Below are positions 1 to 64,000 of a stretch of DNA of 64,000 nt, piece by piece; within the stretch, counting starts at the first letter, position 1, and the number at the start of each line of letters is the position of its first letter. The translations under genes were made by a program, and so were the position numbers. The notes under the pieces are model-generated. The model saw only the letters and a program-made list of their open reading frames with translations, was not told the origin of the DNA and ran no database searches. The stretch comes from an uncultured Maribacter sp. GTDB taxonomy: Bacteria > Bacteroidota > Bacteroidia > Flavobacteriales > Flavobacteriaceae. The stretch covers positions 558,001 through 622,000 of the forward strand of contig CANLTE010000002.1 in assembly GCA_947493885.1 (NCBI GenBank), in the 5' to 3' direction.

Positions 1-450
1 AACAGAAAGCTGCCATTTTTCTGATAAGCCAGCATTTACCTCTAAAACATATTTAACAGGAACTTTAGAAGAAAGACCTTCTTCGTTATAAGGTTTTGCA
101 TTTTTTTGAAAACTTGCTATTGTTTTGTCCTCGTTGATATATATAATGTCTAACGGAAATTCTGTGTTTTTCATATAAAACGAGTGCATTGCTTCATCAG
201 AGAAAATAAAAAGCATGCCTTGATTAGTTTCCATGCCTTTACGATACATGAGACCTGTTTGCGTCTCATAATCCGTTTCCGCAATTTCGATATCTAATTT
301 TATCAAAACAGAATCTGTTGAAGCTTTTTTTACACTCAGATTTCCTTCCTTTGTAAAACTTATAGGGGCCGTTTTAATGGCAGGTTTTGGATTTTCTTTA
401 CAGCTTATGGCAATAAGAATACAGCATAGTATAGCAAAACAAGACCTCAT
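1..450 (-). CDS. DUF192 family lipoprotein (3' end outside window)
   Basis: The reading frame is open from an ATG at 450 to the window edge, giving 150 codons with the C-terminus missing. The first 17 residues are a hydrophobic signal ending in a lipobox-like AISC, so an exported lipoprotein is likely. The rest matches the DUF192 pattern: a TGLMYR segment, a glycine/methionine/phenylalanine stretch (QGMLFIF), the MKNT motif followed by PLDIIYI, and YVLEVNAG near the end. No biochemical function is established for the family. The start lies 4 bp beyond the lgt stop codon, so it is probably the last-read gene of the folE-cysS-yidD-lgt transcript. Confidence 0.85.
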   Translation of the reverse strand, partial: MRSCFAILCCILIAISCKENPKPAIKTAPISFTKEGNLSVKKASTDSVLIKLDIEIAETDYETQTGLMYRKGMETNQGMLFIFSDEAMHSFYMKNTEFPLDIIYINEDKTIASFQKNAKPYNEEGLSSKVPVKYVLEVNAGLSEKWQLSV

Positions 451-453
451 TGT

Positions 454-1425
454 TTAACTTTTTACGTTTTGACTTTGTGGTCTAAACATAAGGTAAAGAC
501 CAAACAGAATAAAAGGAATACTAAGCCATTGACCAGTAGATAAAATACCTAAAGACTCTTCAAAACCTCCTTGACTCTTTTTAACGAATTCAACAAAAAA
601 TCTAATTGTCCACAGTAGTATTAAGAATAGCCCAAGTAAATAACCAGACTTGTTTTTTTTATCTGTTTTCCAATATAAATAGTACAACAGTATAAAAACA
701 AAAATATAGCAGATACCTTCATACAATTGTGCAGGATGTCGAAACGGAATTTCAGACAATAATTCAGAAAACTTAGGATTGTTCTCTATAGCGTCGTATG
801 CAGCATTAAGCGTTTTTTCTTTAGTTACAGCTAATGCTCTGGATGGATGCATATCATCAGAATCGCGAATAAATCGAGTTGCAAAGACGAAAGATTCGTC
901 GGTAACTTTACCGTTAATTTCAGAGTTAAAAAAGTTTCCTAATCTAACGCAAAATGCACCAATGGAAAAGGGCACAACCATGCGGTCTAGTATCCAAAGT
1001 ATTTTAAATTCAGGATATTTTCTAGTATATAAATACATGCCAATTATTACACCTATTGTGGCACCATGACTTGCTAAGCCCGTAAACCCTGTAAAGGTAT
1101 AGTTTTTAATCAGTCCAAAAAGTAAACTGTCACCAGCGCTTTCTTTTATAGGAAGAAGTATTTCTAGCAAATGATTTTGATAATAAGCCCAATCATAAAA
1201 AAATACATGACCAAGTCGTGCTCCAAGCATTGTAGCGAGAACCGTATAGATGAAAAGCGAATCTAGCTGTTCTACCGTCTTTTTTTCGTTGGTAAAAATC
1301 TTTTTCATTAAATACCAGCCTAGGGCAAATGAAATTATCCATAGGAGGTTGTAATATTTTATTTGAACAAAACCAATATTAAAAAGTGTTTCGTTGGGAT
1401 TCCATGTAAAACCTAAAAAGTACAT
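454..1425 (-). CDS. lgt: Prolipoprotein diacylglyceryl transferase Lgt
   Basis: Lgt transfers diacylglycerol from phosphatidylglycerol to the lipobox cysteine of prolipoproteins in the inner membrane. The 323-residue product has about seven hydrophobic segments, the conserved GLASHGATIG stretch (about 116-125), the Lgt signature around residues 160-172 (VRLGNFFNSEING) and a late HPAQLYE motif (230-236). It is longer than the E. coli enzyme (about 290) because of an extra charged stretch near residues 187-225, which is common in flavobacterial Lgt. It serves the many lipoproteins encoded in this window. It sits between yidD and the DUF192 lipoprotein on the same strand. Confidence 0.95.
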   Translation of the reverse strand: MYFLGFTWNPNETLFNIGFVQIKYYNLLWIISFALGWYLMKKIFTNEKKTVEQLDSLFIYTVLATMLGARLGHVFFYDWAYYQNHLLEILLPIKESAGDSLLFGLIKNYTFTGFTGLASHGATIGVIIGMYLYTRKYPEFKILWILDRMVVPFSIGAFCVRLGNFFNSEINGKVTDESFVFATRFIRDSDDMHPSRALAVTKEKTLNAAYDAIENNPKFSELLSEIPFRHPAQLYEGICYIFVFILLYYLYWKTDKKNKSGYLLGLFLILLWTIRFFVEFVKKSQGGFEESLGILSTGQWLSIPFILFGLYLMFRPQSQNVKS

Positions 1426-1504
1426 ATGCGTAATTTTGAGTGACTAAGATAAGTAAATAGTAGTTAGTAAAAAGTTTGTTTTTTTTATGAGAAATTAATG
1501 GGTT

Positions 1505-1726
1505 TTATGGAACAGGGTCATGTCCACTACCTCCCCAGGGGTTACAACTAAAAATTCGTTTTATAGAGAGCCATCCTCCTTTAAAAAGTCCATATTTTTT
1601 TAAAGCTTCTAGCGTGTATTGAGAGCATGTAGGAGAATATCTGCACGTAGCAGGCGTATAAGGAGATATCGCGATTTGATAAAATTTAACGAACAATACA
1701 AAAGGGGCGATGAGTATTTTTTTCAT
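1505..1726 (-). CDS. yidD: Membrane protein insertion efficiency factor YidD
   Basis: A small protein of the YidD/DUF37 family, which assists YidC-dependent membrane insertion. The family pattern is plain: a hydrophobic N-terminus, then [20 protein letters not shown] with its cysteine cluster, and the end [14 protein letters not shown] chose the ATG at 1726 (MKKILIAPF); a GTG four codons upstream (1738) would also keep the frame. It lies between cysS and lgt in the leftward operon; the 79-bp gap to lgt is the largest inside that operon. Confidence 0.93.
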
Positions 1727-1765
1727 TAGAAAATACACTTTAATTGCTCCATAAGTACAATGTTT

Positions 1766-3250
1766 TTATATACTAAAGGTTGTTCCTTCTTTTCCATCTT
1801 TTAGCTGAATGCCAAGCGCAGCTAATTGGTCTCTTATTTTATCTGATGTTGCAAAATCTTTGTTTTCACGAGCCTCTTTTCTAAGTTGAATTAATAGTTC
1901 AACAACTCCAGAAAGTTTATCAGTTCCAGTTTCATCGATGCTGTTTTTAGTTTCGAGTCCTAAAACATCAAAAACAAAATCGTTTAGAGTTTGCGAAAGG
2001 ATTTTTTTATCTGCTTTAGATATCGTCTCTTTTTCTTCTTTAATGAGGTTGATTTGTTTAACAGCGTCAAAAAGTTTGGCAACTAGAATGGGAGAGTTAA
2101 AATCATCATTCATTGCGTCGTAACATTGTTGTCTCCAAGTGGAAACATTAAATGAAGTGGTTTCATCAGCAGTCGGTAATTTTTCAACATTACCCACAGC
2201 GTCCATTAATTTTTGAAAGCCTTTTTCCGAGGCTAAAAGCGCATCGTTGCTGATATCTAAAATACTGGTATAGTGTGCCTGCATCATAAAAAAACGAACA
2301 GCAGAAGGGGAAAAAGCTTTGCTTAAAATGGAGTTTTTCCCGGTGAAAATTTCGTTTGGCAAAATACTATTTCCAGTAGATTTTGCCATTTTTTTGCCAT
2401 TAAGGGTAAGCATGTTAGCATGCATCCAATAATTTACTGGAGAGTGTCCGTTGCAAGCTTCGGCTTGTGCTATTTCACATTCATGATGAGGAAACTTTAA
2501 GTCCATTCCTCCTCCATGAATGTCAAAAGTTTCTCCAAGATATTTGGTGCTCATGGCGGTACATTCTAAATGCCACCCAGGAAAACCATCTCCCCAAGGT
2601 GATGGCCAGCGCATAATATGCTCTGGTTCCGCTTTTTTCCAAAGCGCAAAGTCTTGAGGGTTTTTCTTTTCGTCTTGAGCTGCAAGTTCACGAGTATTGG
2701 CAATCATATCTTCAAGCTTTCTGCCACTTAATTTACCATACTCATGCGTTTCATTAAATTTAGCTACATTAAAATATACCGACCCATTAATTTCATATGC
2801 AAAACCTTTATCCAGAATTTCCTTTATGATTTCAATTTGTTCAATAATATGGCCTGTAGCAGTTGGTTCAATACTAGGGGGTAAAAAATTAAACTTTTCT
2901 AAGATACTATGAAAGTCCAAGGTGTAACGTTGAACAACCTCCATTGGTTCCAATTGCTCTAAACGTGCTTTTTTTGCAATTTTATCTTCGCCATCTTCGG
3001 CGTCATCAACCAAATGACCAGCATCGGTAATATTTCTAACGTAACGTACTTTATAACCTAGGTGTTTAAAGTATCTGAAAATCATGTCGAAAGACATAAA
3101 CGTACGGCAATTTCCTAAATGGACATTGCTGTATACCGTTGGACCACAAACATACATGCCTATATGACCTTCGTTTATGGGTTTAAAAACTTCTTTTTTT
3201 CCAGTAAGGGAATTGTATATTTTTAACGTTTGAGAGTTTTTCAATGGCAT
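1766..3250 (-). CDS. cysS: Cysteinyl-tRNA synthetase
   Basis: A class I aminoacyl-tRNA synthetase that charges tRNA-Cys. The 494-residue protein has the HIGH-like motif HLGN at 44-47, the KMSKS-like motif KMAKS at 287-291, and the zinc ligands expected for CysRS (C35, C230 and the HHECE segment near 255-259). The C-terminal helical part ends in the family-typical [20 protein letters not shown] segment. Only 13 bp separate it from the folE stop, so the two are probably cotranscribed. Confidence 0.97.
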
Positions 3251-3263
3251 TATTTAGAAACAA

Positions 3264-3944
3264 TTAGAAGTTGGTGTCTAGGTTTATGTAATCTAAAAAT
3301 TCATGACGAGTAGCCTCTTCTTTAAATTTTCCTCCATACTCTGCTGTTACCGTACTACTTTCAATGTCTCTTATTCCTCTAGAATTTACACAAAGATGTT
3401 TGGCATCAATTACACATGCAACATCTTCAGTACCTAAAACCCGTTGTAATTCTCTAACAATTTGAATGTTTAAACGTTCTTGTACTTGCGGTCGTTTTGC
3501 ATAATAATCCACAATACGATTCATTTTACTTAGACCAACTACCGTTCCGTTTGATATGTAGGCAACATGAGCTCTACCAACAATTGGTAATAGATGATGT
3601 TCACAAGTAGAATACAACGTAATGTTTTTTTCTACAAGCATTTCTCCGTACTTATATTTATTGTCAAATGTTGAGGCCGAAGGTTTTTTGTCTGGGTTTA
3701 AACCACCAAATATTTCCTTAACGAACATTTTCGCGACTCTGTTAGGGGTGCCTTGTAAGCTATCATCTGTTAAATCAAGACCCAAGGTGTCCATAATTTC
3801 TTTAACATTTTCCTTAATTCTAGCTATTTTCTCTGCATCCGACAATACAAAAGCATCTTTACGAATTGGGGTCTCTTCAGATGAAGAAATATGATCGTTT
3901 CCAATCTGTTCAAATTGGTCTTCCAAGGTGTTGTCAATTTTCAT
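3264..3944 (-). CDS. folE: GTP cyclohydrolase I
   Basis: FolE converts GTP to 7,8-dihydroneopterin triphosphate, the first step of tetrahydrofolate synthesis. The 226-residue protein has an acidic N-terminal extension of about 35 residues, then the catalytic domain. Zinc ligands are visible as C114 and H117 in STCEHHLLP and C185 in AKHLCVNSRG, and the QERLNIQI segment is present. It is the promoter-proximal gene of the leftward operon, with a -7-like box 24 bp upstream of the start. folP lies separately at about 30 kb. Confidence 0.96.
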   Translation of the reverse strand: MKIDNTLEDQFEQIGNDHISSSEETPIRKDAFVLSDAEKIARIKENVKEIMDTLGLDLTDDSLQGTPNRVAKMFVKEIFGGLNPDKKPSASTFDNKYKYGEMLVEKNITLYSTCEHHLLPIVGRAHVAYISNGTVVGLSKMNRIVDYYAKRPQVQERLNIQIVRELQRVLGTEDVACVIDAKHLCVNSRGIRDIESSTVTAEYGGKFKEEATRHEFLDYINLDTNF

Positions 3945-3967
3945 TTAAATGTGACTTTAACGAACTG

Positions 3968-3975
3968 CAAAGATA
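3968..3975 (-). promoter_or_regulatory. Candidate -7 box for the folE operon
   Basis: Read on the minus strand this is TATCTTTG, a perfect fit to the Bacteroidota -7 consensus TAnnTTTG, 24 bp upstream of the folE ATG. I do not find a TTG at the expected -33 spacing, so the assignment rests on the -7 box and its position. Confidence 0.45.
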
Positions 3976-4080
3976 TACATAAAATGCCACTTAATAGCAC
4001 GTAATGGCTGTTACACAACATAAATTAGTGTTAAGAAAACACTTCAATTATTTTCGTAGATACCAAATTGGTTACTAGTA

Positions 4081-5886
4081 ATGAATAAATTAAGTGTTGT
4101 TTTTTACTGCATGTTTATGCAGGGTATTGTTATGGCTTTTGGGCAAATCGCGTCTGATTGTACTAATGCAATTCCTATATGTAGTAACACACCTATAAAT
4201 GGAGGCACTTCTGGATTTGGCTTGGATGATTTTAATGGAGGACAAACTAGTGGTTGTTTAGAAAGAACAACTAGCGGTTTTATTGAAACAAATTCTGCCT
4301 GGTATAGGTTTAGAACCGGTGCAAGTGGTCAATTAGGGTTTAATATTGGAAGTGATATTAATGAGGATTGGGACTTTGCGCTCTACAGAAGTTCTGATTG
4401 TAATAATCTTGGAGAACCAGTTCGTTGTAATTACTTTGAGAATAATGGAGATTTTGCTTTTACCGGCGTTGGGGAAGATCCAACAGGAGCTATGAATTCG
4501 GATTTGTATGATGATTGGCTTCAGGTAGAACCAGGAGAGGAATATTATATATTGATTAATAATTTTAGTAATACAAATTCGGGTTTTTCCATTCAGTTTT
4601 CAGGAAATATTTTTGTAACCAATCCGGTTGATGCTTTAGATTGTTCTATTATAACAAACCTCCTGGGTCCTCCAATTGCAGCATGTGATTCTGATACTGT
4701 TACTTTGGATGCTACGACTTCAGGAGCTATTAGCTATGAGTGGTTTTTGTCTCTTGATAATGGTGTTACTTATACCCCACTCCCTACGGAAGTGAATGCG
4801 ACTTTAGATGTTGCTGTTTCTGCTTTATATAGAGTTCGTGTTGGTATTAGCGGAGCACCTTCAATTCCTAGTGAAGTACAGGTGTCTTTTGCGCCTCCAG
4901 TTAACGCTTTTCCTATTGCTGATGCCGTAATGTGTTCTGGAGATGGTAGTTATGATTTGTCACAAAAAAACAATGAAGTTTTAAATGGAGATACATCAAA
5001 CGAGTTTGTGGTTAACTATTTTGCTACTGAAAATGATGCAATTCTGGGAGAAAACGTTTTATCTGTTAATTATACTCCAACAGTAACTCAAGATGTTTAT
5101 GCGCGTGTATCGTCAATGGAAAATCCAAGTTGTTTTGATATTGAGCAATTTGAGTTAACCGTATTAGAAACACCTAGTTTAACCTTTGAAGAAAATGTTT
5201 TTTTGTGTGAGGGAGCCACATCGGCTATTATTGGAGAAACGGTCCCGAATCCTGCTTATTCATATACTTGGAGCACCGGAGAAACAACACCAAATATTAC
5301 AATTAATCAGGCTGGAAGTTATATGCTTACTACGGTAAATACCGTTGGCAGTGAAAGTTGTCTTGCAACAAGAACGGTTACTGTTGTAATTTCGCAAAGT
5401 CCATCTATAGTTGATGTTGATATTGAAGGTTTACAAGATAATAATAGAGTAACCGTAATGACTGATGTTGAAGGAGATTTTGAATATCAATTAGATGATG
5501 CTGAACCTCAAAACAGTAACATATTTTCAAATGTTTCAGCTGGAGAACATACCGTGCAAATTATAGATTTAAATGGGTGCGGTACTGTTTCAGAAGATAT
5601 TGTAGTTGTAGGGTATAACAAGTTTTTTACGCCAAACGGAGATGGTCCAAATGATGAATGGACTATTTATGGAATGTCTGAATTGGTGAATCCTATGGTT
5701 TCCATTTACGATAGGTACGGAAAACTTTTGCATCAATTATACGGAAATGTAACATCTTGGGATGGCACTTTTAATGGCAAACCAATGCCATCTACCGACT
5801 ACTGGTTTAAGCTTTCTTATACTGATAATGCTGGCCAGCAAAGAGAAGCTAAGTATATAAATAGTCATTTTGCGTTAAGGCGTTAA
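4081..5886 (+). CDS. T9SS type B cargo protein (gliding-motility-associated C-terminus)
   Basis: A 601-residue secreted protein. Residues 1-22 are a signal peptide (ends in MAFGQ). A cysteine-containing N-terminal domain opens with DCTNAIPIC, followed by a beta-rich module with the EYYILINNFS strand and Ig-like repeats to about 500. The last 90 residues, from YNKFFTPNGDGPNDEW, carry the IYDRYGKLL and WDGTFNGKPMPSTDYW motifs of the type B C-terminal sorting signal, so export by the type IX system to the cell surface or medium is expected. The next gene is a shorter paralog. The ligand or role is unknown. Confidence 0.9.
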   Translation: MNKLSVVFYCMFMQGIVMAFGQIASDCTNAIPICSNTPINGGTSGFGLDDFNGGQTSGCLERTTSGFIETNSAWYRFRTGASGQLGFNIGSDINEDWDFALYRSSDCNNLGEPVRCNYFENNGDFAFTGVGEDPTGAMNSDLYDDWLQVEPGEEYYILINNFSNTNSGFSIQFSGNIFVTNPVDALDCSIITNLLGPPIAACDSDTVTLDATTSGAISYEWFLSLDNGVTYTPLPTEVNATLDVAVSALYRVRVGISGAPSIPSEVQVSFAPPVNAFPIADAVMCSGDGSYDLSQKNNEVLNGDTSNEFVVNYFATENDAILGENVLSVNYTPTVTQDVYARVSSMENPSCFDIEQFELTVLETPSLTFEENVFLCEGATSAIIGETVPNPAYSYTWSTGETTPNITINQAGSYMLTTVNTVGSESCLATRTVTVVISQSPSIVDVDIEGLQDNNRVTVMTDVEGDFEYQLDDAEPQNSNIFSNVSAGEHTVQIIDLNGCGTVSEDIVVVGYNKFFTPNGDGPNDEWTIYGMSELVNPMVSIYDRYGKLLHQLYGNVTSWDGTFNGKPMPSTDYWFKLSYTDNAGQQREAKYINSHFALRR

Positions 5887-5987
5887 AAACGTTACATTTT
5901 ATGCATTTCATCGATTAAGTGCTAAAATTATTCGTCCATTATACTAAAAATGCTTAGCCGTAGTTATACTATTGACCAAAAGGTATA

Positions 5988-7442
5988 ATGTTTAGCCCCA
6001 AAACTATGCGAAAACTTGTTTGTGCAGCTTTCTTGATATTGTTTTATTTAACTGTAAACGCGCAAAACCCTAGTTCTGCGGATTGTAGAACCGCAATTCC
6101 AATATGTGCAGATGCCTCTATTAATAATACTGTTGATGGAGTGGGAGATGTAGATGATTTTGACCCTGAGGTGATCAGTTTTACTGGTTGCTTGGGAAAA
6201 GGGGGTATTGATGCAGATGGTAATATAGAGTTTAATAGTGCTTGGTTTGTTTTTAGAGCGGGTAGAGATGGGCAATTAGGTTTTGATATAAGATCTCTAC
6301 CAATTTCAGGAAACGATAGCCCGTCTGCTGAAATAGATTTTGCTTTATACGGCCCAGATGTTGATTGTGCTGATATCAGCGGAGGTATTGAACCTATACG
6401 TTGTAATTATGAGTCCAACGATACGGATGTAACTGGGCTGGGAATTAATCCAGTGAGTCGTATAGATGGAACAACATATTATGAGAATAGTGAAAATACC
6501 TATGACGAATGGCTGGATGTTCAAGAGGGTGAAATTTATTACCTATTCATAAACAATTTTGAAGCAAATTTAAATGGAGATGCTGAGCCATTTAAAATTA
6601 CATTCACAGGAAGTTCGGTTGATGCGGATGAAGATAGTGCTTTGGATTGTGATTTTAGAGACCAGTTTTTAGGGCAAGATATTAGTGCATGTGCAGGTGA
6701 TATGGTGACACTAAGTGCTTTAAATTCTCCTGCAGGGTCTGATATAGTAAATATTCAATGGAGTGCAGATTACGATGGTGATGGAGTTCCAGAAGCTAAT
6801 TTAGCTGGCGGTGGTCTTTTTGGAGCAGAGTTGGAAGTTACAACTACAGGAAATTATTTTGTGCGTATCGAAACCAGTGCAGGGCCAACTTTTCCTGTGT
6901 TAGATGATATTATGGTTACGTTTTATGACCCTCCTAATGATTCAGATGTGTCTGTTGAAATTATAGATACCAATTTAGCTATTGATCCTGATAGAAATGA
7001 TGTAGAAATTGTTATAGCTAGTCCAGAAGTTTATGAATATGCTATTAATGGAGGTGAATTTCAAGATGAACCTATTTTTAGAGATATCCCTTCGGGAATA
7101 AATACTGTAATTGTGCGTAATAGATATGGTTGTGGAGAAACAAATCCAATAGAATTTTTGGTAATAGGTTATGATAAGTTTTTTACTCCAAATGGTGATG
7201 ATAATAATGATAATTGGAATATTAAAGGGGTAGAGCAACTAATAAATCCTAGAACATATATTTATGATAGATACGGCAAATTACTTGCTCAAATAGAGCC
7301 TGGTGCTTTGGGTTGGGATGGCACTTACAACGGTAGACGAATGCCTTCAACCGATTATTGGTTTAGGTTTGAATACAGTCAAGACGAGTCAGGTGTTAGA
7401 GTAGCAAAGCTTAGAAAAACACATTTTAGCCTTAAACGATAA
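5988..7442 (+). CDS. T9SS type B cargo protein, paralog of the preceding gene
   Basis: A 484-residue paralog of the gene upstream: signal peptide ending in TVNAQ, DCRTAIPICADASI at the mature N-terminus, a central EIYYLFINNFE strand, and the type B sorting domain over the last 90 residues (from YDKFFTPNGDDNNDNW to the end). It lacks most of the Ig-like repeats of its neighbour, which accounts for the shorter length. The start could also be the ATG at 6006, giving a cleaner signal peptide (MRKLVCAAF). Same strand, 101 bp after the first paralog, consistent with tandem duplication and divergence. Its function is unknown. Confidence 0.88.
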   Translation: MFSPKTMRKLVCAAFLILFYLTVNAQNPSSADCRTAIPICADASINNTVDGVGDVDDFDPEVISFTGCLGKGGIDADGNIEFNSAWFVFRAGRDGQLGFDIRSLPISGNDSPSAEIDFALYGPDVDCADISGGIEPIRCNYESNDTDVTGLGINPVSRIDGTTYYENSENTYDEWLDVQEGEIYYLFINNFEANLNGDAEPFKITFTGSSVDADEDSALDCDFRDQFLGQDISACAGDMVTLSALNSPAGSDIVNIQWSADYDGDGVPEANLAGGGLFGAELEVTTTGNYFVRIETSAGPTFPVLDDIMVTFYDPPNDSDVSVEIIDTNLAIDPDRNDVEIVIASPEVYEYAINGGEFQDEPIFRDIPSGINTVIVRNRYGCGETNPIEFLVIGYDKFFTPNGDDNNDNWNIKGVEQLINPRTYIYDRYGKLLAQIEPGALGWDGTYNGRRMPSTDYWFRFEYSQDESGVRVAKLRKTHFSLKR

Positions 7443-7459
7443 AGTCGGTAAGCTCTTAC

Positions 7460-8962
7460 TTAGAAATTAATGGTATAGCTTAATGTGGCGTTTGTATTTG
7501 TATGACTAATCAATGCTGGAGTATTTAATCCAGTGTCAAATAAGAAATCATTTATATCTTGTTTTGTTTGGTTGACAGCCAAATCTAAACGACTGCTTCC
7601 AAAGCTAAAACCAATTCCACCAGAATATCCTTGTAAATCTCCAACAGTTGTGTTTTTAAAAGGGCTGGTTTTAAATTTATATCCACCTCTTAGGCTAATT
7701 CTGCCAGCACGATATTCTCCACCCAAGCGATAAGTAGAAACTTGTCCAAGTTGATTGGAAATATCTTCGTTTGGTATTGAAAAATCTACGTCAGTTGTTG
7801 TTTTTAACTTAGCCTGAGACATATCTTGGTAGTCATAGTCAAAACTCAATAGTCCATTTTTTCCAAATATTAAAGCCAAACTTCCAGTGAGTTTGCTTGG
7901 AGTTATAATGGTATATGGGTCATATCTATTAACTAAATTAAAATCTATTTGTTCAATATCAACATCTGCGATATCGGAAAAAACACGTTGAGAGAAATCA
8001 TCGGTCAATCTATACCAAGTTGGTGTTTGATAGCTTACCCCAACTCTAACCATATCACTTAGTTTTGCGATTGCACCGATATTTGCAGAGTAACCAGAGC
8101 CTTCAGTTTGCAACAGGTTGTCGAACTCCGTTGATTGTATTGGCGAACCAGAGTTATAGCCAGTTTCTGTAAATTCGTCATACTTTTCAAATACGATGTT
8201 TTGTATGTTTATAGCGGCTCCTATATATAAGAAATCCTCATATTGACCAGCAACATTCAATGTAAACTTGCTGTTAAAACCTGAAGAAGTTCTTAATAGT
8301 CTTTGGTTTACAGAACTATATTCTGCATTTCTAATATAGGTAGTAGTTGCGTTATCATCCACAGTAGGGTCAATAATTCCACCAAAGAAGCCTAAAAATG
8401 CCTGTTGGTCTAAAAAACCTAAATCAGAACCAATGTTTACGTAAGCATCTGCAACATTTTCGTTTTCTTGTAATAGCAAATTTCCAAATGGAGTTCCATT
8501 TGCATTTTCTAAAAAATAATTATCAACTCCTTGATTGCTTGCTCCAGATATAAACACTTGGTTTTCATAATTTTCGACAACATCGTAATTTGCTGCTATA
8601 GCAATTTTTTTCCAACCTGAATCTCTTCCGTTACTTTTAAAAACCATAACACCTCCAACTTGGTTAATGTCTATGTCATGATTAATTTCGCTATTTACAC
8701 TGTTAAAGTATCTTGCAGAATTGTCTTTAATAAAGTGTGTGCCAGAAATAGTTAACAGCGTGTTGTTAAAGACGGCAGCTCCTGCAGGGTTAATAGTAGT
8801 GGCGGATAAATCACCACCAAGTGCACCAAAAGCACCAGACATACTTTGAAAACGAGCTGTTCCTTGCGTGTTATCTGTTCCAAATCTAAGAACATCATTA
8901 ATTCCTTGCGCGGTAACAACGGTACATAGCAATGCCATTATGAAAGTTAAAAGGCTTTTCAT
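7460..8962 (-). CDS. OmpP1/FadL-family outer-membrane protein
   Basis: A 500-residue outer-membrane beta-barrel with signal peptide ending at VTAQ, followed by the family-typical start GINDVLRFGTDNTQGTARFQ and the SMSGAFGALGGDLSATTINPAGA segment, which corresponds to the NPAG motif of FadL-type channels. The C-terminus ends in an amphipathic strand with terminal phenylalanine (SYTINF), as barrels do. FadL relatives import long-chain fatty acids and other hydrophobic compounds; the substrate here is not predictable. It converges with the T9SS paralog, with only 17 bp between the stops. Confidence 0.88.
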   Translation of the reverse strand: MKSLLTFIMALLCTVVTAQGINDVLRFGTDNTQGTARFQSMSGAFGALGGDLSATTINPAGAAVFNNTLLTISGTHFIKDNSARYFNSVNSEINHDIDINQVGGVMVFKSNGRDSGWKKIAIAANYDVVENYENQVFISGASNQGVDNYFLENANGTPFGNLLLQENENVADAYVNIGSDLGFLDQQAFLGFFGGIIDPTVDDNATTTYIRNAEYSSVNQRLLRTSSGFNSKFTLNVAGQYEDFLYIGAAINIQNIVFEKYDEFTETGYNSGSPIQSTEFDNLLQTEGSGYSANIGAIAKLSDMVRVGVSYQTPTWYRLTDDFSQRVFSDIADVDIEQIDFNLVNRYDPYTIITPSKLTGSLALIFGKNGLLSFDYDYQDMSQAKLKTTTDVDFSIPNEDISNQLGQVSTYRLGGEYRAGRISLRGGYKFKTSPFKNTTVGDLQGYSGGIGFSFGSSRLDLAVNQTKQDINDFLFDTGLNTPALISHTNTNATLSYTINF

Positions 8963-8997
8963 GGTTTATTTTTTTAGTAAAGTTTTTGAAATATCAT

Positions 8998-10287
8998 TTA
9001 GTTTCTACGCCCTCTTCCTCCTGAAGATCTAGAGCCACCAGAACTTCTTGAGCTACTTCCTGAACTTCTGTAACTGCTTCCTGAACTTCTACTACTGCTT
9101 CGTCCAGAGCTATAACTGCTTCTTGAGCTGCTACTGCTTCTGCTAGGGCTATAGCTTCTACTTCTTGAAGGGGTAGAAGAGCTTCTGTAACTACTGCTTC
9201 TAGATGTTCTGTTTCCTGAACTTCTGTAAGTTGAACGACTAGGTGATGTTGCTCTAGATGTTCTTGATGTACCACTACTACGGTAAGCACTGCTTCTTCT
9301 AGGAGTTGTGCTTCTATAATATTGATTTGTTCTAGAACTACTACTTCTTGGTGTAGCTCTGGTGCTTCTACTCGCGCGGTAAGCTCTATTTTGGTCTACT
9401 CCCACAATTCGTCTAGAAGTTGTATTACTTCTATAACTTCGAGAGTTTCTAGATGGAGTACTTCTTCTTGTAATTGTGTTTCGGTTTGCTAAAGCTGTGG
9501 AGCGTGAAGTGTTTCTGTAGCTACGAGAACTTCTAGAATTTGTATTATATGTTGATCTGCCACGAACCGTACTTCTTGAGTTTCTGGCTACAGGATAATT
9601 GCTTCTGGTGTAACCTCTGCGTCCATAAGTACGAGCATAATTGTTATAGTATCCATATCTGCTATAGTTGCCGTATCCGTAGGCATAACCATAAGGCGGG
9701 CAATAAAACGGGCTATTAAAACCGCCCCAACCGTATCCGTATCCACCCCAGCCCCAGTTATTCCATCTGTTCCAACGGTTCCATCCATAATAATTCCAAC
9801 CAAGGCCGCCCCAGCCCCAGTTATTCCAACCCCAATTATTCCAGCCAAAGCCACCCCAGCCCCAGTTGTTCCATCCATTATCATGAACATTTATGGTCAC
9901 CTGAGTGGAGTTGTCACCCCAAGCTCCAAAACCGTCGTAATCGTTATCGGGACTATAATAATTAGTTAATTGAGATGCATCAATACTGTCATTTTCAACA
10001 GAACTTGAATAAGAATCTACATCAGTAAAAATTTCATCATCTAAAATCTCATTATATTGGTCAGCTTTTTGACCAAAATAATCTGAATAAGTATTGTTTT
10101 TGTTATTTTTTTTAGGTGCTACTTGAGTTTGTCTATTTTCAACAATAGCAGAATTGCTTCCTGAGTAAATACCATCATTATCATAATACGATGCTGGTTG
10201 GTAAGTACCACAAGAAACTATAACAATGCCAAGAAACGCCAACATAGCAATTGCGCGAATTCTTGAGTGAGGTGTAGAGTGTATCAT
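8998..10287 (-). CDS. Low-complexity Trp/Gly/Asn- and Ser/Arg-rich lipoprotein
   Basis: A 429-residue protein with a signal peptide and lipobox cysteine at 26 (IVSCGTYQ). Residues 30-135 are acidic and Ser/Asn/Tyr-rich. Residues 138-190 are short repeats of Trp, Asn and Gly (units such as GWNNWGWGG). Residues 191-226 are Tyr/Gly-rich. About 200 C-terminal residues are almost only Ser, Arg, Thr and Tyr, ending in GGRGRRN, so the tail is strongly basic. No enzymatic domain is visible. Similar proteins occur in other Bacteroidota, often misnamed after vitellogenin because of composition. The frame is supported by the signal peptide and by conserved-looking composition; other open frames across it are by-products of the repeats. 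Confidence 0.75.
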   Translation of the reverse strand: MIHSTPHSRIRAIAMLAFLGIVIVSCGTYQPASYYDNDGIYSGSNSAIVENRQTQVAPKKNNKNNTYSDYFGQKADQYNEILDDEIFTDVDSYSSSVENDSIDASQLTNYYSPDNDYDGFGAWGDNSTQVTINVHDNGWNNWGWGGFGWNNWGWNNWGWGGLGWNYYGWNRWNRWNNWGWGGYGYGWGGFNSPFYCPPYGYAYGYGNYSRYGYYNNYARTYGRRGYTRSNYPVARNSRSTVRGRSTYNTNSRSSRSYRNTSRSTALANRNTITRRSTPSRNSRSYRSNTTSRRIVGVDQNRAYRASRSTRATPRSSSSRTNQYYRSTTPRRSSAYRSSGTSRTSRATSPSRSTYRSSGNRTSRSSSYRSSSTPSRSRSYSPSRSSSSSRSSYSSGRSSSRSSGSSYRSSGSSSRSSGGSRSSGGRGRRN

Positions 10288-10382
10288 CCTTGTAAAATTA
10301 ATTGTTGAACAATATAAAAATAACTAGTTTTACCGAATTATTTTTCTGTTATAATCACAAGTTTTGTGCCAAACTACATATA

Positions 10383-11858
10383 ATGAGTAAAAAATTAACA
10401 AAGAGAAGCGAGGATTATTCTAAATGGTATAACGAACTTGTCGTTAAAGCCGATTTGGCTGAAAATTCAGGAGTTAGGGGGTCAATGGTTATTAAACCAT
10501 ATGGCTATGCTATCTGGGAGAAAATGCAAGCTGAGTTGGATAGAATGTTTAAAGAAACAGGTCATGAAAACGCTTATTTTCCGCTTTTCATACCTAAATC
10601 ATACCTGAGTAAAGAGGCAAGTCATATAGAGGGTTTTGCTAAGGAATGTGCCATTGTTACCCACTATAGATTAAAAAATGCTGAAGATGGTTCTGGGGTA
10701 ATTGTAGATCCTGATGCTAAATTGGAGGAGGAGCTTATTGTAAGGCCAACCTCAGAAACTATTATTTGGGATACATATAGAAAATGGATTCAGTCGTATA
10801 GAGATTTACCTTTGTTAATTAACCAATGGGCAAATGTTGTGCGTTGGGAAATGCGTACGCGTCTTTTTCTTAGAACTGCTGAATTTTTATGGCAAGAAGG
10901 GCATACTGCTCATGCTACAGAAAAAGAGGCTATTGAGGAAGCAGAACAAATGATGCATGTTTACGCTGATTTTGCAGAAAACCACATGGCAGTTCCTGTA
11001 ATAAAAGGTGTTAAAACAGAAAGCGAACGTTTTGCGGGGGCAATAGAAACGTATTGTATTGAAGCTTTAATGCAGGATGGTAAAGCATTGCAAGCAGGTA
11101 CGTCTCATTTTTTAGGGCAAAATTTTGCCAAAGCTTTTGATGTGAAATTTGCAACTAAAGAAGGTAAAAAAGAATACGTTTGGGCAACTTCTTGGGGGGT
11201 TTCTACACGTTTGATGGGAGCGCTGGTAATGACACATAGCGATGATAATGGATTAGTGCTGCCACCAAAATTAGCACCAATACAAGTTGTTATTGTTCCA
11301 ATTTACAAAGGTTTAGAACAATTGGATACAATTGCTAAAAAAGTGAATCCTTTAGTAAAAGAATTACGTGCAAAGGGAATATCGGTAAAATTTGATAATA
11401 GAGATACTTACAAACCAGGATTCAAATTTAACGAGTATGAGCTTAAAGGAGTTCCAGTGCGTTTGGCAATTGGACAACGTGATTTAGAAAATGGCACTTA
11501 TGAAGTGGCTCGTAGAGATACTTTGGAAAAAGAAACTGTTGCTGCTGATGAGGTAATTTCTAAAATAGAGTTTTTAATGGAGGATATTCAAGCAAATATC
11601 TACAAAAAAGCTTTTGATTATAGAAAAGAGCATATTACCGAGGTTAACTCTTACGAAGAATTTAAAGAGGTTATTGAAAACAAGGGAGGATTTGTTTCCG
11701 CTCACTGGGATGGTACTACAGCATCTGAGGATAAAATAAAAGAGGAAACAAAAGCTACAATACGTTGTATACCTATTGATGTTAAGGAAGAATCTGGTAC
11801 CTGTATTATCTCAGGAAAACCCTCTGCAAAAAGAGTGTTATTTGCAAAAGCATATTAA
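10383..11858 (+). CDS. proS: Prolyl-tRNA synthetase (archaeal/eukaryotic type)
   Basis: A class II synthetase charging tRNA-Pro. I place the start at the ATG at 10383 ([20 protein letters not shown]), which gives 491 residues and the normal N-terminus; the longer frame from 10302 adds a non-conserved leader. Class II motifs are visible: motif 2 around [25 protein letters not shown] (split here as [11 protein letters not shown] and [10 protein letters not shown]) and a late [14 protein letters not shown] segment. There is no INS editing insertion, and the C-terminus ends with a Tyr, as expected of the type-3 enzymes of Bacteroidota. Confidence 0.96.
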
Positions 11859-11883
11859 AAATTAAAAAAAAAATATGTAGCTC

Positions 11884-11913
11884 TTGCGATAGTAAAAAAT
11901 AATTGTATTTTTG
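11884..11913 (+). promoter_or_regulatory. Promoter of the twin tRNA-Glu genes
   Basis: TTG at 11884-11886, a 19-bp spacer, then TATTTTTG at 11906-11913 fit the Bacteroidota primary-sigma consensus (TTG, 19 bp, TAnnTTTG) closely. The first tRNA starts 22 bp after the -7 box. A strong promoter is expected here, and it may also serve rpsT. Confidence 0.75.
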
Positions 11914-11935
11914 CATCCGCAATTGTGCAAAGTAT

Positions 11936-12007
11936 GGTCCGTTCGTCTAGGGGTTAGGACGCCAGGTTTTCATCCTGGTAACAGGGGTTCGATTCCCCTA
12001 CGGACTA
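11936..12007 (+). tRNA. tRNA-Glu (anticodon TTC), copy 1
   Basis: The sequence folds as a standard 72-nt cloverleaf: a 7-bp acceptor stem (5' GGTCCGT with 3' ACGGACT, first pair G-T), a D arm, an anticodon stem CCAGG/CCTGG with loop TTTTCAT giving anticodon TTC, and a T arm AGGGG/CCCCT with loop TTCGATT. The discriminator is A and CCA is not encoded. Confidence 0.97.
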
Positions 12008-12053
12008 CGAAGTTTACGATTTAAATATTGTAAATTTTAATTTTATTAGTTTT

Positions 12054-12125
12054 GGTCCGTTCGTCTAGGGGTTAGGACGCCAGGTTTTCATCCTGGTAAC
12101 AGGGGTTCGATTCCCCTACGGACTA
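12054..12125 (+). tRNA. tRNA-Glu (anticodon TTC), copy 2
   Basis: An exact repeat of the first tRNA-Glu, starting 46 bp after it ends. The same acceptor, anticodon (TTC) and T-arm elements are present. The two genes are probably processed from one precursor that may run on into rpsT, which starts 48 bp later. Confidence 0.97.
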
Positions 12126-12173
12126 CAAAAGTTAAAGAACATTAGTTCTTAAAAAATATAACAAAAGAAGAAG

Positions 12174-12425
12174 ATGGCAAATCACAAGTCAGCATTAAAG
12201 AGAATTAGAAGAAACGAAGCAGTACGTTTAAGAAACAGATATCAGCATAAGACTATGCGTAATGCTCTTAAAAAATTACGTTCTGAAGAAAACAAGAAAG
12301 ATGCTGAAGCACTTTTTCCAAGTGTAGTTAGTATGATTGATCGTTTAGCTAAGCGTAATATCATTCATTCTAACAAAGCGGCTAACTTAAAAAGTAAGTT
12401 AGCAAAGCACGTAGCTTCTTTATAG
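12174..12425 (+). CDS. rpsT: 30S ribosomal protein S20
   Basis: An 83-residue basic protein that binds 16S rRNA in the small subunit. The N-terminus [15 protein letters not shown] and the central [20 protein letters not shown] motif are those of S20, and the length is normal. It lies 48 bp after the second tRNA-Glu on the same strand and is followed by a strong bidirectional terminator. Confidence 0.97.
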
Positions 12426-12446
12426 TATTTATACTTTTATAGTAAT

Positions 12447-12481
12447 AAAAAGCGCTCACCTATATAGGTGAGCGCTTTTTG
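12447..12481. terminator. Bidirectional intrinsic terminator after rpsT
   Basis: A perfect 26-bp palindrome (arms AGCGCTCACCTAT and its complement, 12451-12476) flanked by an A tract and a T tract. It sits between the convergent ends of rpsT and the leftward membrane-protein gene and can serve both. Confidence 0.9.
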
Positions 12482-12487
12482 TATTAG

Positions 12488-13171
12488 TTATTCTGGGCGA
12501 ATTCTTCGCATTCTAATAAATCCCATTATAAAGCAGCTATACATTAACACTATTAAAAACAAGTGCAAAGGCCTTACCTGGGCTTGATATATTTCTTTAA
12601 AGTAGTAATTCATACTTATCATTATAAAAGGGTAAAAAGTATAAAAAAGAAATAGTCCAATACTAATCCAAAATAGTAGGTTTCTGGAGTTAGGAATATT
12701 TATTGGAGAGTATTTCATATCAATAAAGTATAAAATAATACATGTTATTATTAATAGGGAACCATAGCTGAGTGCATAGATTTGCGGGTATAAAACAAAA
12801 TTTTGCATGAAAAAATTGACAAGACTAAATACGATATACAGGTAGCCCCCGTATTTAATAACCTTTTTAAAAGAAACTGTTTTAATGGTTTTCCAGAATA
12901 TATAATAGAAGTAACAGAAAAATATTATATCCCAAATATTGAAGATTAGGTTGTTATGAAAAGCTTGTTTCACGAAATAAATTATTTGAAAATCGTCATA
13001 TTTCAATACCAAAATCCCCAATATTTCAGTAGCTAAAGTATAGGTGATTATTACAGGGATATATCTGAGTGATGAATCAAAATATAGTCTGTATTTTATT
13101 ATGGAAACAAATAATGTTACAATATATATTACAAGGAAGTAATTATCTTGTAGAAAGTGTATCAGCTTCAT
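12488..13171 (-). CDS. Conserved-looking multi-pass membrane protein, function unknown
   Basis: The 227-residue product has about six or seven hydrophobic segments rich in Ile, Phe and Tyr, with few charges except the C-terminal RMRRIRPE, which suggests a cytoplasmic C-terminus. I see no catalytic motif or known transporter signature. It follows a small lipoprotein gene on the same strand after 16 bp, so they may be cotranscribed and work together at the inner membrane. I do not recognise the family. Confidence 0.7.
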   Translation of the reverse strand: MKLIHFLQDNYFLVIYIVTLFVSIIKYRLYFDSSLRYIPVIITYTLATEILGILVLKYDDFQIIYFVKQAFHNNLIFNIWDIIFFCYFYYIFWKTIKTVSFKKVIKYGGYLYIVFSLVNFFMQNFVLYPQIYALSYGSLLIITCIILYFIDMKYSPINIPNSRNLLFWISIGLFLFYTFYPFIMISMNYYFKEIYQAQVRPLHLFLIVLMYSCFIMGFIRMRRIRPE

Positions 13172-13187
13172 ACAAATATGGGTAATT

Positions 13188-13862
13188 TTACTTTTGTGGA
13201 GGTGGACTATTTCCGCCTCTATTCATAGTAACGCTAGAACCCGCGTATAGCGCAGGGCTTGATAAATTTAACAAGTTGGGAATAGATGATGCGTATGACT
13301 TTGGTTTTTCGTTGTTGTTTCCTATTCCATTCAATTCTTCAAAATTGTCAGATAGTAATACGGCTTCTTGTTTTTCTTGAGTGCCACCAATATAAAATAA
13401 ATAGTCTTTATTTCCTTTTTTAACCGTAGGAGAAAGCATTATGGAATTTTGTCTTGGATGTAATATCGAATCTTTATTTTCAAAAAAGAGTTTGTCAGGA
13501 TAGTTAGAAAAATAAAAACGTAAAGTTGAGATATCCTCATTTGCTTTTTTAGCTTCTTGTTCAATAAAAGCAATATATTGTTTTATAGTTTCGTAATCAT
13601 AGGATACAAATCTTGAAGGGACAAATTCTTTGCCAATATTAGAGTCTCTATTTATGGAATCTTCGTATTGTTGAATTAAAGGAATCCTTCTTTTTGAGTA
13701 GTTATCATACATGTTTTTGGCTTGGTCAACAGGTATAATTTGATTTGGAGCAACTACCTCTTCTTTGGAACGTGACTCTTTTTTATCGCCGCAAGAGAAA
13801 ACGACAGACATCATTAAAAAACATGTTAAAATTTTGAATCCCCTTTTTAGTAAAGTTTTCAT
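13188..13862 (-). CDS. Hypothetical lipoprotein
   Basis: The 224-residue product has an N-terminal hydrophobic stretch and lipobox (VVFSCGDKK, cysteine 24). The mature part is mostly charged and soluble, with no motif I recognise, and ends in a short proline run (NSPPPQK). It is upstream of, and 16 bp from, the multi-pass membrane protein gene. Location is probably the periplasmic face of a membrane. Function unknown. Confidence 0.75.
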   Translation of the reverse strand: MKTLLKRGFKILTCFLMMSVVFSCGDKKESRSKEEVVAPNQIIPVDQAKNMYDNYSKRRIPLIQQYEDSINRDSNIGKEFVPSRFVSYDYETIKQYIAFIEQEAKKANEDISTLRFYFSNYPDKLFFENKDSILHPRQNSIMLSPTVKKGNKDYLFYIGGTQEKQEAVLLSDNFEELNGIGNNNEKPKSYASSIPNLLNLSSPALYAGSSVTMNRGGNSPPPQK

Positions 13863-13980
13863 AGTTTATAGATTGATTAAATGGTTAATATTTTTTTAAG
13901 AAAAATGGGGGATTTGCTTTTAAAGATATTAAAAATGAATTAAACAATAATCTATTGATATATGGTAAGGAGTAGGTATA

Positions 13981-14011
13981 AAAAAACCAGTAGGTTTGAC
14001 TACTGGTTTTT
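13981..14011 (-). terminator. Terminator downstream of rho
   Basis: An inverted repeat with arms AAAACCAGTAG and CTACTGGTTTT and a 6-nt loop, with A and T tracts on both sides. It lies 26 bp beyond the rho stop codon on the minus strand. Confidence 0.85.
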
Positions 14012-14036
14012 GTATGATTAAAAGAGTTTTTTGAGA

Positions 14037-15671
14037 CTACTGATTCATGGTCATCAAAAATTCTTCGTTGTTTTTAGTTTGTTTAAAGCGTTGTTCGATA
14101 AATTCCATTGCTTCCACCGGATTCATATCTGCAAGATATTTGCGCATTATCCACATGCGTTGTATAGTGCTTTCATCAAGTAACAAGTCATCTCTACGTG
14201 TACTTGAAGAAGTAAGGTCAATTGCAGGGAATATTCTTCTGTTAGATATTTTACGGTCTAACTGTAGCTCCATGTTACCCGTACCTTTAAACTCTTCAAA
14301 GATAACTTCATCCATTTTAGAACCAGTTTCGGTAAGTGCAGTAGCAATAATAGATAATGATCCACCACCTTCTATATTACGCGCAGCTCCAAAGAAACGT
14401 TTTGGCTTATGAAGTGCATTGGCATCAACACCACCACTTAATACTTTTCCAGATGCAGGTTGTACAGTATTGTACGCTCTAGCAAGTCTTGTAATAGAAT
14501 CTAAAAGAATAACCACATCATGACCACATTCTACAAGACGCTTTGCTTTTTCTAAGACAATATTTGCAACACGAACATGTTCTGTAGCTTCTTTATCAAA
14601 AGTGGAAGCAACAACTTCACCACGTACGTTACGTTGCATGTCAGTAACTTCTTCTGGACGTTCATCAATTAATAAAATAATTTGATAAACTTCAGGATGA
14701 TTTGCAGCAATACCATTGGCGATATCTTTTAACAACATTGTTTTACCCGTCTTTGGTTGAGAAACAATCATACCTCTTTGTCCTTTTCCAATAGGAGAGA
14801 ACAAATCAATAATACGTGTTGATATTGAGCTTTGGCGTTCTGCTAATCTAAATTTTTCTTGAGGAAATAATGGTGTTAAGTGTTCAAAAGAAACCCTGTC
14901 TCTTACAATTTGGGGATCTATACCATTTATTTTATTTACCTTAATTAGCGGGAAATATTTTTCTCCTTCTTTAGGAGGTCTTACATTACCAAGTACGGTA
15001 TCACCTGTTTTTAATCCAAATAAACGAATTTGTGATTGTGATACATAAATATCATCAGGTGAAGAAAGGTAATTATAATCAGATGAGCGCAAGAAACCAT
15101 AACCGTCTTGCATAATATCTAATACGCCTTCACTAGCAATAATACTATCAAATTCGTACTCAGGCTCTTTATATCTGTTTTTTAAATCTCTATCAAAATT
15201 GCTGTTCTTTTTATCATGCCCACTCTTTTGGTGAGGATGATTTTTCTTTTGGTGATTTTGATTTTTATGTTGAGAATTATTCTTTTGGTTGTCTTGTTTT
15301 GGCGCAGGACGAGGATTAATTCTTGGTTTAGGTCTTGTATCTTCTTTTGACTCCGTAGTAGTTGTAGCAGTAACCTCTTCTTTAGGTTCTGGTTTAATTT
15401 CTGCGACAGGTTCTTCTTTTTTCGGAGTTTCTTTTTTCTCTACCGCTTCTTTTTTTACCACTCTAGCTCTTGGTCTAGGTTTTGGCTTTTCTTTAGGAGC
15501 TTCGGTAGGTGTAATTTTTTCCGTGGCATTTGGGTTTGCAGCTTGTAGGTCCAAGATTTGGTACACTAAATCAAGCTTTTTTAAGGTTTTGAATTTTGGA
15601 ACATTCAATCCCTTTGCGATTTCCTGAAGTTCAGGTAGTTTTTTCGATTTTAAATCTGAAATTTCAAACAT
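14037..15671 (-). CDS. rho: Transcription termination factor Rho, with long charged insert
   Basis: Rho is the hexameric RNA helicase that ends transcription of untranslated RNA. Residues 1-48 form the N-terminal helical part ([20 protein letters not shown]). Residues about 50-170 are a low-complexity insert rich in Lys, Glu, Pro, Thr, Asn, Gln and His. The RNA-binding cold-shock-like domain follows ([15 protein letters not shown], 181-195), then the ATPase with Walker A QPKTGKT (305-311), [13 protein letters not shown], and the [20 protein letters not shown] loop. At 544 residues it is about 125 longer than E. coli Rho, all due to the insert. It is transcribed divergently from DUF4293. Confidence 0.97.
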
Positions 15672-15833
15672 TAATTATAAAAATAAATTATACGTCTTTC
15701 AAAAAATTAAGGAGGTTGTATTTCTGGATACTTAAAGAGAAAGATTACCCTTTTTGGTAAGTGATATCATTAATAACGTGACAATATTACAAATTATTTT
15801 GATTAATTCATGGATAATTTTTAAAAAGACACG

Positions 15834-15841
15834 TATTTTTG
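15834..15841 (+). promoter_or_regulatory. Candidate -7 box for the DUF4293 gene
   Basis: TATTTTTG matches TAnnTTTG and ends 23 bp before the chosen ATG. No clear TTG lies at the usual -33 distance. Its position inside the longer upstream frame supports the shorter start of the DUF4293 gene. Confidence 0.4.
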
Positions 15842-15864
15842 CATTATCAACGCAAATAAAAGCA

Positions 15865-16275
15865 ATGATTCAACGTATACAAACTATTTATTTAATTGTA
15901 GTAGGGCTTTTAGCTGGGGTTGCACCGTTATTTTTTACGCTTTGGACCGATGCATCGGGTAATGAAGTGTTTGCTCAAAGTCAGTTATTAGTTTTAGTTG
16001 CTTTATACGTTTCGGCAGCGTTGGCCGTTATAGCAATTGTATTGTTTAAAAATAGACAAAATCAATTTGTCATAAACAGATTGAATATGATATTAAATCT
16101 TTTTTTACTAGGATTTTTCGTTTACCGATTACTAAGTCTATCCGGAGAAACGGCGGTTTCTGAGAAGGGTATTGGGATGTTGATTCCTGTATTTTCTATC
16201 GTTTTTTTAGTTCTGGCCAACAGAGCAATAAAGAAGGATGAGGATCTTGTAAAATCTGTAGATCGTTTACGTTAA
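15865..16275 (+). CDS. DUF4293 family membrane protein
   Basis: A 136-residue protein that begins MIQRIQTIYLIVVGLLAG, the usual start of the Bacteroidota-specific DUF4293 family, and has four hydrophobic segments followed by a charged tail (RAIKKDEDLVKSVDRLR). I chose the ATG at 15865 rather than 15754 because the upstream extension has no family resemblance and overlaps a -7 box. The function of the family is unknown. The gene is divergent from rho, a common neighbourhood in Flavobacteriaceae as far as I recall. Confidence 0.85.
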   Translation: MIQRIQTIYLIVVGLLAGVAPLFFTLWTDASGNEVFAQSQLLVLVALYVSAALAVIAIVLFKNRQNQFVINRLNMILNLFLLGFFVYRLLSLSGETAVSEKGIGMLIPVFSIVFLVLANRAIKKDEDLVKSVDRLR

Positions 16276-16304
16276 ACCTAACATCTTAGTAGTATTAGTG
16301 CGTT

Positions 16305-16332
16305 AAACCCGGGGTTGTTCCCGGGTTTTTTA
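16305..16332. terminator. Bidirectional terminator between DUF4293 and the symporter
   Basis: Arms AAACCCGGG and CCCGGGTTT with a 6-nt loop, followed by a T run on the plus strand. It lies between the convergent ends of the two genes. Confidence 0.85.
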
Positions 16333-16342
16333 TGTTTAAATT

Positions 16343-18076
16343 TTACCATAAAACTGTGTATATGGTCGTTAAGGCTATGATAATTAATACTGTCATGATG
16401 TTAAATGATTTATCGGTTTTAAAAATATTAGTACCTAATGTTATTGCTTTTGAATTTACTTTTTTACTAGTAAAGATCTGGTAAAGGCAAAACCCATTTA
16501 AAATTAGGGTTGTTATACCAATCCATTTAGATAATTCTATGTCGTTTACAAAAATTCTTATAGCAAAGGGTATAGAAATAATTAGCATAAAACCTAGCAT
16601 AATATATTTAGGAACGTTATTTGTAGAATTTGTGGCTTCCTCTGAAATTTGATTTGATAGTGCTACAATTAAAAATGATAAAAGGGTAAATGAAATGGTC
16701 ATTCTATAAAAGAAAGGGATGTCGGTTAGTATAAAAAGACTAACGGAAAGAGGTATTGATATTAGCACTACGTAAAAAGCAGCATTGGCATTTGTTTTTT
16801 TCCAGAAAATACCAAAAATAAGAATCACAAATGCACCTGGACTTATAAAACCAGTAAATTCTTGAATAAAAAGAAAGGCCTGACTTAAATCTAGTAATCC
16901 AAGAATGGGAGCGGTGAACATTCCAATAATCAGAGCCATTATTGCAGAAACTTTTCCTACAATTACTAGTTTTTTGTCTGTTGCAGTTTTGTTGAATAGT
17001 GGTTTGTAAATGTCCAGTGTTGTTATTGTAGAAACGCTGTTGACTAAAGAACTAATAGAGCTGCCTATAGCAGCTATAAGCGAAGCAAATACTAAACCTT
17101 TAATACCTATAGGAATTAGATTATTTAGAACCCATGGAAAGGCTTCGTCTGGTTTGTTTAAATTAGCTTGTAGTGCATATGCGGCCATTCCAGGAACAAC
17201 TGCAATTAAAGGCATAAGTAATTTTAAAATGGCAGCTGAAGCAACACCTTTTTGTGCTTCTTTTATGTTCTTTGCTGCTAACGCTCTTTGTATTATAAAT
17301 TGATTTCCACCCCAATAATAAATATTGGTAATCCACATTCCCCCTAAAAGAATACTAATTCCAGAAATGCTGTTAAAATGTTCATGATCTTTATTAAGAA
17401 TCATTTTAAAACGTTCTGGAGCATATTCGTATAAGTTAACAGCACCATTGATTATGTTGCCATCTCCGAGTGTATAAAGAGCTATTCCTGTAGCTATAAA
17501 ACCACCAATCATTAGAACAATGGCTTGTACAACATCGGTAAATACAACAGCTTTTAATCCACCAAAAATGGAGAAACTTGCCGCATATAAAACCAAACCA
17601 CCAACACCTATAATCATAGGTAATCCGGTGAGATTTTCGATAGCCAATCCGCCTAAATAAAATATAGAAGATATATTGATAAAAACATATAATAGAACGA
17701 GAATAAAACTAAAACATATTCTTACTCTATTATCAAACCTTGTTTCTAAAAACTGAGGGATTGAAAAAATGTTTTTTTCTAAGAATATTGGTAGAAAGTA
17801 TTTTGCAACTAATATTAAGGCTAGGGCAGACATTAATTCGTAACCACCTATGGCTAAGCCAATAGCATATCCAGAACCGTTTGTTCCTAATATTTGTTCT
17901 GCTGAAATATTGGATGCAATTAAAGACCCTCCAATAATCCACCAGGGAAGAGATTTACTTGCCAAAAAATAGTCGCTCGCACTTTTCTTTTTTGCTCTGG
18001 ACATCCAAAGTCCGTATCCCATAATTCCTATTAAATAGGTAAATATTACTACAAAGTCTAATATTGATAATACCAT
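16343..18076 (-). CDS. Sodium:solute symporter (SSS family, SglT-like)
   Basis: A 577-residue inner-membrane carrier with about 14 hydrophobic segments. Family features include YLIGIMGYGLWMSRAKK near the start, the SASDYFLASKSLPWW stretch (read here as KKSASDYFLASKSLPWW), GGYELMSALALI, and GSSISSLVNSVSTI around residue 345, which corresponds to the sodium site in TM8. The closest known group is the sodium/sugar or inositol symporters of Bacteroidota, but the solute cannot be read from sequence. It lies next to an AraC-type regulator on the same strand, which might control it. Confidence 0.88.
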   Translation of the reverse strand: MVLSILDFVVIFTYLIGIMGYGLWMSRAKKKSASDYFLASKSLPWWIIGGSLIASNISAEQILGTNGSGYAIGLAIGGYELMSALALILVAKYFLPIFLEKNIFSIPQFLETRFDNRVRICFSFILVLLYVFINISSIFYLGGLAIENLTGLPMIIGVGGLVLYAASFSIFGGLKAVVFTDVVQAIVLMIGGFIATGIALYTLGDGNIINGAVNLYEYAPERFKMILNKDHEHFNSISGISILLGGMWITNIYYWGGNQFIIQRALAAKNIKEAQKGVASAAILKLLMPLIAVVPGMAAYALQANLNKPDEAFPWVLNNLIPIGIKGLVFASLIAAIGSSISSLVNSVSTITTLDIYKPLFNKTATDKKLVIVGKVSAIMALIIGMFTAPILGLLDLSQAFLFIQEFTGFISPGAFVILIFGIFWKKTNANAAFYVVLISIPLSVSLFILTDIPFFYRMTISFTLLSFLIVALSNQISEEATNSTNNVPKYIMLGFMLIISIPFAIRIFVNDIELSKWIGITTLILNGFCLYQIFTSKKVNSKAITLGTNIFKTDKSFNIMTVLIIIALTTIYTVLW

Positions 18077-18194
18077 AAATCTTGAATTAATTAATACTAC
18101 AAGAATAGGGTAGGAGACGATTTTTTAAAGAACGAAAACGTAAGAGTAGGTTCAATTGAGCAAAATATATGTTCGTTTGAGCTTATTCGTACAT

Positions 18195-19310
18195 CTAAAT
18201 ATTAACGCAATGTGTTTTTTTGTACACGGATGGGGTTTGATTGGTAACCTTTTTAAATGCAGTATTAAAGGTAGTTTTCGAGTTAAAACCGGCCTCTTTC
18301 GCGATGATTAATAATTTGTAATCTTGATATTTTTTTTGCCCCATTAGTTTAATGACTTCTTTAACACGGTATTCATTTATGAAGTCATAATAATTAGTAT
18401 TAAGTCTTTGAGCAAGTACTTCTGAAATTTGATTTTGTTGTATTGATATTGCGTTACTAATATCTCTGAGTTGTAGTTTGCTGTTTTTATAAAGTTGATT
18501 TTTATCCATTACAGCCAATAATTTATCCTCGATATATTGCATACGTTCAATATCTAATCCAACAGGTTTAGTTTGCGCTTTTATAATTTGGTCGCTTTCT
18601 TTTTCGTAATTAATACCTATGATTTTACGATAGGCAAGTATTAAGGCTAATGATATTATTACTGTTAAGTTTAAATTTATTGGAGCAGAAAGGATTTTGG
18701 TTGGAGCAGTGAAACTAGATTTAATGATATTGACCAATATTAAAATAGAGAAGCATATTTGCGTATAGAGTAATAAATAAGAATCCTTGTACTGTGTAGT
18801 TTTTTTTCCTTTTAATATGGAATAGGAAAGCATTATTCCATACCATTGAGTTAAGATTATTGCAATTTGAACAATCCAAAATTCTACTAAAGGATATTTG
18901 AAAGTAGTATAAAAAAATTGATCTCGTAATTCAAGGCTACCTAATAAAATCCAATAAGATTTTATAAAGAAGTAGCTAAAAAAAAGAATCAATATAACAA
19001 ATGCAATTTTAACTTTTTTCTGACTTGCAATAGTATTTACGTCACAAGAAATAATAGTGTGTTTATATAGAGCAAGTACCATGAAAAGAGACCAAGGTAA
19101 ATATGCTAAAGTAAAATTAGGGGAATACTTAAATAGGCTGTATAAACCAATAGGGTTAAGAGCTTCTAGAGCTATGGAAAGAATAAATGTTCCATACCAT
19201 AGGGTCTTTTTTTTATAGGAAAAAGACAGAATCAGCAGGTAGAAAATAAAAAGTGTAGTTAGACCAAAAATATGGTAAAGTTCTAGAATGTTGAGTTCAA
19301 AATTAGGCAT
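18195..19310 (-). CDS. Membrane-anchored AraC-family transcriptional regulator
   Basis: The 371-residue product has six or seven transmembrane segments in residues 1-235 and a C-terminal AraC-type double HTH (about 275-368). In the latter, the first helix-turn-helix (LRDISNAISIQQNQISEVLA) and the second (IAKEAGFNSKTTFNTAFKKVTNQTP) are both clear. Such 7TM-AraC proteins probably sense an envelope or extracellular signal and act directly on DNA. It is upstream of the SSS symporter (118 bp) and downstream of the small membrane protein and YHYH genes, all leftward, so any of these may be targets. Confidence 0.88.
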   Translation of the reverse strand: MPNFELNILELYHIFGLTTLFIFYLLILSFSYKKKTLWYGTFILSIALEALNPIGLYSLFKYSPNFTLAYLPWSLFMVLALYKHTIISCDVNTIASQKKVKIAFVILILFFSYFFIKSYWILLGSLELRDQFFYTTFKYPLVEFWIVQIAIILTQWYGIMLSYSILKGKKTTQYKDSYLLLYTQICFSILILVNIIKSSFTAPTKILSAPINLNLTVIISLALILAYRKIIGINYEKESDQIIKAQTKPVGLDIERMQYIEDKLLAVMDKNQLYKNSKLQLRDISNAISIQQNQISEVLAQRLNTNYYDFINEYRVKEVIKLMGQKKYQDYKLLIIAKEAGFNSKTTFNTAFKKVTNQTPSVYKKTHCVNI

Positions 19311-19414
19311 TATACAAACTACGGTGAGTCACTTATTGACCCAAGATAAAAATAATACGGTAATTTTTGTTATTAGGGTTGATGTATTTTATTAAAGCTT
19401 AGTTAGTGCTGATG

Positions 19415-19993
19415 TTATTGTCTTTGTTTTCTCAGTTTTTTTATTTGAGATAATGCCAACCCAATTAAAGGTAGGGGAATTACCCATAGCCATGTATTAA
19501 ACTTAGCTTTTTTAAATAGTTTAAAGTATGATTTACTATTGCTGGTTTTAATGAAAGTTTCTTTCTCATTAATACGTAATAAGTGATGGTTTAACTGTTT
19601 ATTTGAAATATTAAAAAGCAATGAGTTTTCAATTTTTTGAAGGTTACTACCTTTGTATTCTATAGTGTAATTGTTTTGATGACCGCGCCCGTAATTTTCT
19701 TTCTTTTCAAAACTTATAAATTTCATTTTGTTATCATTTTCATCAGTTAAAATAAGATTCGCTTTAAGGTATTCTTTAAAAGCCCTTTTGGAATCATTGG
19801 AATTTGTACTTTTTAGTAAATCAGGCTCAAATGCAATTAATGCGTTCCGGAGTGTCCACGGAAATTCTGCATGAATAATCACGGTTTTCTTTTTTTCTTC
19901 AATTTTAAAAAAAGCTTCGTTGGGGCTATGAGAGTATACTGTGCATAGGTTTGCGATAAGCAATGCGAAAATGATGTTGAATGTAAGTTTCAT
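19415..19993 (-). CDS. Exported single-pass membrane protein, function unknown
   Basis: The 192-residue product has a signal peptide (ends near VYSHS), a soluble beta-rich extracytoplasmic region of about 145 residues and a C-terminal transmembrane segment (TWLWVIPLPLIGLALS) with a basic cytoplasmic tail KKLRKQRQ. The region KKKTVIIHAEFPWTLRNALIAFEPD has no motif I can name. It lies between the YHYH lipoprotein gene (56 bp upstream) and the AraC regulator, suggesting that the three belong together. Confidence 0.7.
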   Translation of the reverse strand: MKLTFNIIFALLIANLCTVYSHSPNEAFFKIEEKKKTVIIHAEFPWTLRNALIAFEPDLLKSTNSNDSKRAFKEYLKANLILTDENDNKMKFISFEKKENYGRGHQNNYTIEYKGSNLQKIENSLLFNISNKQLNHHLLRINEKETFIKTSNSKSYFKLFKKAKFNTWLWVIPLPLIGLALSQIKKLRKQRQ

Positions 19994-20049
19994 TTGTTGA
20001 TTTGAGAAGTTTCTAAATACGATATATAGGGAATTGAAAGTTATATCGG

Positions 20050-21024
20050 CTATGATGGACCAAATTTAAAGTCTTGAGAAGGGGTTCCTCTAAAATATCT
20101 AGGTATGTTTGGGAAATTATCAGTAAGGATATAGTAATAAGTTCCGTTAGGGTATTCTGGTGTAATACCAGTTCTTCCATTAGCTTCATCTAAGGTGCCA
20201 TGACCTTCAATAAATTCATAGTCATTGGAATATAAACCGTTGTAAACATCACATGGAGCAGTTATTCCATCACCTGGACGATTACCTTCCTTTAATTGAT
20301 AGCTAGAGTTCATTGGAACTATTGGAGATGAATTATCTGTTGCATTTTCGTAGGCGTATTTATAATATATTGGAAAACCGTCAGCAGCGTAACCAATTAA
20401 TGTCATTTGATTTTCAGGAGCATTTAATACTTCTAAAAAAAGAGTGGGAGATCCATGGTAATGGTATTTTCCTGTTGGTTGCACATGAGCGTTATTACAA
20501 TCTAAACCAATTTTAACGTTAGTAGCTTCTAAATTCCATTCCCAGTTAGCACTAGCACTCATAGCACCTTGATGAGGAAAAGGTTCGGCAGCAATAGGAT
20601 CAAGAACGACACCGTTAAGCAATATTCCAAACTCATATTGTGGTCCAGCCTGTGGAAAGGAACCTGAAGCATTAAGTAAAGGAGTAAGTTGAGGGGCTAT
20701 CTCGGGAGCTGTAGTAATAGCATAAGTCTCGGATTGTTCAGAAATGGCATTAGGGTTTATTGCTCCTTGGACATTCCCAAAAACTCCGACTTTGTGATTG
20801 GGTATATTATTTGTGGTTATGATTCTCGTAGTTCCTGAGATGTTTTCAGAGAATACAGGTGCGTATGCTAAAGTTTCTGAGCAGACGCCTCTAGATTTAT
20901 CTATAACTTGGTCAGAAGAACAATTTTCTGCTATTTCATTTTCAATTTCTTCCTGGGTTGTAGAATCTGAACTACAACTTATAATTAATGAGGTGATTAA
21001 AATGCCAAATAAATGAAGTTTCAT
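20050..21024 (-). CDS. YHYH-domain lipoprotein
   Basis: I place the start at the ATG at 21024 (MKLHLFGILITSLIISC), giving a lipobox cysteine at 17 and 324 residues; the longer frame from 21054 adds only ten residues. The family motif YHYH is at 187-190 within PTGKYHYHGSP, and the aromatic/His-rich surroundings (GYAADGFPIYYKY, GTYYYILTDNFP) are typical of this domain. YHYH proteins are exported and of unknown function; the His-rich motif hints at metal binding, but that is inference. The next gene downstream is a small membrane protein. Confidence 0.85.
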   Translation of the reverse strand: MKLHLFGILITSLIISCSSDSTTQEEIENEIAENCSSDQVIDKSRGVCSETLAYAPVFSENISGTTRIITTNNIPNHKVGVFGNVQGAINPNAISEQSETYAITTAPEIAPQLTPLLNASGSFPQAGPQYEFGILLNGVVLDPIAAEPFPHQGAMSASANWEWNLEATNVKIGLDCNNAHVQPTGKYHYHGSPTLFLEVLNAPENQMTLIGYAADGFPIYYKYAYENATDNSSPIVPMNSSYQLKEGNRPGDGITAPCDVYNGLYSNDYEFIEGHGTLDEANGRTGITPEYPNGTYYYILTDNFPNIPRYFRGTPSQDFKFGPS

Positions 21025-21080
21025 AATCCTAATTTTGGTTTTGTTGTTCACCAATTAGGACTATTTTTTAGTAGAAAGGT

Positions 21081-21614
21081 TTAATTTCTTTTTAAATATG
21101 TGTTTTTTATCATGTTAACATGGTGCAATTCATGCCCTAAAATATGATAACCAAGAGCTTTAACACTGGATATGTTTTTATTAGCATTTCCTTTGCGGTG
21201 TAGCGCTTCTTCTGTAAAGCTGTCAAACAAAACAATGGTGCTTTTTCGCACAGCAATGTATTCGTCTAAAATGTTTTGTATTGGTCTTTTATCCGTATCC
21301 GAAAAAGTTACATAATCTTTTTCTTCAAATCCGGGTAAGCTGGTTTTGTCATTTCTTGCAAAAGAAAAAGCTCTGTAGGCATATATACGTTCATCATCTA
21401 TGATATGAACTAAAAGTTCTTTTATAGACCACTTGTTTACTTCATACTTGTAATTTAATTCGGCTTCCGATAAAGAACGAATTAATTTAGAGGTTGCTAT
21501 TAGTACATCTTCAAGTTGTTGTAAAAGGCTACCGTCTTTTTTTACCTATTTTAAATACATTTCGATGTATGCCGGGTATTCATCGCCTTGCGGGAAACTA
21601 ATAATTTTTTTCAA
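21081..21614 (-). pseudogene. DinB-family protein, interrupted by a stop codon
   Basis: On the minus strand a DinB-like coding frame runs from a TTG at 21614 to a TAA at 21081-21083 (178 codons). It contains family-typical segments such as WSIKELLVHIIDDERIYAYR, ARNDKTSLPGFEE and GHELHHVNMIKNTYL, and begins KKIISFPQGDEYPAYIEMYLK. Codon 23 is an in-frame TAG (21546-21548), where relatives have a sense codon. The only start is TTG, and no ATG lies between the stop and the last residues. A nonsense mutation in a formerly working gene is the simplest reading; a sequencing error is the alternative. Confidence 0.75.
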
Positions 21615-21680
21615 ATAGAGAAATTTAGCACATTAAATGTCTTTATTTCATGCAATTATGTTTCTGCTTAAAATAATGAG

Positions 21681-22574
21681 TTATTCAAACTTTAAACGGT
21701 AAGCTACCACACGATTGTCAAAAAAAGTTGGAACCAATAGTACGTTGTGTTCTGGAATAAAGTCAATATCAGCAGCATTTACGTTATTAGCTTGTGTGTC
21801 TAGCAAAAGTTGTTTGCTCCAATCGGATGATTTAATGTAAAAAACCTGTCCCTTCCAGTTAGAGATTATAAAATCCCCATTTTTAAGTCTTATGGCACCA
21901 TCTCCTGCGCCAATATCTTCAGTAAGTACTTTTGCTGTTTTGTCTTTTAAATTAAATAAACCAAATTTATTTCCATCAGCAGATAGATAAAACAGCCCTT
22001 CTGGTTGATATAATAAACCATTTATACTTTGAAAATCACTTGTTCCAACAGTGTCAATTTTATTATTTTTTAGAGAATAAATAGTATTAACTCCCATTCC
22101 AGATATATAAACGGTGCCTTCCGGTGAAACTGTAATATCATTCAGTTTTGGTTCACCAGCAATAAGATGTTTTTTGATTATTTTTTGCGATGCAATATCT
22201 ATGGTCAAAACTTCGTCTATATCATTTACATATAGCTTATTGTCATAAGTACCCATGCCTTTTGGCCCATGAATACCTTCAATCCATTTTAAATTTACAA
22301 CGTTCCCTAAAGTATCTATAGTAGAAATAAATCCATCACCATCTTTTCCCCAAGGATTTTCACTAATGTTGGATACATAAATAAGCGATGATTTTTTATC
22401 GTATAAAACAGATTCACATGTGGTAAGTAATGTGTCCGTCTCCCATATTTTTTCCAATTTAGGAGTAAGAGATGTAATTGGTTTAGCCTGCTTTTCTTTT
22501 TGTGGTGGTTTTTGTTTACAAGAAAAAAATAATACAGAAAAACAGAATAAAAAGATGGTAGACAAAAATTTCAT
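21681..22574 (-). CDS. SMP-30/gluconolactonase-like beta-propeller lipoprotein
   Basis: The 297-residue product has a signal peptide and lipobox (LFFSCKQKP, cysteine 19), then a repeated beta-propeller pattern: VLYDKKSSLIYVSNI, KGMGTYDNKLYVNDI, DITVSPEGTVYISGM, GLLYQPEGLFYLSAD, and so on. This resembles SMP-30/NHL-type propellers, which bind or hydrolyse sugar lactones in some members, but I cannot identify a complete metal site. It probably sits on the periplasmic or outer surface. It is divergent from the GH16 gene, with 210 bp between them. Confidence 0.72.
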   Translation of the reverse strand: MKFLSTIFLFCFSVLFFSCKQKPPQKEKQAKPITSLTPKLEKIWETDTLLTTCESVLYDKKSSLIYVSNISENPWGKDGDGFISTIDTLGNVVNLKWIEGIHGPKGMGTYDNKLYVNDIDEVLTIDIASQKIIKKHLIAGEPKLNDITVSPEGTVYISGMGVNTIYSLKNNKIDTVGTSDFQSINGLLYQPEGLFYLSADGNKFGLFNLKDKTAKVLTEDIGAGDGAIRLKNGDFIISNWKGQVFYIKSSDWSKQLLLDTQANNVNAADIDFIPEHNVLLVPTFFDNRVVAYRLKFE

Positions 22575-22784
22575 GGTGTTTTAATTTAGTTATTTGCTAA
22601 AAGTAATAATTAATTTAATACTCAAGGATTGGTATTTCATCTTAATTAAATTTGATCATATGTACTACTTTATTAGTAATTTGTGCAGAAGAGTTGATAT
22701 AGAAGTTAATACATTTAAAACTGGGTTTTGTATCTGAAAAAACAGGTAAAACTTTTGTAACAACAAAACGAAAATTACAATAAA

Positions 22785-23762
22785 ATGATTAAATCATATA
22801 AAATAAAAGCGGTTATATATGGCATTATATATATAGCATTAATACTGTTGGTAAGTACAAGTTGTAGCAGTGGAAGTAAGGAAATTGCTTTGAAAAATAA
22901 CATTGATGAAATGGCTTATGCAGATAACTTATCTAATAACCAGTCTATTGTGAAGTCGCCTACCTTTGAAATCGGTGAGGATCCAAGGCCTAGTGGAACT
23001 GTATGGGAGAAGGTAAATAATATGACTGATGAATTTGAAGGAAATTCACTAGATACATCTAAATGGCAAGACGAACCTGTTGGTAACGATTGGGTATGGA
23101 TAGGAAGACCTCCTGGGCTTTTTAAAGCAAGTAATGTAAAGGTGAAAGATGGAAATATGCAGGTTACAGTAAGTAAACTAGATGCTCCTCAAATAATTAA
23201 TGGTAGCACATATACGCATCAGGGGGCTATTGTTAGATCAAAATATCCGGGTCAGTTAGGATGGTATTTTGAATGTAAAATGAAAGCAAATAAAACTGTA
23301 ATGTCATCAACTTTTTGGTTAATGTCTAAATGGGATTGCGAAAAAAAATTGGAACTAGATATTCAGGAATGTGTTGGAAGAACTACAGATAAAACTGAAG
23401 AATGGGGTAAAAGTTGGGATCAAATATATCATTCTAATGCAATTCATAGAACAACTACATGTCATCCAGAACCAGAAAGAGATCAAAAGCATGTGGAAAC
23501 TAATGTAAAAAATCATGAACGTTTTTTTGTCTACGGAGCATGGTGGAAGTCTACCACCGAGGTTATGTTTTTTTTAGATGGAAAATATGTATACAGTTTA
23601 AATCCAACCGTAGAATGGGATATGCCTGGGTATATTCAAATGGCAATAGAAACCTATGACTGGAATCCTATTCCAGACGATGGAGGAATATTTGAAACCG
23701 CCACAGAAGAAGAAAGGACAACACAGTACGAATGGATTAGAACTTGGAAACTAAAACAATAA
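22785..23762 (+). CDS. Glycoside hydrolase family 16 lipoprotein (galactanase-type)
   Basis: The 325-residue product has a lipobox-like STSC (cysteine 27) and a linker to about residue 75, then a single GH16 beta-jelly-roll. The catalytic signature E-x-D-x-x-E is present as ELDIQE, residues 190-195 (nucleophile E190, helper D192, acid/base E195). Segments WIGRPPGLFKASNVKV, THQGAIVRS and MKANKTVMSSTFWLMSK look like the beta-agarase/porphyranase/carrageenase branch rather than laminarinases. Red-algal galactan is therefore the likely substrate class, but the exact linkage cannot be called. Its length and lack of C-terminal sorting domain suggest membrane attachment. No SusCD pair is near. Confidence 0.87.
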   Translation: MIKSYKIKAVIYGIIYIALILLVSTSCSSGSKEIALKNNIDEMAYADNLSNNQSIVKSPTFEIGEDPRPSGTVWEKVNNMTDEFEGNSLDTSKWQDEPVGNDWVWIGRPPGLFKASNVKVKDGNMQVTVSKLDAPQIINGSTYTHQGAIVRSKYPGQLGWYFECKMKANKTVMSSTFWLMSKWDCEKKLELDIQECVGRTTDKTEEWGKSWDQIYHSNAIHRTTTCHPEPERDQKHVETNVKNHERFFVYGAWWKSTTEVMFFLDGKYVYSLNPTVEWDMPGYIQMAIETYDWNPIPDDGGIFETATEEERTTQYEWIRTWKLKQ

Positions 23763-23764
23763 TG

Positions 23765-24220
23765 CTATTTTAGAGTAAAGGAAGCGGTAAGTCCAACGCT
23801 AAAATTTCTAGGAAGCTTTTCTACCCCAAAAATAGCTCTTGAATGCGTTCCCTTTTCTTCTAATAGTTTTACAAATAAATCAGAAGCGCCATTAGCCACT
23901 ATTGGAGAATCATCCCAGTTGGTACCAGATTGAAAATAAACATCAATATGATTAAGTCCAATTACTGAATCAAAGTCTATTTTAGAGTTTACTTGGGCTA
24001 ATACATTTAATGCGCAAAGCTCCATAGCTTTATAACCTTCATTAGTATTAACTTCTTCACCTAAACGACCTTGATATTGATACTCCTCATTCCAAATAGG
24101 AAATTGTATAGCAATGTAAGCAATATTACCCCTAACATTAACCGAGGTGTAACTTCCTCCTGGGGTAGAAATTTTGGGTAGCGTTAAATTAAATTTTTCA
24201 ATGTTTTTTTCTATTGACAT
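23765..24220 (-). CDS. RidA/YjgF-family protein
   Basis: A 151-residue protein of the RidA superfamily, longer than the 125-130 residues of RidA itself, like the second YjgF-like clade. Recognisable parts are the N-terminal beta region (PGGSYTSVNVRGNIAYIAIQ), GRLGEEVNTNEGYKAMELCALNVLAQV, and the HSRAIFGVEKLPRNFSV segment with the conserved Arg. RidA hydrolyses reactive imine/enamine intermediates; members of this clade are mostly uncharacterised. It converges with the GH16 gene (2 bp between the stops) and follows the proline dehydrogenase gene on the same strand after 74 bp. Confidence 0.8.
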   Translation of the reverse strand: MSIEKNIEKFNLTLPKISTPGGSYTSVNVRGNIAYIAIQFPIWNEEYQYQGRLGEEVNTNEGYKAMELCALNVLAQVNSKIDFDSVIGLNHIDVYFQSGTNWDDSPIVANGASDLFVKLLEEKGTHSRAIFGVEKLPRNFSVGLTASFTLK

Positions 24221-24294
24221 AACTTCTAGGTCTTTTTTGTATCATAAAAGCGATATGTTTTAACAGTGCTAAATTAGCTTTCATGGTGAGACGT

Positions 24295-25236
24295 TTATTG
24301 AACAATATCATTTAGCGCTCTAAACAAATACATAGGGTACTCCGCTATTCTATTACATAAATAAAGATACCATTCTTTCCCATATACAAAATATAGTTTT
24401 GCAGGTAACCCTTGTTCTTTTAAAGCAGTTAATTGTTCAGTTTGGATACCATAAAGACTTTCAAATTCGTAAATCTCATTTTTTGTGTTATAACTTTTAA
24501 CTAGTTTGACAGCTTCTTTTTGAATTTCATGATGATGAGTTGCAATAGAACATTTATGGTTGTTAGACAGTAGTTGATCAACATAATATAAATAGGCGTG
24601 ATCTAATTCCTTTCCTCGAGGAATAGAAAGATGTGATGGGGTTTCAAATGCTCCTTTTACAATTCTAATTCTACCTTTCTCTTGAAGTAAATCTTTAAAA
24701 TCATCTTTTGTTCTATGCAAGTAGGCTTGTAGTGTTATAGAAACATTTTCGAATACCTTGGACATGTTTTTATATGTTTCTAAAACGTCATCAGTTCTTT
24801 CAATACCTTCGGCGCTTATTATTACTTCAATATTATGGTTTGTAGCAGCTTCAAGTATAGTACGTATATTTTGAGAACATAAATCTTTAGATACAGCTAA
24901 CCCTATATGCGAAAGGTCTAATGAAATAGTTGAATGAAGAGCTTGATTTTTAATTTCTTGAACCATACGAATAAATTCATTCGTAGCTTCATTAGCCTCT
25001 TTTTCGGTAAGCGTATTTTCGCCCATGAATTCCATGGAGCACTTAAATCCTATTTTATTTTGGTGCTTGACTTTTAGAATAGTTTCATTTAATGTTTCCC
25101 CGCCAATGTATCTGTCGGCAGCTTTTTTAATAGTTTTATACAACATTGTATCAGAAAGGATATATTCTTTAGCTTTATCATTCATAGCAGCTTTTCGTAA
25201 AGCATCAGCTCCTATTTTAAGTAAGTCTTGGTTCAT
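24295..25236 (-). CDS. Proline dehydrogenase family protein
   Basis: A single-domain PRODH of 313 residues, the short type without the P5C dehydrogenase module. FAD-barrel motifs visible are LQAYLHRT, RIVKGAF, FESLYGIQTEQ, and the C-terminal YGKEWYLYLCNRIAEYP, which contains the Arg of the proline-binding region. It would oxidise L-proline to delta-1-pyrroline-5-carboxylate at the inner membrane face and pass electrons to quinone. No P5C dehydrogenase gene is nearby. The RidA-like gene follows on the same strand. Confidence 0.85.
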   Translation of the reverse strand: MNQDLLKIGADALRKAAMNDKAKEYILSDTMLYKTIKKAADRYIGGETLNETILKVKHQNKIGFKCSMEFMGENTLTEKEANEATNEFIRMVQEIKNQALHSTISLDLSHIGLAVSKDLCSQNIRTILEAATNHNIEVIISAEGIERTDDVLETYKNMSKVFENVSITLQAYLHRTKDDFKDLLQEKGRIRIVKGAFETPSHLSIPRGKELDHAYLYYVDQLLSNNHKCSIATHHHEIQKEAVKLVKSYNTKNEIYEFESLYGIQTEQLTALKEQGLPAKLYFVYGKEWYLYLCNRIAEYPMYLFRALNDIVQ

Positions 25237-25302
25237 TTTTTAGCTATTTGAAATTTAATTCTTAAACCTCTATTTGGATTAATGATAATATATAAATGGG
25301 TT

Positions 25303-25797
25303 TTACCGCTTTCCTAATTCAATAACTTCCAGATTTTTAATGTCAGCGCCGTGTATTTCAAAACGCAACATAGTTCGCATTTGATGAAAACCATGTTTAC
25401 CGCAAGCGCCTGGATTCATGTGAAGTACACCAAGATTTTGGTCCATCATCACTTTTAAAATATGCGAATGCCCACAGATAAAAAGCTTAGGTGGATTTTG
25501 TTTAATAATGTCTCGGGTATTTACATTGTACTTTGGTGGATAGCCTCCAATATGGGTCATGTAAACATCCACATCTTCGCACATAAAGCGATTATGTAGT
25601 GGAAATTCCTTTTGGATATTGTGGTCATCAATATTGCCAAAAACAGCGCGTAGCGGTTTTAGTTTTTGCAAGCTATCGGTAACCGTAAGAGAGCCAATGT
25701 CTCCAGCATGCCAGACTTCATCGGCCTGTTTTACATATTTTAAAATAGCGTCATCAATATGAGAGTGAGTATCAGAAAGCAAAAGAATTTTGGTCAT
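25303..25797 (-). CDS. YfcE/MJ0936-type metallophosphoesterase
   Basis: The 164-residue protein has the full short calcineurin-like set: SDTHSHID (metal D and H), HAGDIGS, GNIDDH, ICGHSHILK and LHMNPGACG. Proteins of this family are phosphodiesterases active on model substrates; the natural substrate is unclear. The start is an ATG at 25797, and the gene is divergent from truA. Confidence 0.92.
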   Translation of the reverse strand: MTKILLLSDTHSHIDDAILKYVKQADEVWHAGDIGSLTVTDSLQKLKPLRAVFGNIDDHNIQKEFPLHNRFMCEDVDVYMTHIGGYPPKYNVNTRDIIKQNPPKLFICGHSHILKVMMDQNLGVLHMNPGACGKHGFHQMRTMLRFEIHGADIKNLEVIELGKR

Positions 25798-25830
25798 TAA
25801 TTTTTAGGGTATGGTTTATAACAGAAAAAG

Positions 25831-25838
25831 TATCTTTG
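25831..25838 (+). promoter_or_regulatory. Candidate -7 box for truA
   Basis: TATCTTTG fits TAnnTTTG and lies 26 bp before the TTG start of truA. A -33 TTG is not evident. Confidence 0.45.
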
Positions 25839-25864
25839 TGCTTTTACAAAATTAACTTTTTAGT

Positions 25865-26617
25865 TTGAGATATTTTCTTCAATTTTCTTACTTCGGCAAG
25901 TATTATCACGGATGGCAAAATCAGCCAAATGCCATAACTGTACAGCAAGTTCTGGAAGAAAAAATGTCTGTTATTTTAGGAGAATCTATAGATTTAGTTG
26001 GTGCTGGAAGGACTGATGCAGGGGTGCATGCTAAGCAAATGTACGCGCATTTTGATATTGAAAAAGATATTGAAGATAAAAAGGATTTATTGTTTAGGGT
26101 AAATGCGTTTTTACCAGATGATATAGCAGTACAATCTATTATTGAAGTACAGGAAGATGCTCATGCTCGTTTTGATGCAATAACTCGGACTTATGAATAT
26201 TGGGTGACACAAGAGAAAAATCCGTTTTTAATAGATGCATCTTATTTAGTAAAAAAGGTGCTTGATGTAAACGCTATGAACAAAGCTGCAAAAGTTTTAT
26301 TTGAGTATAACGATTTTGAGTGCTTTTCAAAATCTAATACCGATGTTAGAACCTTTTTGTGTGATATTAAATATGCAAAATGGGTAAAAGTTGATGATAA
26401 GCTAGTTTTTACCATACAGGCAGACCGTTTTTTACGCAATATGGTTAGAGCCATTGTTGGAACACTTTTAGACGTTGGTTTGGGTAAAAATTCAGTCGAG
26501 AATGTTAATACCATCATAAAAAGTAAAGACAGAAGCAAAGCGGGTGCATCCGTGCCAGCAAATGGATTATATTTGACTAAAGTTACATATCCCAACACGA
26601 TTATTAAGAATGGATAA
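25865..26617 (+). CDS. truA: tRNA pseudouridine(38-40) synthase TruA
   Basis: TruA modifies uridines 38-40 in the anticodon arm. The 250-residue protein has the catalytic Asp in GAGRTDAGVHA (D51), the N-terminal YFGKYYHGWQNQP and a late RNMVRAIVGTLLDVG segment. The start codon is TTG: the reading MRYFLQFSYFGKYYHGW fits the family exactly at that point and no ATG is nearby. The stop overlaps the first 8 bp of the ABC exporter gene, so translational coupling is likely. Confidence 0.95.
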   Translation: MRYFLQFSYFGKYYHGWQNQPNAITVQQVLEEKMSVILGESIDLVGAGRTDAGVHAKQMYAHFDIEKDIEDKKDLLFRVNAFLPDDIAVQSIIEVQEDAHARFDAITRTYEYWVTQEKNPFLIDASYLVKKVLDVNAMNKAAKVLFEYNDFECFSKSNTDVRTFLCDIKYAKWVKVDDKLVFTIQADRFLRNMVRAIVGTLLDVGLGKNSVENVNTIIKSKDRSKAGASVPANGLYLTKVTYPNTIIKNG

Positions 26618-28376
26618 CGATTCTGGAAAAGCTTTTGATACGGGTCTTTTTAAGCGCCTAATGGCATATACAAAACCTTACAAAATAACATTTTATGGTG
26701 TTGCGTTGGCTGCCATATTATTGTCATGTTTTGCAGTAGCCACTCCCTTGTTGGTTAGAACAATTATAGATGATGCCTTGCCTAATGGAGATGAAAACCT
26801 GTTACTATATTTGGTTGTAGGTTTGGTTTCTGTACTGTTTGCGCAAGTAATTAGTCAGTTGTGTTTTAATTATTATGCCAATTGGCTTGGAGAATCCGTA
26901 ATACGTGATGTTCGTATCAGACTTTTTAAGCATATGCTTGGGTTTAGAATGAAGTATTTTGATAATTCTTCTCTTGGAGTATTAGTAACCCGTGCAGTAG
27001 CTGATATGCAACGTATTGGTGAAATTTTTAGTCAAGGTTTTTTTGTAATTGTAGCCGATTTGTTAAAAATGGCAATAGCGGCCATAGTAATGCTAATAAT
27101 TAATTGGAAATTGGCTTTAATTGTTTTTGCGGTACTTCCTTTAATATTATATGCTACTCGGCTTTTTCAAAAGGCCATGAAGGTAGCCTTTACTGAGGTT
27201 AGGGCAGAGGTGTCCAACTTAAATTCTTTTGTACAAGAGCGCCTTACAGGAATGAAAATTGTACAGTTGTTTACACGAGAAAAAATTGAAAGCGAAAAGT
27301 TTAGAGAAATTAACAGTAAACATAAAAAGGCTTGGTTAAAAACGGTTTGGTACAACTCTATTTTTTTTCCTATAGCGGAGATTGTAACTTCCATTACCAT
27401 AGGCCTCATTGTTTGGTACGGAGGTTTACAAAATGTATCCAATATTACTGATGAGGTTGCGGGTACAGTTTTTGCCTACATTATGTTAATTGAACTGCTT
27501 TTTAGACCATTACGTCAAATAGCGGATAAATTTAATACGCTGCAAATGGGAATGGTGGCAGCGAATAGAGTTTTTAAAATTCTGGACACTACTAGTAATA
27601 TTAAGGATGATGGCGTAATTGAAAAAAGTGATGTTAAGGGAGACATTACTTTTGATAATGTTCATTTTGGTTATTTAGAAAATGAAGAGGTTTTGCATGG
27701 TATTTCGTTTGATGTAAAGGCTGGAGAAACCATTGCTATTGTAGGAGCCACAGGTGCCGGAAAATCCACCATTATTAATTTGTTAAGTCGTTTTTATGAA
27801 ATAAATTCTGGACGCATTTTGGTTGACGGAGTTGATGCCAAAGAGTTTAAATTATCATCATTACGCTCCAATATAGCTGTGGTTTTGCAAGACGTATTTT
27901 TGTTTGCTGATACTATTGCTAATAATATTTCACTTCATGATGAATTGGTAACAAAGGAGCTTATAGTAAAAGCAGCAAAAGAAATTGGGGTGCATGAATT
28001 TATAAGTAGTCTTCCAAAGGAATATGATTATAATGTAAAAGAAAGAGGTTCTATGCTTTCCAGTGGTCAGCGACAATTAATTGCATTTTTAAGAGCCTAT
28101 GTAAGTAATCCTAGTATTTTAATTTTGGATGAAGCTACGTCATCCGTAGATACGTATTCCGAACAATTAATACAAAGAGCCACTAACAAAATTACTGAAG
28201 GACGAACATCAATAATTATTGCACACCGCTTAGCAACAATAAAAAAAGCTGATAAAATTATAGTGATGGACGCCGGTAAAATTGTTGAGGTTGGAAACCA
28301 TACTGAGTTACTTGATAAAAATGGTTATTACAGTACCCTGTATGAAGCTCAGTTTTTAGCGGATGAAGTTGCTTAG
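26610..28376 (+). CDS. MsbA-like ABC exporter (fused permease-ATPase)
   Basis: A 588-residue half-transporter: six transmembrane segments in residues 20-320 and a nucleotide-binding domain from about 345. It has Walker A GATGAGKST, Q-loop VVLQDVFLF, signature LSSGQRQ, Walker B ILILDEATSSVD and H-loop IIAHRLAT. It functions as a homodimer. The family includes the lipid A flippase MsbA and multidrug exporters; the ATG start overlaps truA by 8 bp. The substrate cannot be told from sequence. Confidence 0.92.
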   Translation: MDNDSGKAFDTGLFKRLMAYTKPYKITFYGVALAAILLSCFAVATPLLVRTIIDDALPNGDENLLLYLVVGLVSVLFAQVISQLCFNYYANWLGESVIRDVRIRLFKHMLGFRMKYFDNSSLGVLVTRAVADMQRIGEIFSQGFFVIVADLLKMAIAAIVMLIINWKLALIVFAVLPLILYATRLFQKAMKVAFTEVRAEVSNLNSFVQERLTGMKIVQLFTREKIESEKFREINSKHKKAWLKTVWYNSIFFPIAEIVTSITIGLIVWYGGLQNVSNITDEVAGTVFAYIMLIELLFRPLRQIADKFNTLQMGMVAANRVFKILDTTSNIKDDGVIEKSDVKGDITFDNVHFGYLENEEVLHGISFDVKAGETIAIVGATGAGKSTIINLLSRFYEINSGRILVDGVDAKEFKLSSLRSNIAVVLQDVFLFADTIANNISLHDELVTKELIVKAAKEIGVHEFISSLPKEYDYNVKERGSMLSSGQRQLIAFLRAYVSNPSILILDEATSSVDTYSEQLIQRATNKITEGRTSIIIAHRLATIKKADKIIVMDAGKIVEVGNHTELLDKNGYYSTLYEAQFLADEVA

Positions 28377-28391
28377 ACGAAGTTAAGTTGG

Positions 28392-29177
28392 TTAAGCTAG
28401 GTCTTCTTTAATTAATGACGAGAGTTCTTTAAAATCTTTATACAAAACAAACTCACCATTTTTTATATACGAAATTGTTCCAGTTTCTTCGCTTACAACA
28501 AGTGCTAAGGCATCAGTTTTTTCAGTTATTCCAACAGCAGCTCTATGTCTTAATCCAAAACGTAACGGAATGCTACGAGAATTGGAAACCGGTAGTATAA
28601 CCCTAGTTGCAACAATGTAATTATCTACAATAATTGCGGCGCCATCATGTAGTGGACTGTTTTTATAAAAAATACTTTCTAAAATAGGTTGTGTTATTTT
28701 AATATCCATTTGGTCTCCCGAAGACTTTATAAAATCAAGAGCAGTATTTCGTTCTATTACTATAAGTACGCCAGTTTTGGTTGTAGCCATTTTTTCACAA
28801 GCTTCAATTATAGCATCCACATTGGTTTCTGTAGCAATAGCTTCTTGTTTTAAAAATTTAAAATGCTTGCTAAACTTTTTTCTATTGGCCAGATTGGTAG
28901 ATCCAATCATTAAAAGAAATTTTCGAATTTCTTGTTGAAAAACAATAATCAGGGCGATAAGTCCTACTTGCATAAAAGCCCCAACCATACTACTAATCAT
29001 TTCCATGCCAAGTAGCTCTGTAAGTTTCCAAAAAGCCCAAACAATTACAATGCCTAAAAAAATATTAATAGCTACAGAGCCTCTAACAAGCTTATATATG
29101 TAATAGAGAAGAATGGCAACAAGAATAATATCTAAAATATCGGTAACCTTAAAGTCGAGAAAATTTAGAAAATCCAA
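28392..29177 (-). CDS. cdaA: Diadenylate cyclase CdaA
   Basis: CdaA makes cyclic di-AMP from two ATP. The 261-residue protein has three N-terminal transmembrane segments (about residues 10-85) and a DAC domain with the DGA motif (LHDGAAIIV) and the RHR motif (FGLRHRAAVG). It is a single-gene member without CdaR beside it. It follows folP on the minus strand after 56 bp, an arrangement seen in other Bacteroidota. Confidence 0.95.
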   Translation of the reverse strand: MDFLNFLDFKVTDILDIILVAILLYYIYKLVRGSVAINIFLGIVIVWAFWKLTELLGMEMISSMVGAFMQVGLIALIIVFQQEIRKFLLMIGSTNLANRKKFSKHFKFLKQEAIATETNVDAIIEACEKMATTKTGVLIVIERNTALDFIKSSGDQMDIKITQPILESIFYKNSPLHDGAAIIVDNYIVATRVILPVSNSRSIPLRFGLRHRAAVGITEKTDALALVVSEETGTISYIKNGEFVLYKDFKELSSLIKEDLA

Positions 29178-29233
29178 TACTTGTTGTTTTTTGTAAAATT
29201 AGCAAAAATAGCTGAACGAAATATTGTTGTTTT

Positions 29234-30058
29234 TTATTGTTGTAATTGTCTAACCAAATTAACACACTCCATAGCCTCTTTTACATCATGCACGCGTAAA
29301 ATTTTAGCACCGTTATTAAGGGCTATCATGTTTAGCGCGGTGGTTCCGTTTAAGGCATTTTGAGAATTGGTTTTAAGTAGTTTATAAATCATAGATTTTC
29401 TGCTTAACCCAGCAAGTATGGGAAGATCTATAATTTTTAATGTTTCCATGTTGTTTAATAACGTATAGTTCTGCTCTAGAGTTTTTGAAAACCCAAAACC
29501 AGGGTCAATAATAATATCATTAATACCATGCGCTCGCGCAACTTCAATTCGTTCAGAAAAATAATAGGTAATGTCGACTAGTAGATTTTTATAACTAGTA
29601 TGTTGTGTCATATTCTGTGGAGTACCTTTCATATGCATCATTATATATGGCACTTTAAGGCTGCCAACAGTTTGTAGCATATTGTTATCCATTAGTCCCG
29701 CCGAAATATCATTAATAATTGAGGCACCTGTTGCAATACAAGCTTTCGCTACATTACTCCTAAAGGTGTCAATGGATAAATTGATATTAGGAAAATTTGT
29801 AGTCAATAATTCTACTATAGGTAAAATACGTTTCATTTCTTCAGCTTCGGAAACATGGTCTGCACCAGGACGAGAGCTGTATGCACCAACATCAATAAAA
29901 GTAGCGCCATCAATCAACATTTTTTCTACATGAGATAAAATTTCTTTTTCATTTTTATACATTCCACCATCAAAAAAAGAGTCCGGAGTAGTATTTAAAA
30001 TCCCCATTACTTTTGGGTTTGATAAGTCAATAAGTTCTCCTTTACAATTAATAGTCAT
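29234..30058 (-). CDS. folP: Dihydropteroate synthase
   Basis: FolP joins p-aminobenzoate to dihydropterin pyrophosphate in folate synthesis, the target of sulfonamides. I start at the ATG at 30058 (MTINCKGELIDLSNPKVMGI), which leaves 274 residues; a frame six codons longer exists. TIM-barrel motifs visible are GILNTTPDSFFDGG, IDVGAYSSRPGA, NDISAG, MMHMKGTPQNM, DPGFGFSKT, GLSRKSM and RVHDV. It is upstream of cdaA and divergent from the DUF1599 gene. Confidence 0.96.
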   Translation of the reverse strand: MTINCKGELIDLSNPKVMGILNTTPDSFFDGGMYKNEKEILSHVEKMLIDGATFIDVGAYSSRPGADHVSEAEEMKRILPIVELLTTNFPNINLSIDTFRSNVAKACIATGASIINDISAGLMDNNMLQTVGSLKVPYIMMHMKGTPQNMTQHTSYKNLLVDITYYFSERIEVARAHGINDIIIDPGFGFSKTLEQNYTLLNNMETLKIIDLPILAGLSRKSMIYKLLKTNSQNALNGTTALNMIALNNGAKILRVHDVKEAMECVNLVRQLQQ

Positions 30059-30162
30059 GGTGAAAAAATAAAACAATTTACGGCGGCAAACTAATGTTTA
30101 AACCTCTAATGTTGATGGTTTCAAAATTTTAGGCGAAATTTACGGAAATTAGAAAGAAATTC

Positions 30163-30705
30163 ATGCAGCATACTTCTGAGCAATACGATGCGGTCATTAA
30201 ATTTTGTCGTGATTTATATCAAAAAAAGATGAAAGACTATGGCAGTGCATGGCGTATTTTAAGACTCCCATCATTAACTGATCAAATATTTATAAAAGCC
30301 CAACGCATTAGAAGTTTACAAGAAAATGTGATTCGTAAAGTAGATGAGGGCGAACGATCAGAGTTTATAGGTATAATAAACTATTCTGTAATGGCTTTAA
30401 TTCAGTTAGAAAAAGGTGTAGTTGAGCAGCCAGATTTAAGTGAAGAAGAGGCTCTGTTATTGTATAATAAACATATTACAGAGACTAAAACTTTAATGGA
30501 AAATAAAAATCATGATTATGGTGAAGCTTGGCGAGATATGCGAATTAGTTCACTAACCGATTTAATTCTTCAAAAATTATTAAGAGTTAAGCAAATTGAG
30601 GACAACAAAGGGAAAACTTTGGTGAGTGAAGGAATTGATGCTAATTATCAAGACATGATAAATTATGCAGTTTTTGCCTTAATACATATGAGTGAGAATG
30701 AATAA
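30163..30705 (+). CDS. DUF1599 protein with two internal repeats
   Basis: The 180-residue product consists of two copies of a helical unit: residues about 8-88 and 101-180 align with each other, sharing KKMKDYGSAWRILRLPSLTD in the first and KNHDYGEAWRDMRISSLTD in the second, each followed by an INYAVFAL-like helix. DUF1599 is also called a nucleotide-modification-associated domain and may be related to all-alpha NTP pyrophosphatases, but activity is unproven. It starts the rightward run DUF1599-BT_3928-tpiA-prmA-clpS, with 14 bp to the next gene. Confidence 0.85.
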   Translation: MQHTSEQYDAVIKFCRDLYQKKMKDYGSAWRILRLPSLTDQIFIKAQRIRSLQENVIRKVDEGERSEFIGIINYSVMALIQLEKGVVEQPDLSEEEALLLYNKHITETKTLMENKNHDYGEAWRDMRISSLTDLILQKLLRVKQIEDNKGKTLVSEGIDANYQDMINYAVFALIHMSENE

Positions 30706-30719
30706 TTAATGGGTTATTA

Positions 30720-31817
30720 ATGAAATACATTGTTGGATTTAGTAGAATAATTGTAGGCATATTATTTATTATAAGCGGTTATATAAAGCTTAATGACCCA
30801 GTAGGTTTTTCATTTAAACTAGAAGAATATTTTAGCGAAAGTGTTTTAAACTTACCTTTTTTGGTTCCGTTTGCTTTATGGATTTCTCTCTTGGTGGTGA
30901 TTTTAGAAGTGATTTTGGGAGTAATGCTGCTTTTGGGCTTTATGCGAAAAATTACTTTATGGAGTTTGTTAGGCATGATAATATTTTTCACCTTTTTAAC
31001 TTTTTATTCAGCCTATTTTAATAAAGTAACAGATTGTGGATGCTTTGGGGATGCTGTTAAGTTAACACCATGGGAAAGCTTTACCAAAGATATTATTCTT
31101 CTAGTGTTAATTTTAGTACTCATTAAAGGTAAAAATTACATTACACCGTTTTTAAGAACTTATACTAATAAAGTAATTATGGCTATTGCCTTAATTACCT
31201 GTGTTAGTTATGCTTATTATGTATTGAATCATTTACCGGTAATAGATTTTAGACCCTATAAAATTGGGGCAAATATTCAAGATGGCATGAGTGTTCCAGA
31301 AGGCGCACCTAAGGCTATTTTTGAGTATGCTTGGAAATTTAATGTTAATGGCGAAGAAAAAATAATAGTTACTAATGGTGACTATCCTCAAGTAAATGGA
31401 GAATTTATTGGAGTAGACACTAAAGAGATTCAGGAGGGCTATGAGCCTCCAATTCATGATTTTACCGTAGAACAAAATGGAGAAGACCTAGCCTTAACCA
31501 TTTTACAGGAACCTAAATTGGTTATGGTTGTAGCTTATGATTTAAGAAAAACCAATAATCTAGCTTTTCAAGAGGTTAAAACCGTCACAGATGAGGCTAC
31601 CGCAAATGGGTATAAAGTTATTGGTATGTCAGCTTCAAATGAAGACCAAACTTTAAAGTTAATCAAGGATAATTCACTTGGGTTTGAGTTTTATTATACT
31701 GATGAAACTACTTTGAAAACTATAGTACGTTCTAATCCAGGAATATTAGTTTTAGAAAAAGGTACCATAAAACAAAAAGCACATTTCAACGATATTAATG
31801 CACTAACCTTTGAATAA
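30720..31817 (+). CDS. BT_3928/DoxX-like membrane protein
   Basis: A 365-residue protein with a four-helix DoxX/MauE-like membrane domain in residues 1-140 (SGYIKLNDPVGFSFKLEEYF is characteristic), a conserved TDCGCFGDAV motif with a cysteine pair near 103-106, and a hydrophobic anchor around 155 followed by a soluble region of about 200 residues. The cysteines suggest a redox role coupled to quinone, as proposed for MauE-type domains, but the reaction is not known. Gene order DUF1599, this gene, tpiA is widely kept in Bacteroidota. Confidence 0.85.
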   Translation: MKYIVGFSRIIVGILFIISGYIKLNDPVGFSFKLEEYFSESVLNLPFLVPFALWISLLVVILEVILGVMLLLGFMRKITLWSLLGMIIFFTFLTFYSAYFNKVTDCGCFGDAVKLTPWESFTKDIILLVLILVLIKGKNYITPFLRTYTNKVIMAIALITCVSYAYYVLNHLPVIDFRPYKIGANIQDGMSVPEGAPKAIFEYAWKFNVNGEEKIIVTNGDYPQVNGEFIGVDTKEIQEGYEPPIHDFTVEQNGEDLALTILQEPKLVMVVAYDLRKTNNLAFQEVKTVTDEATANGYKVIGMSASNEDQTLKLIKDNSLGFEFYYTDETTLKTIVRSNPGILVLEKGTIKQKAHFNDINALTFE

Positions 31818-31858
31818 CGAATAAAAATAAATAGAAAAATAATTTAGCACATAATAAA

Positions 31859-32608
31859 ATGAGAAGTAAAATAGTAGCAGGAAACTGGAAAATGAATAAA
31901 AATTTAGCGGAAACAAAGGCTTTAATTGCAGACTTGGTAGCTAAATTACCAGAAACAAATGCTGAGGTGATGGTTGCTCCAACATTTGTGAATTTAACAA
32001 ACGCTGTTGAGGGTGTAAAATTTTCAAAAATAGAAGTACTTGCGCAAAATATGCATTTTGCAGAAAGTGGAGCTTACACAGGAGAAATTTCGGCAGATAT
32101 GCTCATAAATATTGGTATTAATACCGTTATTTTAGGGCATTCAGAAAGGAGAGCTTATTTTGGTGAAACCGATGAAATTTTAGCTAAAAAAGTAAAAACT
32201 GCTTTGGATAAAAACTTACGTGTAATGTTTTGCTTTGGTGAAGAATTGGAAGACCGTAAATCAGGAAATCACTTTAGTTTAGTGGAAAGTCAATTAAAAA
32301 ATGCTCTTTTTTCGCTTCCAGAAAGTGCTTGGAGTAGCATAGTTTTGGCTTATGAGCCAGTTTGGGCTATTGGAACTGGAGAAACTGCATCACCTGAACA
32401 AGCACAAGAAATGCATGCTTTTATTCGTAAAACAATTGCTAATGCATATAATGCAGAAATTGCGGATAATGTATCTATTCTTTATGGAGGAAGTGTTAAG
32501 CCTGCAAACGCTAAAGAAATCTTCTCAAAAGAGGATGTTGATGGAGGTTTAATTGGTGGAGCTGCTTTAGCTGCTGATGATTTTGTTGCCATCATAAACG
32601 GAATTTAA
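31859..32608 (+). CDS. tpiA: Triosephosphate isomerase
   Basis: TpiA interconverts dihydroxyacetone phosphate and glyceraldehyde-3-phosphate. The 249-residue TIM barrel carries the active-site K11 (AGNWKMNKN), H94 (LGHSERRAYFGE) and E166 (LAYEPVWAIGTG), and the phosphate-binding YGGSVKP and GLIGGAAL loops. Normal length. It is 41 bp after BT_3928, and followed by a long inverted repeat before prmA. Confidence 0.97.
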   Translation: MRSKIVAGNWKMNKNLAETKALIADLVAKLPETNAEVMVAPTFVNLTNAVEGVKFSKIEVLAQNMHFAESGAYTGEISADMLINIGINTVILGHSERRAYFGETDEILAKKVKTALDKNLRVMFCFGEELEDRKSGNHFSLVESQLKNALFSLPESAWSSIVLAYEPVWAIGTGETASPEQAQEMHAFIRKTIANAYNAEIADNVSILYGGSVKPANAKEIFSKEDVDGGLIGGAALAADDFVAIINGI

Positions 32609-32682
32609 ATTAGTATTCCAGTATATTAGGAATGAATTTCTGGTTCATTTTATCTAAAACTAGGAATTCTAAATTTTAAGAA

Positions 32683-32727
32683 ATACCTCTATAATCTTGA
32701 GCAGTTAAATCAAGATTATAGAGGTAT
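32683..32727. repeat. 18-bp perfect inverted repeat upstream of prmA
   Basis: The arms at 32683-32700 and 32710-32727 are perfectly complementary over 18 bp (core CCTCTATAATCTTGA) with a 9-nt loop. The right arm overlaps the first bases of a TATATTTG -7 box. It could be the tpiA terminator, an operator for prmA, or both. There is no proper T tract after it, which weakens the pure terminator reading. Confidence 0.85.
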
Positions 32728-32732
32728 ATTTG
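32725..32732 (+). promoter_or_regulatory. -7 box for prmA-clpS
   Basis: TATATTTG matches TAnnTTTG, 34 bp upstream of the prmA ATG. The nearest upstream TTG (32697-32699) is 25 bp away, longer than the usual 18-21, and lies inside the loop-proximal end of the left arm of the inverted repeat. Confidence 0.5.
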
Positions 32733-32766
32733 CATTCTCTCGAATTTTAATTCGAAACAGAACTAT

Positions 32767-33603
32767 ATGGCAGACATTATTTATTTAGAATACACCTTTA
32801 AAATAAACCCGCTTCAACCTGCGTCAGATGTTTTAATTGCGGAATTGGGCGAAATAGGTTTTGAAAGTTTTGTGGAAACTAAAGAAGGCATTCAAGCATA
32901 TATTCTTAAAGATGAATGGTCAGAAGAGCGACTGTCCGAAGTTCAGGTATTTGGTTTTCCCAATGTTAAAATAGAATATACTAGCAAAGAAATTCCTCAA
33001 GAAAACTGGAATGCAACCTGGGAAGAAAATTTCACACCTATATTAGTTGATGATACTTGTGTTGTAAGGGCACCTTTTCATGACGATCCAAAAGTTGAGT
33101 ATGACATTGTTATAGAGCCTAAAATGAGCTTTGGAACGGGGCATCACGAAACAACCTATATGATGTTAAAGCATATATTAGAACACGATTTTGCTCAAAA
33201 GTCGGTTTTAGACATGGGTAGTGGTACTGGAGTACTGGCCATTTTAACAGGAATGAAGGGGGCAACTAAAATTGATGCAATAGATATTGATAATTGGTGT
33301 TATTTAAATGCTAAAGAGAATATTGAACGAAATAATGTAAAAAATATATCGGTTTTTGAAGGAGACTCTAGCTTGTTAACAAATCAAAAGTATGATGTTA
33401 TTATTGCTAATATCAACCGTAATATATTATTAGCTGATATTCCTACCTATGCAAAATGTTTGCAGAAAGGTGGTTTTTTATTTTTAAGTGGATTTTATAC
33501 CCAGGATCTTGAAATTATTACATCAAAATGCAATGAAGTAGGTCTTAAATTTGAAAAAAATAAAGAAAAAAATAATTGGGTTTCGGCAAAATATGTAAAT
33601 TAG
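32767..33603 (+). CDS. prmA: Ribosomal protein L11 methyltransferase
   Basis: PrmA methylates L11 using S-adenosylmethionine. The 278-residue protein has a short N-terminal substrate-binding domain, the linker motif EPKMSFGTGHHETT, the SAM-binding motif LDMGSGTGVLAI and the NINRNILL segment that replaces the common NPPY-like motif in PrmA. It is followed by clpS after 22 bp, presumably in one transcript. Confidence 0.94.
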   Translation: MADIIYLEYTFKINPLQPASDVLIAELGEIGFESFVETKEGIQAYILKDEWSEERLSEVQVFGFPNVKIEYTSKEIPQENWNATWEENFTPILVDDTCVVRAPFHDDPKVEYDIVIEPKMSFGTGHHETTYMMLKHILEHDFAQKSVLDMGSGTGVLAILTGMKGATKIDAIDIDNWCYLNAKENIERNNVKNISVFEGDSSLLTNQKYDVIIANINRNILLADIPTYAKCLQKGGFLFLSGFYTQDLEIITSKCNEVGLKFEKNKEKNNWVSAKYVN

Positions 33604-33625
33604 AACGAACTAAAACCCTAAAATT

Positions 33626-33901
33626 ATGAGTATAAGGGAAAAAGTTTCTGAAGAATATTTATTAGAAGAGGAAACAAAACAACTAAATGAAATAGTGCTT
33701 TTTAATGATGATGTAAATACGTTTGACCACGTTATAGACACATTAATAGCGGTTTGCGACCATACCCCAGAGCAGGCTGAGCAATGTTCTTTAATTGTAC
33801 ATTATAAAGGAAAGTGCACAGTGAAAACAGGTGAGTATGAGGATTTAAAACCACGATGTAGTTCACTATTAGATGCTGGCTTAAGTGCTGAAATTGTTTA
33901 A
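33626..33901 (+). CDS. clpS: Clp protease adaptor ClpS
   Basis: ClpS presents N-degron substrates to ClpA/ClpC. The 91-residue protein has the diagnostic core LFNDDVNTFDHVIDTL, CDHTPEQAEQCSLIVHYKGKC, and the C-terminal LLDAGLSAEIV helix. Its stop codon overlaps the stop of the convergent YeeE-type gene by 4 bp. Confidence 0.93.
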   Translation: MSIREKVSEEYLLEEETKQLNEIVLFNDDVNTFDHVIDTLIAVCDHTPEQAEQCSLIVHYKGKCTVKTGEYEDLKPRCSSLLDAGLSAEIV

Positions 33902-34311
33902 TGCGGTAATTTATTTTTTAAAATACCGTAAACATAGGTGCCTAAAAGCGCTGCTGCTATTACAATAAACATGCTAATTACTCCAGTTCCCACTAAAATA
34001 TACATTGGCCCTGGGCATGCTCCTGCTAAAGCCCATCCTAAACCAAAAATAGTACCTCCTAATATATAGTTGATAAAACCTTTGTTTTTGGCAGGCAGGC
34101 TAATTTGTAAACCGTTTATATTTTTTAGTTTCAACTTTTTGGAAAGTGTGGTAAAAGCTATACCGCTTAAAACAGCAGAACCAATTATACCGTACATGTG
34201 AAAAGATTGAAATTTAAACATCTCATAAATCCTGTACCACGATACCGCCTCAGATTTTACTAAAACAATCCCAAAGAATATCCCAACGAATAAATATTTT
34301 AGAAACTTCAT
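33898..34311 (-). CDS. YeeE/YedE-family half-transporter (second half)
   Basis: A 137-residue membrane protein with about four hydrophobic segments and the family cysteine motif in GWALAGACPGPMYILVG. In single-chain YeeE proteins, such as the thiosulfate importer, two such halves are fused; here this is the C-terminal half, 1 bp after its partner on the same strand. Import of a sulfur compound is the likely role by family resemblance. Confidence 0.82.
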   Translation of the reverse strand: MKFLKYLFVGIFFGIVLVKSEAVSWYRIYEMFKFQSFHMYGIIGSAVLSGIAFTTLSKKLKLKNINGLQISLPAKNKGFINYILGGTIFGLGWALAGACPGPMYILVGTGVISMFIVIAAALLGTYVYGILKNKLPH

Positions 34312-34312
34312 A

Positions 34313-34870
34313 TTAAAAAATTAAGGGTATTATAAAATGAGTCATTAACAATCCTCCAATAAAAAATCCAATTACCGCAATTAACGAAGGTAACTGTAAA
34401 TTGCTTAATCCAGTAATAGCATGACCAGAGGTGCAACCTCCAGCATAACGAGTTCCAAAACCAACTAAAAAGCCAGCAATTATTAGTATAGCAATGCCCT
34501 TTAACGTAGTTATATTTTCCCAGTTGTAAATCTCCGCAGGAACCAAAGAGGCACCAACATTTTTAAAACCTAGGACGTTTAAATCGGTAATGGTTTCTGG
34601 ATTTAAATCTATTTTGGCTCCAGAAGATAAATAATGGGTAGCAATAAAACCTCCAATTACGGCACCCACAACAACAACTAGATTCCAGCGTTGGGCTCGC
34701 CAATCAAAGTTAAAAAACTCGGCATGCTTTCCTGCGCCACCAATACTACATAATGTTCTAAGGTTAGATGACATGCCAAAGGTTTTACCAAAGAATACCA
34801 ATAATATCATTGTGATGGTAATTAATGGTCCAGATACATACCAAGGCCAAGGGTCTAGTAAAAAATTCAT
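34313..34870 (-). CDS. YeeE/YedE-family half-transporter (first half)
   Basis: The 185-residue product has about five hydrophobic segments and the signature GTRYAGGCTSGHAITGLSNL with its conserved cysteine. It pairs with the gene immediately downstream, which carries the second cysteine motif. Together they probably form a full YeeE/YedE channel for thiosulfate or a related sulfur anion; no rhodanese or sulfurtransferase gene is adjacent to confirm it. Confidence 0.84.
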   Translation of the reverse strand: MNFLLDPWPWYVSGPLITITMILLVFFGKTFGMSSNLRTLCSIGGAGKHAEFFNFDWRAQRWNLVVVVGAVIGGFIATHYLSSGAKIDLNPETITDLNVLGFKNVGASLVPAEIYNWENITTLKGIAILIIAGFLVGFGTRYAGGCTSGHAITGLSNLQLPSLIAVIGFFIGGLLMTHFIIPLIF

Positions 34871-34907
34871 ATCAAATACATTAGGTTAACGAATTAGTTA
34901 TTTTGTA

Positions 34908-34947
34908 AAATTTAAAAAGCTGCAATTAATTGCAGCTTTTTAAATTT
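34908..34947 (-). terminator. Terminator after the 73-residue gene
   Basis: A perfect 40-bp palindrome (central part AAAAAGCTGCAATT and its complement) with T-rich outer arms, 42 bp beyond the stop of the small leftward gene. It also insulates the YeeE pair, whose start is just beyond it. Because it is symmetric it may work on both strands. Confidence 0.85.
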
Positions 34948-34989
34948 ATATCATCTCAATATCATATTGAGTATGTAACGTACATCCTT

Positions 34990-35211
34990 TTATGTTAAAG
35001 GAGCACCTTTTAAACGTTTTTCAATTTTGCGTTTCTTTTCGGTGAGACGCTTCATTAAATCCATTAATTCTGAATCTTTTGTTTCTTTATAGATTTCGTT
35101 TATTTCTAATATTAATGCTTTAGCTTCTCTTGATGCTTCAACTCGGTCACTAGTACTCATGTTACTCATTTTTCTAGTCTCAAACTCGAGTGCTCGTTCA
35201 GTTAACTCCAT
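34990..35211 (-). CDS. Small charged helical protein, function unknown
   Basis: The 73-residue product is highly charged, with predicted helices rich in Glu, Lys and Arg (from SDRVEASREAKALILEINEI onward) and a C-terminal basic run (KKRKIEKRLKG), which suggests a coiled coil. It has its own well-formed promoter and terminator, which strongly supports a real gene. I recognise no family. Confidence 0.75.
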   Translation of the reverse strand: MELTERALEFETRKMSNMSTSDRVEASREAKALILEINEIYKETKDSELMDLMKRLTEKKRKIEKRLKGAPLT

Positions 35212-35225
35212 AAGTAAATTTTTGT

Positions 35226-35254
35226 CAAAGTTAAAAAATATAAGGACAATCCAA
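35226..35254 (-). promoter_or_regulatory. Promoter of the 73-residue gene
   Basis: On the minus strand: TTG (35254-35252), an 18-bp spacer, then TAACTTTG (35233-35226), matching TTG/TAnnTTTG. The -7 box lies 14 bp before the ATG, so the leader would be very short. Confidence 0.6.
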
Positions 35255-35609
35255 TATACAACTTATTGCAAGTATTTATAGTATAATTGGTTTTATTAAT
35301 AGTGTAAAAAATATTTTGATGTGTAAAATTAACATTAAATAATTGATAATTAGTTAATTATGGTATTTTGGAAGTATGTAAATATTTTGTATAACGCTAA
35401 TTTTAACAAAATCATGTTTTTTTCACATTTTAAGATTTTAAAACCTAATTGTTGTAGTTATGTAATTGATAGTCTTTTGTTTAAGAGCTTTTTGAGGCGG
35501 GTTAAAATTGTTAATACATTTTTATAAAAGACCCGAAATTTTAACAAATTTATATGATTTTTAAGATGGTAAATGGAATTAAAAGAGGGGGAATGCAACC
35601 TTTCAAAAT
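35255..35609. other. AT-rich intergenic stretch, no gene seen
   Basis: Between the small leftward gene and the sigma operon I find no coding frame, tRNA or strong hairpin. Only the promoter-like boxes listed separately flank it. It is unusually AT-rich, so accidental promoter-like sequences should be expected. Confidence 0.5.
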
Positions 35610-35617
35610 TATATTTG
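35610..35617 (+). promoter_or_regulatory. Candidate -7 box for the sigma-factor operon
   Basis: TATATTTG, 39 bp before the TTG start of the sigma gene. No TTG at -33 spacing is apparent, which could mean an alternative or self-dependent sigma promoter, but that is speculation. Confidence 0.4.
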
Positions 35618-35656
35618 TCTTTGATAGTAATAGGAGTAATTAGAAACCTAGATTAA

Positions 35657-36199
35657 TTGGAAACCAATATTCGCTTTAACCACCAGGATCTTGTTGAAAA
35701 AAGCAAGTCTGGAGATAGTAGTTCGCAATACCAGTTGTATTCGCTGTATGTGAATGCAATGTATAATGTGAGTATGCGGTTTTTGGGAACAAAAGAGGAT
35801 GCTGAAGATATTGTTCAGGATAGTTTTGTAGAGGCATTTAAAAAGCTTGAAACTTTTAAATATGAGAGCACTTTTGGAGCCTGGTTGAAACGAATTGTAA
35901 TAAATAAGAGTATTAATTACTTAAAAGCCAAACGAATAAAGTACACCGAGTTTGATGGAAATGAACGGGATATAGATGATGAAGAGCCAAACTACGAGGT
36001 TGATACCGTGGAAATAGAGAAGGTTAAAAAAGGAATAGCATTGTTATCACTGGGGTATAGACAAATTATAAATCTTTATTTATTAGAAGGTTATGATCAT
36101 GTGGAAATAGGTGAAATATTAGGTATATCAACGTCAACATCTAAATCGCAATACCATAGAGCAAAGAAAAAATTGATTCAAATTATAAAAGAATTGTAA
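35657..36199 (+). CDS. ECF-type RNA polymerase sigma factor
   Basis: The 180-residue protein has region 2 (YNVSMRFLGTKEDAEDIVQDSFVEAF and following) and region 4 (LGYRQIINLYLLEGYDHVEI and GEILGISTSTSKSQYHRAKKK) with no other domains. The start is TTG at 35657; the next in-frame ATG would cut into region 2. Its stop codon overlaps the ATG of the next gene (TAATG), so the two are translationally coupled. It probably directs the envelope-related operon that follows, including itself. Confidence 0.92.
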   Translation: METNIRFNHQDLVEKSKSGDSSSQYQLYSLYVNAMYNVSMRFLGTKEDAEDIVQDSFVEAFKKLETFKYESTFGAWLKRIVINKSINYLKAKRIKYTEFDGNERDIDDEEPNYEVDTVEIEKVKKGIALLSLGYRQIINLYLLEGYDHVEIGEILGISTSTSKSQYHRAKKKLIQIIKEL

Positions 36200-36741
36200 T
36201 GGACAGTTTTGAAAAACATATTATAAAAAACAAGGAGCAATTTGATACTCATGAGGTGGATAAAGAAAAGCTTTGGAAAAATATTGCAAATAAACTGGAG
36301 CAACCCAAACCAAAGGTGATTTCACTTTGGAAATCTCCTTTTATGAAAATTGCAGCTACCGTTATTTTTATACTGGGAGTTGCAGGTATACTAGGGTATT
36401 TAAATTTTAACTCCTCTGTCTATAATGAGGATACAATAGTTTCCAAAGAGCTTTTGGATATTGATATGCATTACAAAGGCTTAGTAGCCTATCAAGTAAA
36501 TCTTTTGCAAAATCATAAGGCACTATCTGATAATGATAAGAAAGAGTTTTTAGCTTTTATTAAAGAATTAGATGATGAGTATGAGTTGTTACGAGAAGAA
36601 ATGAAAGAAAACCTAGATAATGAAAGAGTCCTTGAGGCTATCATTGGAAATTATAAAAAACGAATTGAAATTATAGAGAATCTGCTTCAGCAGATAAATA
36701 ATTCTAAAAAAACAAACGAAAATTATGGGTATACATTATAA
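36199..36741 (+). CDS. Putative anti-sigma factor (single-pass membrane protein)
   Basis: The 180-residue product has a soluble N-terminus of about 50 residues with a conserved-looking DKEKLWKNIANKLEQ helix, one transmembrane segment (MKIAATVIFILGVAGILGYL) and a periplasmic charged, coiled-coil-like region. Position directly after an ECF sigma gene with a TAATG overlap, plus this topology, supports an anti-sigma role. A zinc-binding (ZAS) motif is not visible, so it is the non-zinc type. Confidence 0.75.
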   Translation: MDSFEKHIIKNKEQFDTHEVDKEKLWKNIANKLEQPKPKVISLWKSPFMKIAATVIFILGVAGILGYLNFNSSVYNEDTIVSKELLDIDMHYKGLVAYQVNLLQNHKALSDNDKKEFLAFIKELDDEYELLREEMKENLDNERVLEAIIGNYKKRIEIIENLLQQINNSKKTNENYGYTL

Positions 36742-37822
36742 AAAGGCGGTCCTTGTTTTCTTGTTTATTGCAGTAGGGCAATTGCTTTTTTCGCAAGAAA
36801 AAGTGTCGAAAAAAATACTAAAAACTTTTTCGATGAGCAATGCTGGAGAGTTGCATATAGAGAACAAGTATGGCGATGTTTATCTTAACGGATGGAGTAA
36901 GAATAGTGTTGAAATTACTGTAGATATAGAGGTTACTCATAAAAACATTGACATTGCCGAAAGCAATTTGGAAAGGATAAGCCCAAAAATAAAAGTTGCA
37001 AATGATTTTGTTTCTATTGTATCAGAAATAGCAGAAAAAAACAATAGTCTTTTTGCAAGATATTTTAGCAAAGTAAACCCGTTGGATTTTGATAAAAGTA
37101 ATGTTCAAATTAATTACACTGTTTACATGCCCGAAAATGCGGAATTTGAGGTAACCAATAAATTTGGAGACGTAATAATAACCGATTGGAGTGGAAAACT
37201 AAAAGGGGATATTCAGCATGGTGATATTTTTATTAATCAGAATCTTAATATTGTAGACCTGAGTGTTAAGTATGGAAAATTAAAAGCCAAAAACGTTAAT
37301 TATGGTAACTTTAGATTTAAAAGTGCAAGCCTTTATTTAGGTGATATAAAAGACTTAAGAATAAATAGCAGTGGATCTACTGTTACTGCGGAAAATGTTA
37401 ACTCACTGGAAATGTACTCGAGTAAAGATGTTGTTTCTATAGAAGAAGTTGGTGTTATTGAGGGGGACATTAAATTTAGTAATGTCGTTATTAAACAATT
37501 AGGCAAGCATGTAGATTTAACCATGAAAATTGCCGACTTTAAAGTATCAAAAATCAATACACCAGATGTTAGTATTTTAATAGACCAAGTCTCGTCCGAT
37601 GTTAACTTAAATGTTGAGGGAACGAGTTTTAATTTTGATGCAGTACTTGAGGAAGGTTTATTGCGATTACCAAAGACATTTAAAAATGTAAAATCTACTA
37701 TGATTGACAAGAGTAAACGTATAAGAAAAATTGAGGCGACATACGGACAAAACTTAGCAGGAAGAATTTCAATAATTGGAAAAAAAGGGTTAATACAATT
37801 AAAAGAAGTTTCTCATCAGTAG
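36725..37822 (+). CDS. Exported DUF4097-like beta-helical protein
   Basis: The 365-residue product has a signal peptide (ends near LLFSQ) and a long series of short beta-strand repeats of the type GELHIENKYGDVYLNGWS, FEVTNKFGDVIITDWSGKL, resembling DUF4097/adhesin-like beta-helices. It overlaps the anti-sigma gene by 17 bp, so the sigma/anti-sigma/DUF4097 trio is one operon. It probably senses or supports the cell envelope. No enzyme motif is visible. Confidence 0.8.
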   Translation: MGIHYKKAVLVFLFIAVGQLLFSQEKVSKKILKTFSMSNAGELHIENKYGDVYLNGWSKNSVEITVDIEVTHKNIDIAESNLERISPKIKVANDFVSIVSEIAEKNNSLFARYFSKVNPLDFDKSNVQINYTVYMPENAEFEVTNKFGDVIITDWSGKLKGDIQHGDIFINQNLNIVDLSVKYGKLKAKNVNYGNFRFKSASLYLGDIKDLRINSSGSTVTAENVNSLEMYSSKDVVSIEEVGVIEGDIKFSNVVIKQLGKHVDLTMKIADFKVSKINTPDVSILIDQVSSDVNLNVEGTSFNFDAVLEEGLLRLPKTFKNVKSTMIDKSKRIRKIEATYGQNLAGRISIIGKKGLIQLKEVSHQ

Positions 37823-37949
37823 CAAGAAAATAGGCTATTTTGTTAAAGTTTTTTCAAAAAAGATATTCAAGTATATTTTTATACAATTTTACTTTGAGTC
37901 AAGTACTTTTTACTAGTATCTTCATCGTCATGAATTTTAAATAGTTGTG

Positions 37950-38528
37950 ATGAAATTAAAATATATCTTACCAGTAATATTCTTATTCTGTTTGAACATG
38001 AAAGCTCAAGAAAATTTACCTTATTATGAAATTCCTGAAGCTTCAAAGGAGTACACTGCTGGTACCGTTGTTGCCAGAATGATTGATGGTCTTGGATTTA
38101 GGTACCATTGGGCAACTGAGGGGTTAAGAGAAGAAGATTTACAATATAAACCAAATGAAGAAGCAAGAAGTTGTGAAGAAACCATTCATCATGTTTATCA
38201 GTTGTCAAAAGTTATTTTAAATACAGCTATAAAAGAACCCAACGGTGGAGCAGAAGAAACAAAAATGACATTTGAAGAAAAAAGGAAGAAAACATTAGTA
38301 AATTTTAAAACGGCCGCAGAAATATTTAGAGAAAGTGGTGATTTATCTGAATTTACAATTGTGTTTAAGAACGAAAAAGGTACTTCTGAATTTCCATTTT
38401 GGAATCAAATAAATGGTCCTATTGCAGATGCGCTATGGCATTGCGGACAAATAGTATCTTTTAGAAGATCTTCAGGAAACCCGTTTAACGCTAAACCCAG
38501 TGTTTTTACAGGAAAAGTAAGAAAATAG
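37950..38528 (+). CDS. Exported DinB-like protein
   Basis: I start at the ATG at 37950 (MKLKYILPVIFLFCLNMKAQ), preceded directly by a GTG; the signal peptide ends at KAQ. The mature part has the DinB four-helix layout, with conserved-looking histidines in ETIHHVYQL and DALWHCGQIV, consistent with a metal triad. The family includes thiol-dependent enzymes, but most exported members are uncharacterised. It is 10 bp upstream of recQ. Confidence 0.75.
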   Translation: MKLKYILPVIFLFCLNMKAQENLPYYEIPEASKEYTAGTVVARMIDGLGFRYHWATEGLREEDLQYKPNEEARSCEETIHHVYQLSKVILNTAIKEPNGGAEETKMTFEEKRKKTLVNFKTAAEIFRESGDLSEFTIVFKNEKGTSEFPFWNQINGPIADALWHCGQIVSFRRSSGNPFNAKPSVFTGKVRK

Positions 38529-38538
38529 AATTTTCCAT

Positions 38539-40662
38539 GTGAATTTAATAGATAGTAAAAAAAAGCTAATACCCACTTTAAAAAAGTACTTTGGGTACGA
38601 TTCGTTTAGACCACAACAAGAGGAAATTGTAATCTCTTTTTTAGCGGGTGAAGATTGTATGGTTATTATGCCAACTGGAGGCGGAAAATCTATTTGCTTT
38701 CAGCTTCCAGCTTTACTTTTTGAGGGACTTACGTTAGTGATATCTCCTCTGATAGCTCTAATGAAGGATCAGGTAGACGGTTTAAAGGCTAACGGTATTT
38801 CGGCCTCTTTTTTTAACAGCAGTCAAAGTGCAGAAGAACATCAAAAAATATTAGAACAGGTCGCCAATAAGGAGTTAAGATTGCTATATGTTGCTCCAGA
38901 AAGTTTGTCGTATTTAGAGGTTGTTTTAAACAGCGAAAATTTAAGAGCAATTGCTATTGATGAGGCTCATTGCATTTCTTCATGGGGGCACGATTTTAGG
39001 CCTTCTTATCAAATGCTTGGATATTTAAAGAAAAAACTACCCAAAGTGCCAATAATAGCGCTAACAGCTACAGCTGACAAGGCTACAAGGCAAGATATTT
39101 TAGAGCAGTTAAATATACCTAAGGCTAAACAGTTTATAACTTCTTTTGATAGACAAAATATATATTTAGAAGTTAGACCCGCTGATGATAGAATTAAACA
39201 AATTGAAAGGTTTTTAAAAAAACGTACTACCGAATCAGGAATAGTTTATTGCTTAAGCAGAAAAACAACTGAAACATTAGCGAATAAACTAAACAATATA
39301 GGGTACAATGCAAAAGCGTATCATGCTGGACTTAGTTTTGATGAACGCTCCAAAGTACAAGAAGATTTTGTTTACGACAAAACACAAATTGTATGCGCTA
39401 CAATTGCTTTTGGAATGGGTATAGACAAAAGTAATGTTAGATGGATAATTCATTATAATTTACCTAAAAATATAGAGGGCTATTACCAAGAAATTGGACG
39501 TTCAGGCAGAGATGGTTTAAAGGCAAGAGCTTTATTGTTTCATAGTTATGGAGATGTAATCCAGTTACGAAAATTCATGGTTGGAGCAGGTAATGAAGAA
39601 TTGCAAATTGCCAAATTAGAACGGATGAAGCAATTTGCTGAGGCAACTACTTGTCGTAGAAAAATACTGCTTAGCTATTTTGGTGAAACTTTAGAAGAAA
39701 ATTGTGGAAAATGTGATGTGTGCGATAACCCACCAAGCTTTTTTGACGGAACAATTATCGCACAAAAAGCACTGTCTACCATTGCCCGCCTAAAAGAATC
39801 TGAAGCAACTGGGATGATAATTGATGTATTGCGCGGAGCGCAAAATGTTGGGGTTATTGAAAAGGGTTATCAAACTATAAAAACCTATGGAATAGGAAAA
39901 GATGTTTCTTGGAAGTATTGGCAGCATTACCTTATTATGCTTATAAATCAAGGATATTGTGAGATAGCATACCAAGAGAATAATGCGCTTAAATTAACAA
40001 CATTATCCAAAAAAGTACTTTTTGAAAAATATAAAGTAAATCTAAATCACCCTCCAGAAATTGATAAAACTAAGGTTGCGGTTCCTAAAAAAGAAGGAAA
40101 ACTACAACGCAGAGAAACAAATGGATTGTTTGAAAGATTACGAATGCTTCGTAAGAATATAGCTTTGGAAGAGAACATTCCGGCATATCTAGTTTTTAGC
40201 GATGCGGTCTTAGCGGATATGGAAAAGGAACTTCCAAAAACCGATAATGAGTTATTGAGTATTAGTGGCGTAGGACAACGTAAAATGGAAGTTTATGGAG
40301 AAGAATTTCTTCGAGAAATAGCGCAGTTTGTAAAGGAGCAAAAGAAAAAACCAAAAAAGAAAAGTACGTTTCAAGTGACACTTGAGATGTTTCAAAATGG
40401 ACTTAGCATTTCGGATATTTGCGAAGAAAGAGGACTTCAAGAAACCACGGTTTATTCTCATATCGCTAAATTATACCTTGAAGGTGCTGAAATACCTATT
40501 CACGACTTTGTGTCTCAAGAAGAAGTGAAACAAATAAAGGAGGCACAAAAAGCATTGAGCAACCCAGAAGCCTTAAAACCGTATTTCGAGTTTTTTGAAG
40601 AAAAAATGCCATACCATAAAATTCGTTTGGGGCTTTCAGTTATTGATAAGGAAAATGTGTAA
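38539..40662 (+). CDS. recQ: ATP-dependent DNA helicase RecQ
   Basis: RecQ unwinds DNA 3' to 5' in repair and recombination. The start is GTG at 38539, giving MNLIDSKKKLIPTLKKYFGYDSFRPQQ. Motifs: Walker A MPTGGGKSICFQ, DEAH box DEAHCISSWGHDF, motif V/VI around QEIGRSGRDG, a zinc site with CRRKILLSYFGE and CGKCDVC, then the RQC winged helix and HRDC domain (about 510-590). A C-terminal tail of about 100 residues includes a helix-turn-helix (LSISDICEERGLQETTVYSH). 707 residues, typical for the RecQ of this phylum. Confidence 0.95.
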   Translation: MNLIDSKKKLIPTLKKYFGYDSFRPQQEEIVISFLAGEDCMVIMPTGGGKSICFQLPALLFEGLTLVISPLIALMKDQVDGLKANGISASFFNSSQSAEEHQKILEQVANKELRLLYVAPESLSYLEVVLNSENLRAIAIDEAHCISSWGHDFRPSYQMLGYLKKKLPKVPIIALTATADKATRQDILEQLNIPKAKQFITSFDRQNIYLEVRPADDRIKQIERFLKKRTTESGIVYCLSRKTTETLANKLNNIGYNAKAYHAGLSFDERSKVQEDFVYDKTQIVCATIAFGMGIDKSNVRWIIHYNLPKNIEGYYQEIGRSGRDGLKARALLFHSYGDVIQLRKFMVGAGNEELQIAKLERMKQFAEATTCRRKILLSYFGETLEENCGKCDVCDNPPSFFDGTIIAQKALSTIARLKESEATGMIIDVLRGAQNVGVIEKGYQTIKTYGIGKDVSWKYWQHYLIMLINQGYCEIAYQENNALKLTTLSKKVLFEKYKVNLNHPPEIDKTKVAVPKKEGKLQRRETNGLFERLRMLRKNIALEENIPAYLVFSDAVLADMEKELPKTDNELLSISGVGQRKMEVYGEEFLREIAQFVKEQKKKPKKKSTFQVTLEMFQNGLSISDICEERGLQETTVYSHIAKLYLEGAEIPIHDFVSQEEVKQIKEAQKALSNPEALKPYFEFFEEKMPYHKIRLGLSVIDKENV

Positions 40663-40801
40663 TTAAGATTGCTATATCCATAATGTTACTATTGTGTATG
40701 AATATTTAATAAAACTATGTTACGGGTTAAGTAGAAGTTAGCAAGTTTGCGTAGAACAAATAAATCATATAAATTCTATATTTAAGCTTAATTTATTATT
40801 T

Positions 40802-41230
40802 ATGGAACAACGATTAACAATAGTAGGGTTAGGCGTAAATAACTTAGAAGTGTCTAATGGTTTTTACGAAAATATTTTTGGCTGGAAAAAGCTAAAATCT
40901 AGTAATGAGAGTATTTCTTTTTTTCAGTTAAATGGAATATTACTGTCTCTTTATCCCAAAGATAAACTAGCAGAAGATGCAGGTGTTAGTCATGAGGGAA
41001 ATGGGTTTAAGGCATTTTCGTTAGCTTTTAATACAAGAACAAAAGATGAGGTAGATGACTTGGTTACTGACTTTCAGGAAAAAGGAGTAAAAATAGTAAA
41101 GCAGCCGGAAGAGGTGTTTTGGGGTGGTTATAGTGGTTATATTGCGGACCCTGATGATAATTTATGGGAAATAGCCTTTAATCCGTTTTTACCTTTAGAT
41201 GTGCAAGGTAACGCTATTGAGGAAAAATAA
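40802..41230 (+). CDS. VOC-family protein (glyoxalase/bleomycin-resistance fold)
   Basis: The 142-residue protein has two beta-alpha-beta-beta-beta units: VGLGVNNLEVSNGFYENIFGW then YIADPDDNLWEIAFNPF, the pattern of VOC enzymes, with a metal-ligand Glu in WEIAF. The substrate is not predictable. It is 3 bp upstream of the AlkD-like gene, so they are probably cotranscribed; a role in detoxification would fit but is inference. Confidence 0.85.
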   Translation: MEQRLTIVGLGVNNLEVSNGFYENIFGWKKLKSSNESISFFQLNGILLSLYPKDKLAEDAGVSHEGNGFKAFSLAFNTRTKDEVDDLVTDFQEKGVKIVKQPEEVFWGGYSGYIADPDDNLWEIAFNPFLPLDVQGNAIEEK

Positions 41231-41233
41231 ATT

Positions 41234-41899
41234 ATGAGTGAATTTGTTACGTTATTAGAGTCAGAATTTTTAAAAAATGGTAAGCCCGAAATTGCAGCTG
41301 GTCAAAAAGCTTATATGCGAGGCAAATTTGAATATTTTGGACTTAAAACTAATGACCGTAGAGTAATTCAAAAGCCTTTTTTGGTAAAACAATATTTACC
41401 ACCTAAAATGGAATTGTTTGGTTTAGTCAAAGAATTAAATAACAAGCCCCAAAGAGATTTTCATCTCTTCGCGCAAGAGCTTGTTTTTAAGTATATCAAA
41501 CAATTTGAAAAAATAGATATTGATCTATTGGAGTACATGGTAATTAACAATTCTTGGTGGGATACTGTGGATTTTATTGCAGTAAAACTAATGGGAGCTT
41601 ATTTTAAAAAGTATCCAAATGAAGTCGAGAAAAAAGTTTATCAATATTTAGAATCAAATAATATATGGCTTCAAAGATCAGCGCTGTTATTTCAACTCAA
41701 ATACAAAGATCAAATAAATACAGATATTTTAGATTATACCATTAAAACTCTGCTAGGTTCAAAAGAGTTTTTTATTAATAAAGCTATAGGTTGGGTTTTA
41801 CGGGAATATAGCAGAACAAACTCTGATTGGGTTGTTGAATTTGTTGAAAAAACCGAGTTAAGTAACTTAAGTAAAAAAGAAGCTTTGCGCTTGTTGTAG
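41234..41899 (+). CDS. AlkD-like DNA alkylation repair protein
   Basis: A 221-residue all-helical HEAT-like repeat protein with the AlkD pattern: KAYMRGKFEYFGLKTNDRR near the start, NNSWWDTVDFIAVKLMG in the middle, and the motif AIGWVLREYSRTN near the C-terminus. AlkD removes bulky or positively charged alkylated bases without base flipping. It stands directly before an AlkB-family gene, which strongly supports a DNA-alkylation role. Confidence 0.9.
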   Translation: MSEFVTLLESEFLKNGKPEIAAGQKAYMRGKFEYFGLKTNDRRVIQKPFLVKQYLPPKMELFGLVKELNNKPQRDFHLFAQELVFKYIKQFEKIDIDLLEYMVINNSWWDTVDFIAVKLMGAYFKKYPNEVEKKVYQYLESNNIWLQRSALLFQLKYKDQINTDILDYTIKTLLGSKEFFINKAIGWVLREYSRTNSDWVVEFVEKTELSNLSKKEALRLL

Positions 41900-41900
41900 T

Positions 41901-42512
41901 ATGGATTTGTTTAGTACAGAAGAGTTCCCTAACCTTTTACCAGCTGATGGTGAGGTGTACTATTATGGGAAAATTATGTCGTTAAAAAAAGCATTGTTTT
42001 TTTATGATTATTTGTTGAATAAAGTTGCTTGGAGAAATGATGAAGCTGTAATATTTGGCAAATTAATTGTGACTAAAAGAAAGGTTGCTTGGTATGGTGA
42101 TGAGCCATTTGAATATACATATTCTAATACTACAAAACTTGCATTACCTTGGACAAATGAGTTACTGGAGCTAAAACAAATGGTTGAAAAAAAAACAGGA
42201 GAAACATTTAATTCTTGTCTTTTGAATTTATATCACGATGGAGCTGAAGGTATGGCTTGGCATAGTGATGGAGAAAAAGATCTAAAGAAAAATGGAGCAA
42301 TAGGCTCACTAAGTTTTGGAGCGGAACGTAAGTTTGCTTTTAAGCATAAAACCAATAAACAAAAAGTAGAGTTGGTGTTAGAAAAGGGTAGTTTGTTAGT
42401 AATGACAGGCACTACGCAAACGAATTGGTTGCATAGATTACCACCTACAAAAAAAGTGTTTACACCAAGAATTAATCTAACTTTTAGAACCATCGAGGAG
42501 AATAAAAGTTAA
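41901..42512 (+). CDS. AlkB-family 2-oxoglutarate/Fe(II) dioxygenase
   Basis: A 203-residue oxidative demethylase of the AlkB type. The iron ligands are in HSDGEKDL (HxD) and WLHRLP (distal His), and the substrate/2OG motif is RINLTFR. NLYHDGAEGMAWHSD is the usual approach to the active site. It would repair 1-methyladenine and 3-methylcytosine in single-stranded DNA. It starts 1 bp after the AlkD stop. Confidence 0.93.
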   Translation: MDLFSTEEFPNLLPADGEVYYYGKIMSLKKALFFYDYLLNKVAWRNDEAVIFGKLIVTKRKVAWYGDEPFEYTYSNTTKLALPWTNELLELKQMVEKKTGETFNSCLLNLYHDGAEGMAWHSDGEKDLKKNGAIGSLSFGAERKFAFKHKTNKQKVELVLEKGSLLVMTGTTQTNWLHRLPPTKKVFTPRINLTFRTIEENKS

Positions 42513-42572
42513 TATAAGTGTCCAATTGTAAGTAATATGATCGTCTTTAATAAAACCTAAAGACAAATAATC

Positions 42573-43028
42573 ATGCATTTTAAAAAGACAATTAGAGTTA
42601 AATCATCTTCCCAAAAAGCTTTTACTGCTGTTACTGAAGGTATAAATTGTTGGTGGGGAAATGTAGATAATTTAATAGCCAACAAAGTTGGTGGTGAGTT
42701 TTCAATATTTTTCGAAGAAAATACGGTTTGGAGATTTAAAGTTATAAAGCTTAATGCTTACAACAAGGTTCATTGGAAATGTATCCATGCGAATCATGCT
42801 TTTTCTGGACTTAAAGGTATTAAAGAAGAATGGTTACATAGTGAAATATTGTGGAGCTTTAAAGAAGTAAATACTGATGCAGTAGACGTTAGTTTTGAAC
42901 ATAAAGGGTTAACACCAAATCTTAATTGCTACGAAATATGTAATATGGGATGGACACATTTTATAGGAAACAGTTTAAAGCAATATTTGGAAACAGGAGT
43001 AGGGCAGCCTAATTTGGTAGAACAATAG
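42573..43028 (+). CDS. SRPBCC/AHSA1-like ligand-binding domain protein
   Basis: The 151-residue protein fits the START-like fold: KTIRVKSSSQKAFTAVTEGINCWW at the N-terminus, GGEFSIFF, and a long C-terminal helix (NMGWTHFIGNSLKQYLETG). Ligand unknown. It follows the AlkB gene on the same strand after 60 bp and precedes a terminator, so it may be the last gene of this transcript. Confidence 0.8.
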   Translation: MHFKKTIRVKSSSQKAFTAVTEGINCWWGNVDNLIANKVGGEFSIFFEENTVWRFKVIKLNAYNKVHWKCIHANHAFSGLKGIKEEWLHSEILWSFKEVNTDAVDVSFEHKGLTPNLNCYEICNMGWTHFIGNSLKQYLETGVGQPNLVEQ

Positions 43029-43049
43029 TAAACGCTATACAATGAAATT

Positions 43050-43079
43050 AAAAGGGGCGTCTAATGACGACCCTTTTTA
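43050..43079. terminator. Terminator between SRPBCC gene and GH2 gene
   Basis: Arms AAAAGGGGCGTC and GACGACCCTTTT, with one mismatch, a 4-nt loop and a following T tract. It lies between convergent ends and may serve both. Confidence 0.8.
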
Positions 43080-43092
43080 ATTAAATTATGTT

Positions 43093-46859
<3,767 letters not shown>

Positions 46860-48335
46860 ATGAAAGTAAATGGGCTATTAAAAAAAGGTATTGTATTTTT
46901 TATTTTCTTAATCTTAGTTGTTGCCTGTGGTGAAAAAAAGGAAAACAAAGAGGTAAAGCAAACCGTTGCAAAGCCTAATATTGTATATCTGTTGGCTGAT
47001 GATTTAGGGTATGGTGATTTAAGTAGTTATGGACAAACAAAATTTAAAACTCCGAATATAGATGCCTTGGCAACTAGAGGAATAAAATTCACACAGCATT
47101 ATAGCGGTTCATCTGTATGTGCTCCTTCAAGATCTTCATTAATGACGGGTCAACATACAGGGCACACACCAATAAGAGGAAATAAAGAAGTTCCTGAAGA
47201 GGGTCAAGCTCCTTTAGCATCAGAAGCTTTTACGATAGCGGAAATGCTTAAAAAAGTGGGTTATACCACTGGTGGATTTGGTAAATGGGGATTAGGATAT
47301 CCTGGTTCTGAAGGCGATACATATAATCAAGGATTTGATGAGTTTTTTGGATATAATTGCCAAAGGTTAGCGCATAGGTATTATCCTCCCTTTTTAAGAC
47401 ATAATAAAGAAAAGGTGATTTTAGATGGTAACGATTGGACGAATAAAGAAATTTATGCGCCAGACTTAATTCAAGAAAAAACATTAGAATTTATTGAAGA
47501 AAACAAAGAAAAACCTTTTTTCGCGTTTGTTCCTTTTATTATGCCACATGCTGAGTTAATATCACCTAAAGACTCAATACTTGAAAAGTTTTTAGGAAAG
47601 TATGAGGAGACTCCTTACACTGAGGATAACTCATTTACCTCTGATTACGGAGAACATATTGTACATCAAGAATATTGTCCGCAGGAAACACCTAATGCTG
47701 TTTTTGCCTCCATGGTATATCGCATGGATGTTTATGTTGGACAAATAATAGCGAAATTAGAAGAGTTAGGACTAGCCGAAAATACTATCGTAATGTTTGC
47801 TAGTGATAATGGGCCTCATGAAGAGGGAGGAGCTAACCCTGAATATTTTAATAGTTCTGGAGGATTACGAGGAACCAAAAGAGATTTGTATGAAGGTGGT
47901 ATTCGCTCTCCGTTTATGGTAGTTTGGCCAAATAAAATTAAACCCAATACACAATCCAGTCACGTATCCGCTTTTTGGGATGTTATGCCAACATTAGCTG
48001 ATATTACAGAGACCGAAACTCCAAAAAATATAGATGGCGTATCATTTTTACCAACTTTACTTGGAGAAAGTGAAAAGCAAAAAAAGCATGATTATTTGTA
48101 TTGGGAATTTCACGAGTTAGGAGGGCGTATTGCGGTACGAAAAGGGGATTGGAAAGGAGTTGTATATAATGCAAATAGTCAAAAAGGTAACAAAATATTG
48201 GAATTGTATAATTTAAAGGAAGACCCTGTGGAGTCTCATAATGTGGCAAACCAGCATACTGAAATTGTTGCTGAATTAGCGCAAATAATGGAAGACGCTC
48301 ATGAAGATTCAGAATTGTTCCCTTTTGGGAGTTAA
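46860..48335 (+). CDS. Sulfatase lipoprotein (family S1 formylglycine type)
   Basis: I start at the ATG at 46860; the earlier TTG at 46854 adds two residues. The lipobox is VVACGEKK, cysteine 23, so the 491-residue enzyme is membrane attached. The S1 signature C-A-P-S-R is at 87-91 (SVCAPSRSSLMTG), where the cysteine must be converted to formylglycine. Metal ligands are in LLADDLGYGD, and SDNGPHEEGG lies in the later metal site. A maturation enzyme is not in the window. Removal of sulfate from red-algal galactans would fit with the neighbouring GH2, but the substrate is inference. Confidence 0.93.
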   Translation: MKVNGLLKKGIVFFIFLILVVACGEKKENKEVKQTVAKPNIVYLLADDLGYGDLSSYGQTKFKTPNIDALATRGIKFTQHYSGSSVCAPSRSSLMTGQHTGHTPIRGNKEVPEEGQAPLASEAFTIAEMLKKVGYTTGGFGKWGLGYPGSEGDTYNQGFDEFFGYNCQRLAHRYYPPFLRHNKEKVILDGNDWTNKEIYAPDLIQEKTLEFIEENKEKPFFAFVPFIMPHAELISPKDSILEKFLGKYEETPYTEDNSFTSDYGEHIVHQEYCPQETPNAVFASMVYRMDVYVGQIIAKLEELGLAENTIVMFASDNGPHEEGGANPEYFNSSGGLRGTKRDLYEGGIRSPFMVVWPNKIKPNTQSSHVSAFWDVMPTLADITETETPKNIDGVSFLPTLLGESEKQKKHDYLYWEFHELGGRIAVRKGDWKGVVYNANSQKGNKILELYNLKEDPVESHNVANQHTEIVAELAQIMEDAHEDSELFPFGS

Positions 48336-48389
48336 TAGGTTACTCTAAAATTTCAAAATTCGCAAAGTTTTGTTTAACCATTTTTTCTA

Positions 48390-48542
48390 TTGGAATCAGA
48401 CAAGAACTTTGTCGGTTTTAAACCCTCGATTTTGGAATCCCTCTATAAATCTGGTATTAACAGTAAGATTGAAAATCAAAGCGGTTGGAGTCATTTTTTA
48501 AAGAATAAAACCACCAACATTACGCTTGTAGTTTTATTCTAA
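48390..48542 (+). other. Short open frame of unclear status
   Basis: A 50-codon frame beginning at a TTG and ending in TAA reads as a plausible soluble peptide (GFKPSILESLYKSGINSKIE is part of it). It sits between the sulfatase and SnoaL-like genes. There is no ATG, and I recognise no family, so it is either a gene fragment or chance. Confidence 0.2.
48502..48540 (+). terminator. Hairpin downstream of the sulfatase, possible terminator
   Basis: Arms AGAATAAAAC and GTTTTATTCT around a 19-nt loop. There is no proper T tract after the right arm, so terminator function is only possible. It overlaps the end of the short open frame. Confidence 0.4.
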
Positions 48543-48557
48543 ATGTTTTGGGTGATT

Positions 48558-48920
48558 TTAATTTTGAAGCTCTGGAAATAACTTGGTATCAAAATAGAAA
48601 CGTTGCTGAGTAATTTTCCCATTTTCTACGTTAAAAACTTCGCAGCAAGGTATTTCCGCCTGTACCGGATTTACCACTTTTAGTAGAGATAAATGTGTAA
48701 CAGCATCTTCAGAAACAATTAGATCCTGTGTTTCTACAGCAAATTCCATTTCAAAAGCCATTAGCTTTTCAAAATACTCTTCTGGATTATTAGTAGAAAA
48801 CATTGGACCAATGTATTTGTGGTTATCTGCCATGAAACTTTTGGCTTCAGTAAAATCTCCCTTGTTAATCGCGGCAAAAAAGCCTTCAACGGCCAGTTGC
48901 GATTGTTTTGTATGATTCAT
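48558..48920 (-). CDS. SnoaL/NTF2-like protein
   Basis: The 120-residue protein has the NTF2-like cone fold pattern: an N-terminal helix pair (AVEGFFAAINKGDFTEAKSF), then DNHKYIGPMF, and later strands (CCEVFNVENGKITQQRFYFD). Members are small enzymes or ligand binders; no function can be assigned. It is divergent from an HxlR regulator gene and has a matching operator in front of it, so it is the probable target of that regulator. Confidence 0.85.
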   Translation of the reverse strand: MNHTKQSQLAVEGFFAAINKGDFTEAKSFMADNHKYIGPMFSTNNPEEYFEKLMAFEMEFAVETQDLIVSEDAVTHLSLLKVVNPVQAEIPCCEVFNVENGKITQQRFYFDTKLFPELQN

Positions 48921-48950
48921 TTTTTATAAAATTAAATTAGTAATTTCGAT

Positions 48951-48967
48951 ACTTGTAAAAAGCAAGT
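48951..48967. promoter_or_regulatory. Predicted HxlR operator 1
   Basis: Inverted repeat ACTTG-N7-CAAGT (ACTTGTAAAAAGCAAGT), 31 bp upstream of the SnoaL-like start. It is nearly identical to the second site 36 bp further on. Confidence 0.65.
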
Positions 48968-48986
48968 AATGCAAATATATTTATTC

Positions 48987-49003
48987 ACTTGCAAAAAACA
49001 AGT
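48987..49003. promoter_or_regulatory. Predicted HxlR operator 2
   Basis: Inverted repeat ACTTGCAAAAAACAAGT, sharing 15 of 17 positions with site 1. It ends 5 bp before the ATG of the HxlR gene, which suggests autorepression. Confidence 0.65.
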
Positions 49004-49008
49004 GTTTC

Positions 49009-49446
49009 ATGAAAAAAAATGAAAAACGTTCTGAATGCCCCATAAGTAGGTCTTTGGATTTGTTTGGAGATAAATGGTCTTTATTAATAATTAGGGATAT
49101 TGTTTTTAAGGGCTATCGGTTTTATAATCAATTTTTAGATGCAGGAGAGGGTATAGCAACTAATGTACTGTCAGATAGGTTGAAGAAGTTAGAATTGTAC
49201 GGCTTTGTAATCAGTAAAAAATACGAGAAACAAAAAACAAAAAAAGTATACCAGTTAACGGAAGAAGGAATAGGCTTAATACCTATTTTACTGGAAATGA
49301 TGGCTTGGGGATTTAAATATGATGACACACTACTTATTCCTGATGATAGAGTAGGTATTGTTGATAGAATATGGAATGATAGGGAAGCTTTTTTGGAAGA
49401 AGTGATTACTTCATTAAGGAATTTTGATAGTAAAAACTTCTGTTGA
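49009..49446 (+). CDS. HxlR-family transcriptional regulator
   Basis: A 145-residue winged-helix protein with the HxlR core: CPISRSLDLFGDKWSLLIIR, then the recognition part NVLSDRLKKLELYGFVISKK and the wing KVYQLTEEG. It carries a cysteine at position 10, the place used for redox or electrophile sensing in several HxlR regulators, and a cysteine as its last residue. Two inverted repeats in the divergent promoter region are its likely binding sites. Its stop codon lies just inside the longer possible frame of the rsgA gene. Confidence 0.9.
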   Translation: MKKNEKRSECPISRSLDLFGDKWSLLIIRDIVFKGYRFYNQFLDAGEGIATNVLSDRLKKLELYGFVISKKYEKQKTKKVYQLTEEGIGLIPILLEMMAWGFKYDDTLLIPDDRVGIVDRIWNDREAFLEEVITSLRNFDSKNFC

Positions 49447-49463
49447 ATGGTGTAGATATAAAT

Positions 49464-50534
49464 ATGAACAAATTAAAACAATTGGGGTTAAATGAAACCC
49501 TAGAAAAAGCTAGAGCAGAACAAAATCTGGCTTCATTTGAAGTAGGTAGAATTATATTAGAGCATAAAGAAAGGTATGTTATAAAGACTCCCGAAAAAGA
49601 ATTTGAAGCAGAACTTATTGGTAATTTAAGATTTACAGCAGAAAACAGATATGATTTTCCCGCAATTGGAGATTGGGTAGCTTTTTCGGAATATGATGAT
49701 GATAAGGCACTTATTCACTCTATTTACCCAAGAAGCTCAATAATTGAAAGACAAGCCGTTGGCAAAGTGGGGCAGGTGCAAATTATAGCAACAAATGTTG
49801 ATTACGGTTTAATTGTACAAGCGGTTGATAGGGATTTTAATCTCAACAGAATGGAGCGTTACCTAACCATTTGTAATGCATCTAATATTGAGCCAATTGT
49901 AGTGTTGAGCAAGATAGATTTGATTGCAGAATTTGAGTTAGAATCTATTCTAATCAAAATTAAAGAACGTATAAAAGACGTTTTAATAGTGTGTATTAGC
50001 AATCAGAATAAAAAGCAGTATCAAGAACTTAAAACACGTATTCTAGCAGGGAAAACCTATTGCTTATTGGGCTCTTCAGGGGTTGGTAAATCTACACTCA
50101 TTAATGGGCTTTCTGGTAAATTACTTATGAAAACAAACAAAATAAGTGATAGTGTAAATAAAGGAAAACATACAACTAGTCATCGAGAATTAATTGTTTT
50201 GGATAATGGAGGAATTATTATTGATAATCCTGGAATGCGAGAAATAGGAATAACGGATAGAACTGGTGGTATAGAAACTACATTTGAATCTATTTTAGAG
50301 TATGCTAAAGACTGTAGATTTAAAAATTGTACCCATACTAAAGAAAAAGGCTGTGGCATATTAAAAGCTTTAGAAGATGGACAAATAAATGAAGATGCCT
50401 ATGCTAATTTTCTAAAAATGGAGAAAGAAAAAAAATATTTTGAATCCAGTGAAATGGAATTAAAAAAGAAAGATAAAGATTTAGGTAAAATCATCAAGAA
50501 GTTTAAAAAACAACGAAAGAATAATAAATATTAG
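49464..50534 (+). CDS. rsgA: Ribosome small-subunit-dependent GTPase A
   Basis: RsgA is a circularly permuted GTPase that helps late 30S assembly. I start at the ATG at 49464 (MNKLKQLGLNETL); a TTG seven codons earlier would overlap the HxlR stop. Visible are an OB-fold N-terminus, G4 SKIDL, G1 GSSGVGKST, G3 DNPGMRE (permuted order G4-G1-G3) and a zinc site CRFKNCTHTKEKGC. The 356-residue length is slightly above average, with a lysine-rich tail. Confidence 0.93.
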   Translation: MNKLKQLGLNETLEKARAEQNLASFEVGRIILEHKERYVIKTPEKEFEAELIGNLRFTAENRYDFPAIGDWVAFSEYDDDKALIHSIYPRSSIIERQAVGKVGQVQIIATNVDYGLIVQAVDRDFNLNRMERYLTICNASNIEPIVVLSKIDLIAEFELESILIKIKERIKDVLIVCISNQNKKQYQELKTRILAGKTYCLLGSSGVGKSTLINGLSGKLLMKTNKISDSVNKGKHTTSHRELIVLDNGGIIIDNPGMREIGITDRTGGIETTFESILEYAKDCRFKNCTHTKEKGCGILKALEDGQINEDAYANFLKMEKEKKYFESSEMELKKKDKDLGKIIKKFKKQRKNNKY

Positions 50535-50558
50535 AAATAGTATATCCCATTACAATGT

Positions 50559-51305
50559 ATGATGAAAATATTTGATTCTCACTTCCATATAATTAATCCT
50601 AATTTTCCTTTAGTAGAAAATAATGGGTACTTACCAGCTAATTTTACAATTAACAACTACTTAGAAAAAGTTGAGAATTTTGGAATAGTTGGCGGGGCAA
50701 TAGTTTCTGGGTCATTCCAAAAATTTGATCAAGAATATTTATTAGATGCACTTGGTAAATTGGGTGAAAATTATTTCGGAGTCGCAAACATTCCAATAGA
50801 TATGGAGAATCATAAACTAGAAAAATTAAATCAATGTAATATAAAAGCAGTAAGATTTAATCTAAAAAGGGGAGGTTCTGAAAGTCTAAAAAATATGATA
50901 GCACTATCAAATAAATTGTATGATAAGTTTGAGTGGCATACCGAGTTATATGTAGATAGTAAGAATTTAAATCAACTGAAAACCACCCTGAAACGTATAC
51001 CCAAATTTTCGATTGACCATTTAGGGCTTTCAAAAGAAGGACTTAAAGATTTGTATTATTGGGTAGAAAAAGGGACAAAAGTAAAGGCTACAGGGTTTGG
51101 GCGTGTAAACTTTAATCCAATTAAAATAATGAGGAAAGTTTATGAAATAAACCCTGATTCCCTAATGTTTGGTACTGACTTACCCTCAACACGTGCAAAA
51201 ATTCCGTTTTCTTATGAGCATTTGGAAATGATTAAGGATAACTTTTCCACAGAAGAGCAAGAAAAAATACTATTTAAAAATGCAACTGATTGGTATTCTG
51301 CATAG
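50559..51305 (+). CDS. Amidohydrolase-family (TIM-barrel) protein
   Basis: The 248-residue product begins MMKIFDSHFHIINPNFP with the His-x-His metal motif of the amidohydrolase_2 type and ends with a GTDLPSTRAKIP segment holding the late metal Asp. The middle shows SIDHLGLSKEG, where a metal or catalytic His is expected. Reactions in this group include hydrolysis and decarboxylation of cyclic and lactone substrates. It is 24 bp after rsgA; a link to the PUL downstream is not clear. Confidence 0.82.
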   Translation: MMKIFDSHFHIINPNFPLVENNGYLPANFTINNYLEKVENFGIVGGAIVSGSFQKFDQEYLLDALGKLGENYFGVANIPIDMENHKLEKLNQCNIKAVRFNLKRGGSESLKNMIALSNKLYDKFEWHTELYVDSKNLNQLKTTLKRIPKFSIDHLGLSKEGLKDLYYWVEKGTKVKATGFGRVNFNPIKIMRKVYEINPDSLMFGTDLPSTRAKIPFSYEHLEMIKDNFSTEEQEKILFKNATDWYSA

Positions 51306-51609
51306 AAGGTGTTAAAAAGTTAAAATAACAAGAAGGAATTGATTAACCATGTGGTTGGATTATTAAATTCAATTTATAACCATCTATTTAAATGTATTAG
51401 CGGCTACCCAAGGTATTATTAATTAATTAAGATTGCGGAGACCAAACTTACCTCGACTTAATTTTATGGTTTTGACAATGAATTTAAACAAGTGTTATTA
51501 AAACTTATAAAAGTATACTTCTCCAATGAACAACCAGTAATTTGGTAAAGTTTCGTCTATAAATGACCTTTTAGATTTATGTTTTGAAGACAGAATTTAT
51601 GTTAAAAAT
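51306..51609. other. Intergenic stretch before the alginate locus, no gene seen
   Basis: I see no coding frame, RNA gene or strong hairpin between the amidohydrolase stop and the PL7 promoter. It marks the left border of the polysaccharide utilisation locus. Confidence 0.45.
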
Positions 51610-51639
51610 TTGTGAGTCTTATAATAATGTGTAATTTTG
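51610..51639 (+). promoter_or_regulatory. Promoter of the PL7-kdgF-SDR operon
   Basis: TTG at 51610-51612, a 19-bp spacer and TAATTTTG at 51632-51639 match the Bacteroidota consensus. The last bases of the -7 box are the first bases of the predicted GntR operator, so bound repressor would block the promoter. Confidence 0.65.
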
Positions 51640-51664
51640 GTAAACCAAACTGGTTAACCAGTTT
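51636..51664. promoter_or_regulatory. Predicted GntR operator 1 (PL7 operon)
   Basis: Two overlapping palindromes: TTTGGTAAACCAAA (51636-51649) and the perfect 18-bp AAACTGGTTAACCAGTTT (51647-51664). The core resembles the TTGGTATACCAA-type sites of FadR-subfamily hexuronate regulators such as UxuR/ExuR, as I recall them. The site recurs in front of susC and the gntR gene. Confidence 0.75.
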
Positions 51665-51826
51665 AAATTAACATGTACTTTTAGATTTCAACATGTGTCT
51701 TTATTTTATCTATAATAGCATACCTGTTTTGTAAGTACGTTTTCAGTATATAAGAGTTTACTGTATTGTTAAAAAAGTTGAAACTAGAATTATTATTACT
51801 GATATATAACCAACAAAATATATAAT

Positions 51827-53881
51827 ATGAACTTTAAAGTATTCAAGTCAGTTTTTGTCCATTATCTTTTAATGCTGAGTGTCATTTTGTTGTTTAATTG
51901 CCGTGCGGAAAGCAAAAAACAAAGTTCTAATAGCAAAACAGAAAAGGAAGTACTAGCACTTAAGGCAAATGATGTAATACCATTTTTTAAACATTGGAAT
52001 TTAATCTTAGGAGACGGTACTAATGTGGGTCAAGCAACTAACTACGAGAACAAAAACTTCTTTTATACTAAAACCGATACTAAAGGGGATTGGGTGGTAT
52101 TTAAAACCCCAAATGCAGGGAATACTCATGGGACCTCTAATAACACAAGAACTGAACTGGCTCAATTAAAAAAGTGGTCACCGATGACCAAAGCTAATAT
52201 GAATGCTACACTTAAAGTAATGAATGTTTCAACTACAGGTGATGCTCGTGTTGCTTCAACATATTCGGTGGTAGTTGGTCAGATTCATAGTGCAGATGGG
52301 CATGAAAACGAACCACTTAAAATATTTTACAAAAAATTTCCTAATCATAAAAAGGGTTCTGTCTTTTGGAATTATGAAATCAATACTGCAGGTGATGATA
52401 ATTCAAAAAGATGGGATTATTCTTATCCAATTTGGGGCTATGACTTTTCTGTTGTTGGTTCTAGTGAAAATACTTTTCCGCCAGAGCCTAAAGATGGAAT
52501 TTCCATAGGAGAAGAGTTTAGTTATAAAGTTGAAATCAAGGATGGTATAATGAGTCTTACATTCACTAGTGATGGGCATGAGACCAAAACATTTACCAAA
52601 AATCTGGTTTCTTCAGAGTATGGAGAACGTTCAAAAATTCCGTCACAAGTCAAGGAGTTATTTGTACCAATAGGGCAGGATGGCTTGGAACGTAAGAACG
52701 CCTATACTAATGAGGGTCTTTTTTTTAAATTAGGAACTTACAACCAGACAAACGGAAAAGACCCTAAAGTAAATAAAGTTTGGTGTTCTGGAGCAGAAAC
52801 CCATGGAGGTGATATTCAAAAACAATATGCCGATGGTAACTACGCAGAGGTTTGGTTTAAAACAGCAAACATTACTATTAGTGCTGATGCCATATCCAAT
52901 GCTGGATACTTCGAAGCTAATGATGGCTTAAGTACAAAAACGGTTTATCCAAGTGAGGTGATTCCATTTATGGATAAATTTAAAATATTGATGGGTGATG
53001 GAACAAATGTGGAAAATCTTCTGGACTTTGAGCATAAGGATTTTTTCTATACTGTAATTGATGGTACAAGACGTTGGGTAGTATATAAAACACCAAATTC
53101 TGGTGTTACTTCAAAAAACTCTAGCAATACAAGAACAGAGTTACATGAAAAAAGAGAATGGATTCCTGAAGAAGGAGGTAAACTAACTGGAACTTGTAAG
53201 GTTATGCAGGTCTCCATTTCTGGTGATGCTAGAGTTGCAGCATCTTATGCAACCGTGGTTGGACAAATTCATAGTGGTGAGGGGCACGAAAATGAACCTC
53301 TGAAAATATTTTACAAGAAGTTTCCAGGTCATAAAAAAGGGTCCGTTTTCTGGAATTATGAAATTAATACTGCAGGTAATGATAATTCTAAGAGATGGGA
53401 TTTTTCTACCGCCGTTTGGGGGCATGATATGTCAGTTGTTGGAGCAAGTAAAAATGACTATCCAGATGAGCCAGAAGATGGCATAGAATTAGGTGAAGAG
53501 TTTAGTTATGAGGTAAACGTATATAAGGGTATAATGTATCTTACTTTTAAAAGTGATAATCATGAAACGCAAACATTTACTAAAAATCTTATTTCATCCG
53601 AATATATAAAAAAAACTGACCTTCCCGAACAAGTAAGAAAACTATTCGTGCCTATAGAACAAGATGGAATTGAACGTGCCACTGCCTATAGTGGAGAGTT
53701 AAATTATTTTAAACAGGGTGCATATAATCAAACCAATGGAAAAAGCCCTGAAACAAATATAGTTTGGTGTGCAGGAGCAGAAACCTATGGAGGTGATATC
53801 GCTAAACAATTTGAAAATGGTTGTTATACCGAAGTATGGTTTAGAGAAGCAACTGTGGGGCCAGCAACGCCCCCAAAATAA
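51827..53881 (+). CDS. Alginate lyase lipoprotein with two tandem PL7 modules
   Basis: The 684-residue product has a signal peptide and lipobox (LLFNCRAES, cysteine 25), so it is membrane anchored, likely at the outer membrane. Two homologous PL7 jelly rolls follow, residues about 49-347 and 378-676, offset by about 329. Each has the three PL7 catalytic motifs: R-T-E-L (108-111; 436-439), Q-I-H (152-154; 480-482) and the YNQ motif (305-307 in FFKLGTYNQ; 633-635 in YFKQGAYNQ). Both look intact. A linker of about 30 residues joins them. PL7 lyases cut alginate by beta-elimination, leaving unsaturated ends. kdgF, SDR and susCD downstream agree with this. A related polyuronate cannot be excluded. 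Confidence 0.92.
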   Translation: MNFKVFKSVFVHYLLMLSVILLFNCRAESKKQSSNSKTEKEVLALKANDVIPFFKHWNLILGDGTNVGQATNYENKNFFYTKTDTKGDWVVFKTPNAGNTHGTSNNTRTELAQLKKWSPMTKANMNATLKVMNVSTTGDARVASTYSVVVGQIHSADGHENEPLKIFYKKFPNHKKGSVFWNYEINTAGDDNSKRWDYSYPIWGYDFSVVGSSENTFPPEPKDGISIGEEFSYKVEIKDGIMSLTFTSDGHETKTFTKNLVSSEYGERSKIPSQVKELFVPIGQDGLERKNAYTNEGLFFKLGTYNQTNGKDPKVNKVWCSGAETHGGDIQKQYADGNYAEVWFKTANITISADAISNAGYFEANDGLSTKTVYPSEVIPFMDKFKILMGDGTNVENLLDFEHKDFFYTVIDGTRRWVVYKTPNSGVTSKNSSNTRTELHEKREWIPEEGGKLTGTCKVMQVSISGDARVAASYATVVGQIHSGEGHENEPLKIFYKKFPGHKKGSVFWNYEINTAGNDNSKRWDFSTAVWGHDMSVVGASKNDYPDEPEDGIELGEEFSYEVNVYKGIMYLTFKSDNHETQTFTKNLISSEYIKKTDLPEQVRKLFVPIEQDGIERATAYSGELNYFKQGAYNQTNGKSPETNIVWCAGAETYGGDIAKQFENGCYTEVWFREATVGPATPPK

Positions 53882-53927
53882 ACAAATAGCGGGCACATAT
53901 TTTATAACTAATTAACAATAATATCAT

Positions 53928-54278
53928 ATGGAAACATTTGGAGCAAGTAAGGAGTTTATCCTGGATGAGGATTTAGAATGGGAAACCGTAGGCGAAGGGG
54001 TAAAGCGAAAAATAATGGGTTATGATGATAAAATTATGTTGGTAAAAGTACATTTCAATGAAGGAGGTATTGGCTACAAGCATGAGCATTACCATTCTCA
54101 AGTTACCTATGTAGAAAGTGGAGAATTTGAATTTTCGATTGGTGAGCAAACTAAAATTGTAAAGGGAGGAGATACCGTTTACATTCCACCTCATGCGCTA
54201 CATGGGGCTATTTGTACTAAGGAAGGAATTTTAATTGATGTGTTTAGCCCAATTAGAGAAGATTTTATGACTAAATAA
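53928..54278 (+). CDS. kdgF: KdgF-type cupin, unsaturated uronate linearisation
   Basis: The 116-residue single cupin has the metal-binding pattern H52-x-H54-x3-Q58 (KHEHYHSQ) and the late H92 (PPHALHG) of KdgF. That enzyme opens 4,5-unsaturated monouronates to the linear ketouronate (DEH). Position between a PL7 lyase and an SDR reductase fits that step exactly. No signal peptide, so it acts in the cytoplasm. It lies 46 bp after the lyase and 6 bp before the SDR gene. Confidence 0.88.
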   Translation: METFGASKEFILDEDLEWETVGEGVKRKIMGYDDKIMLVKVHFNEGGIGYKHEHYHSQVTYVESGEFEFSIGEQTKIVKGGDTVYIPPHALHGAICTKEGILIDVFSPIREDFMTK

Positions 54279-54284
54279 TATGTT

Positions 54285-55037
54285 ATGGATTTAAAAGGGA
54301 AGGTTGCCATCGTTACCGGTGGAACAAGAGATATCGGAAGAGCAATAAGTGTAAAGCTGGCAAAAGAAGGTGCGAAAGTGGTCGCCAATTACTTCAATAA
54401 CGAAGACAACGCCCAAGAAACTCTGAAAGCTATTGAAGCTGTTGGAGGAATAGGTATTATCGTCAAAGGAGATATGACCCAAAAAACCGATGTTGACAAT
54501 TTGATTAAAGAAACAACAACCGCCTTTGGAGACAATATTGATATTGTAATTAATAATGCCGGAGGTTTAGTTGCAAGAAAAAATATATCCGAAATGGATG
54601 AGGCTTTTTTTAATAAGGTTATGTTCTTAAATCTGAACTCAACTTTTTTGGTTTCTCAAGCAGCTCTGCCGCATATGGGTTCTGGAAGCTCTATTGTAAA
54701 CATTGCTTCGCAAGCGGGTAGAGATGGTGGTGGAGGTGGTTCCTTGGCATATGCAACGTCAAAAGGTGCGGTTATGACTTTTACTCGAGGATTAGCTAAA
54801 GAAGTAGGGCCAAAAAACATTAGAGTAAACTCCTTGTGTCCAGGTATGATTGCAACCAAATTTCATGACGATTTTACAAAACATGAGGTACGTAAAAAAG
54901 TAGAAGGTATGACCCCACTTCGCAGACAAGGTTCTGCAGAAGAAATTGCAAATACAGTAGCTTGTTTAGCTTCATCGGAAACATCATTTATTACCGGAGC
55001 AAATGTGGATATTAATGGAGGCTTAGCTTTTTCCTAA
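54285..55037 (+). CDS. SDR-family oxidoreductase, candidate DEH reductase
   Basis: The 250-residue protein is a classical short-chain dehydrogenase: NAD(P) motif VTGGTRDIGRA (Asp instead of Gly at one position of TGxxxGIG), NNAGG, active-site Ser region IVNIASQAGRDGG, and Y-x-x-x-K in AYATSK. In an alginate locus after kdgF the expected job is reduction of DEH to 2-keto-3-deoxygluconate. A KduD-like dehydrogenase role is the alternative. Only 6 bp separate it from kdgF. Confidence 0.85.
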   Translation: MDLKGKVAIVTGGTRDIGRAISVKLAKEGAKVVANYFNNEDNAQETLKAIEAVGGIGIIVKGDMTQKTDVDNLIKETTTAFGDNIDIVINNAGGLVARKNISEMDEAFFNKVMFLNLNSTFLVSQAALPHMGSGSSIVNIASQAGRDGGGGGSLAYATSKGAVMTFTRGLAKEVGPKNIRVNSLCPGMIATKFHDDFTKHEVRKKVEGMTPLRRQGSAEEIANTVACLASSETSFITGANVDINGGLAFS

Positions 55038-55135
55038 AAGTAAATTTTCTCAATACATTTGTAACTAACTGTAAAATAATTATTTACAAAACCACAATTT
55101 TTTTGAATTAATTTTTATTTAACAAAATAATAACA

Positions 55136-55143
55136 TATATTTG
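55136..55143 (+). promoter_or_regulatory. -7 box for susCD
   Basis: TATATTTG matches TAnnTTTG and its last four bases are the beginning of GntR operator 2, as for the PL7 operon. A TTG is present 30 bp upstream (55103-55105), too far for the normal spacing, so the -33 element is weak or absent. Confidence 0.55.
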
Positions 55144-55164
55144 GTAAACCAAATTGGTTAACCA
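55140..55164. promoter_or_regulatory. Predicted GntR operator 2 (susCD)
   Basis: TTTGGTAAACCAAA at 55140-55153, then TGGTTAACCA at 55155-55164. Over 27 bp it differs from operator 1 at a single position. A further half-site-like TGGAAAACCA follows at about 55168. Confidence 0.75.
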
Positions 55165-55465
55165 GTATGGAAAACCAATTAAAGTTTACTTAATCTTTCT
55201 AACTCTAATCCAATATTTTTAATATGAAACTATAAAATCAAAACACAAAAAAAGGACGGGTGCACGCCCATCCTTTTCAATTAGATTACTTCATTCTGAA
55301 GGGAAGTAATACCCACATGATACCGTAGATATCATATTCTGTAAAATTACAACAAAGAATTGATTTTAGAATACGTGTCTTCGGCTAATTTCATTTAACG
55401 TGTGTTAGCGTGTTATATGTGAAAAATAAAATTGACTAACTTATTTTAACTAAAATTTAAATTTT
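55165..55465 (+). other. Long structured leader of susC
   Basis: If transcription starts just after the -7 box, the susC leader is about 300 nt. It contains a terminator-like hairpin (55250-55277) and an inverted repeat ATTACTTC/GAAGTAAT (55285-55310). No coding frame is seen. The layout could allow attenuation or post-transcriptional control. Confidence 0.5.
55250..55277 (+). terminator. Terminator-like hairpin in the susC leader
   Basis: Arms AAAAGGACGGG and CCCATCCTTTT with one mismatch and a 6-nt loop, with a short T run. It lies between the operator and susC. It may end transcripts from the SDR gene, 213 bp upstream, or attenuate susC. Confidence 0.55.
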
Positions 55466-58400
55466 ATGAAGATTACGTTATTAAAAAAGCTGTTGTTGTT
55501 TGGGGCATTTAGTTGTTGCTCAGCGATATCGGCTCAAACGATATCTGGTAATGTTACTGATTCTAGTGGCCCATTACCGGGTGCAAGTGTTGTGGTTAAA
55601 GGAACCACAAACGGTACCCAAACCGATTTTGATGGAAATTATACTCTTGACAATGTTGATGACGCTGCTATTTTGGTGTTTAGCTATATTGGCTTTACCA
55701 CCCAAGAGATTCTGGTAAATGGGCAAAGCTCCATAGATGTTACTCTTATAGAAGATAGAGCGCAGCTTGAAGAAGTAGTTGTCATAGGTTATGGTACACG
55801 AAAAAAATCATCCTTGACCGGTGCAGTAGCCAAAGTGGGAGGAGATGATATTGCTGCGATTCAGGCAACTCGTGTAGATGATGCATTAGCAGGTAAGTTA
55901 CCTGGGGTTTTGATTCAAAATCAAGATGGTTCACCTGGAGCAGACCCCAAGATTCAAATTAGGGCGGCTTCTTCTATTTCTGGAGACTCAAATCCATTAA
56001 TTGTTGTGGACGGATATCCTATCTCGGGAAGCTTGGCAACAGTTAACCCTAATGATATTCAAAGTTTAGAAGTGTTGAAAGATGCTGCTTCGGCTGCTAT
56101 TTACGGTTCTAGGGGAGCAAATGGAGTTATATTGGTAACGACCAAAAAAGGAAAACAAGGCAAAGCAAGTTTTAGTTACAACACCTACATAAGTACTTCG
56201 AGCAAGTATCGCGACAATATACTTGCTTCAGGTCCAGAGTGGGCTGCTATTTCAAGAACTGAAATTGCTGCTGGTAATTGGGACCTATCTCAAATAGACT
56301 CAGATTTTGTTGAATATCGATTAAATGCCTATGAAAATTCACCTGGGGCTATAAGCCCAGAAGACTGGCTCTTTAGAAATGGAAGTATTATGAGTCATGA
56401 CTTTAGTGTCAGTGGAGGCAACAAGGATGTAAATTATTTTGCTTCCATTGGTTACCAAAACTCTGAAGGTGTTATTATTACTGAAGGTTTTGAGAGGTTA
56501 AATGCACGTTTGAACGTGGATGCAAAGTTGGGCGAGAAATTTAGGGCTGGAGTTAGCTTTAATGGATTTACTTCCCATCGAGATATGCTAGGACACGACA
56601 TGAGAGACCTTCTAAGAGCATATGGTGTTCATCCAGTTTACCATACGGAAGAATCTATAGCATTTGTTCAGCAATTGGATCAACAAGCACAGGCATTAGG
56701 ACTTGCAGCCTTTGATAATGGCTATAGAGGCTCTACTTATGAAGCAAGTAGTATTTATGAATTAGAACCCGGTATGTCGGCACAAGATTGGCATTATGGT
56801 AGAGCAAATAATGGTATTGGAGGATCTGGCGATGCTGGTCCTGCAACGAAGTTGGACAATACCGAACGATGGCAAAAGACCTTTTTTGGTAACGTGAGCT
56901 CATATTTACAATATGAAATTATTGACGGGTTGAATATAAAAACCGTTTTAGGTGGGGATCTTAGGGATACACAATTTTACGAACATAGATTACTCGGGTT
57001 TGATTCAAGAGCCAGAACCTCTCAAACTTATATGAGACAAACAGATTTAAAAGTATCTTCGGTATTGAGTGAAACTACATTAAATTATACCAAAACATTA
57101 GGTAAACATGATATATCTGCAGTAGCTGGTATAGAGTTTCAAACTACCAAATTTATAGGAACTGCCTTAAATGGTGCAAACGTTCCCGATACTGAAATTC
57201 AGAATTTCAACTTATTTAATCCTGCCGATATTACAGTAACAGAGAGAGATGAAACGAGAGTAAGAGAAAGTATTTTTGGAAGAATCAACTACGCTTATGA
57301 CGACCGCTTTTTGTTCTCAGCTTCATTGAGAAGAGATGGAGATTCTCGTTTTGGCGCTAATAAAAGATATGAAACATTTCCAGCACTTTCCGTTGGTTGG
57401 AATTTGCATAATGAAACTTTTTGGAAACCTATTTCAGAAGTTGTTAGCACCTTTAAGCCGAGATTTAGTACAGGGTCTTTAGGAACCACATCTTTCTTAG
57501 GGTCATATGATGCATTGAGTCTTTTGGAACCTCAAGCTACGGTTTATGGAACAGGATTTTTAATTCCAGATAATGTGGCAAATCCAAATTTGACTTGGCA
57601 AACAAATACAGAGACGAATTATGGTATTGATTTAGGACTATTTAATAATAGAATTCGATTGAGCGTGGATTACTATACATCAGATATCGAAGACATCTTA
57701 ATTAATCAAAGTGTTTCTGAAGTATTAGGTACTACGTCTATAGTTCTCAATTCAGGAGACGTAAGAAGCTCTGGTTTGGAGTTTGAGTTAAATGCGATAG
57801 TATTGAATAGTGATGATTTTTCTTGGAGTCTTGGAGCTAACCTATCTACTGTTCAAACAGAAATAACAGATTTAGGAGGCCTTAACGAATTACCACAAAC
57901 CATTTACGGACAAAGTGGTAGAGGTCCCGTGTTTAGAAATTACGTTGGCGGTGAAATTGGTGAAATGTGGGGATTGGAAACTATTGGAGATGTTGAACCC
58001 ATATACTTAGAAGATGGTACAAGACACCCTAACAATGTAAGTGGAGAATCATATGTTGTAGATCAAAACAATGATGGTGTAATTGACAGAACTAGAACAG
58101 TTGAAGATGGTGGAGACCTGGTGAAAATAGGACAAAATACACCAGATTTTTATTGGGGCTTAAATAGTTCAATGAATTATAAAGATTTTGACTTGTCTTT
58201 TCAATTTCAAGGATCGCAAGGGGGTGAAGTTTATAACATAGACCCTCTTTACTATAACTCACAATGGAGTGGTAGACTGGTTGATAGTTTTGATGCCAAT
58301 GACGATGGCATTGCAGATAATAATGGAGAGTTTTATACTGGTAATAGAAATCAAACCGATGCAACCATACAAGATGCCTCTTATTTGGCATTAAGAAACT

Positions 58401-58639
58401 TAACGCTGGGTTATACTTTTAATTCAGATGTAACTAATAAGATAGGCTTAAATTCTGTTAGAATATATGGTGCTGCTACGAACTTGTTATACATATGGGG
58501 AGATAATTATACCTCTTATAATCCTGAAGGTGTTGAGATTACCAATTCAGGTTATTTAGGACCAACAACATATGGAGTGCAAGTAGGAGCAAGCCCAATT
58601 GTTAGAAGCTTTACGCTTGGTTTAAATGTTAATTTTTAA
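55466..58639 (+). CDS. SusC-like TonB-dependent receptor
   Basis: The 1057-residue outer-membrane importer has a signal peptide ending at SAQ (24), a carboxypeptidase-regulatory-like domain (25-95; SGPLPGASVVVKGTTNGTQT), the SusC box LEEVVVIGYG (101-110), a plug domain with GSRGANGVILVTTKKG, and a 22-strand barrel ending in SFTLGLNVNF. It works with the SusD-like lipoprotein encoded 10 bp downstream and takes up oligosaccharides using TonB energy. Placement beside PL7 lyase and KdgF points to alginate oligomers. Confidence 0.95.
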   Translation: MKITLLKKLLLFGAFSCCSAISAQTISGNVTDSSGPLPGASVVVKGTTNGTQTDFDGNYTLDNVDDAAILVFSYIGFTTQEILVNGQSSIDVTLIEDRAQLEEVVVIGYGTRKKSSLTGAVAKVGGDDIAAIQATRVDDALAGKLPGVLIQNQDGSPGADPKIQIRAASSISGDSNPLIVVDGYPISGSLATVNPNDIQSLEVLKDAASAAIYGSRGANGVILVTTKKGKQGKASFSYNTYISTSSKYRDNILASGPEWAAISRTEIAAGNWDLSQIDSDFVEYRLNAYENSPGAISPEDWLFRNGSIMSHDFSVSGGNKDVNYFASIGYQNSEGVIITEGFERLNARLNVDAKLGEKFRAGVSFNGFTSHRDMLGHDMRDLLRAYGVHPVYHTEESIAFVQQLDQQAQALGLAAFDNGYRGSTYEASSIYELEPGMSAQDWHYGRANNGIGGSGDAGPATKLDNTERWQKTFFGNVSSYLQYEIIDGLNIKTVLGGDLRDTQFYEHRLLGFDSRARTSQTYMRQTDLKVSSVLSETTLNYTKTLGKHDISAVAGIEFQTTKFIGTALNGANVPDTEIQNFNLFNPADITVTERDETRVRESIFGRINYAYDDRFLFSASLRRDGDSRFGANKRYETFPALSVGWNLHNETFWKPISEVVSTFKPRFSTGSLGTTSFLGSYDALSLLEPQATVYGTGFLIPDNVANPNLTWQTNTETNYGIDLGLFNNRIRLSVDYYTSDIEDILINQSVSEVLGTTSIVLNSGDVRSSGLEFELNAIVLNSDDFSWSLGANLSTVQTEITDLGGLNELPQTIYGQSGRGPVFRNYVGGEIGEMWGLETIGDVEPIYLEDGTRHPNNVSGESYVVDQNNDGVIDRTRTVEDGGDLVKIGQNTPDFYWGLNSSMNYKDFDLSFQFQGSQGGEVYNIDPLYYNSQWSGRLVDSFDANDDGIADNNGEFYTGNRNQTDATIQDASYLALRNLTLGYTFNSDVTNKIGLNSVRIYGAATNLLYIWGDNYTSYNPEGVEITNSGYLGPTTYGVQVGASPIVRSFTLGLNVNF

Positions 58640-58649
58640 TTCGGAAAAA

Positions 58650-59993
58650 ATGAAAAAAATATATTTAGTATTAGCATCATTGTTGTTCATAACGGCATGT
58701 GATAGTGATTTGGATCAATTTCCACCTAACATCGCCAATGCAGATTCTTTAACCGATTTCGGAGGGGTTTTAAACGCCGCCTATTATTACCAGTTAGGGG
58801 GTGTTACTCCAATGGCGGTTATGGGTGAATTTAGAGCCGACAATGCTTTAATGGATGAAGAACCTTATCCAGCATTTGATAGGTATAATAGTGATTTGAC
58901 AGATATGGAAGATCAATTTTTTGGACCTTTTTATACAGCAATGTATAAGTCAATTTTGAGTTCAAATAATGTCATTGAAAATTCTACGGACGCTGGGGAA
59001 ATTGGGGAGGCAAAATTTTTAAGAGCTTTGTCATACTTTAAGTTAGTTCAGGTGTTTGGCGATGTTACTATTAACTTATCTTCCGCACCTAGTTTAACAG
59101 ATACATCTATTTTAGTAAGGCAACCAGCGGCAGATGTTTATAGTCAAGTTATTATTCCAGATTTAACAGATGCTATTGCTGCTTTAGGTGTTGAAATAGT
59201 AGACGGAAGAGCATCTAAATTGGCAGCCCAAGGTCTTTTAGGAAAAGTATATGCAACTCTAGGTAATTTTAGTAGTGCAGAAACGCAATTGGCAGCTGTT
59301 GTAAACGCAGCAGCAGCATCTGGCGTTAGTTTGAAAGATAATTTTAATGAGATTTTTGGTGCCGCCAATGAGGATGGAAATTCTGAAATTATTTATGCAA
59401 CCCAAATATCAAGCTCTATAGTAGATGAGTACACTTTTGGTTCTGATTTCTGGAATTGGTATGTGGGAGATGATTCAAAATCGGATTTTCCCGTGGATCC
59501 AGATTTAGTTGCTGCTTTTGATGCAGTGGCTAATGATACATTAGTAGGAGGAGATTTAAGAAGAGCGGTAACACTTACTCCTGAAGGTACAACAGCTATA
59601 AAGTTTCCTAAAGACGGAGGTCTAGGGGCTGAACATGATTGGATAGAGATAAGATTGGCCGATGTTATATTGTTATATGCAGAAGCTTTGAATGAGAATG
59701 GGGCATCTGCTGCAGAAGTGCTTGGACTGCTAGATTCTATACGAATGAGGGCAGGATTAAATCCTTTGGATCCGGTTGCACTGAATACGCAAGCTTTAGT
59801 AAGACAAGCTATTCTTGACGAAAGAAGACTAGAATTGGCATTTGAAGGACATAGATGGTTTGATCTTGTAAGAACAGGAACTGTTGATGCCGAAATGGGA
59901 GAAACTATTAATAGTAATTATCATGTGTTTCCTGTTCCTGTTTCTGAAATTCTTGCTAGCGACGCGGTAATTTCTCAAAATCCTGGGTATTAA
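58650..59993 (+). CDS. SusD-like surface lipoprotein
   Basis: I start at the ATG at 58650 (MKKIYLVLASLLFITAC); the longer frame overlaps susC. The lipobox cysteine is residue 17. At 447 residues it is shorter than many SusD proteins (500-600). Features: FLRALSYFKLVQVFGDV, the TPR-like helices, RLADVILLYAEALNENG and the C-terminal RRLELAFEGHRWFDLVRTG motif typical of the SusD/RagB family. It binds substrate on the cell surface and caps the SusC channel. Confidence 0.94.
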   Translation: MKKIYLVLASLLFITACDSDLDQFPPNIANADSLTDFGGVLNAAYYYQLGGVTPMAVMGEFRADNALMDEEPYPAFDRYNSDLTDMEDQFFGPFYTAMYKSILSSNNVIENSTDAGEIGEAKFLRALSYFKLVQVFGDVTINLSSAPSLTDTSILVRQPAADVYSQVIIPDLTDAIAALGVEIVDGRASKLAAQGLLGKVYATLGNFSSAETQLAAVVNAAAASGVSLKDNFNEIFGAANEDGNSEIIYATQISSSIVDEYTFGSDFWNWYVGDDSKSDFPVDPDLVAAFDAVANDTLVGGDLRRAVTLTPEGTTAIKFPKDGGLGAEHDWIEIRLADVILLYAEALNENGASAAEVLGLLDSIRMRAGLNPLDPVALNTQALVRQAILDERRLELAFEGHRWFDLVRTGTVDAEMGETINSNYHVFPVPVSEILASDAVISQNPGY

Positions 59994-60043
59994 AAAGTTA
60001 GTTTTTCAATTGAATTGTTTGAGTTATTTATTTTTGAAGGATT

Positions 60044-60075
60044 TACCGACCAGCCCTCAGGTCGGTAGGTTTTCA
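60044..60075 (+). terminator. Terminator after susD
   Basis: Arms TACCGACC and GGTCGGTA (8 bp, GC-rich), an 8-nt loop and a short T run, 51 bp after the susD stop. Confidence 0.75.
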
Positions 60076-60154
60076 AAATCACTTAGAAACCCTATGTACA
60101 CGATGTTTAAAATAAAATAAAATACTTTTTTTAGTAAAGTATTTTGCTTAGTTT

Positions 60155-60182
60155 TAACAAACCAATCTGGTTAACCAATTTG
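60155..60182. promoter_or_regulatory. Predicted GntR operator 3 (gntR gene)
   Basis: The TGGTTAACCA core (60168-60177) is preceded by AACAAACCAAT, which matches the upstream half of the other two sites with mismatches. It lies 20 bp before the regulator's start, consistent with autoregulation. The -7-like TAGTTTTA (60149-60156) overlaps it but departs from consensus in the last base. Confidence 0.7.
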
Positions 60183-60202
60183 AGTAAATGTTATAATCGC
60201 CT

Positions 60203-60904
60203 ATGAAAATCGAAATTCTCACAAGAAACGAAAATCAGGAAATCCAAAACGAAATAATATCCAAAATTCGGGATTTAATGAATTATAAAAATCTTGAGCC
60301 AGGCGACAAGCTTCCTTCGGAGCGCATGCTTTCTGAAAAATTTGGGGTTAGTAGAAGTAATGTTCGCGAAGCTATTCACAAATTAGAGTTTTATGGTTTA
60401 TTAAAATCCAAACCTCAAAGTGGCACTTTTGTGGCAGATATTGGTCAGGTCGCTATGAATGGTATGATTGAAGATATTCTAAGATTGGAAGATCCCGATT
60501 TTAAGTCCTTGGTTGAGACTAGAATTTTACTTGAACTAAAAACTGTGAGACTAGCAGCACAAAGAAGAACCGAACAGGATTTAATTCAGATGAAGATGGC
60601 CTTGGAAGCTTATAGCGAAAAGGTCAAAGCTGGTCAAGACGCTGTTCAGGAGGATCTTCTTTTTCATTTAGCAATCGCAAAAGCAAGTGGAAACAGTACA
60701 ATGAATACTTTTATGCTAATCATTACTCCCGAGATTATTACCAAATTTGAAGAACATCATGTGTGTGATAAAGGCTTGGCATTCACAGGGATTCAAGAAC
60801 ACTGGGATATTTTTGATGCTATTAAGGCTCAAGACCCCCAGTTGGCAAAGCAGAAAATGAAGACACATTTTAAAACTCTGTATCAATATTGCTATAACAT
60901 TTAG
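60203..60904 (+). CDS. FadR-subfamily GntR transcriptional regulator
   Basis: The 233-residue protein has an N-terminal winged helix (about 20-80; LPSERMLSEKFGVSRSNVRE is the core, followed by the SGTFV wing) and a C-terminal FCD domain (about 95-228), with the DLLFHLAIAKASGN and GIQEHWDIFDAIKAQD segments that carry the metal/ligand histidines. FCD regulators often respond to sugar acids. Three copies of a FadR-type palindrome in the locus are its probable sites; the effector is perhaps KDG or DEH, which is inference. Confidence 0.92.
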   Translation: MKIEILTRNENQEIQNEIISKIRDLMNYKNLEPGDKLPSERMLSEKFGVSRSNVREAIHKLEFYGLLKSKPQSGTFVADIGQVAMNGMIEDILRLEDPDFKSLVETRILLELKTVRLAAQRRTEQDLIQMKMALEAYSEKVKAGQDAVQEDLLFHLAIAKASGNSTMNTFMLIITPEIITKFEEHHVCDKGLAFTGIQEHWDIFDAIKAQDPQLAKQKMKTHFKTLYQYCYNI

Positions 60905-61000
60905 AATCTATACCTAAAAGATAAAAATGCACGATTTTGTCTTTATGGTTAAAATATAAGAAGGGAATTAGTACTTAAAATTTGACTTTACAAATTTGGC

Positions 61001-61026
61001 AGTAATTGAGCATCATTGTAATTACT
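61001..61026. repeat. Short inverted repeat upstream of the MFS gene
   Basis: AGTAATT (61001-61007) and AATTACT (61020-61026) with a 12-nt spacer. It is unlike the GntR sites. It may be an operator or chance in AT-rich DNA. Confidence 0.3.
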
Positions 61027-61140
61027 ACAAGAAATTTTTTAGCTAGAATTTAAGTATAAATGTATACACAGGCATAGCGCTTGGAGGTTTACTATTGTCT
61101 ATTCGAGATAATGAATATTTGAATAATCAAATTAAAAAGT

Positions 61141-62445
61141 ATGAAAGTCAAAAGGTTAAGGTGGGGAGTTATAGGTTTAATAGCTCTTGCAACGGTCATC
61201 AACTATATAGATAGACAAGCGTTACCAGTTTTATGGCCTGACATGGCTGAAGAATTGTATCCAGATAAAACGGCCGATGAGCGAAAAGGAATTTATGCTT
61301 TAATCTCTACGTTTTTTATATTTTCTTATGCTTTTGGTCAAGCTATTTTTGGGAAAATTTTCGATAAAGTTGGAACAAGATTGGGCTTTGCACTTTCGAT
61401 TGGTTTTTGGTCAATTGCCACCGCCTTACATGCTTTTGCAAAAGGTGTGGTAAGCCTTACTATTTTCCGTTCTTTATTAGGTGTTTCTGAAGCAGGAAAC
61501 TGGCCAGGAGCAGCAAAAGGAAATGCAGAATGGTTTCCTACTAAAGAACGAGCCTTCGCGCAAGGGATTTTTAATTCAGGAGCAGCTATTGGTGGAATCA
61601 TAGCCTTTCCTACAATAGGAATATTATCCGTTTATTTAAGTTGGCAATATATATTCATTGCCGTTGGTGTAGTAGGATTATTATGGCTTATTCCGTGGTG
61701 GATTATAGTAAAATCCCCTCCCTCGAAACACCCATGGATAACCAAAGAAGAACGCGAGTATATCTTAACAGGACAGCGGAACCAAGACGTAGATAAGGAT
61801 GGCGAATTTGATGAAGGGTACAATCCTGATACTAGTAAATTACTAAGTCATAAAGAAAGTTGGGGAGTTATTATCGCCTCCGCTGCCATTGACCCAATTT
61901 GGTGGTTGTTTATCTTTTGGATACCCATTTACTTAAATGAGGTTTATGGTATGGATGTAAAAGCAATTGGCTTTTATGCTTGGGTGCCTTATGTAGGAGC
62001 AATGATTGGAGCATGGTTTGGAGGTCTTTTGGCTCAGAATCGCATCAAAGCAGGTTGGACGGTGAACAAAACTCGTAAGTTGGTAATCACACTTGGCTGT
62101 TTGATTATGCTGCCTACTTTATTGGCAATGGCAAATCCAGGAGGACCTGAAACTGCTGTAATATTAATGGCTGTTATATTATTTGGTTTTCAAATAGCCA
62201 TAGGTAACGTGCAGACGTTACCGAGCGATTTGTTTGGCGGAAAATCAGTAGGGACACTTGCAGGATTTGCAGGCATGGCAGCTAAGTTAGGAGCTTTTGG
62301 ATTAACTGCATTAGTGCCTTGGCTTACATCAGGAGGTAACTATACACCAGCTTTTGTAATTGGTGCAGCATTAGCAATAATAGCAATAGCGAGTATATGG
62401 ATATTATGTCCGAAAATTGAACCGCTAAAAAGTAAAATAAATTAG
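61141..62445 (+). CDS. ExuT-like MFS hexuronate transporter
   Basis: The 434-residue inner-membrane protein has 12 hydrophobic segments of the ACS family: LATVINYIDRQALPVLWP in TM1, FGKIFDKVGTRLGFALS in loop 2-3, and SLLGVSEAGNWPGAAKGNAEWFP, the stretch shared with hexuronate and galactarate transporters. In this locus it would import monouronates, DEH or KDG. The next SDR gene follows 17 bp after its stop. Confidence 0.92.
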   Translation: MKVKRLRWGVIGLIALATVINYIDRQALPVLWPDMAEELYPDKTADERKGIYALISTFFIFSYAFGQAIFGKIFDKVGTRLGFALSIGFWSIATALHAFAKGVVSLTIFRSLLGVSEAGNWPGAAKGNAEWFPTKERAFAQGIFNSGAAIGGIIAFPTIGILSVYLSWQYIFIAVGVVGLLWLIPWWIIVKSPPSKHPWITKEEREYILTGQRNQDVDKDGEFDEGYNPDTSKLLSHKESWGVIIASAAIDPIWWLFIFWIPIYLNEVYGMDVKAIGFYAWVPYVGAMIGAWFGGLLAQNRIKAGWTVNKTRKLVITLGCLIMLPTLLAMANPGGPETAVILMAVILFGFQIAIGNVQTLPSDLFGGKSVGTLAGFAGMAAKLGAFGLTALVPWLTSGGNYTPAFVIGAALAIIAIASIWILCPKIEPLKSKIN

Positions 62446-62462
62446 ATTAAAATTAGTATAAT

Positions 62463-63224
62463 ATGAGTTCTAAGGAAAAAATAGCAGTAGTAACAGGAGC
62501 AACCGGAGGTATTGGTTTTGAAGTTTCGAAAAGATTAGGAAATGAAGGATATACAGTAGTTTTAAACGGCGTTGAAGAAGAGAAAGGAATTATTAGAGTT
62601 AAAGAGCTTACTGCTGAAGGAATTACTGCTGAATATCGCGGTTTTGATGTTACAAACGAAGAGGCTGTAACTTCAAACATTAAAGCAATAGGAGAGAAGT
62701 ACGGAAGAATTGATGTTCTTGTAAACAATGCGGGGGGATTAGGTGGAAGATCTAGATTTGAAGAAATGACCACCGAATTTTACAGATTTGTAATGGCATT
62801 AAATTTAGATTCTGTTTTTTTCGCTTCAAGAGCTGCAATTCCTTTCCTAAAAAAGGGTGAACATCCTTCGATAATTAACTATACGTCAAATGCCGGGTGG
62901 ACAGCTGGTGGACCTGGAGCAGGAATCTACGGAACATCCAAAGCTGGTGTTCACGCAATAACCAGGGCATTAGCGAAAGATTTAGCAGAATATGGAATTA
63001 GGGTAAATGCAGTATCTCCAGGTACAATTGATACACCTTTTCATGCACAAATTAAAGCTACTAAACCTGAGGTTTTTGCTTCTTGGGCAAATAACATAAT
63101 GTTAGGAAGGTTAGGTCAACCCGAAGATGTCGCTAGTGTGGTTTCTTTTCTTGCGAGTAAAGATGCCTCATTCATTACAGCTGAAACTATTCAAATCGGT
63201 GGAGGTCAAGCTTTAGGAATCTAA
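62463..63224 (+). CDS. SDR-family oxidoreductase, second in the locus
   Basis: The 253-residue classical SDR has TGATGGIG, NNAGG, and Y-x-x-x-K in YGTSKAG with Ser in NYTSNAGW. It is clearly distinct from the SDR at 54.3 kb: it keeps the normal GIG motif and has a different substrate-binding loop. It may be the DEH reductase, with the other SDR doing an oxidation, or the reverse. It lies directly after the MFS gene, in one operon. Confidence 0.85.
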   Translation: MSSKEKIAVVTGATGGIGFEVSKRLGNEGYTVVLNGVEEEKGIIRVKELTAEGITAEYRGFDVTNEEAVTSNIKAIGEKYGRIDVLVNNAGGLGGRSRFEEMTTEFYRFVMALNLDSVFFASRAAIPFLKKGEHPSIINYTSNAGWTAGGPGAGIYGTSKAGVHAITRALAKDLAEYGIRVNAVSPGTIDTPFHAQIKATKPEVFASWANNIMLGRLGQPEDVASVVSFLASKDASFITAETIQIGGGQALGI

Positions 63225-63310
63225 ACTTATGTTGATAAAGGTTTTTAAGGAACTAGAAGCTAAAGTTCGTTAAGCATTATAATATTATTTCCAATTTCAA
63301 ATAGTAATTT

Positions 63311-64000
63311 ATGGAAAACACAGTCACAAGTAAATCTTTGTTTAAAAAGTTACTTATGGCTGTTTTAGCTTTTGGTCCTGGCATTTTTGCTATTGGATAT
63401 ACCATAGGTACGGGTAGCGTTACTTCAATGATTGTTGCTGGTAGTACATATGGCATGCAATTACTATGGGTCTTGTTGTTAAGTTGCCTCTTCTCAGGAT
63501 TACTTATGCACGCATATGGGAATTACGCATTAGTAACTGGCGAGACTGCTCTCTTTGCTTTTAAAAAACACTTAAAATGGGGTAAACTCATTGCTATTCT
63601 TATTATTCTAGGAATTTCATTCGGACAATGGAATTCCCTTATGGGGATTCTGGGAATATCTTCTAACATTATTTTCGAAATTTTTTTAATCTATTTTCCT
63701 GATTTAGAAGGCCATCAATACGAGTCGGTACTAGCCATTGCCATCATCGTAATTATTGTTTTTTATGGGTTTCTTATGGTAGGGAAGTACGCTTTTTTTG
63801 AAAAGATATTAGTGACCTTTGTAACTATTATGGGGTTTTCATTTTTGATTTCGTTATTTATGGTTTACCCAATGCCAATTGAAGTAGCAAAGGGGTTACT
63901 TCCGTCAATCCCTCAAGTAGAAGGAGGTAAAATGTTGGTGGCTGCTTTTGTTGGCACAACAATGGCCGCTGCAACATTTTTGTCACGACCACTTTTCGTA
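63311..64000 (+). CDS. Nramp-fold transporter lacking the DPGN motif (3' end outside window)
   Basis: The frame is open from the ATG at 63311 to the window end, giving 230 residues of an Nramp-like membrane protein. TM1 reads FGPGIFAIGYTIGTGSVTSM, where true metal importers have DPGN, and TM6 reads GTTMAAATFLSRPLFV, where they have the MPH motif. Both metal-binding elements are therefore missing. The substrate is probably not a divalent metal; within this locus an organic solute such as a uronate is possible but unproven. It follows the SDR gene by 86 bp. Confidence 0.8.
   Translation, partial: MENTVTSKSLFKKLLMAVLAFGPGIFAIGYTIGTGSVTSMIVAGSTYGMQLLWVLLLSCLFSGLLMHAYGNYALVTGETALFAFKKHLKWGKLIAILIILGISFGQWNSLMGILGISSNIIFEIFLIYFPDLEGHQYESVLAIAIIVIIVFYGFLMVGKYAFFEKILVTFVTIMGFSFLISLFMVYPMPIEVAKGLLPSIPQVEGGKMLVAAFVGTTMAAATFLSRPLFV

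What the first reader, a model, noticed from the sequence alone, without database searches (positions are those of the whole stretch)
51610..60182. Three matching GntR operators, two overlapping the -7 box, define a compact polyuronate regulon
TTTGGTAAACCAAA-Y-TGGTTAACCAGT occurs before the PL7 operon (51636-51664) and before susC (55140-55164) with one difference in 27 bp. A third copy with the same TGGTTAACCA core precedes the GntR gene (60155-60182). In the first two, the TTTG of the -7 box is the beginning of the operator, which predicts direct repression. The site resembles the palindromes of FadR-subfamily hexuronate regulators. The MFS operon has no copy, so it would be regulated differently.
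Basis: partly seen in the sequence, partly recalled or inferred. Interest (0 to 1): 0.75.

Follow-up and report, generated by a model that had tools for sequence, protein, structure and literature searches.

The report
Alginate operon operators plus antisense RNA
A bacterium's alginate-eating genes carry a known type of repressor switch, and opposite the uptake-pump gene's leader lies a small RNA gene, conserved in many relatives, that is predicted to act as a second lock.

Summary
Each 27-bp box is two TGGT-NN-ACCA palindromes 13 bp apart. Exact tandem pairs occur nowhere else in the 3.84-Mb assembly. In the window and 79 related loci, exact copies within 60 bp of each other lie only 13, 26 or 39 bp apart; 98 of 105 distinct arrays start exactly on the -7 box TAnnTTTG. 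This matches AusR, the GntR repressor of alginate genes in Zobellia, which binds single, double or triple operators.

The susC leader showed something I found in no paper searched and not in Rfam: a conserved ~91-nt RNA gene on the opposite strand (55337-55247) with a -7-like box, three predicted hairpins and a U7 terminator. Its model finds 80 places in 78 of 397 family genomes at E up to 1e-6. Of 72 places outside the training contigs, 68 lie beside an operator array and 68 opposite a susC leader. It resembles Bacteroides DonS-type PUL antisense RNAs. Expression and function are untested.

The parts
51609..51612 (+). TTTG, -33 element of the PL7 promoter (19-bp spacer to the -7 box)
   Evidence: sequence; TTG at a 19-bp spacer in 38 of 105 arrays of relatives
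51632..51639 (+). -7 box TAATTTTG of the PL7 operon
51638..51647 (.). operator copy 1, PL7
51651..51660 (.). operator copy 2, PL7
51827..53881 (+). alginate lyase with two PL7 domains
   Evidence: PF08787, 2 stretches, E 1.7e-95; both PF08787 matches of the genome lie in this gene
53928..54278 (+). cupin protein (KdgF-like role inferred)
   Evidence: PF07883
54285..55037 (+). SDR oxidoreductase
   Evidence: PF13561
55136..55143 (+). -7 box TATATTTG of susC
55142..55151 (.). operator copy 1, susC
55155..55164 (.). operator copy 2, susC
55178..55465 (+). susC 5' leader downstream of the operators (288 nt)
55342..55349 (-). predicted -7 box of the antisense RNA (TAATTTTA, 5 of 6)
   Evidence: exact TAnnTTTG on this strand in 43 of 55 distinct leader regions, the window's not among them
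55247..55337 (-). predicted antisense RNA, about 91 nt, three hairpins, ends in U7
55315..55337 (-). 5' hairpin of the RNA
   Evidence: fold of this sequence only; not part of the consensus structure
55286..55309 (-). middle hairpin with C-rich loop
55250..55277 (-). terminator hairpin of the RNA; U-run at 55247-55253
55466..58639 (+). SusC-type outer-membrane importer
   Evidence: TIGR04056 770 bits
58626..59993 (+). SusD-type surface lipoprotein
   Evidence: PF07980
60149..60156 (+). -7-like TAGTTTTA of gntR
60155..60164 (.). degenerate operator copy, gntR
   Evidence: 3 mismatches over the pair, a level that chance also reaches
60168..60177 (.). operator copy, gntR
60203..60904 (+). GntR/FadR-subfamily repressor, AusR-like
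   Evidence: PF00392 + PF07729
61141..62445 (+). MFS transporter, no operator
62463..63224 (+). SDR oxidoreductase (DEH reductase role inferred)

Best explanation
This is an alginate-utilisation locus (substrate inferred from PL7 and from the gene content of relatives) under two controls. First, the GntR/FadR-subfamily protein at 60203 (AusR-like) represses PL7, susC and its own gene by binding 13-bp-phased tandem palindromes that begin on the -7 box and run over the expected start site. An alginate breakdown product would release it. Second, a ~91-nt RNA is transcribed from the opposite strand of the susC leader. It pairs with that leader, probably starting between the C-rich loop of the RNA and the matching G-rich loop of the leader, and lowers susC expression from leaky transcription. 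Shown: sites, phasing, register, gene content, conservation and strand-specific structure of the RNA. Inferred: repression, effector, transcription of the RNA, and its effect on susC.
For: Operators: exact tandem pairs only here in the genome. In the window plus 79 relatives, 129 of 129 exact pairs within 60 bp are at 13, 26 or 39 bp. TAnnTTTG is in register in 98 of 105 distinct arrays, against 0 or 1 at ten other registers. Of 113 arrays in relatives, 72 precede susC, 10 gntR, 8 PL7, 6 MFS and 17 other genes; ten of these other genes were scanned: 3 PL17-like, 1 PL6, 2 PL7, 4 none of these. RNA: first hairpin in 56 of 73 susC leaders; T-run longer on the minus side in 53 of 56. Minus-strand TAnnTTTG in 43 of 55 regions, plus strand 0 of 55; 300 shuffles, mean 5.3, maximum 13. 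One terminator pair is standard in 51 of 52 on the minus strand but 14 of 52 on the plus. A second set of 68 shows 8 pairs with both-sided changes, 0 of 500 shuffles. Context in new genomes: 68 of 72 beside arrays, 68 of 72 opposite susC, 65 both.
Against: No expression or binding data. In the window the antisense -7 box is 5 of 6. No TTG at 18-20 bp precedes the minus-strand box in the 43 relatives that have it (2 at 17 bp). The RNA hairpin is missing from 17 of 73 susC leaders, though model R1 later found one of them (L053, E 1.1e-6). The plus strand also folds better than shuffles (mean z -4.0 against -5.0). Three of 8 genomes of the genus lack the tandem operator at 1 mismatch. 20 of 79 gntR genes of relatives lack a copy with at most 1 mismatch within 150 bp upstream. 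The degenerate copy before gntR is not above chance by sequence alone (control). E-values of R1 are rough.
Confidence: 0.8

Rival explanations
1. The conserved leader element works on the sense strand, as an attenuator or stability element of susC mRNA, and the minus strand is silent.
For: It lies inside the susC 5' leader; the sense strand of the element also folds better than shuffles (mean z -4.0); the first hairpin is followed by about 4 T on the sense side.
Against: The window's whole sense leader is not unusually stable (z -1.38, 18 of 200 shuffles at least as good). Wobble pairs fit the minus strand better (51 against 14 of 52 at one pair; 1190 against 1119 of 1219 cells on a model-fitted alignment). 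T-run longer on the minus side in 53 of 56. The -7 box is on the minus strand, 43 against 0 of 55 and 53 against 1 of 72 new loci.
Confidence: 0.12
2. The antisense RNA acts mainly in trans, its C-rich loop pairing with other mRNAs, and the antisense position is incidental.
For: 42 of 52 middle loops begin with CCU or UCU. Bacteroides FopS sRNAs repress susC mRNAs in trans (PMC11697453 passages).
Against: The place opposite the susC leader is kept in 68 of 72 new places, also where SusC is only 32-40% identical to the window's; 80 strong places in 78 genomes, so nearly always one copy.
Confidence: 0.15
3. The operators serve a different regulator than the neighbouring GntR gene.
For: 20 of 79 relatives have no close copy before gntR.
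Against: Same kind of regulator, same kind of genes and the same single, double or triple operator arrangement as reported for AusR in Zobellia (PMC7874173 passage); GT-N2-AC fits the FadR subfamily.
Confidence: 0.04

Closest known systems
AusR alginate-utilisation repressor of Zobellia galactanivorans (Dudek et al. 2020; primary paper not held, known from passages in PMC7874173, PMC8286568, PMC8073546)
   Same: GntR family, encoded in the alginate PUL, represses most alginate genes through single, double or triple operators, released by alginate breakdown products
   Different: The locus here has one double-domain PL7 gene; PL6 scores in this genome are marginal (25.1 bits over 53 positions, cut-off 24, and 19.9). 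Identity to AusR and its exact operator were not compared. One near relative carries 8 copies. The passages I read mention no antisense RNA; the primary paper I could not read.
DonS family of cis-antisense RNAs of Bacteroides PULs (Cao et al. 2016; primary paper not held, passages of PMC7366714 and PMC10994844 read)
   Same: Short RNA (78-128 nt there, about 91 here) on the strand opposite a susC homologue of a PUL
   Different: A different lineage (Flavobacteriaceae), alginate PUL, tied to AusR-type operators, with its own conserved sequence and structure; repression not shown. No sequence comparison with DonS was possible.
UxuR and other FadR-subfamily regulators with 2-nt spacing (PMC4494728 passages)
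   Same: GT-N2-AC palindrome
   Different: 13-bp-phased tandem arrays; the protein scores far under the UxuR and ExuR models; that survey lists 0 Bacteroidetes among its FadR-subfamily regulators

Membership tests
AusR-type alginate repressor | GntR helix-turn-helix plus FCD effector domain (FadR subfamily) | tested here: met
   Asp151, His155, His200 and His222 stand where FCD metal ligands are recalled to be (positions; the ligand rule is recalled)
AusR-type alginate repressor | encoded inside an alginate PUL | tested here: met
   PL7, SusC/D, MFS and SDR neighbours
AusR-type alginate repressor | operators in single, double or triple copies at promoters of alginate genes | tested here: met
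   identity with the Zobellia operator letters not compared
AusR-type alginate repressor | orthology and identity to Zobellia AusR | not testable with these tools
   no Zobellia record named among the loci obtained; primary paper not held
AusR-type alginate repressor | binding and release by an alginate intermediate | not testable with these tools
   needs experiment
UxuR/ExuR hexuronate regulators | score over the NCBIfam cut-off | tested here: not met
   71.7 bits against 442 (UxuR) and 68.3 against 396 (ExuR)
UxuR/ExuR hexuronate regulators | TGGT..ACCA palindrome with 2-nt GT..AC spacing (UxuR) | tested here: met
   sequence; spacing of UxuR from PMC4494728 passages
DonS-type PUL antisense RNA | short RNA gene opposite the susC 5' region | tested here: met
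   as a predicted gene: position and structure; transcription not shown
DonS-type PUL antisense RNA | own promoter and terminator | tested here: inconclusive
   -7 box and U-run conserved, but no -33 element at the usual spacing and no transcript data
DonS-type PUL antisense RNA | negative effect on susC | not testable with these tools
   needs experiment
DonS-type PUL antisense RNA | sequence kinship with DonS | not tested
   DonS sequence not held; no Rfam family matched window 51500-63300 at E up to 1

The most novel reading that the evidence does not exclude
Many Flavobacteriaceae carry a dedicated antisense RNA family, unknown to Rfam, that gives the alginate importer a second, post-transcriptional lock. 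AusR arrays sit on the start site of susC, while an unrepressed antisense promoter about 200 bp downstream makes an RNA that meets leaky susC mRNA through a loop-loop contact. This sets a threshold for switching on alginate uptake.
Probability: 0.5. Interest if true: 0.75.

Novelty: new variant of a known kind. Interest (0 to 1): 0.6.

Why it matters
The operators extend a known marine PUL repressor and show its grammar in relatives: 13-bp phasing, register on the -7 box, and 2 to 8 copies. The RNA, if transcribed, would be a conserved antisense RNA family tied to an algal-polysaccharide PUL; I found no report of one in the searches. It would suggest that the Bacteroides habit of guarding susC with antisense RNA also exists in Flavobacteriaceae, where it may tune how fast kelp carbon is used. 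Both layers can be tested in culturable strains.

Tried and rejected
Sense-strand attenuator and leader peptide: the attenuator is kept as a rival; a leader peptide I set aside by eye because the frame through the hairpins is not kept between the leaders printed (no formal test). Rfam: no match at E up to 1 for 51500-63300. One search (12-mer, 2 mismatches) gave 955 + 926 hits against 933 + 926 for the control, so it says nothing, and its list omits the exact window sites that one search shows; it was not used. Plasmid records gave only relatives under 60% identity and PDB only distant GntR proteins (best E 4.6e-19); neither helped. Four or more copies in one strict pattern: 1 of 397 family genomes, so long arrays are rare. 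Searches count a neighbour as a copy with up to 2 of 8 mismatches beside at least one exact copy, and take arrays of two or more copies; 75 of 79 loci had one. One search used 111 of the 113 arrays (40 bp upstream needed), 105 after removing duplicates. In one search I dropped 3 near-identical leader sequences, and also L085 (weak), leaving 52 of 56. In one search, 55 of 79 relatives and the window match on the RNA strand at E up to 1.1e-6, L085 weakly; the opposite strand of the same places echoes at 27-38 bits, and one stray hit lies elsewhere (L038, E 0.025). Matches with E above about 1e-4 are doubtful, some being such echoes. Of its 91 rows with E up to 1.2e-4, 88 were examined; left out were the own genome, G128, and an opposite-strand echo in G293. 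One search was wrong: I turned 17 minus-strand loci the wrong way; one search repeats it correctly. Of its 88 loci, 16 share a contig length with the training loci and were set apart (all 16 have array and SusC); close kin of training species may remain among the 72. Of the 72, 3 had SusC but no array by the criterion (L151 has copies 26 bp apart; L220 and L221 have none), 3 had an array but gntR and no SusC, 1 had neither. Alignment A2 used 68 of the 72 (E cut) and is fitted to the model. The phylum search found 12 of 395 genomes at E up to 0.001; the 7 with E below 1e-6 all belong to the window's family, and 4 weak ones lie outside it. Paper searches cover only openly licensed papers; I saw their listings and, of PMC7366714, PMC11697453, PMC10994844 and PMC9723704, passages.
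Full report
1. The sites are real. Sequence confirms the stated boxes. TGGTTAACCA occurs three times in the window, all here (shuffle mean 0.15, 0 of 100 reach 3). Genome-wide (3.84 Mb, 52 contigs), the tandem pattern TGGTNNACCA-N3-TGGTNNACCA occurs without mismatch only before PL7 (51638-51660) and susC (55142-55164). The only 1-mismatch hit overlaps the susC pair and reveals a third copy, TGGAAAACCA at 55168-55177. The gntR site appears at 3 mismatches, beside seven unrelated places with as many; the reversed control pattern has 22 hits per strand against 11, so at that level the sequence alone proves nothing. Single 10-mers are not rare either: TGGTTAACCA 6 places, control 10; TGGTNAACCA 44 hits, control 66. 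Those 44 hits are 38 places, 5 in this locus; of the other 33, 32 lie inside open frames and one (L117) does not. The pattern does not cover every middle dinucleotide.

2. Grammar of the operator. I fetched 79 loci around relatives of the GntR protein (the best 80 of 110 candidates). In these and the window, exact TGGT-N2-ACCA copies within 60 bp of each other lie 13 (101 pairs), 26 (26) or 39 bp (2) apart and at no other spacing. TGGT-N2-ACCA occurs 307 times in the 79 loci, against 28-55 for the other five spacers tried. Of 105 distinct arrays, 98 have TAnnTTTG in one register, its last TG being the first TG of the operator; ten other registers give 0 or 1. Before susC, counting neighbours with up to 2 mismatches, there are 2 copies in 28, 3 in 38, 4 in 5 and 8 in 1 of 72. 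In 8 genomes of the genus, 5 have a tandem at 1 mismatch and 3 have none. In the window the first copy spans about -6 to +4 if the -7 box lies at -12 to -5 (PMC9723704 passages), so direct repression is a fair inference.

3. What it controls. Pfam gives a two-domain PL7 lyase, cupin, SDR, SusC, SusD, GntR+FCD, MFS and SDR (SusC also by NCBIfam). In relatives, 113 arrays precede susC 72 times, gntR 10, PL7 8, MFS 6 and other genes 17. Ten genes of the last group were scanned: 3 PL17-like (Pfam Hepar_II_III_C plus Alginate_lyase; the PL17 name is recalled), 1 PL6-like, 2 PL7, 3 with a secretion-tail domain, 1 LTD. A copy with at most 1 mismatch stands within 150 bp before gntR in 59 of 79. Both PL7 matches of the genome are in this one gene; PL6 scores are marginal (25.1 bits with cut-off 24, and 19.9).

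4. Known counterpart. AusR of Zobellia galactanivorans is a GntR repressor of most alginate genes (PMC8286568 passage; PMC8073546), binding single, double or triple operators and released by metabolic intermediates (PMC7874173). The primary paper was not held. The locus therefore looks like a new member of that kind. The 2-nt spacing fits UxuR and similar regulators, not ExuR (PMC4494728 passages); the protein itself is under every NCBIfam cut-off shown, LldR scoring best.

5. The RNA in the susC leader. The leader downstream of the operators is 288 nt. It contains a hairpin (55250-55277) and a second one (55286-55309) that recur in relatives: the first is in 56 of 73 susC leaders, and each occurs once in the window. 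The first is single-copy in the genome at up to 2 mismatches. Leaders with it are 160-314 nt, those without 5-212 nt.

6. Which strand. (a) The T-run next to the first hairpin is longer on the minus side in 53 of 56, mean 6.9 against 4.1. (b) TAnnTTTG lies upstream on the minus strand in 43 of 55 distinct regions and on the plus strand in none; 300 dinucleotide shuffles gave mean 5.3, maximum 13. (c) In a sequence-only alignment of 52, one terminator pair is U.G, U-A or C-G in 51 of 52 on the minus strand but standard in 14 of 52 on the plus. (d) The minus strand folds more stably in 45 of 52; the window RNA gives -31.9 against -22.1 kcal/mol, with three hairpins. (e) The two-hairpin structure is kept in 98.2% of cells, with slid controls at 43-65%. 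Against: no TTG at 18-20 bp on the minus strand, the window's own -7 box is TAATTTTA, and the plus strand also folds better than shuffles (mean z -4.0 against -5.0).

7. Distribution. Model R1 (rough E-values) matches 117 of 397 genomes of the family at E up to 0.01, and 80 places in 78 genomes at E up to 1e-6 (my count of the rows, own genome included). In 395 genomes across the phylum, 12 match at E up to 0.001, and the 7 with E below 1e-6 are all in this family. Of these 72, 65 have both an operator array upstream and a SusC gene downstream on the opposite strand, 3 an array and gntR instead, 3 SusC without an array by the criterion used, and 1 neither. In the same 72, TAnnTTTG stands on the RNA strand in 53 and on the other in 1. 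SusC identity to the window's goes down to 31-32%. A second alignment of 68 of the 72 shows 8 pairs changed on both sides (0 of 500 shuffles); the RNA strand is better paired than its complement, 1190 against 1119 of 1219 cells. That alignment is fitted to the model, which leans it towards the structure.

8. Mechanism. Repression by the GntR protein at the start site is the first lock. The RNA covers roughly +100 to +190 of the susC mRNA and is fully complementary to it. In 42 of 52 sequences the middle loop starts with CCU or UCU, so the sense leader shows a G-rich loop; a loop-loop contact as in plasmid copy control (recalled: CopA/CopT) is a natural first step. Bacteroides PULs have such antisense RNAs: DonS (78-128 nt, negative for susC; PMC7366714 passages) and 32 PUL-associated ones in B. 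thetaiotaomicron (PMC10994844 passages). FopS RNAs repress susC in trans (PMC11697453 passages). I infer that this RNA mops up leaky susC mRNA when alginate is absent; nothing here tests that.

9. Novelty. Operators: known kind. RNA: a new variant of a known kind. It is not in Rfam at E up to 1, and the searches listed no paper that I could see to be about it; they cover openly licensed papers only, and I read passages, not whole papers.

Noticed in passing
L024:4875-4975: A close relative (uncultured Maribacter, isolate 515-3Z) has 8 operator copies before susC, two exact and six identical TGGAAAACCA units; it looks like tandem duplication of the third copy.
   Followed up: partly
   Followed up: no
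L220, L221: Weaker relatives of the RNA lie before a SusC gene without any operator array, so similar RNAs may serve other PULs.
   Followed up: no
window 55224-55235: A three-codon frame ATGAAACTATAA stands just upstream of the hairpins in the susC leader; some relatives have a similar ATGAAA mini-frame (seen by eye).
   Followed up: no
window 51827-53881: One gene encodes two PL7 lyase domains and holds both PL7 matches of the genome.
   Followed up: partly
L082:3056-4456: An operator pair lies next to a frame on the other strand that looks like uronate isomerase (name recalled from its sequence, not scanned).
   Followed up: no
G000:C3:243955 (L117): The only TGGTNAACCA place outside this locus that is not in an open frame of 80 aa or more; its neighbours, listed, were not identified by any scan.
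   Followed up: partly
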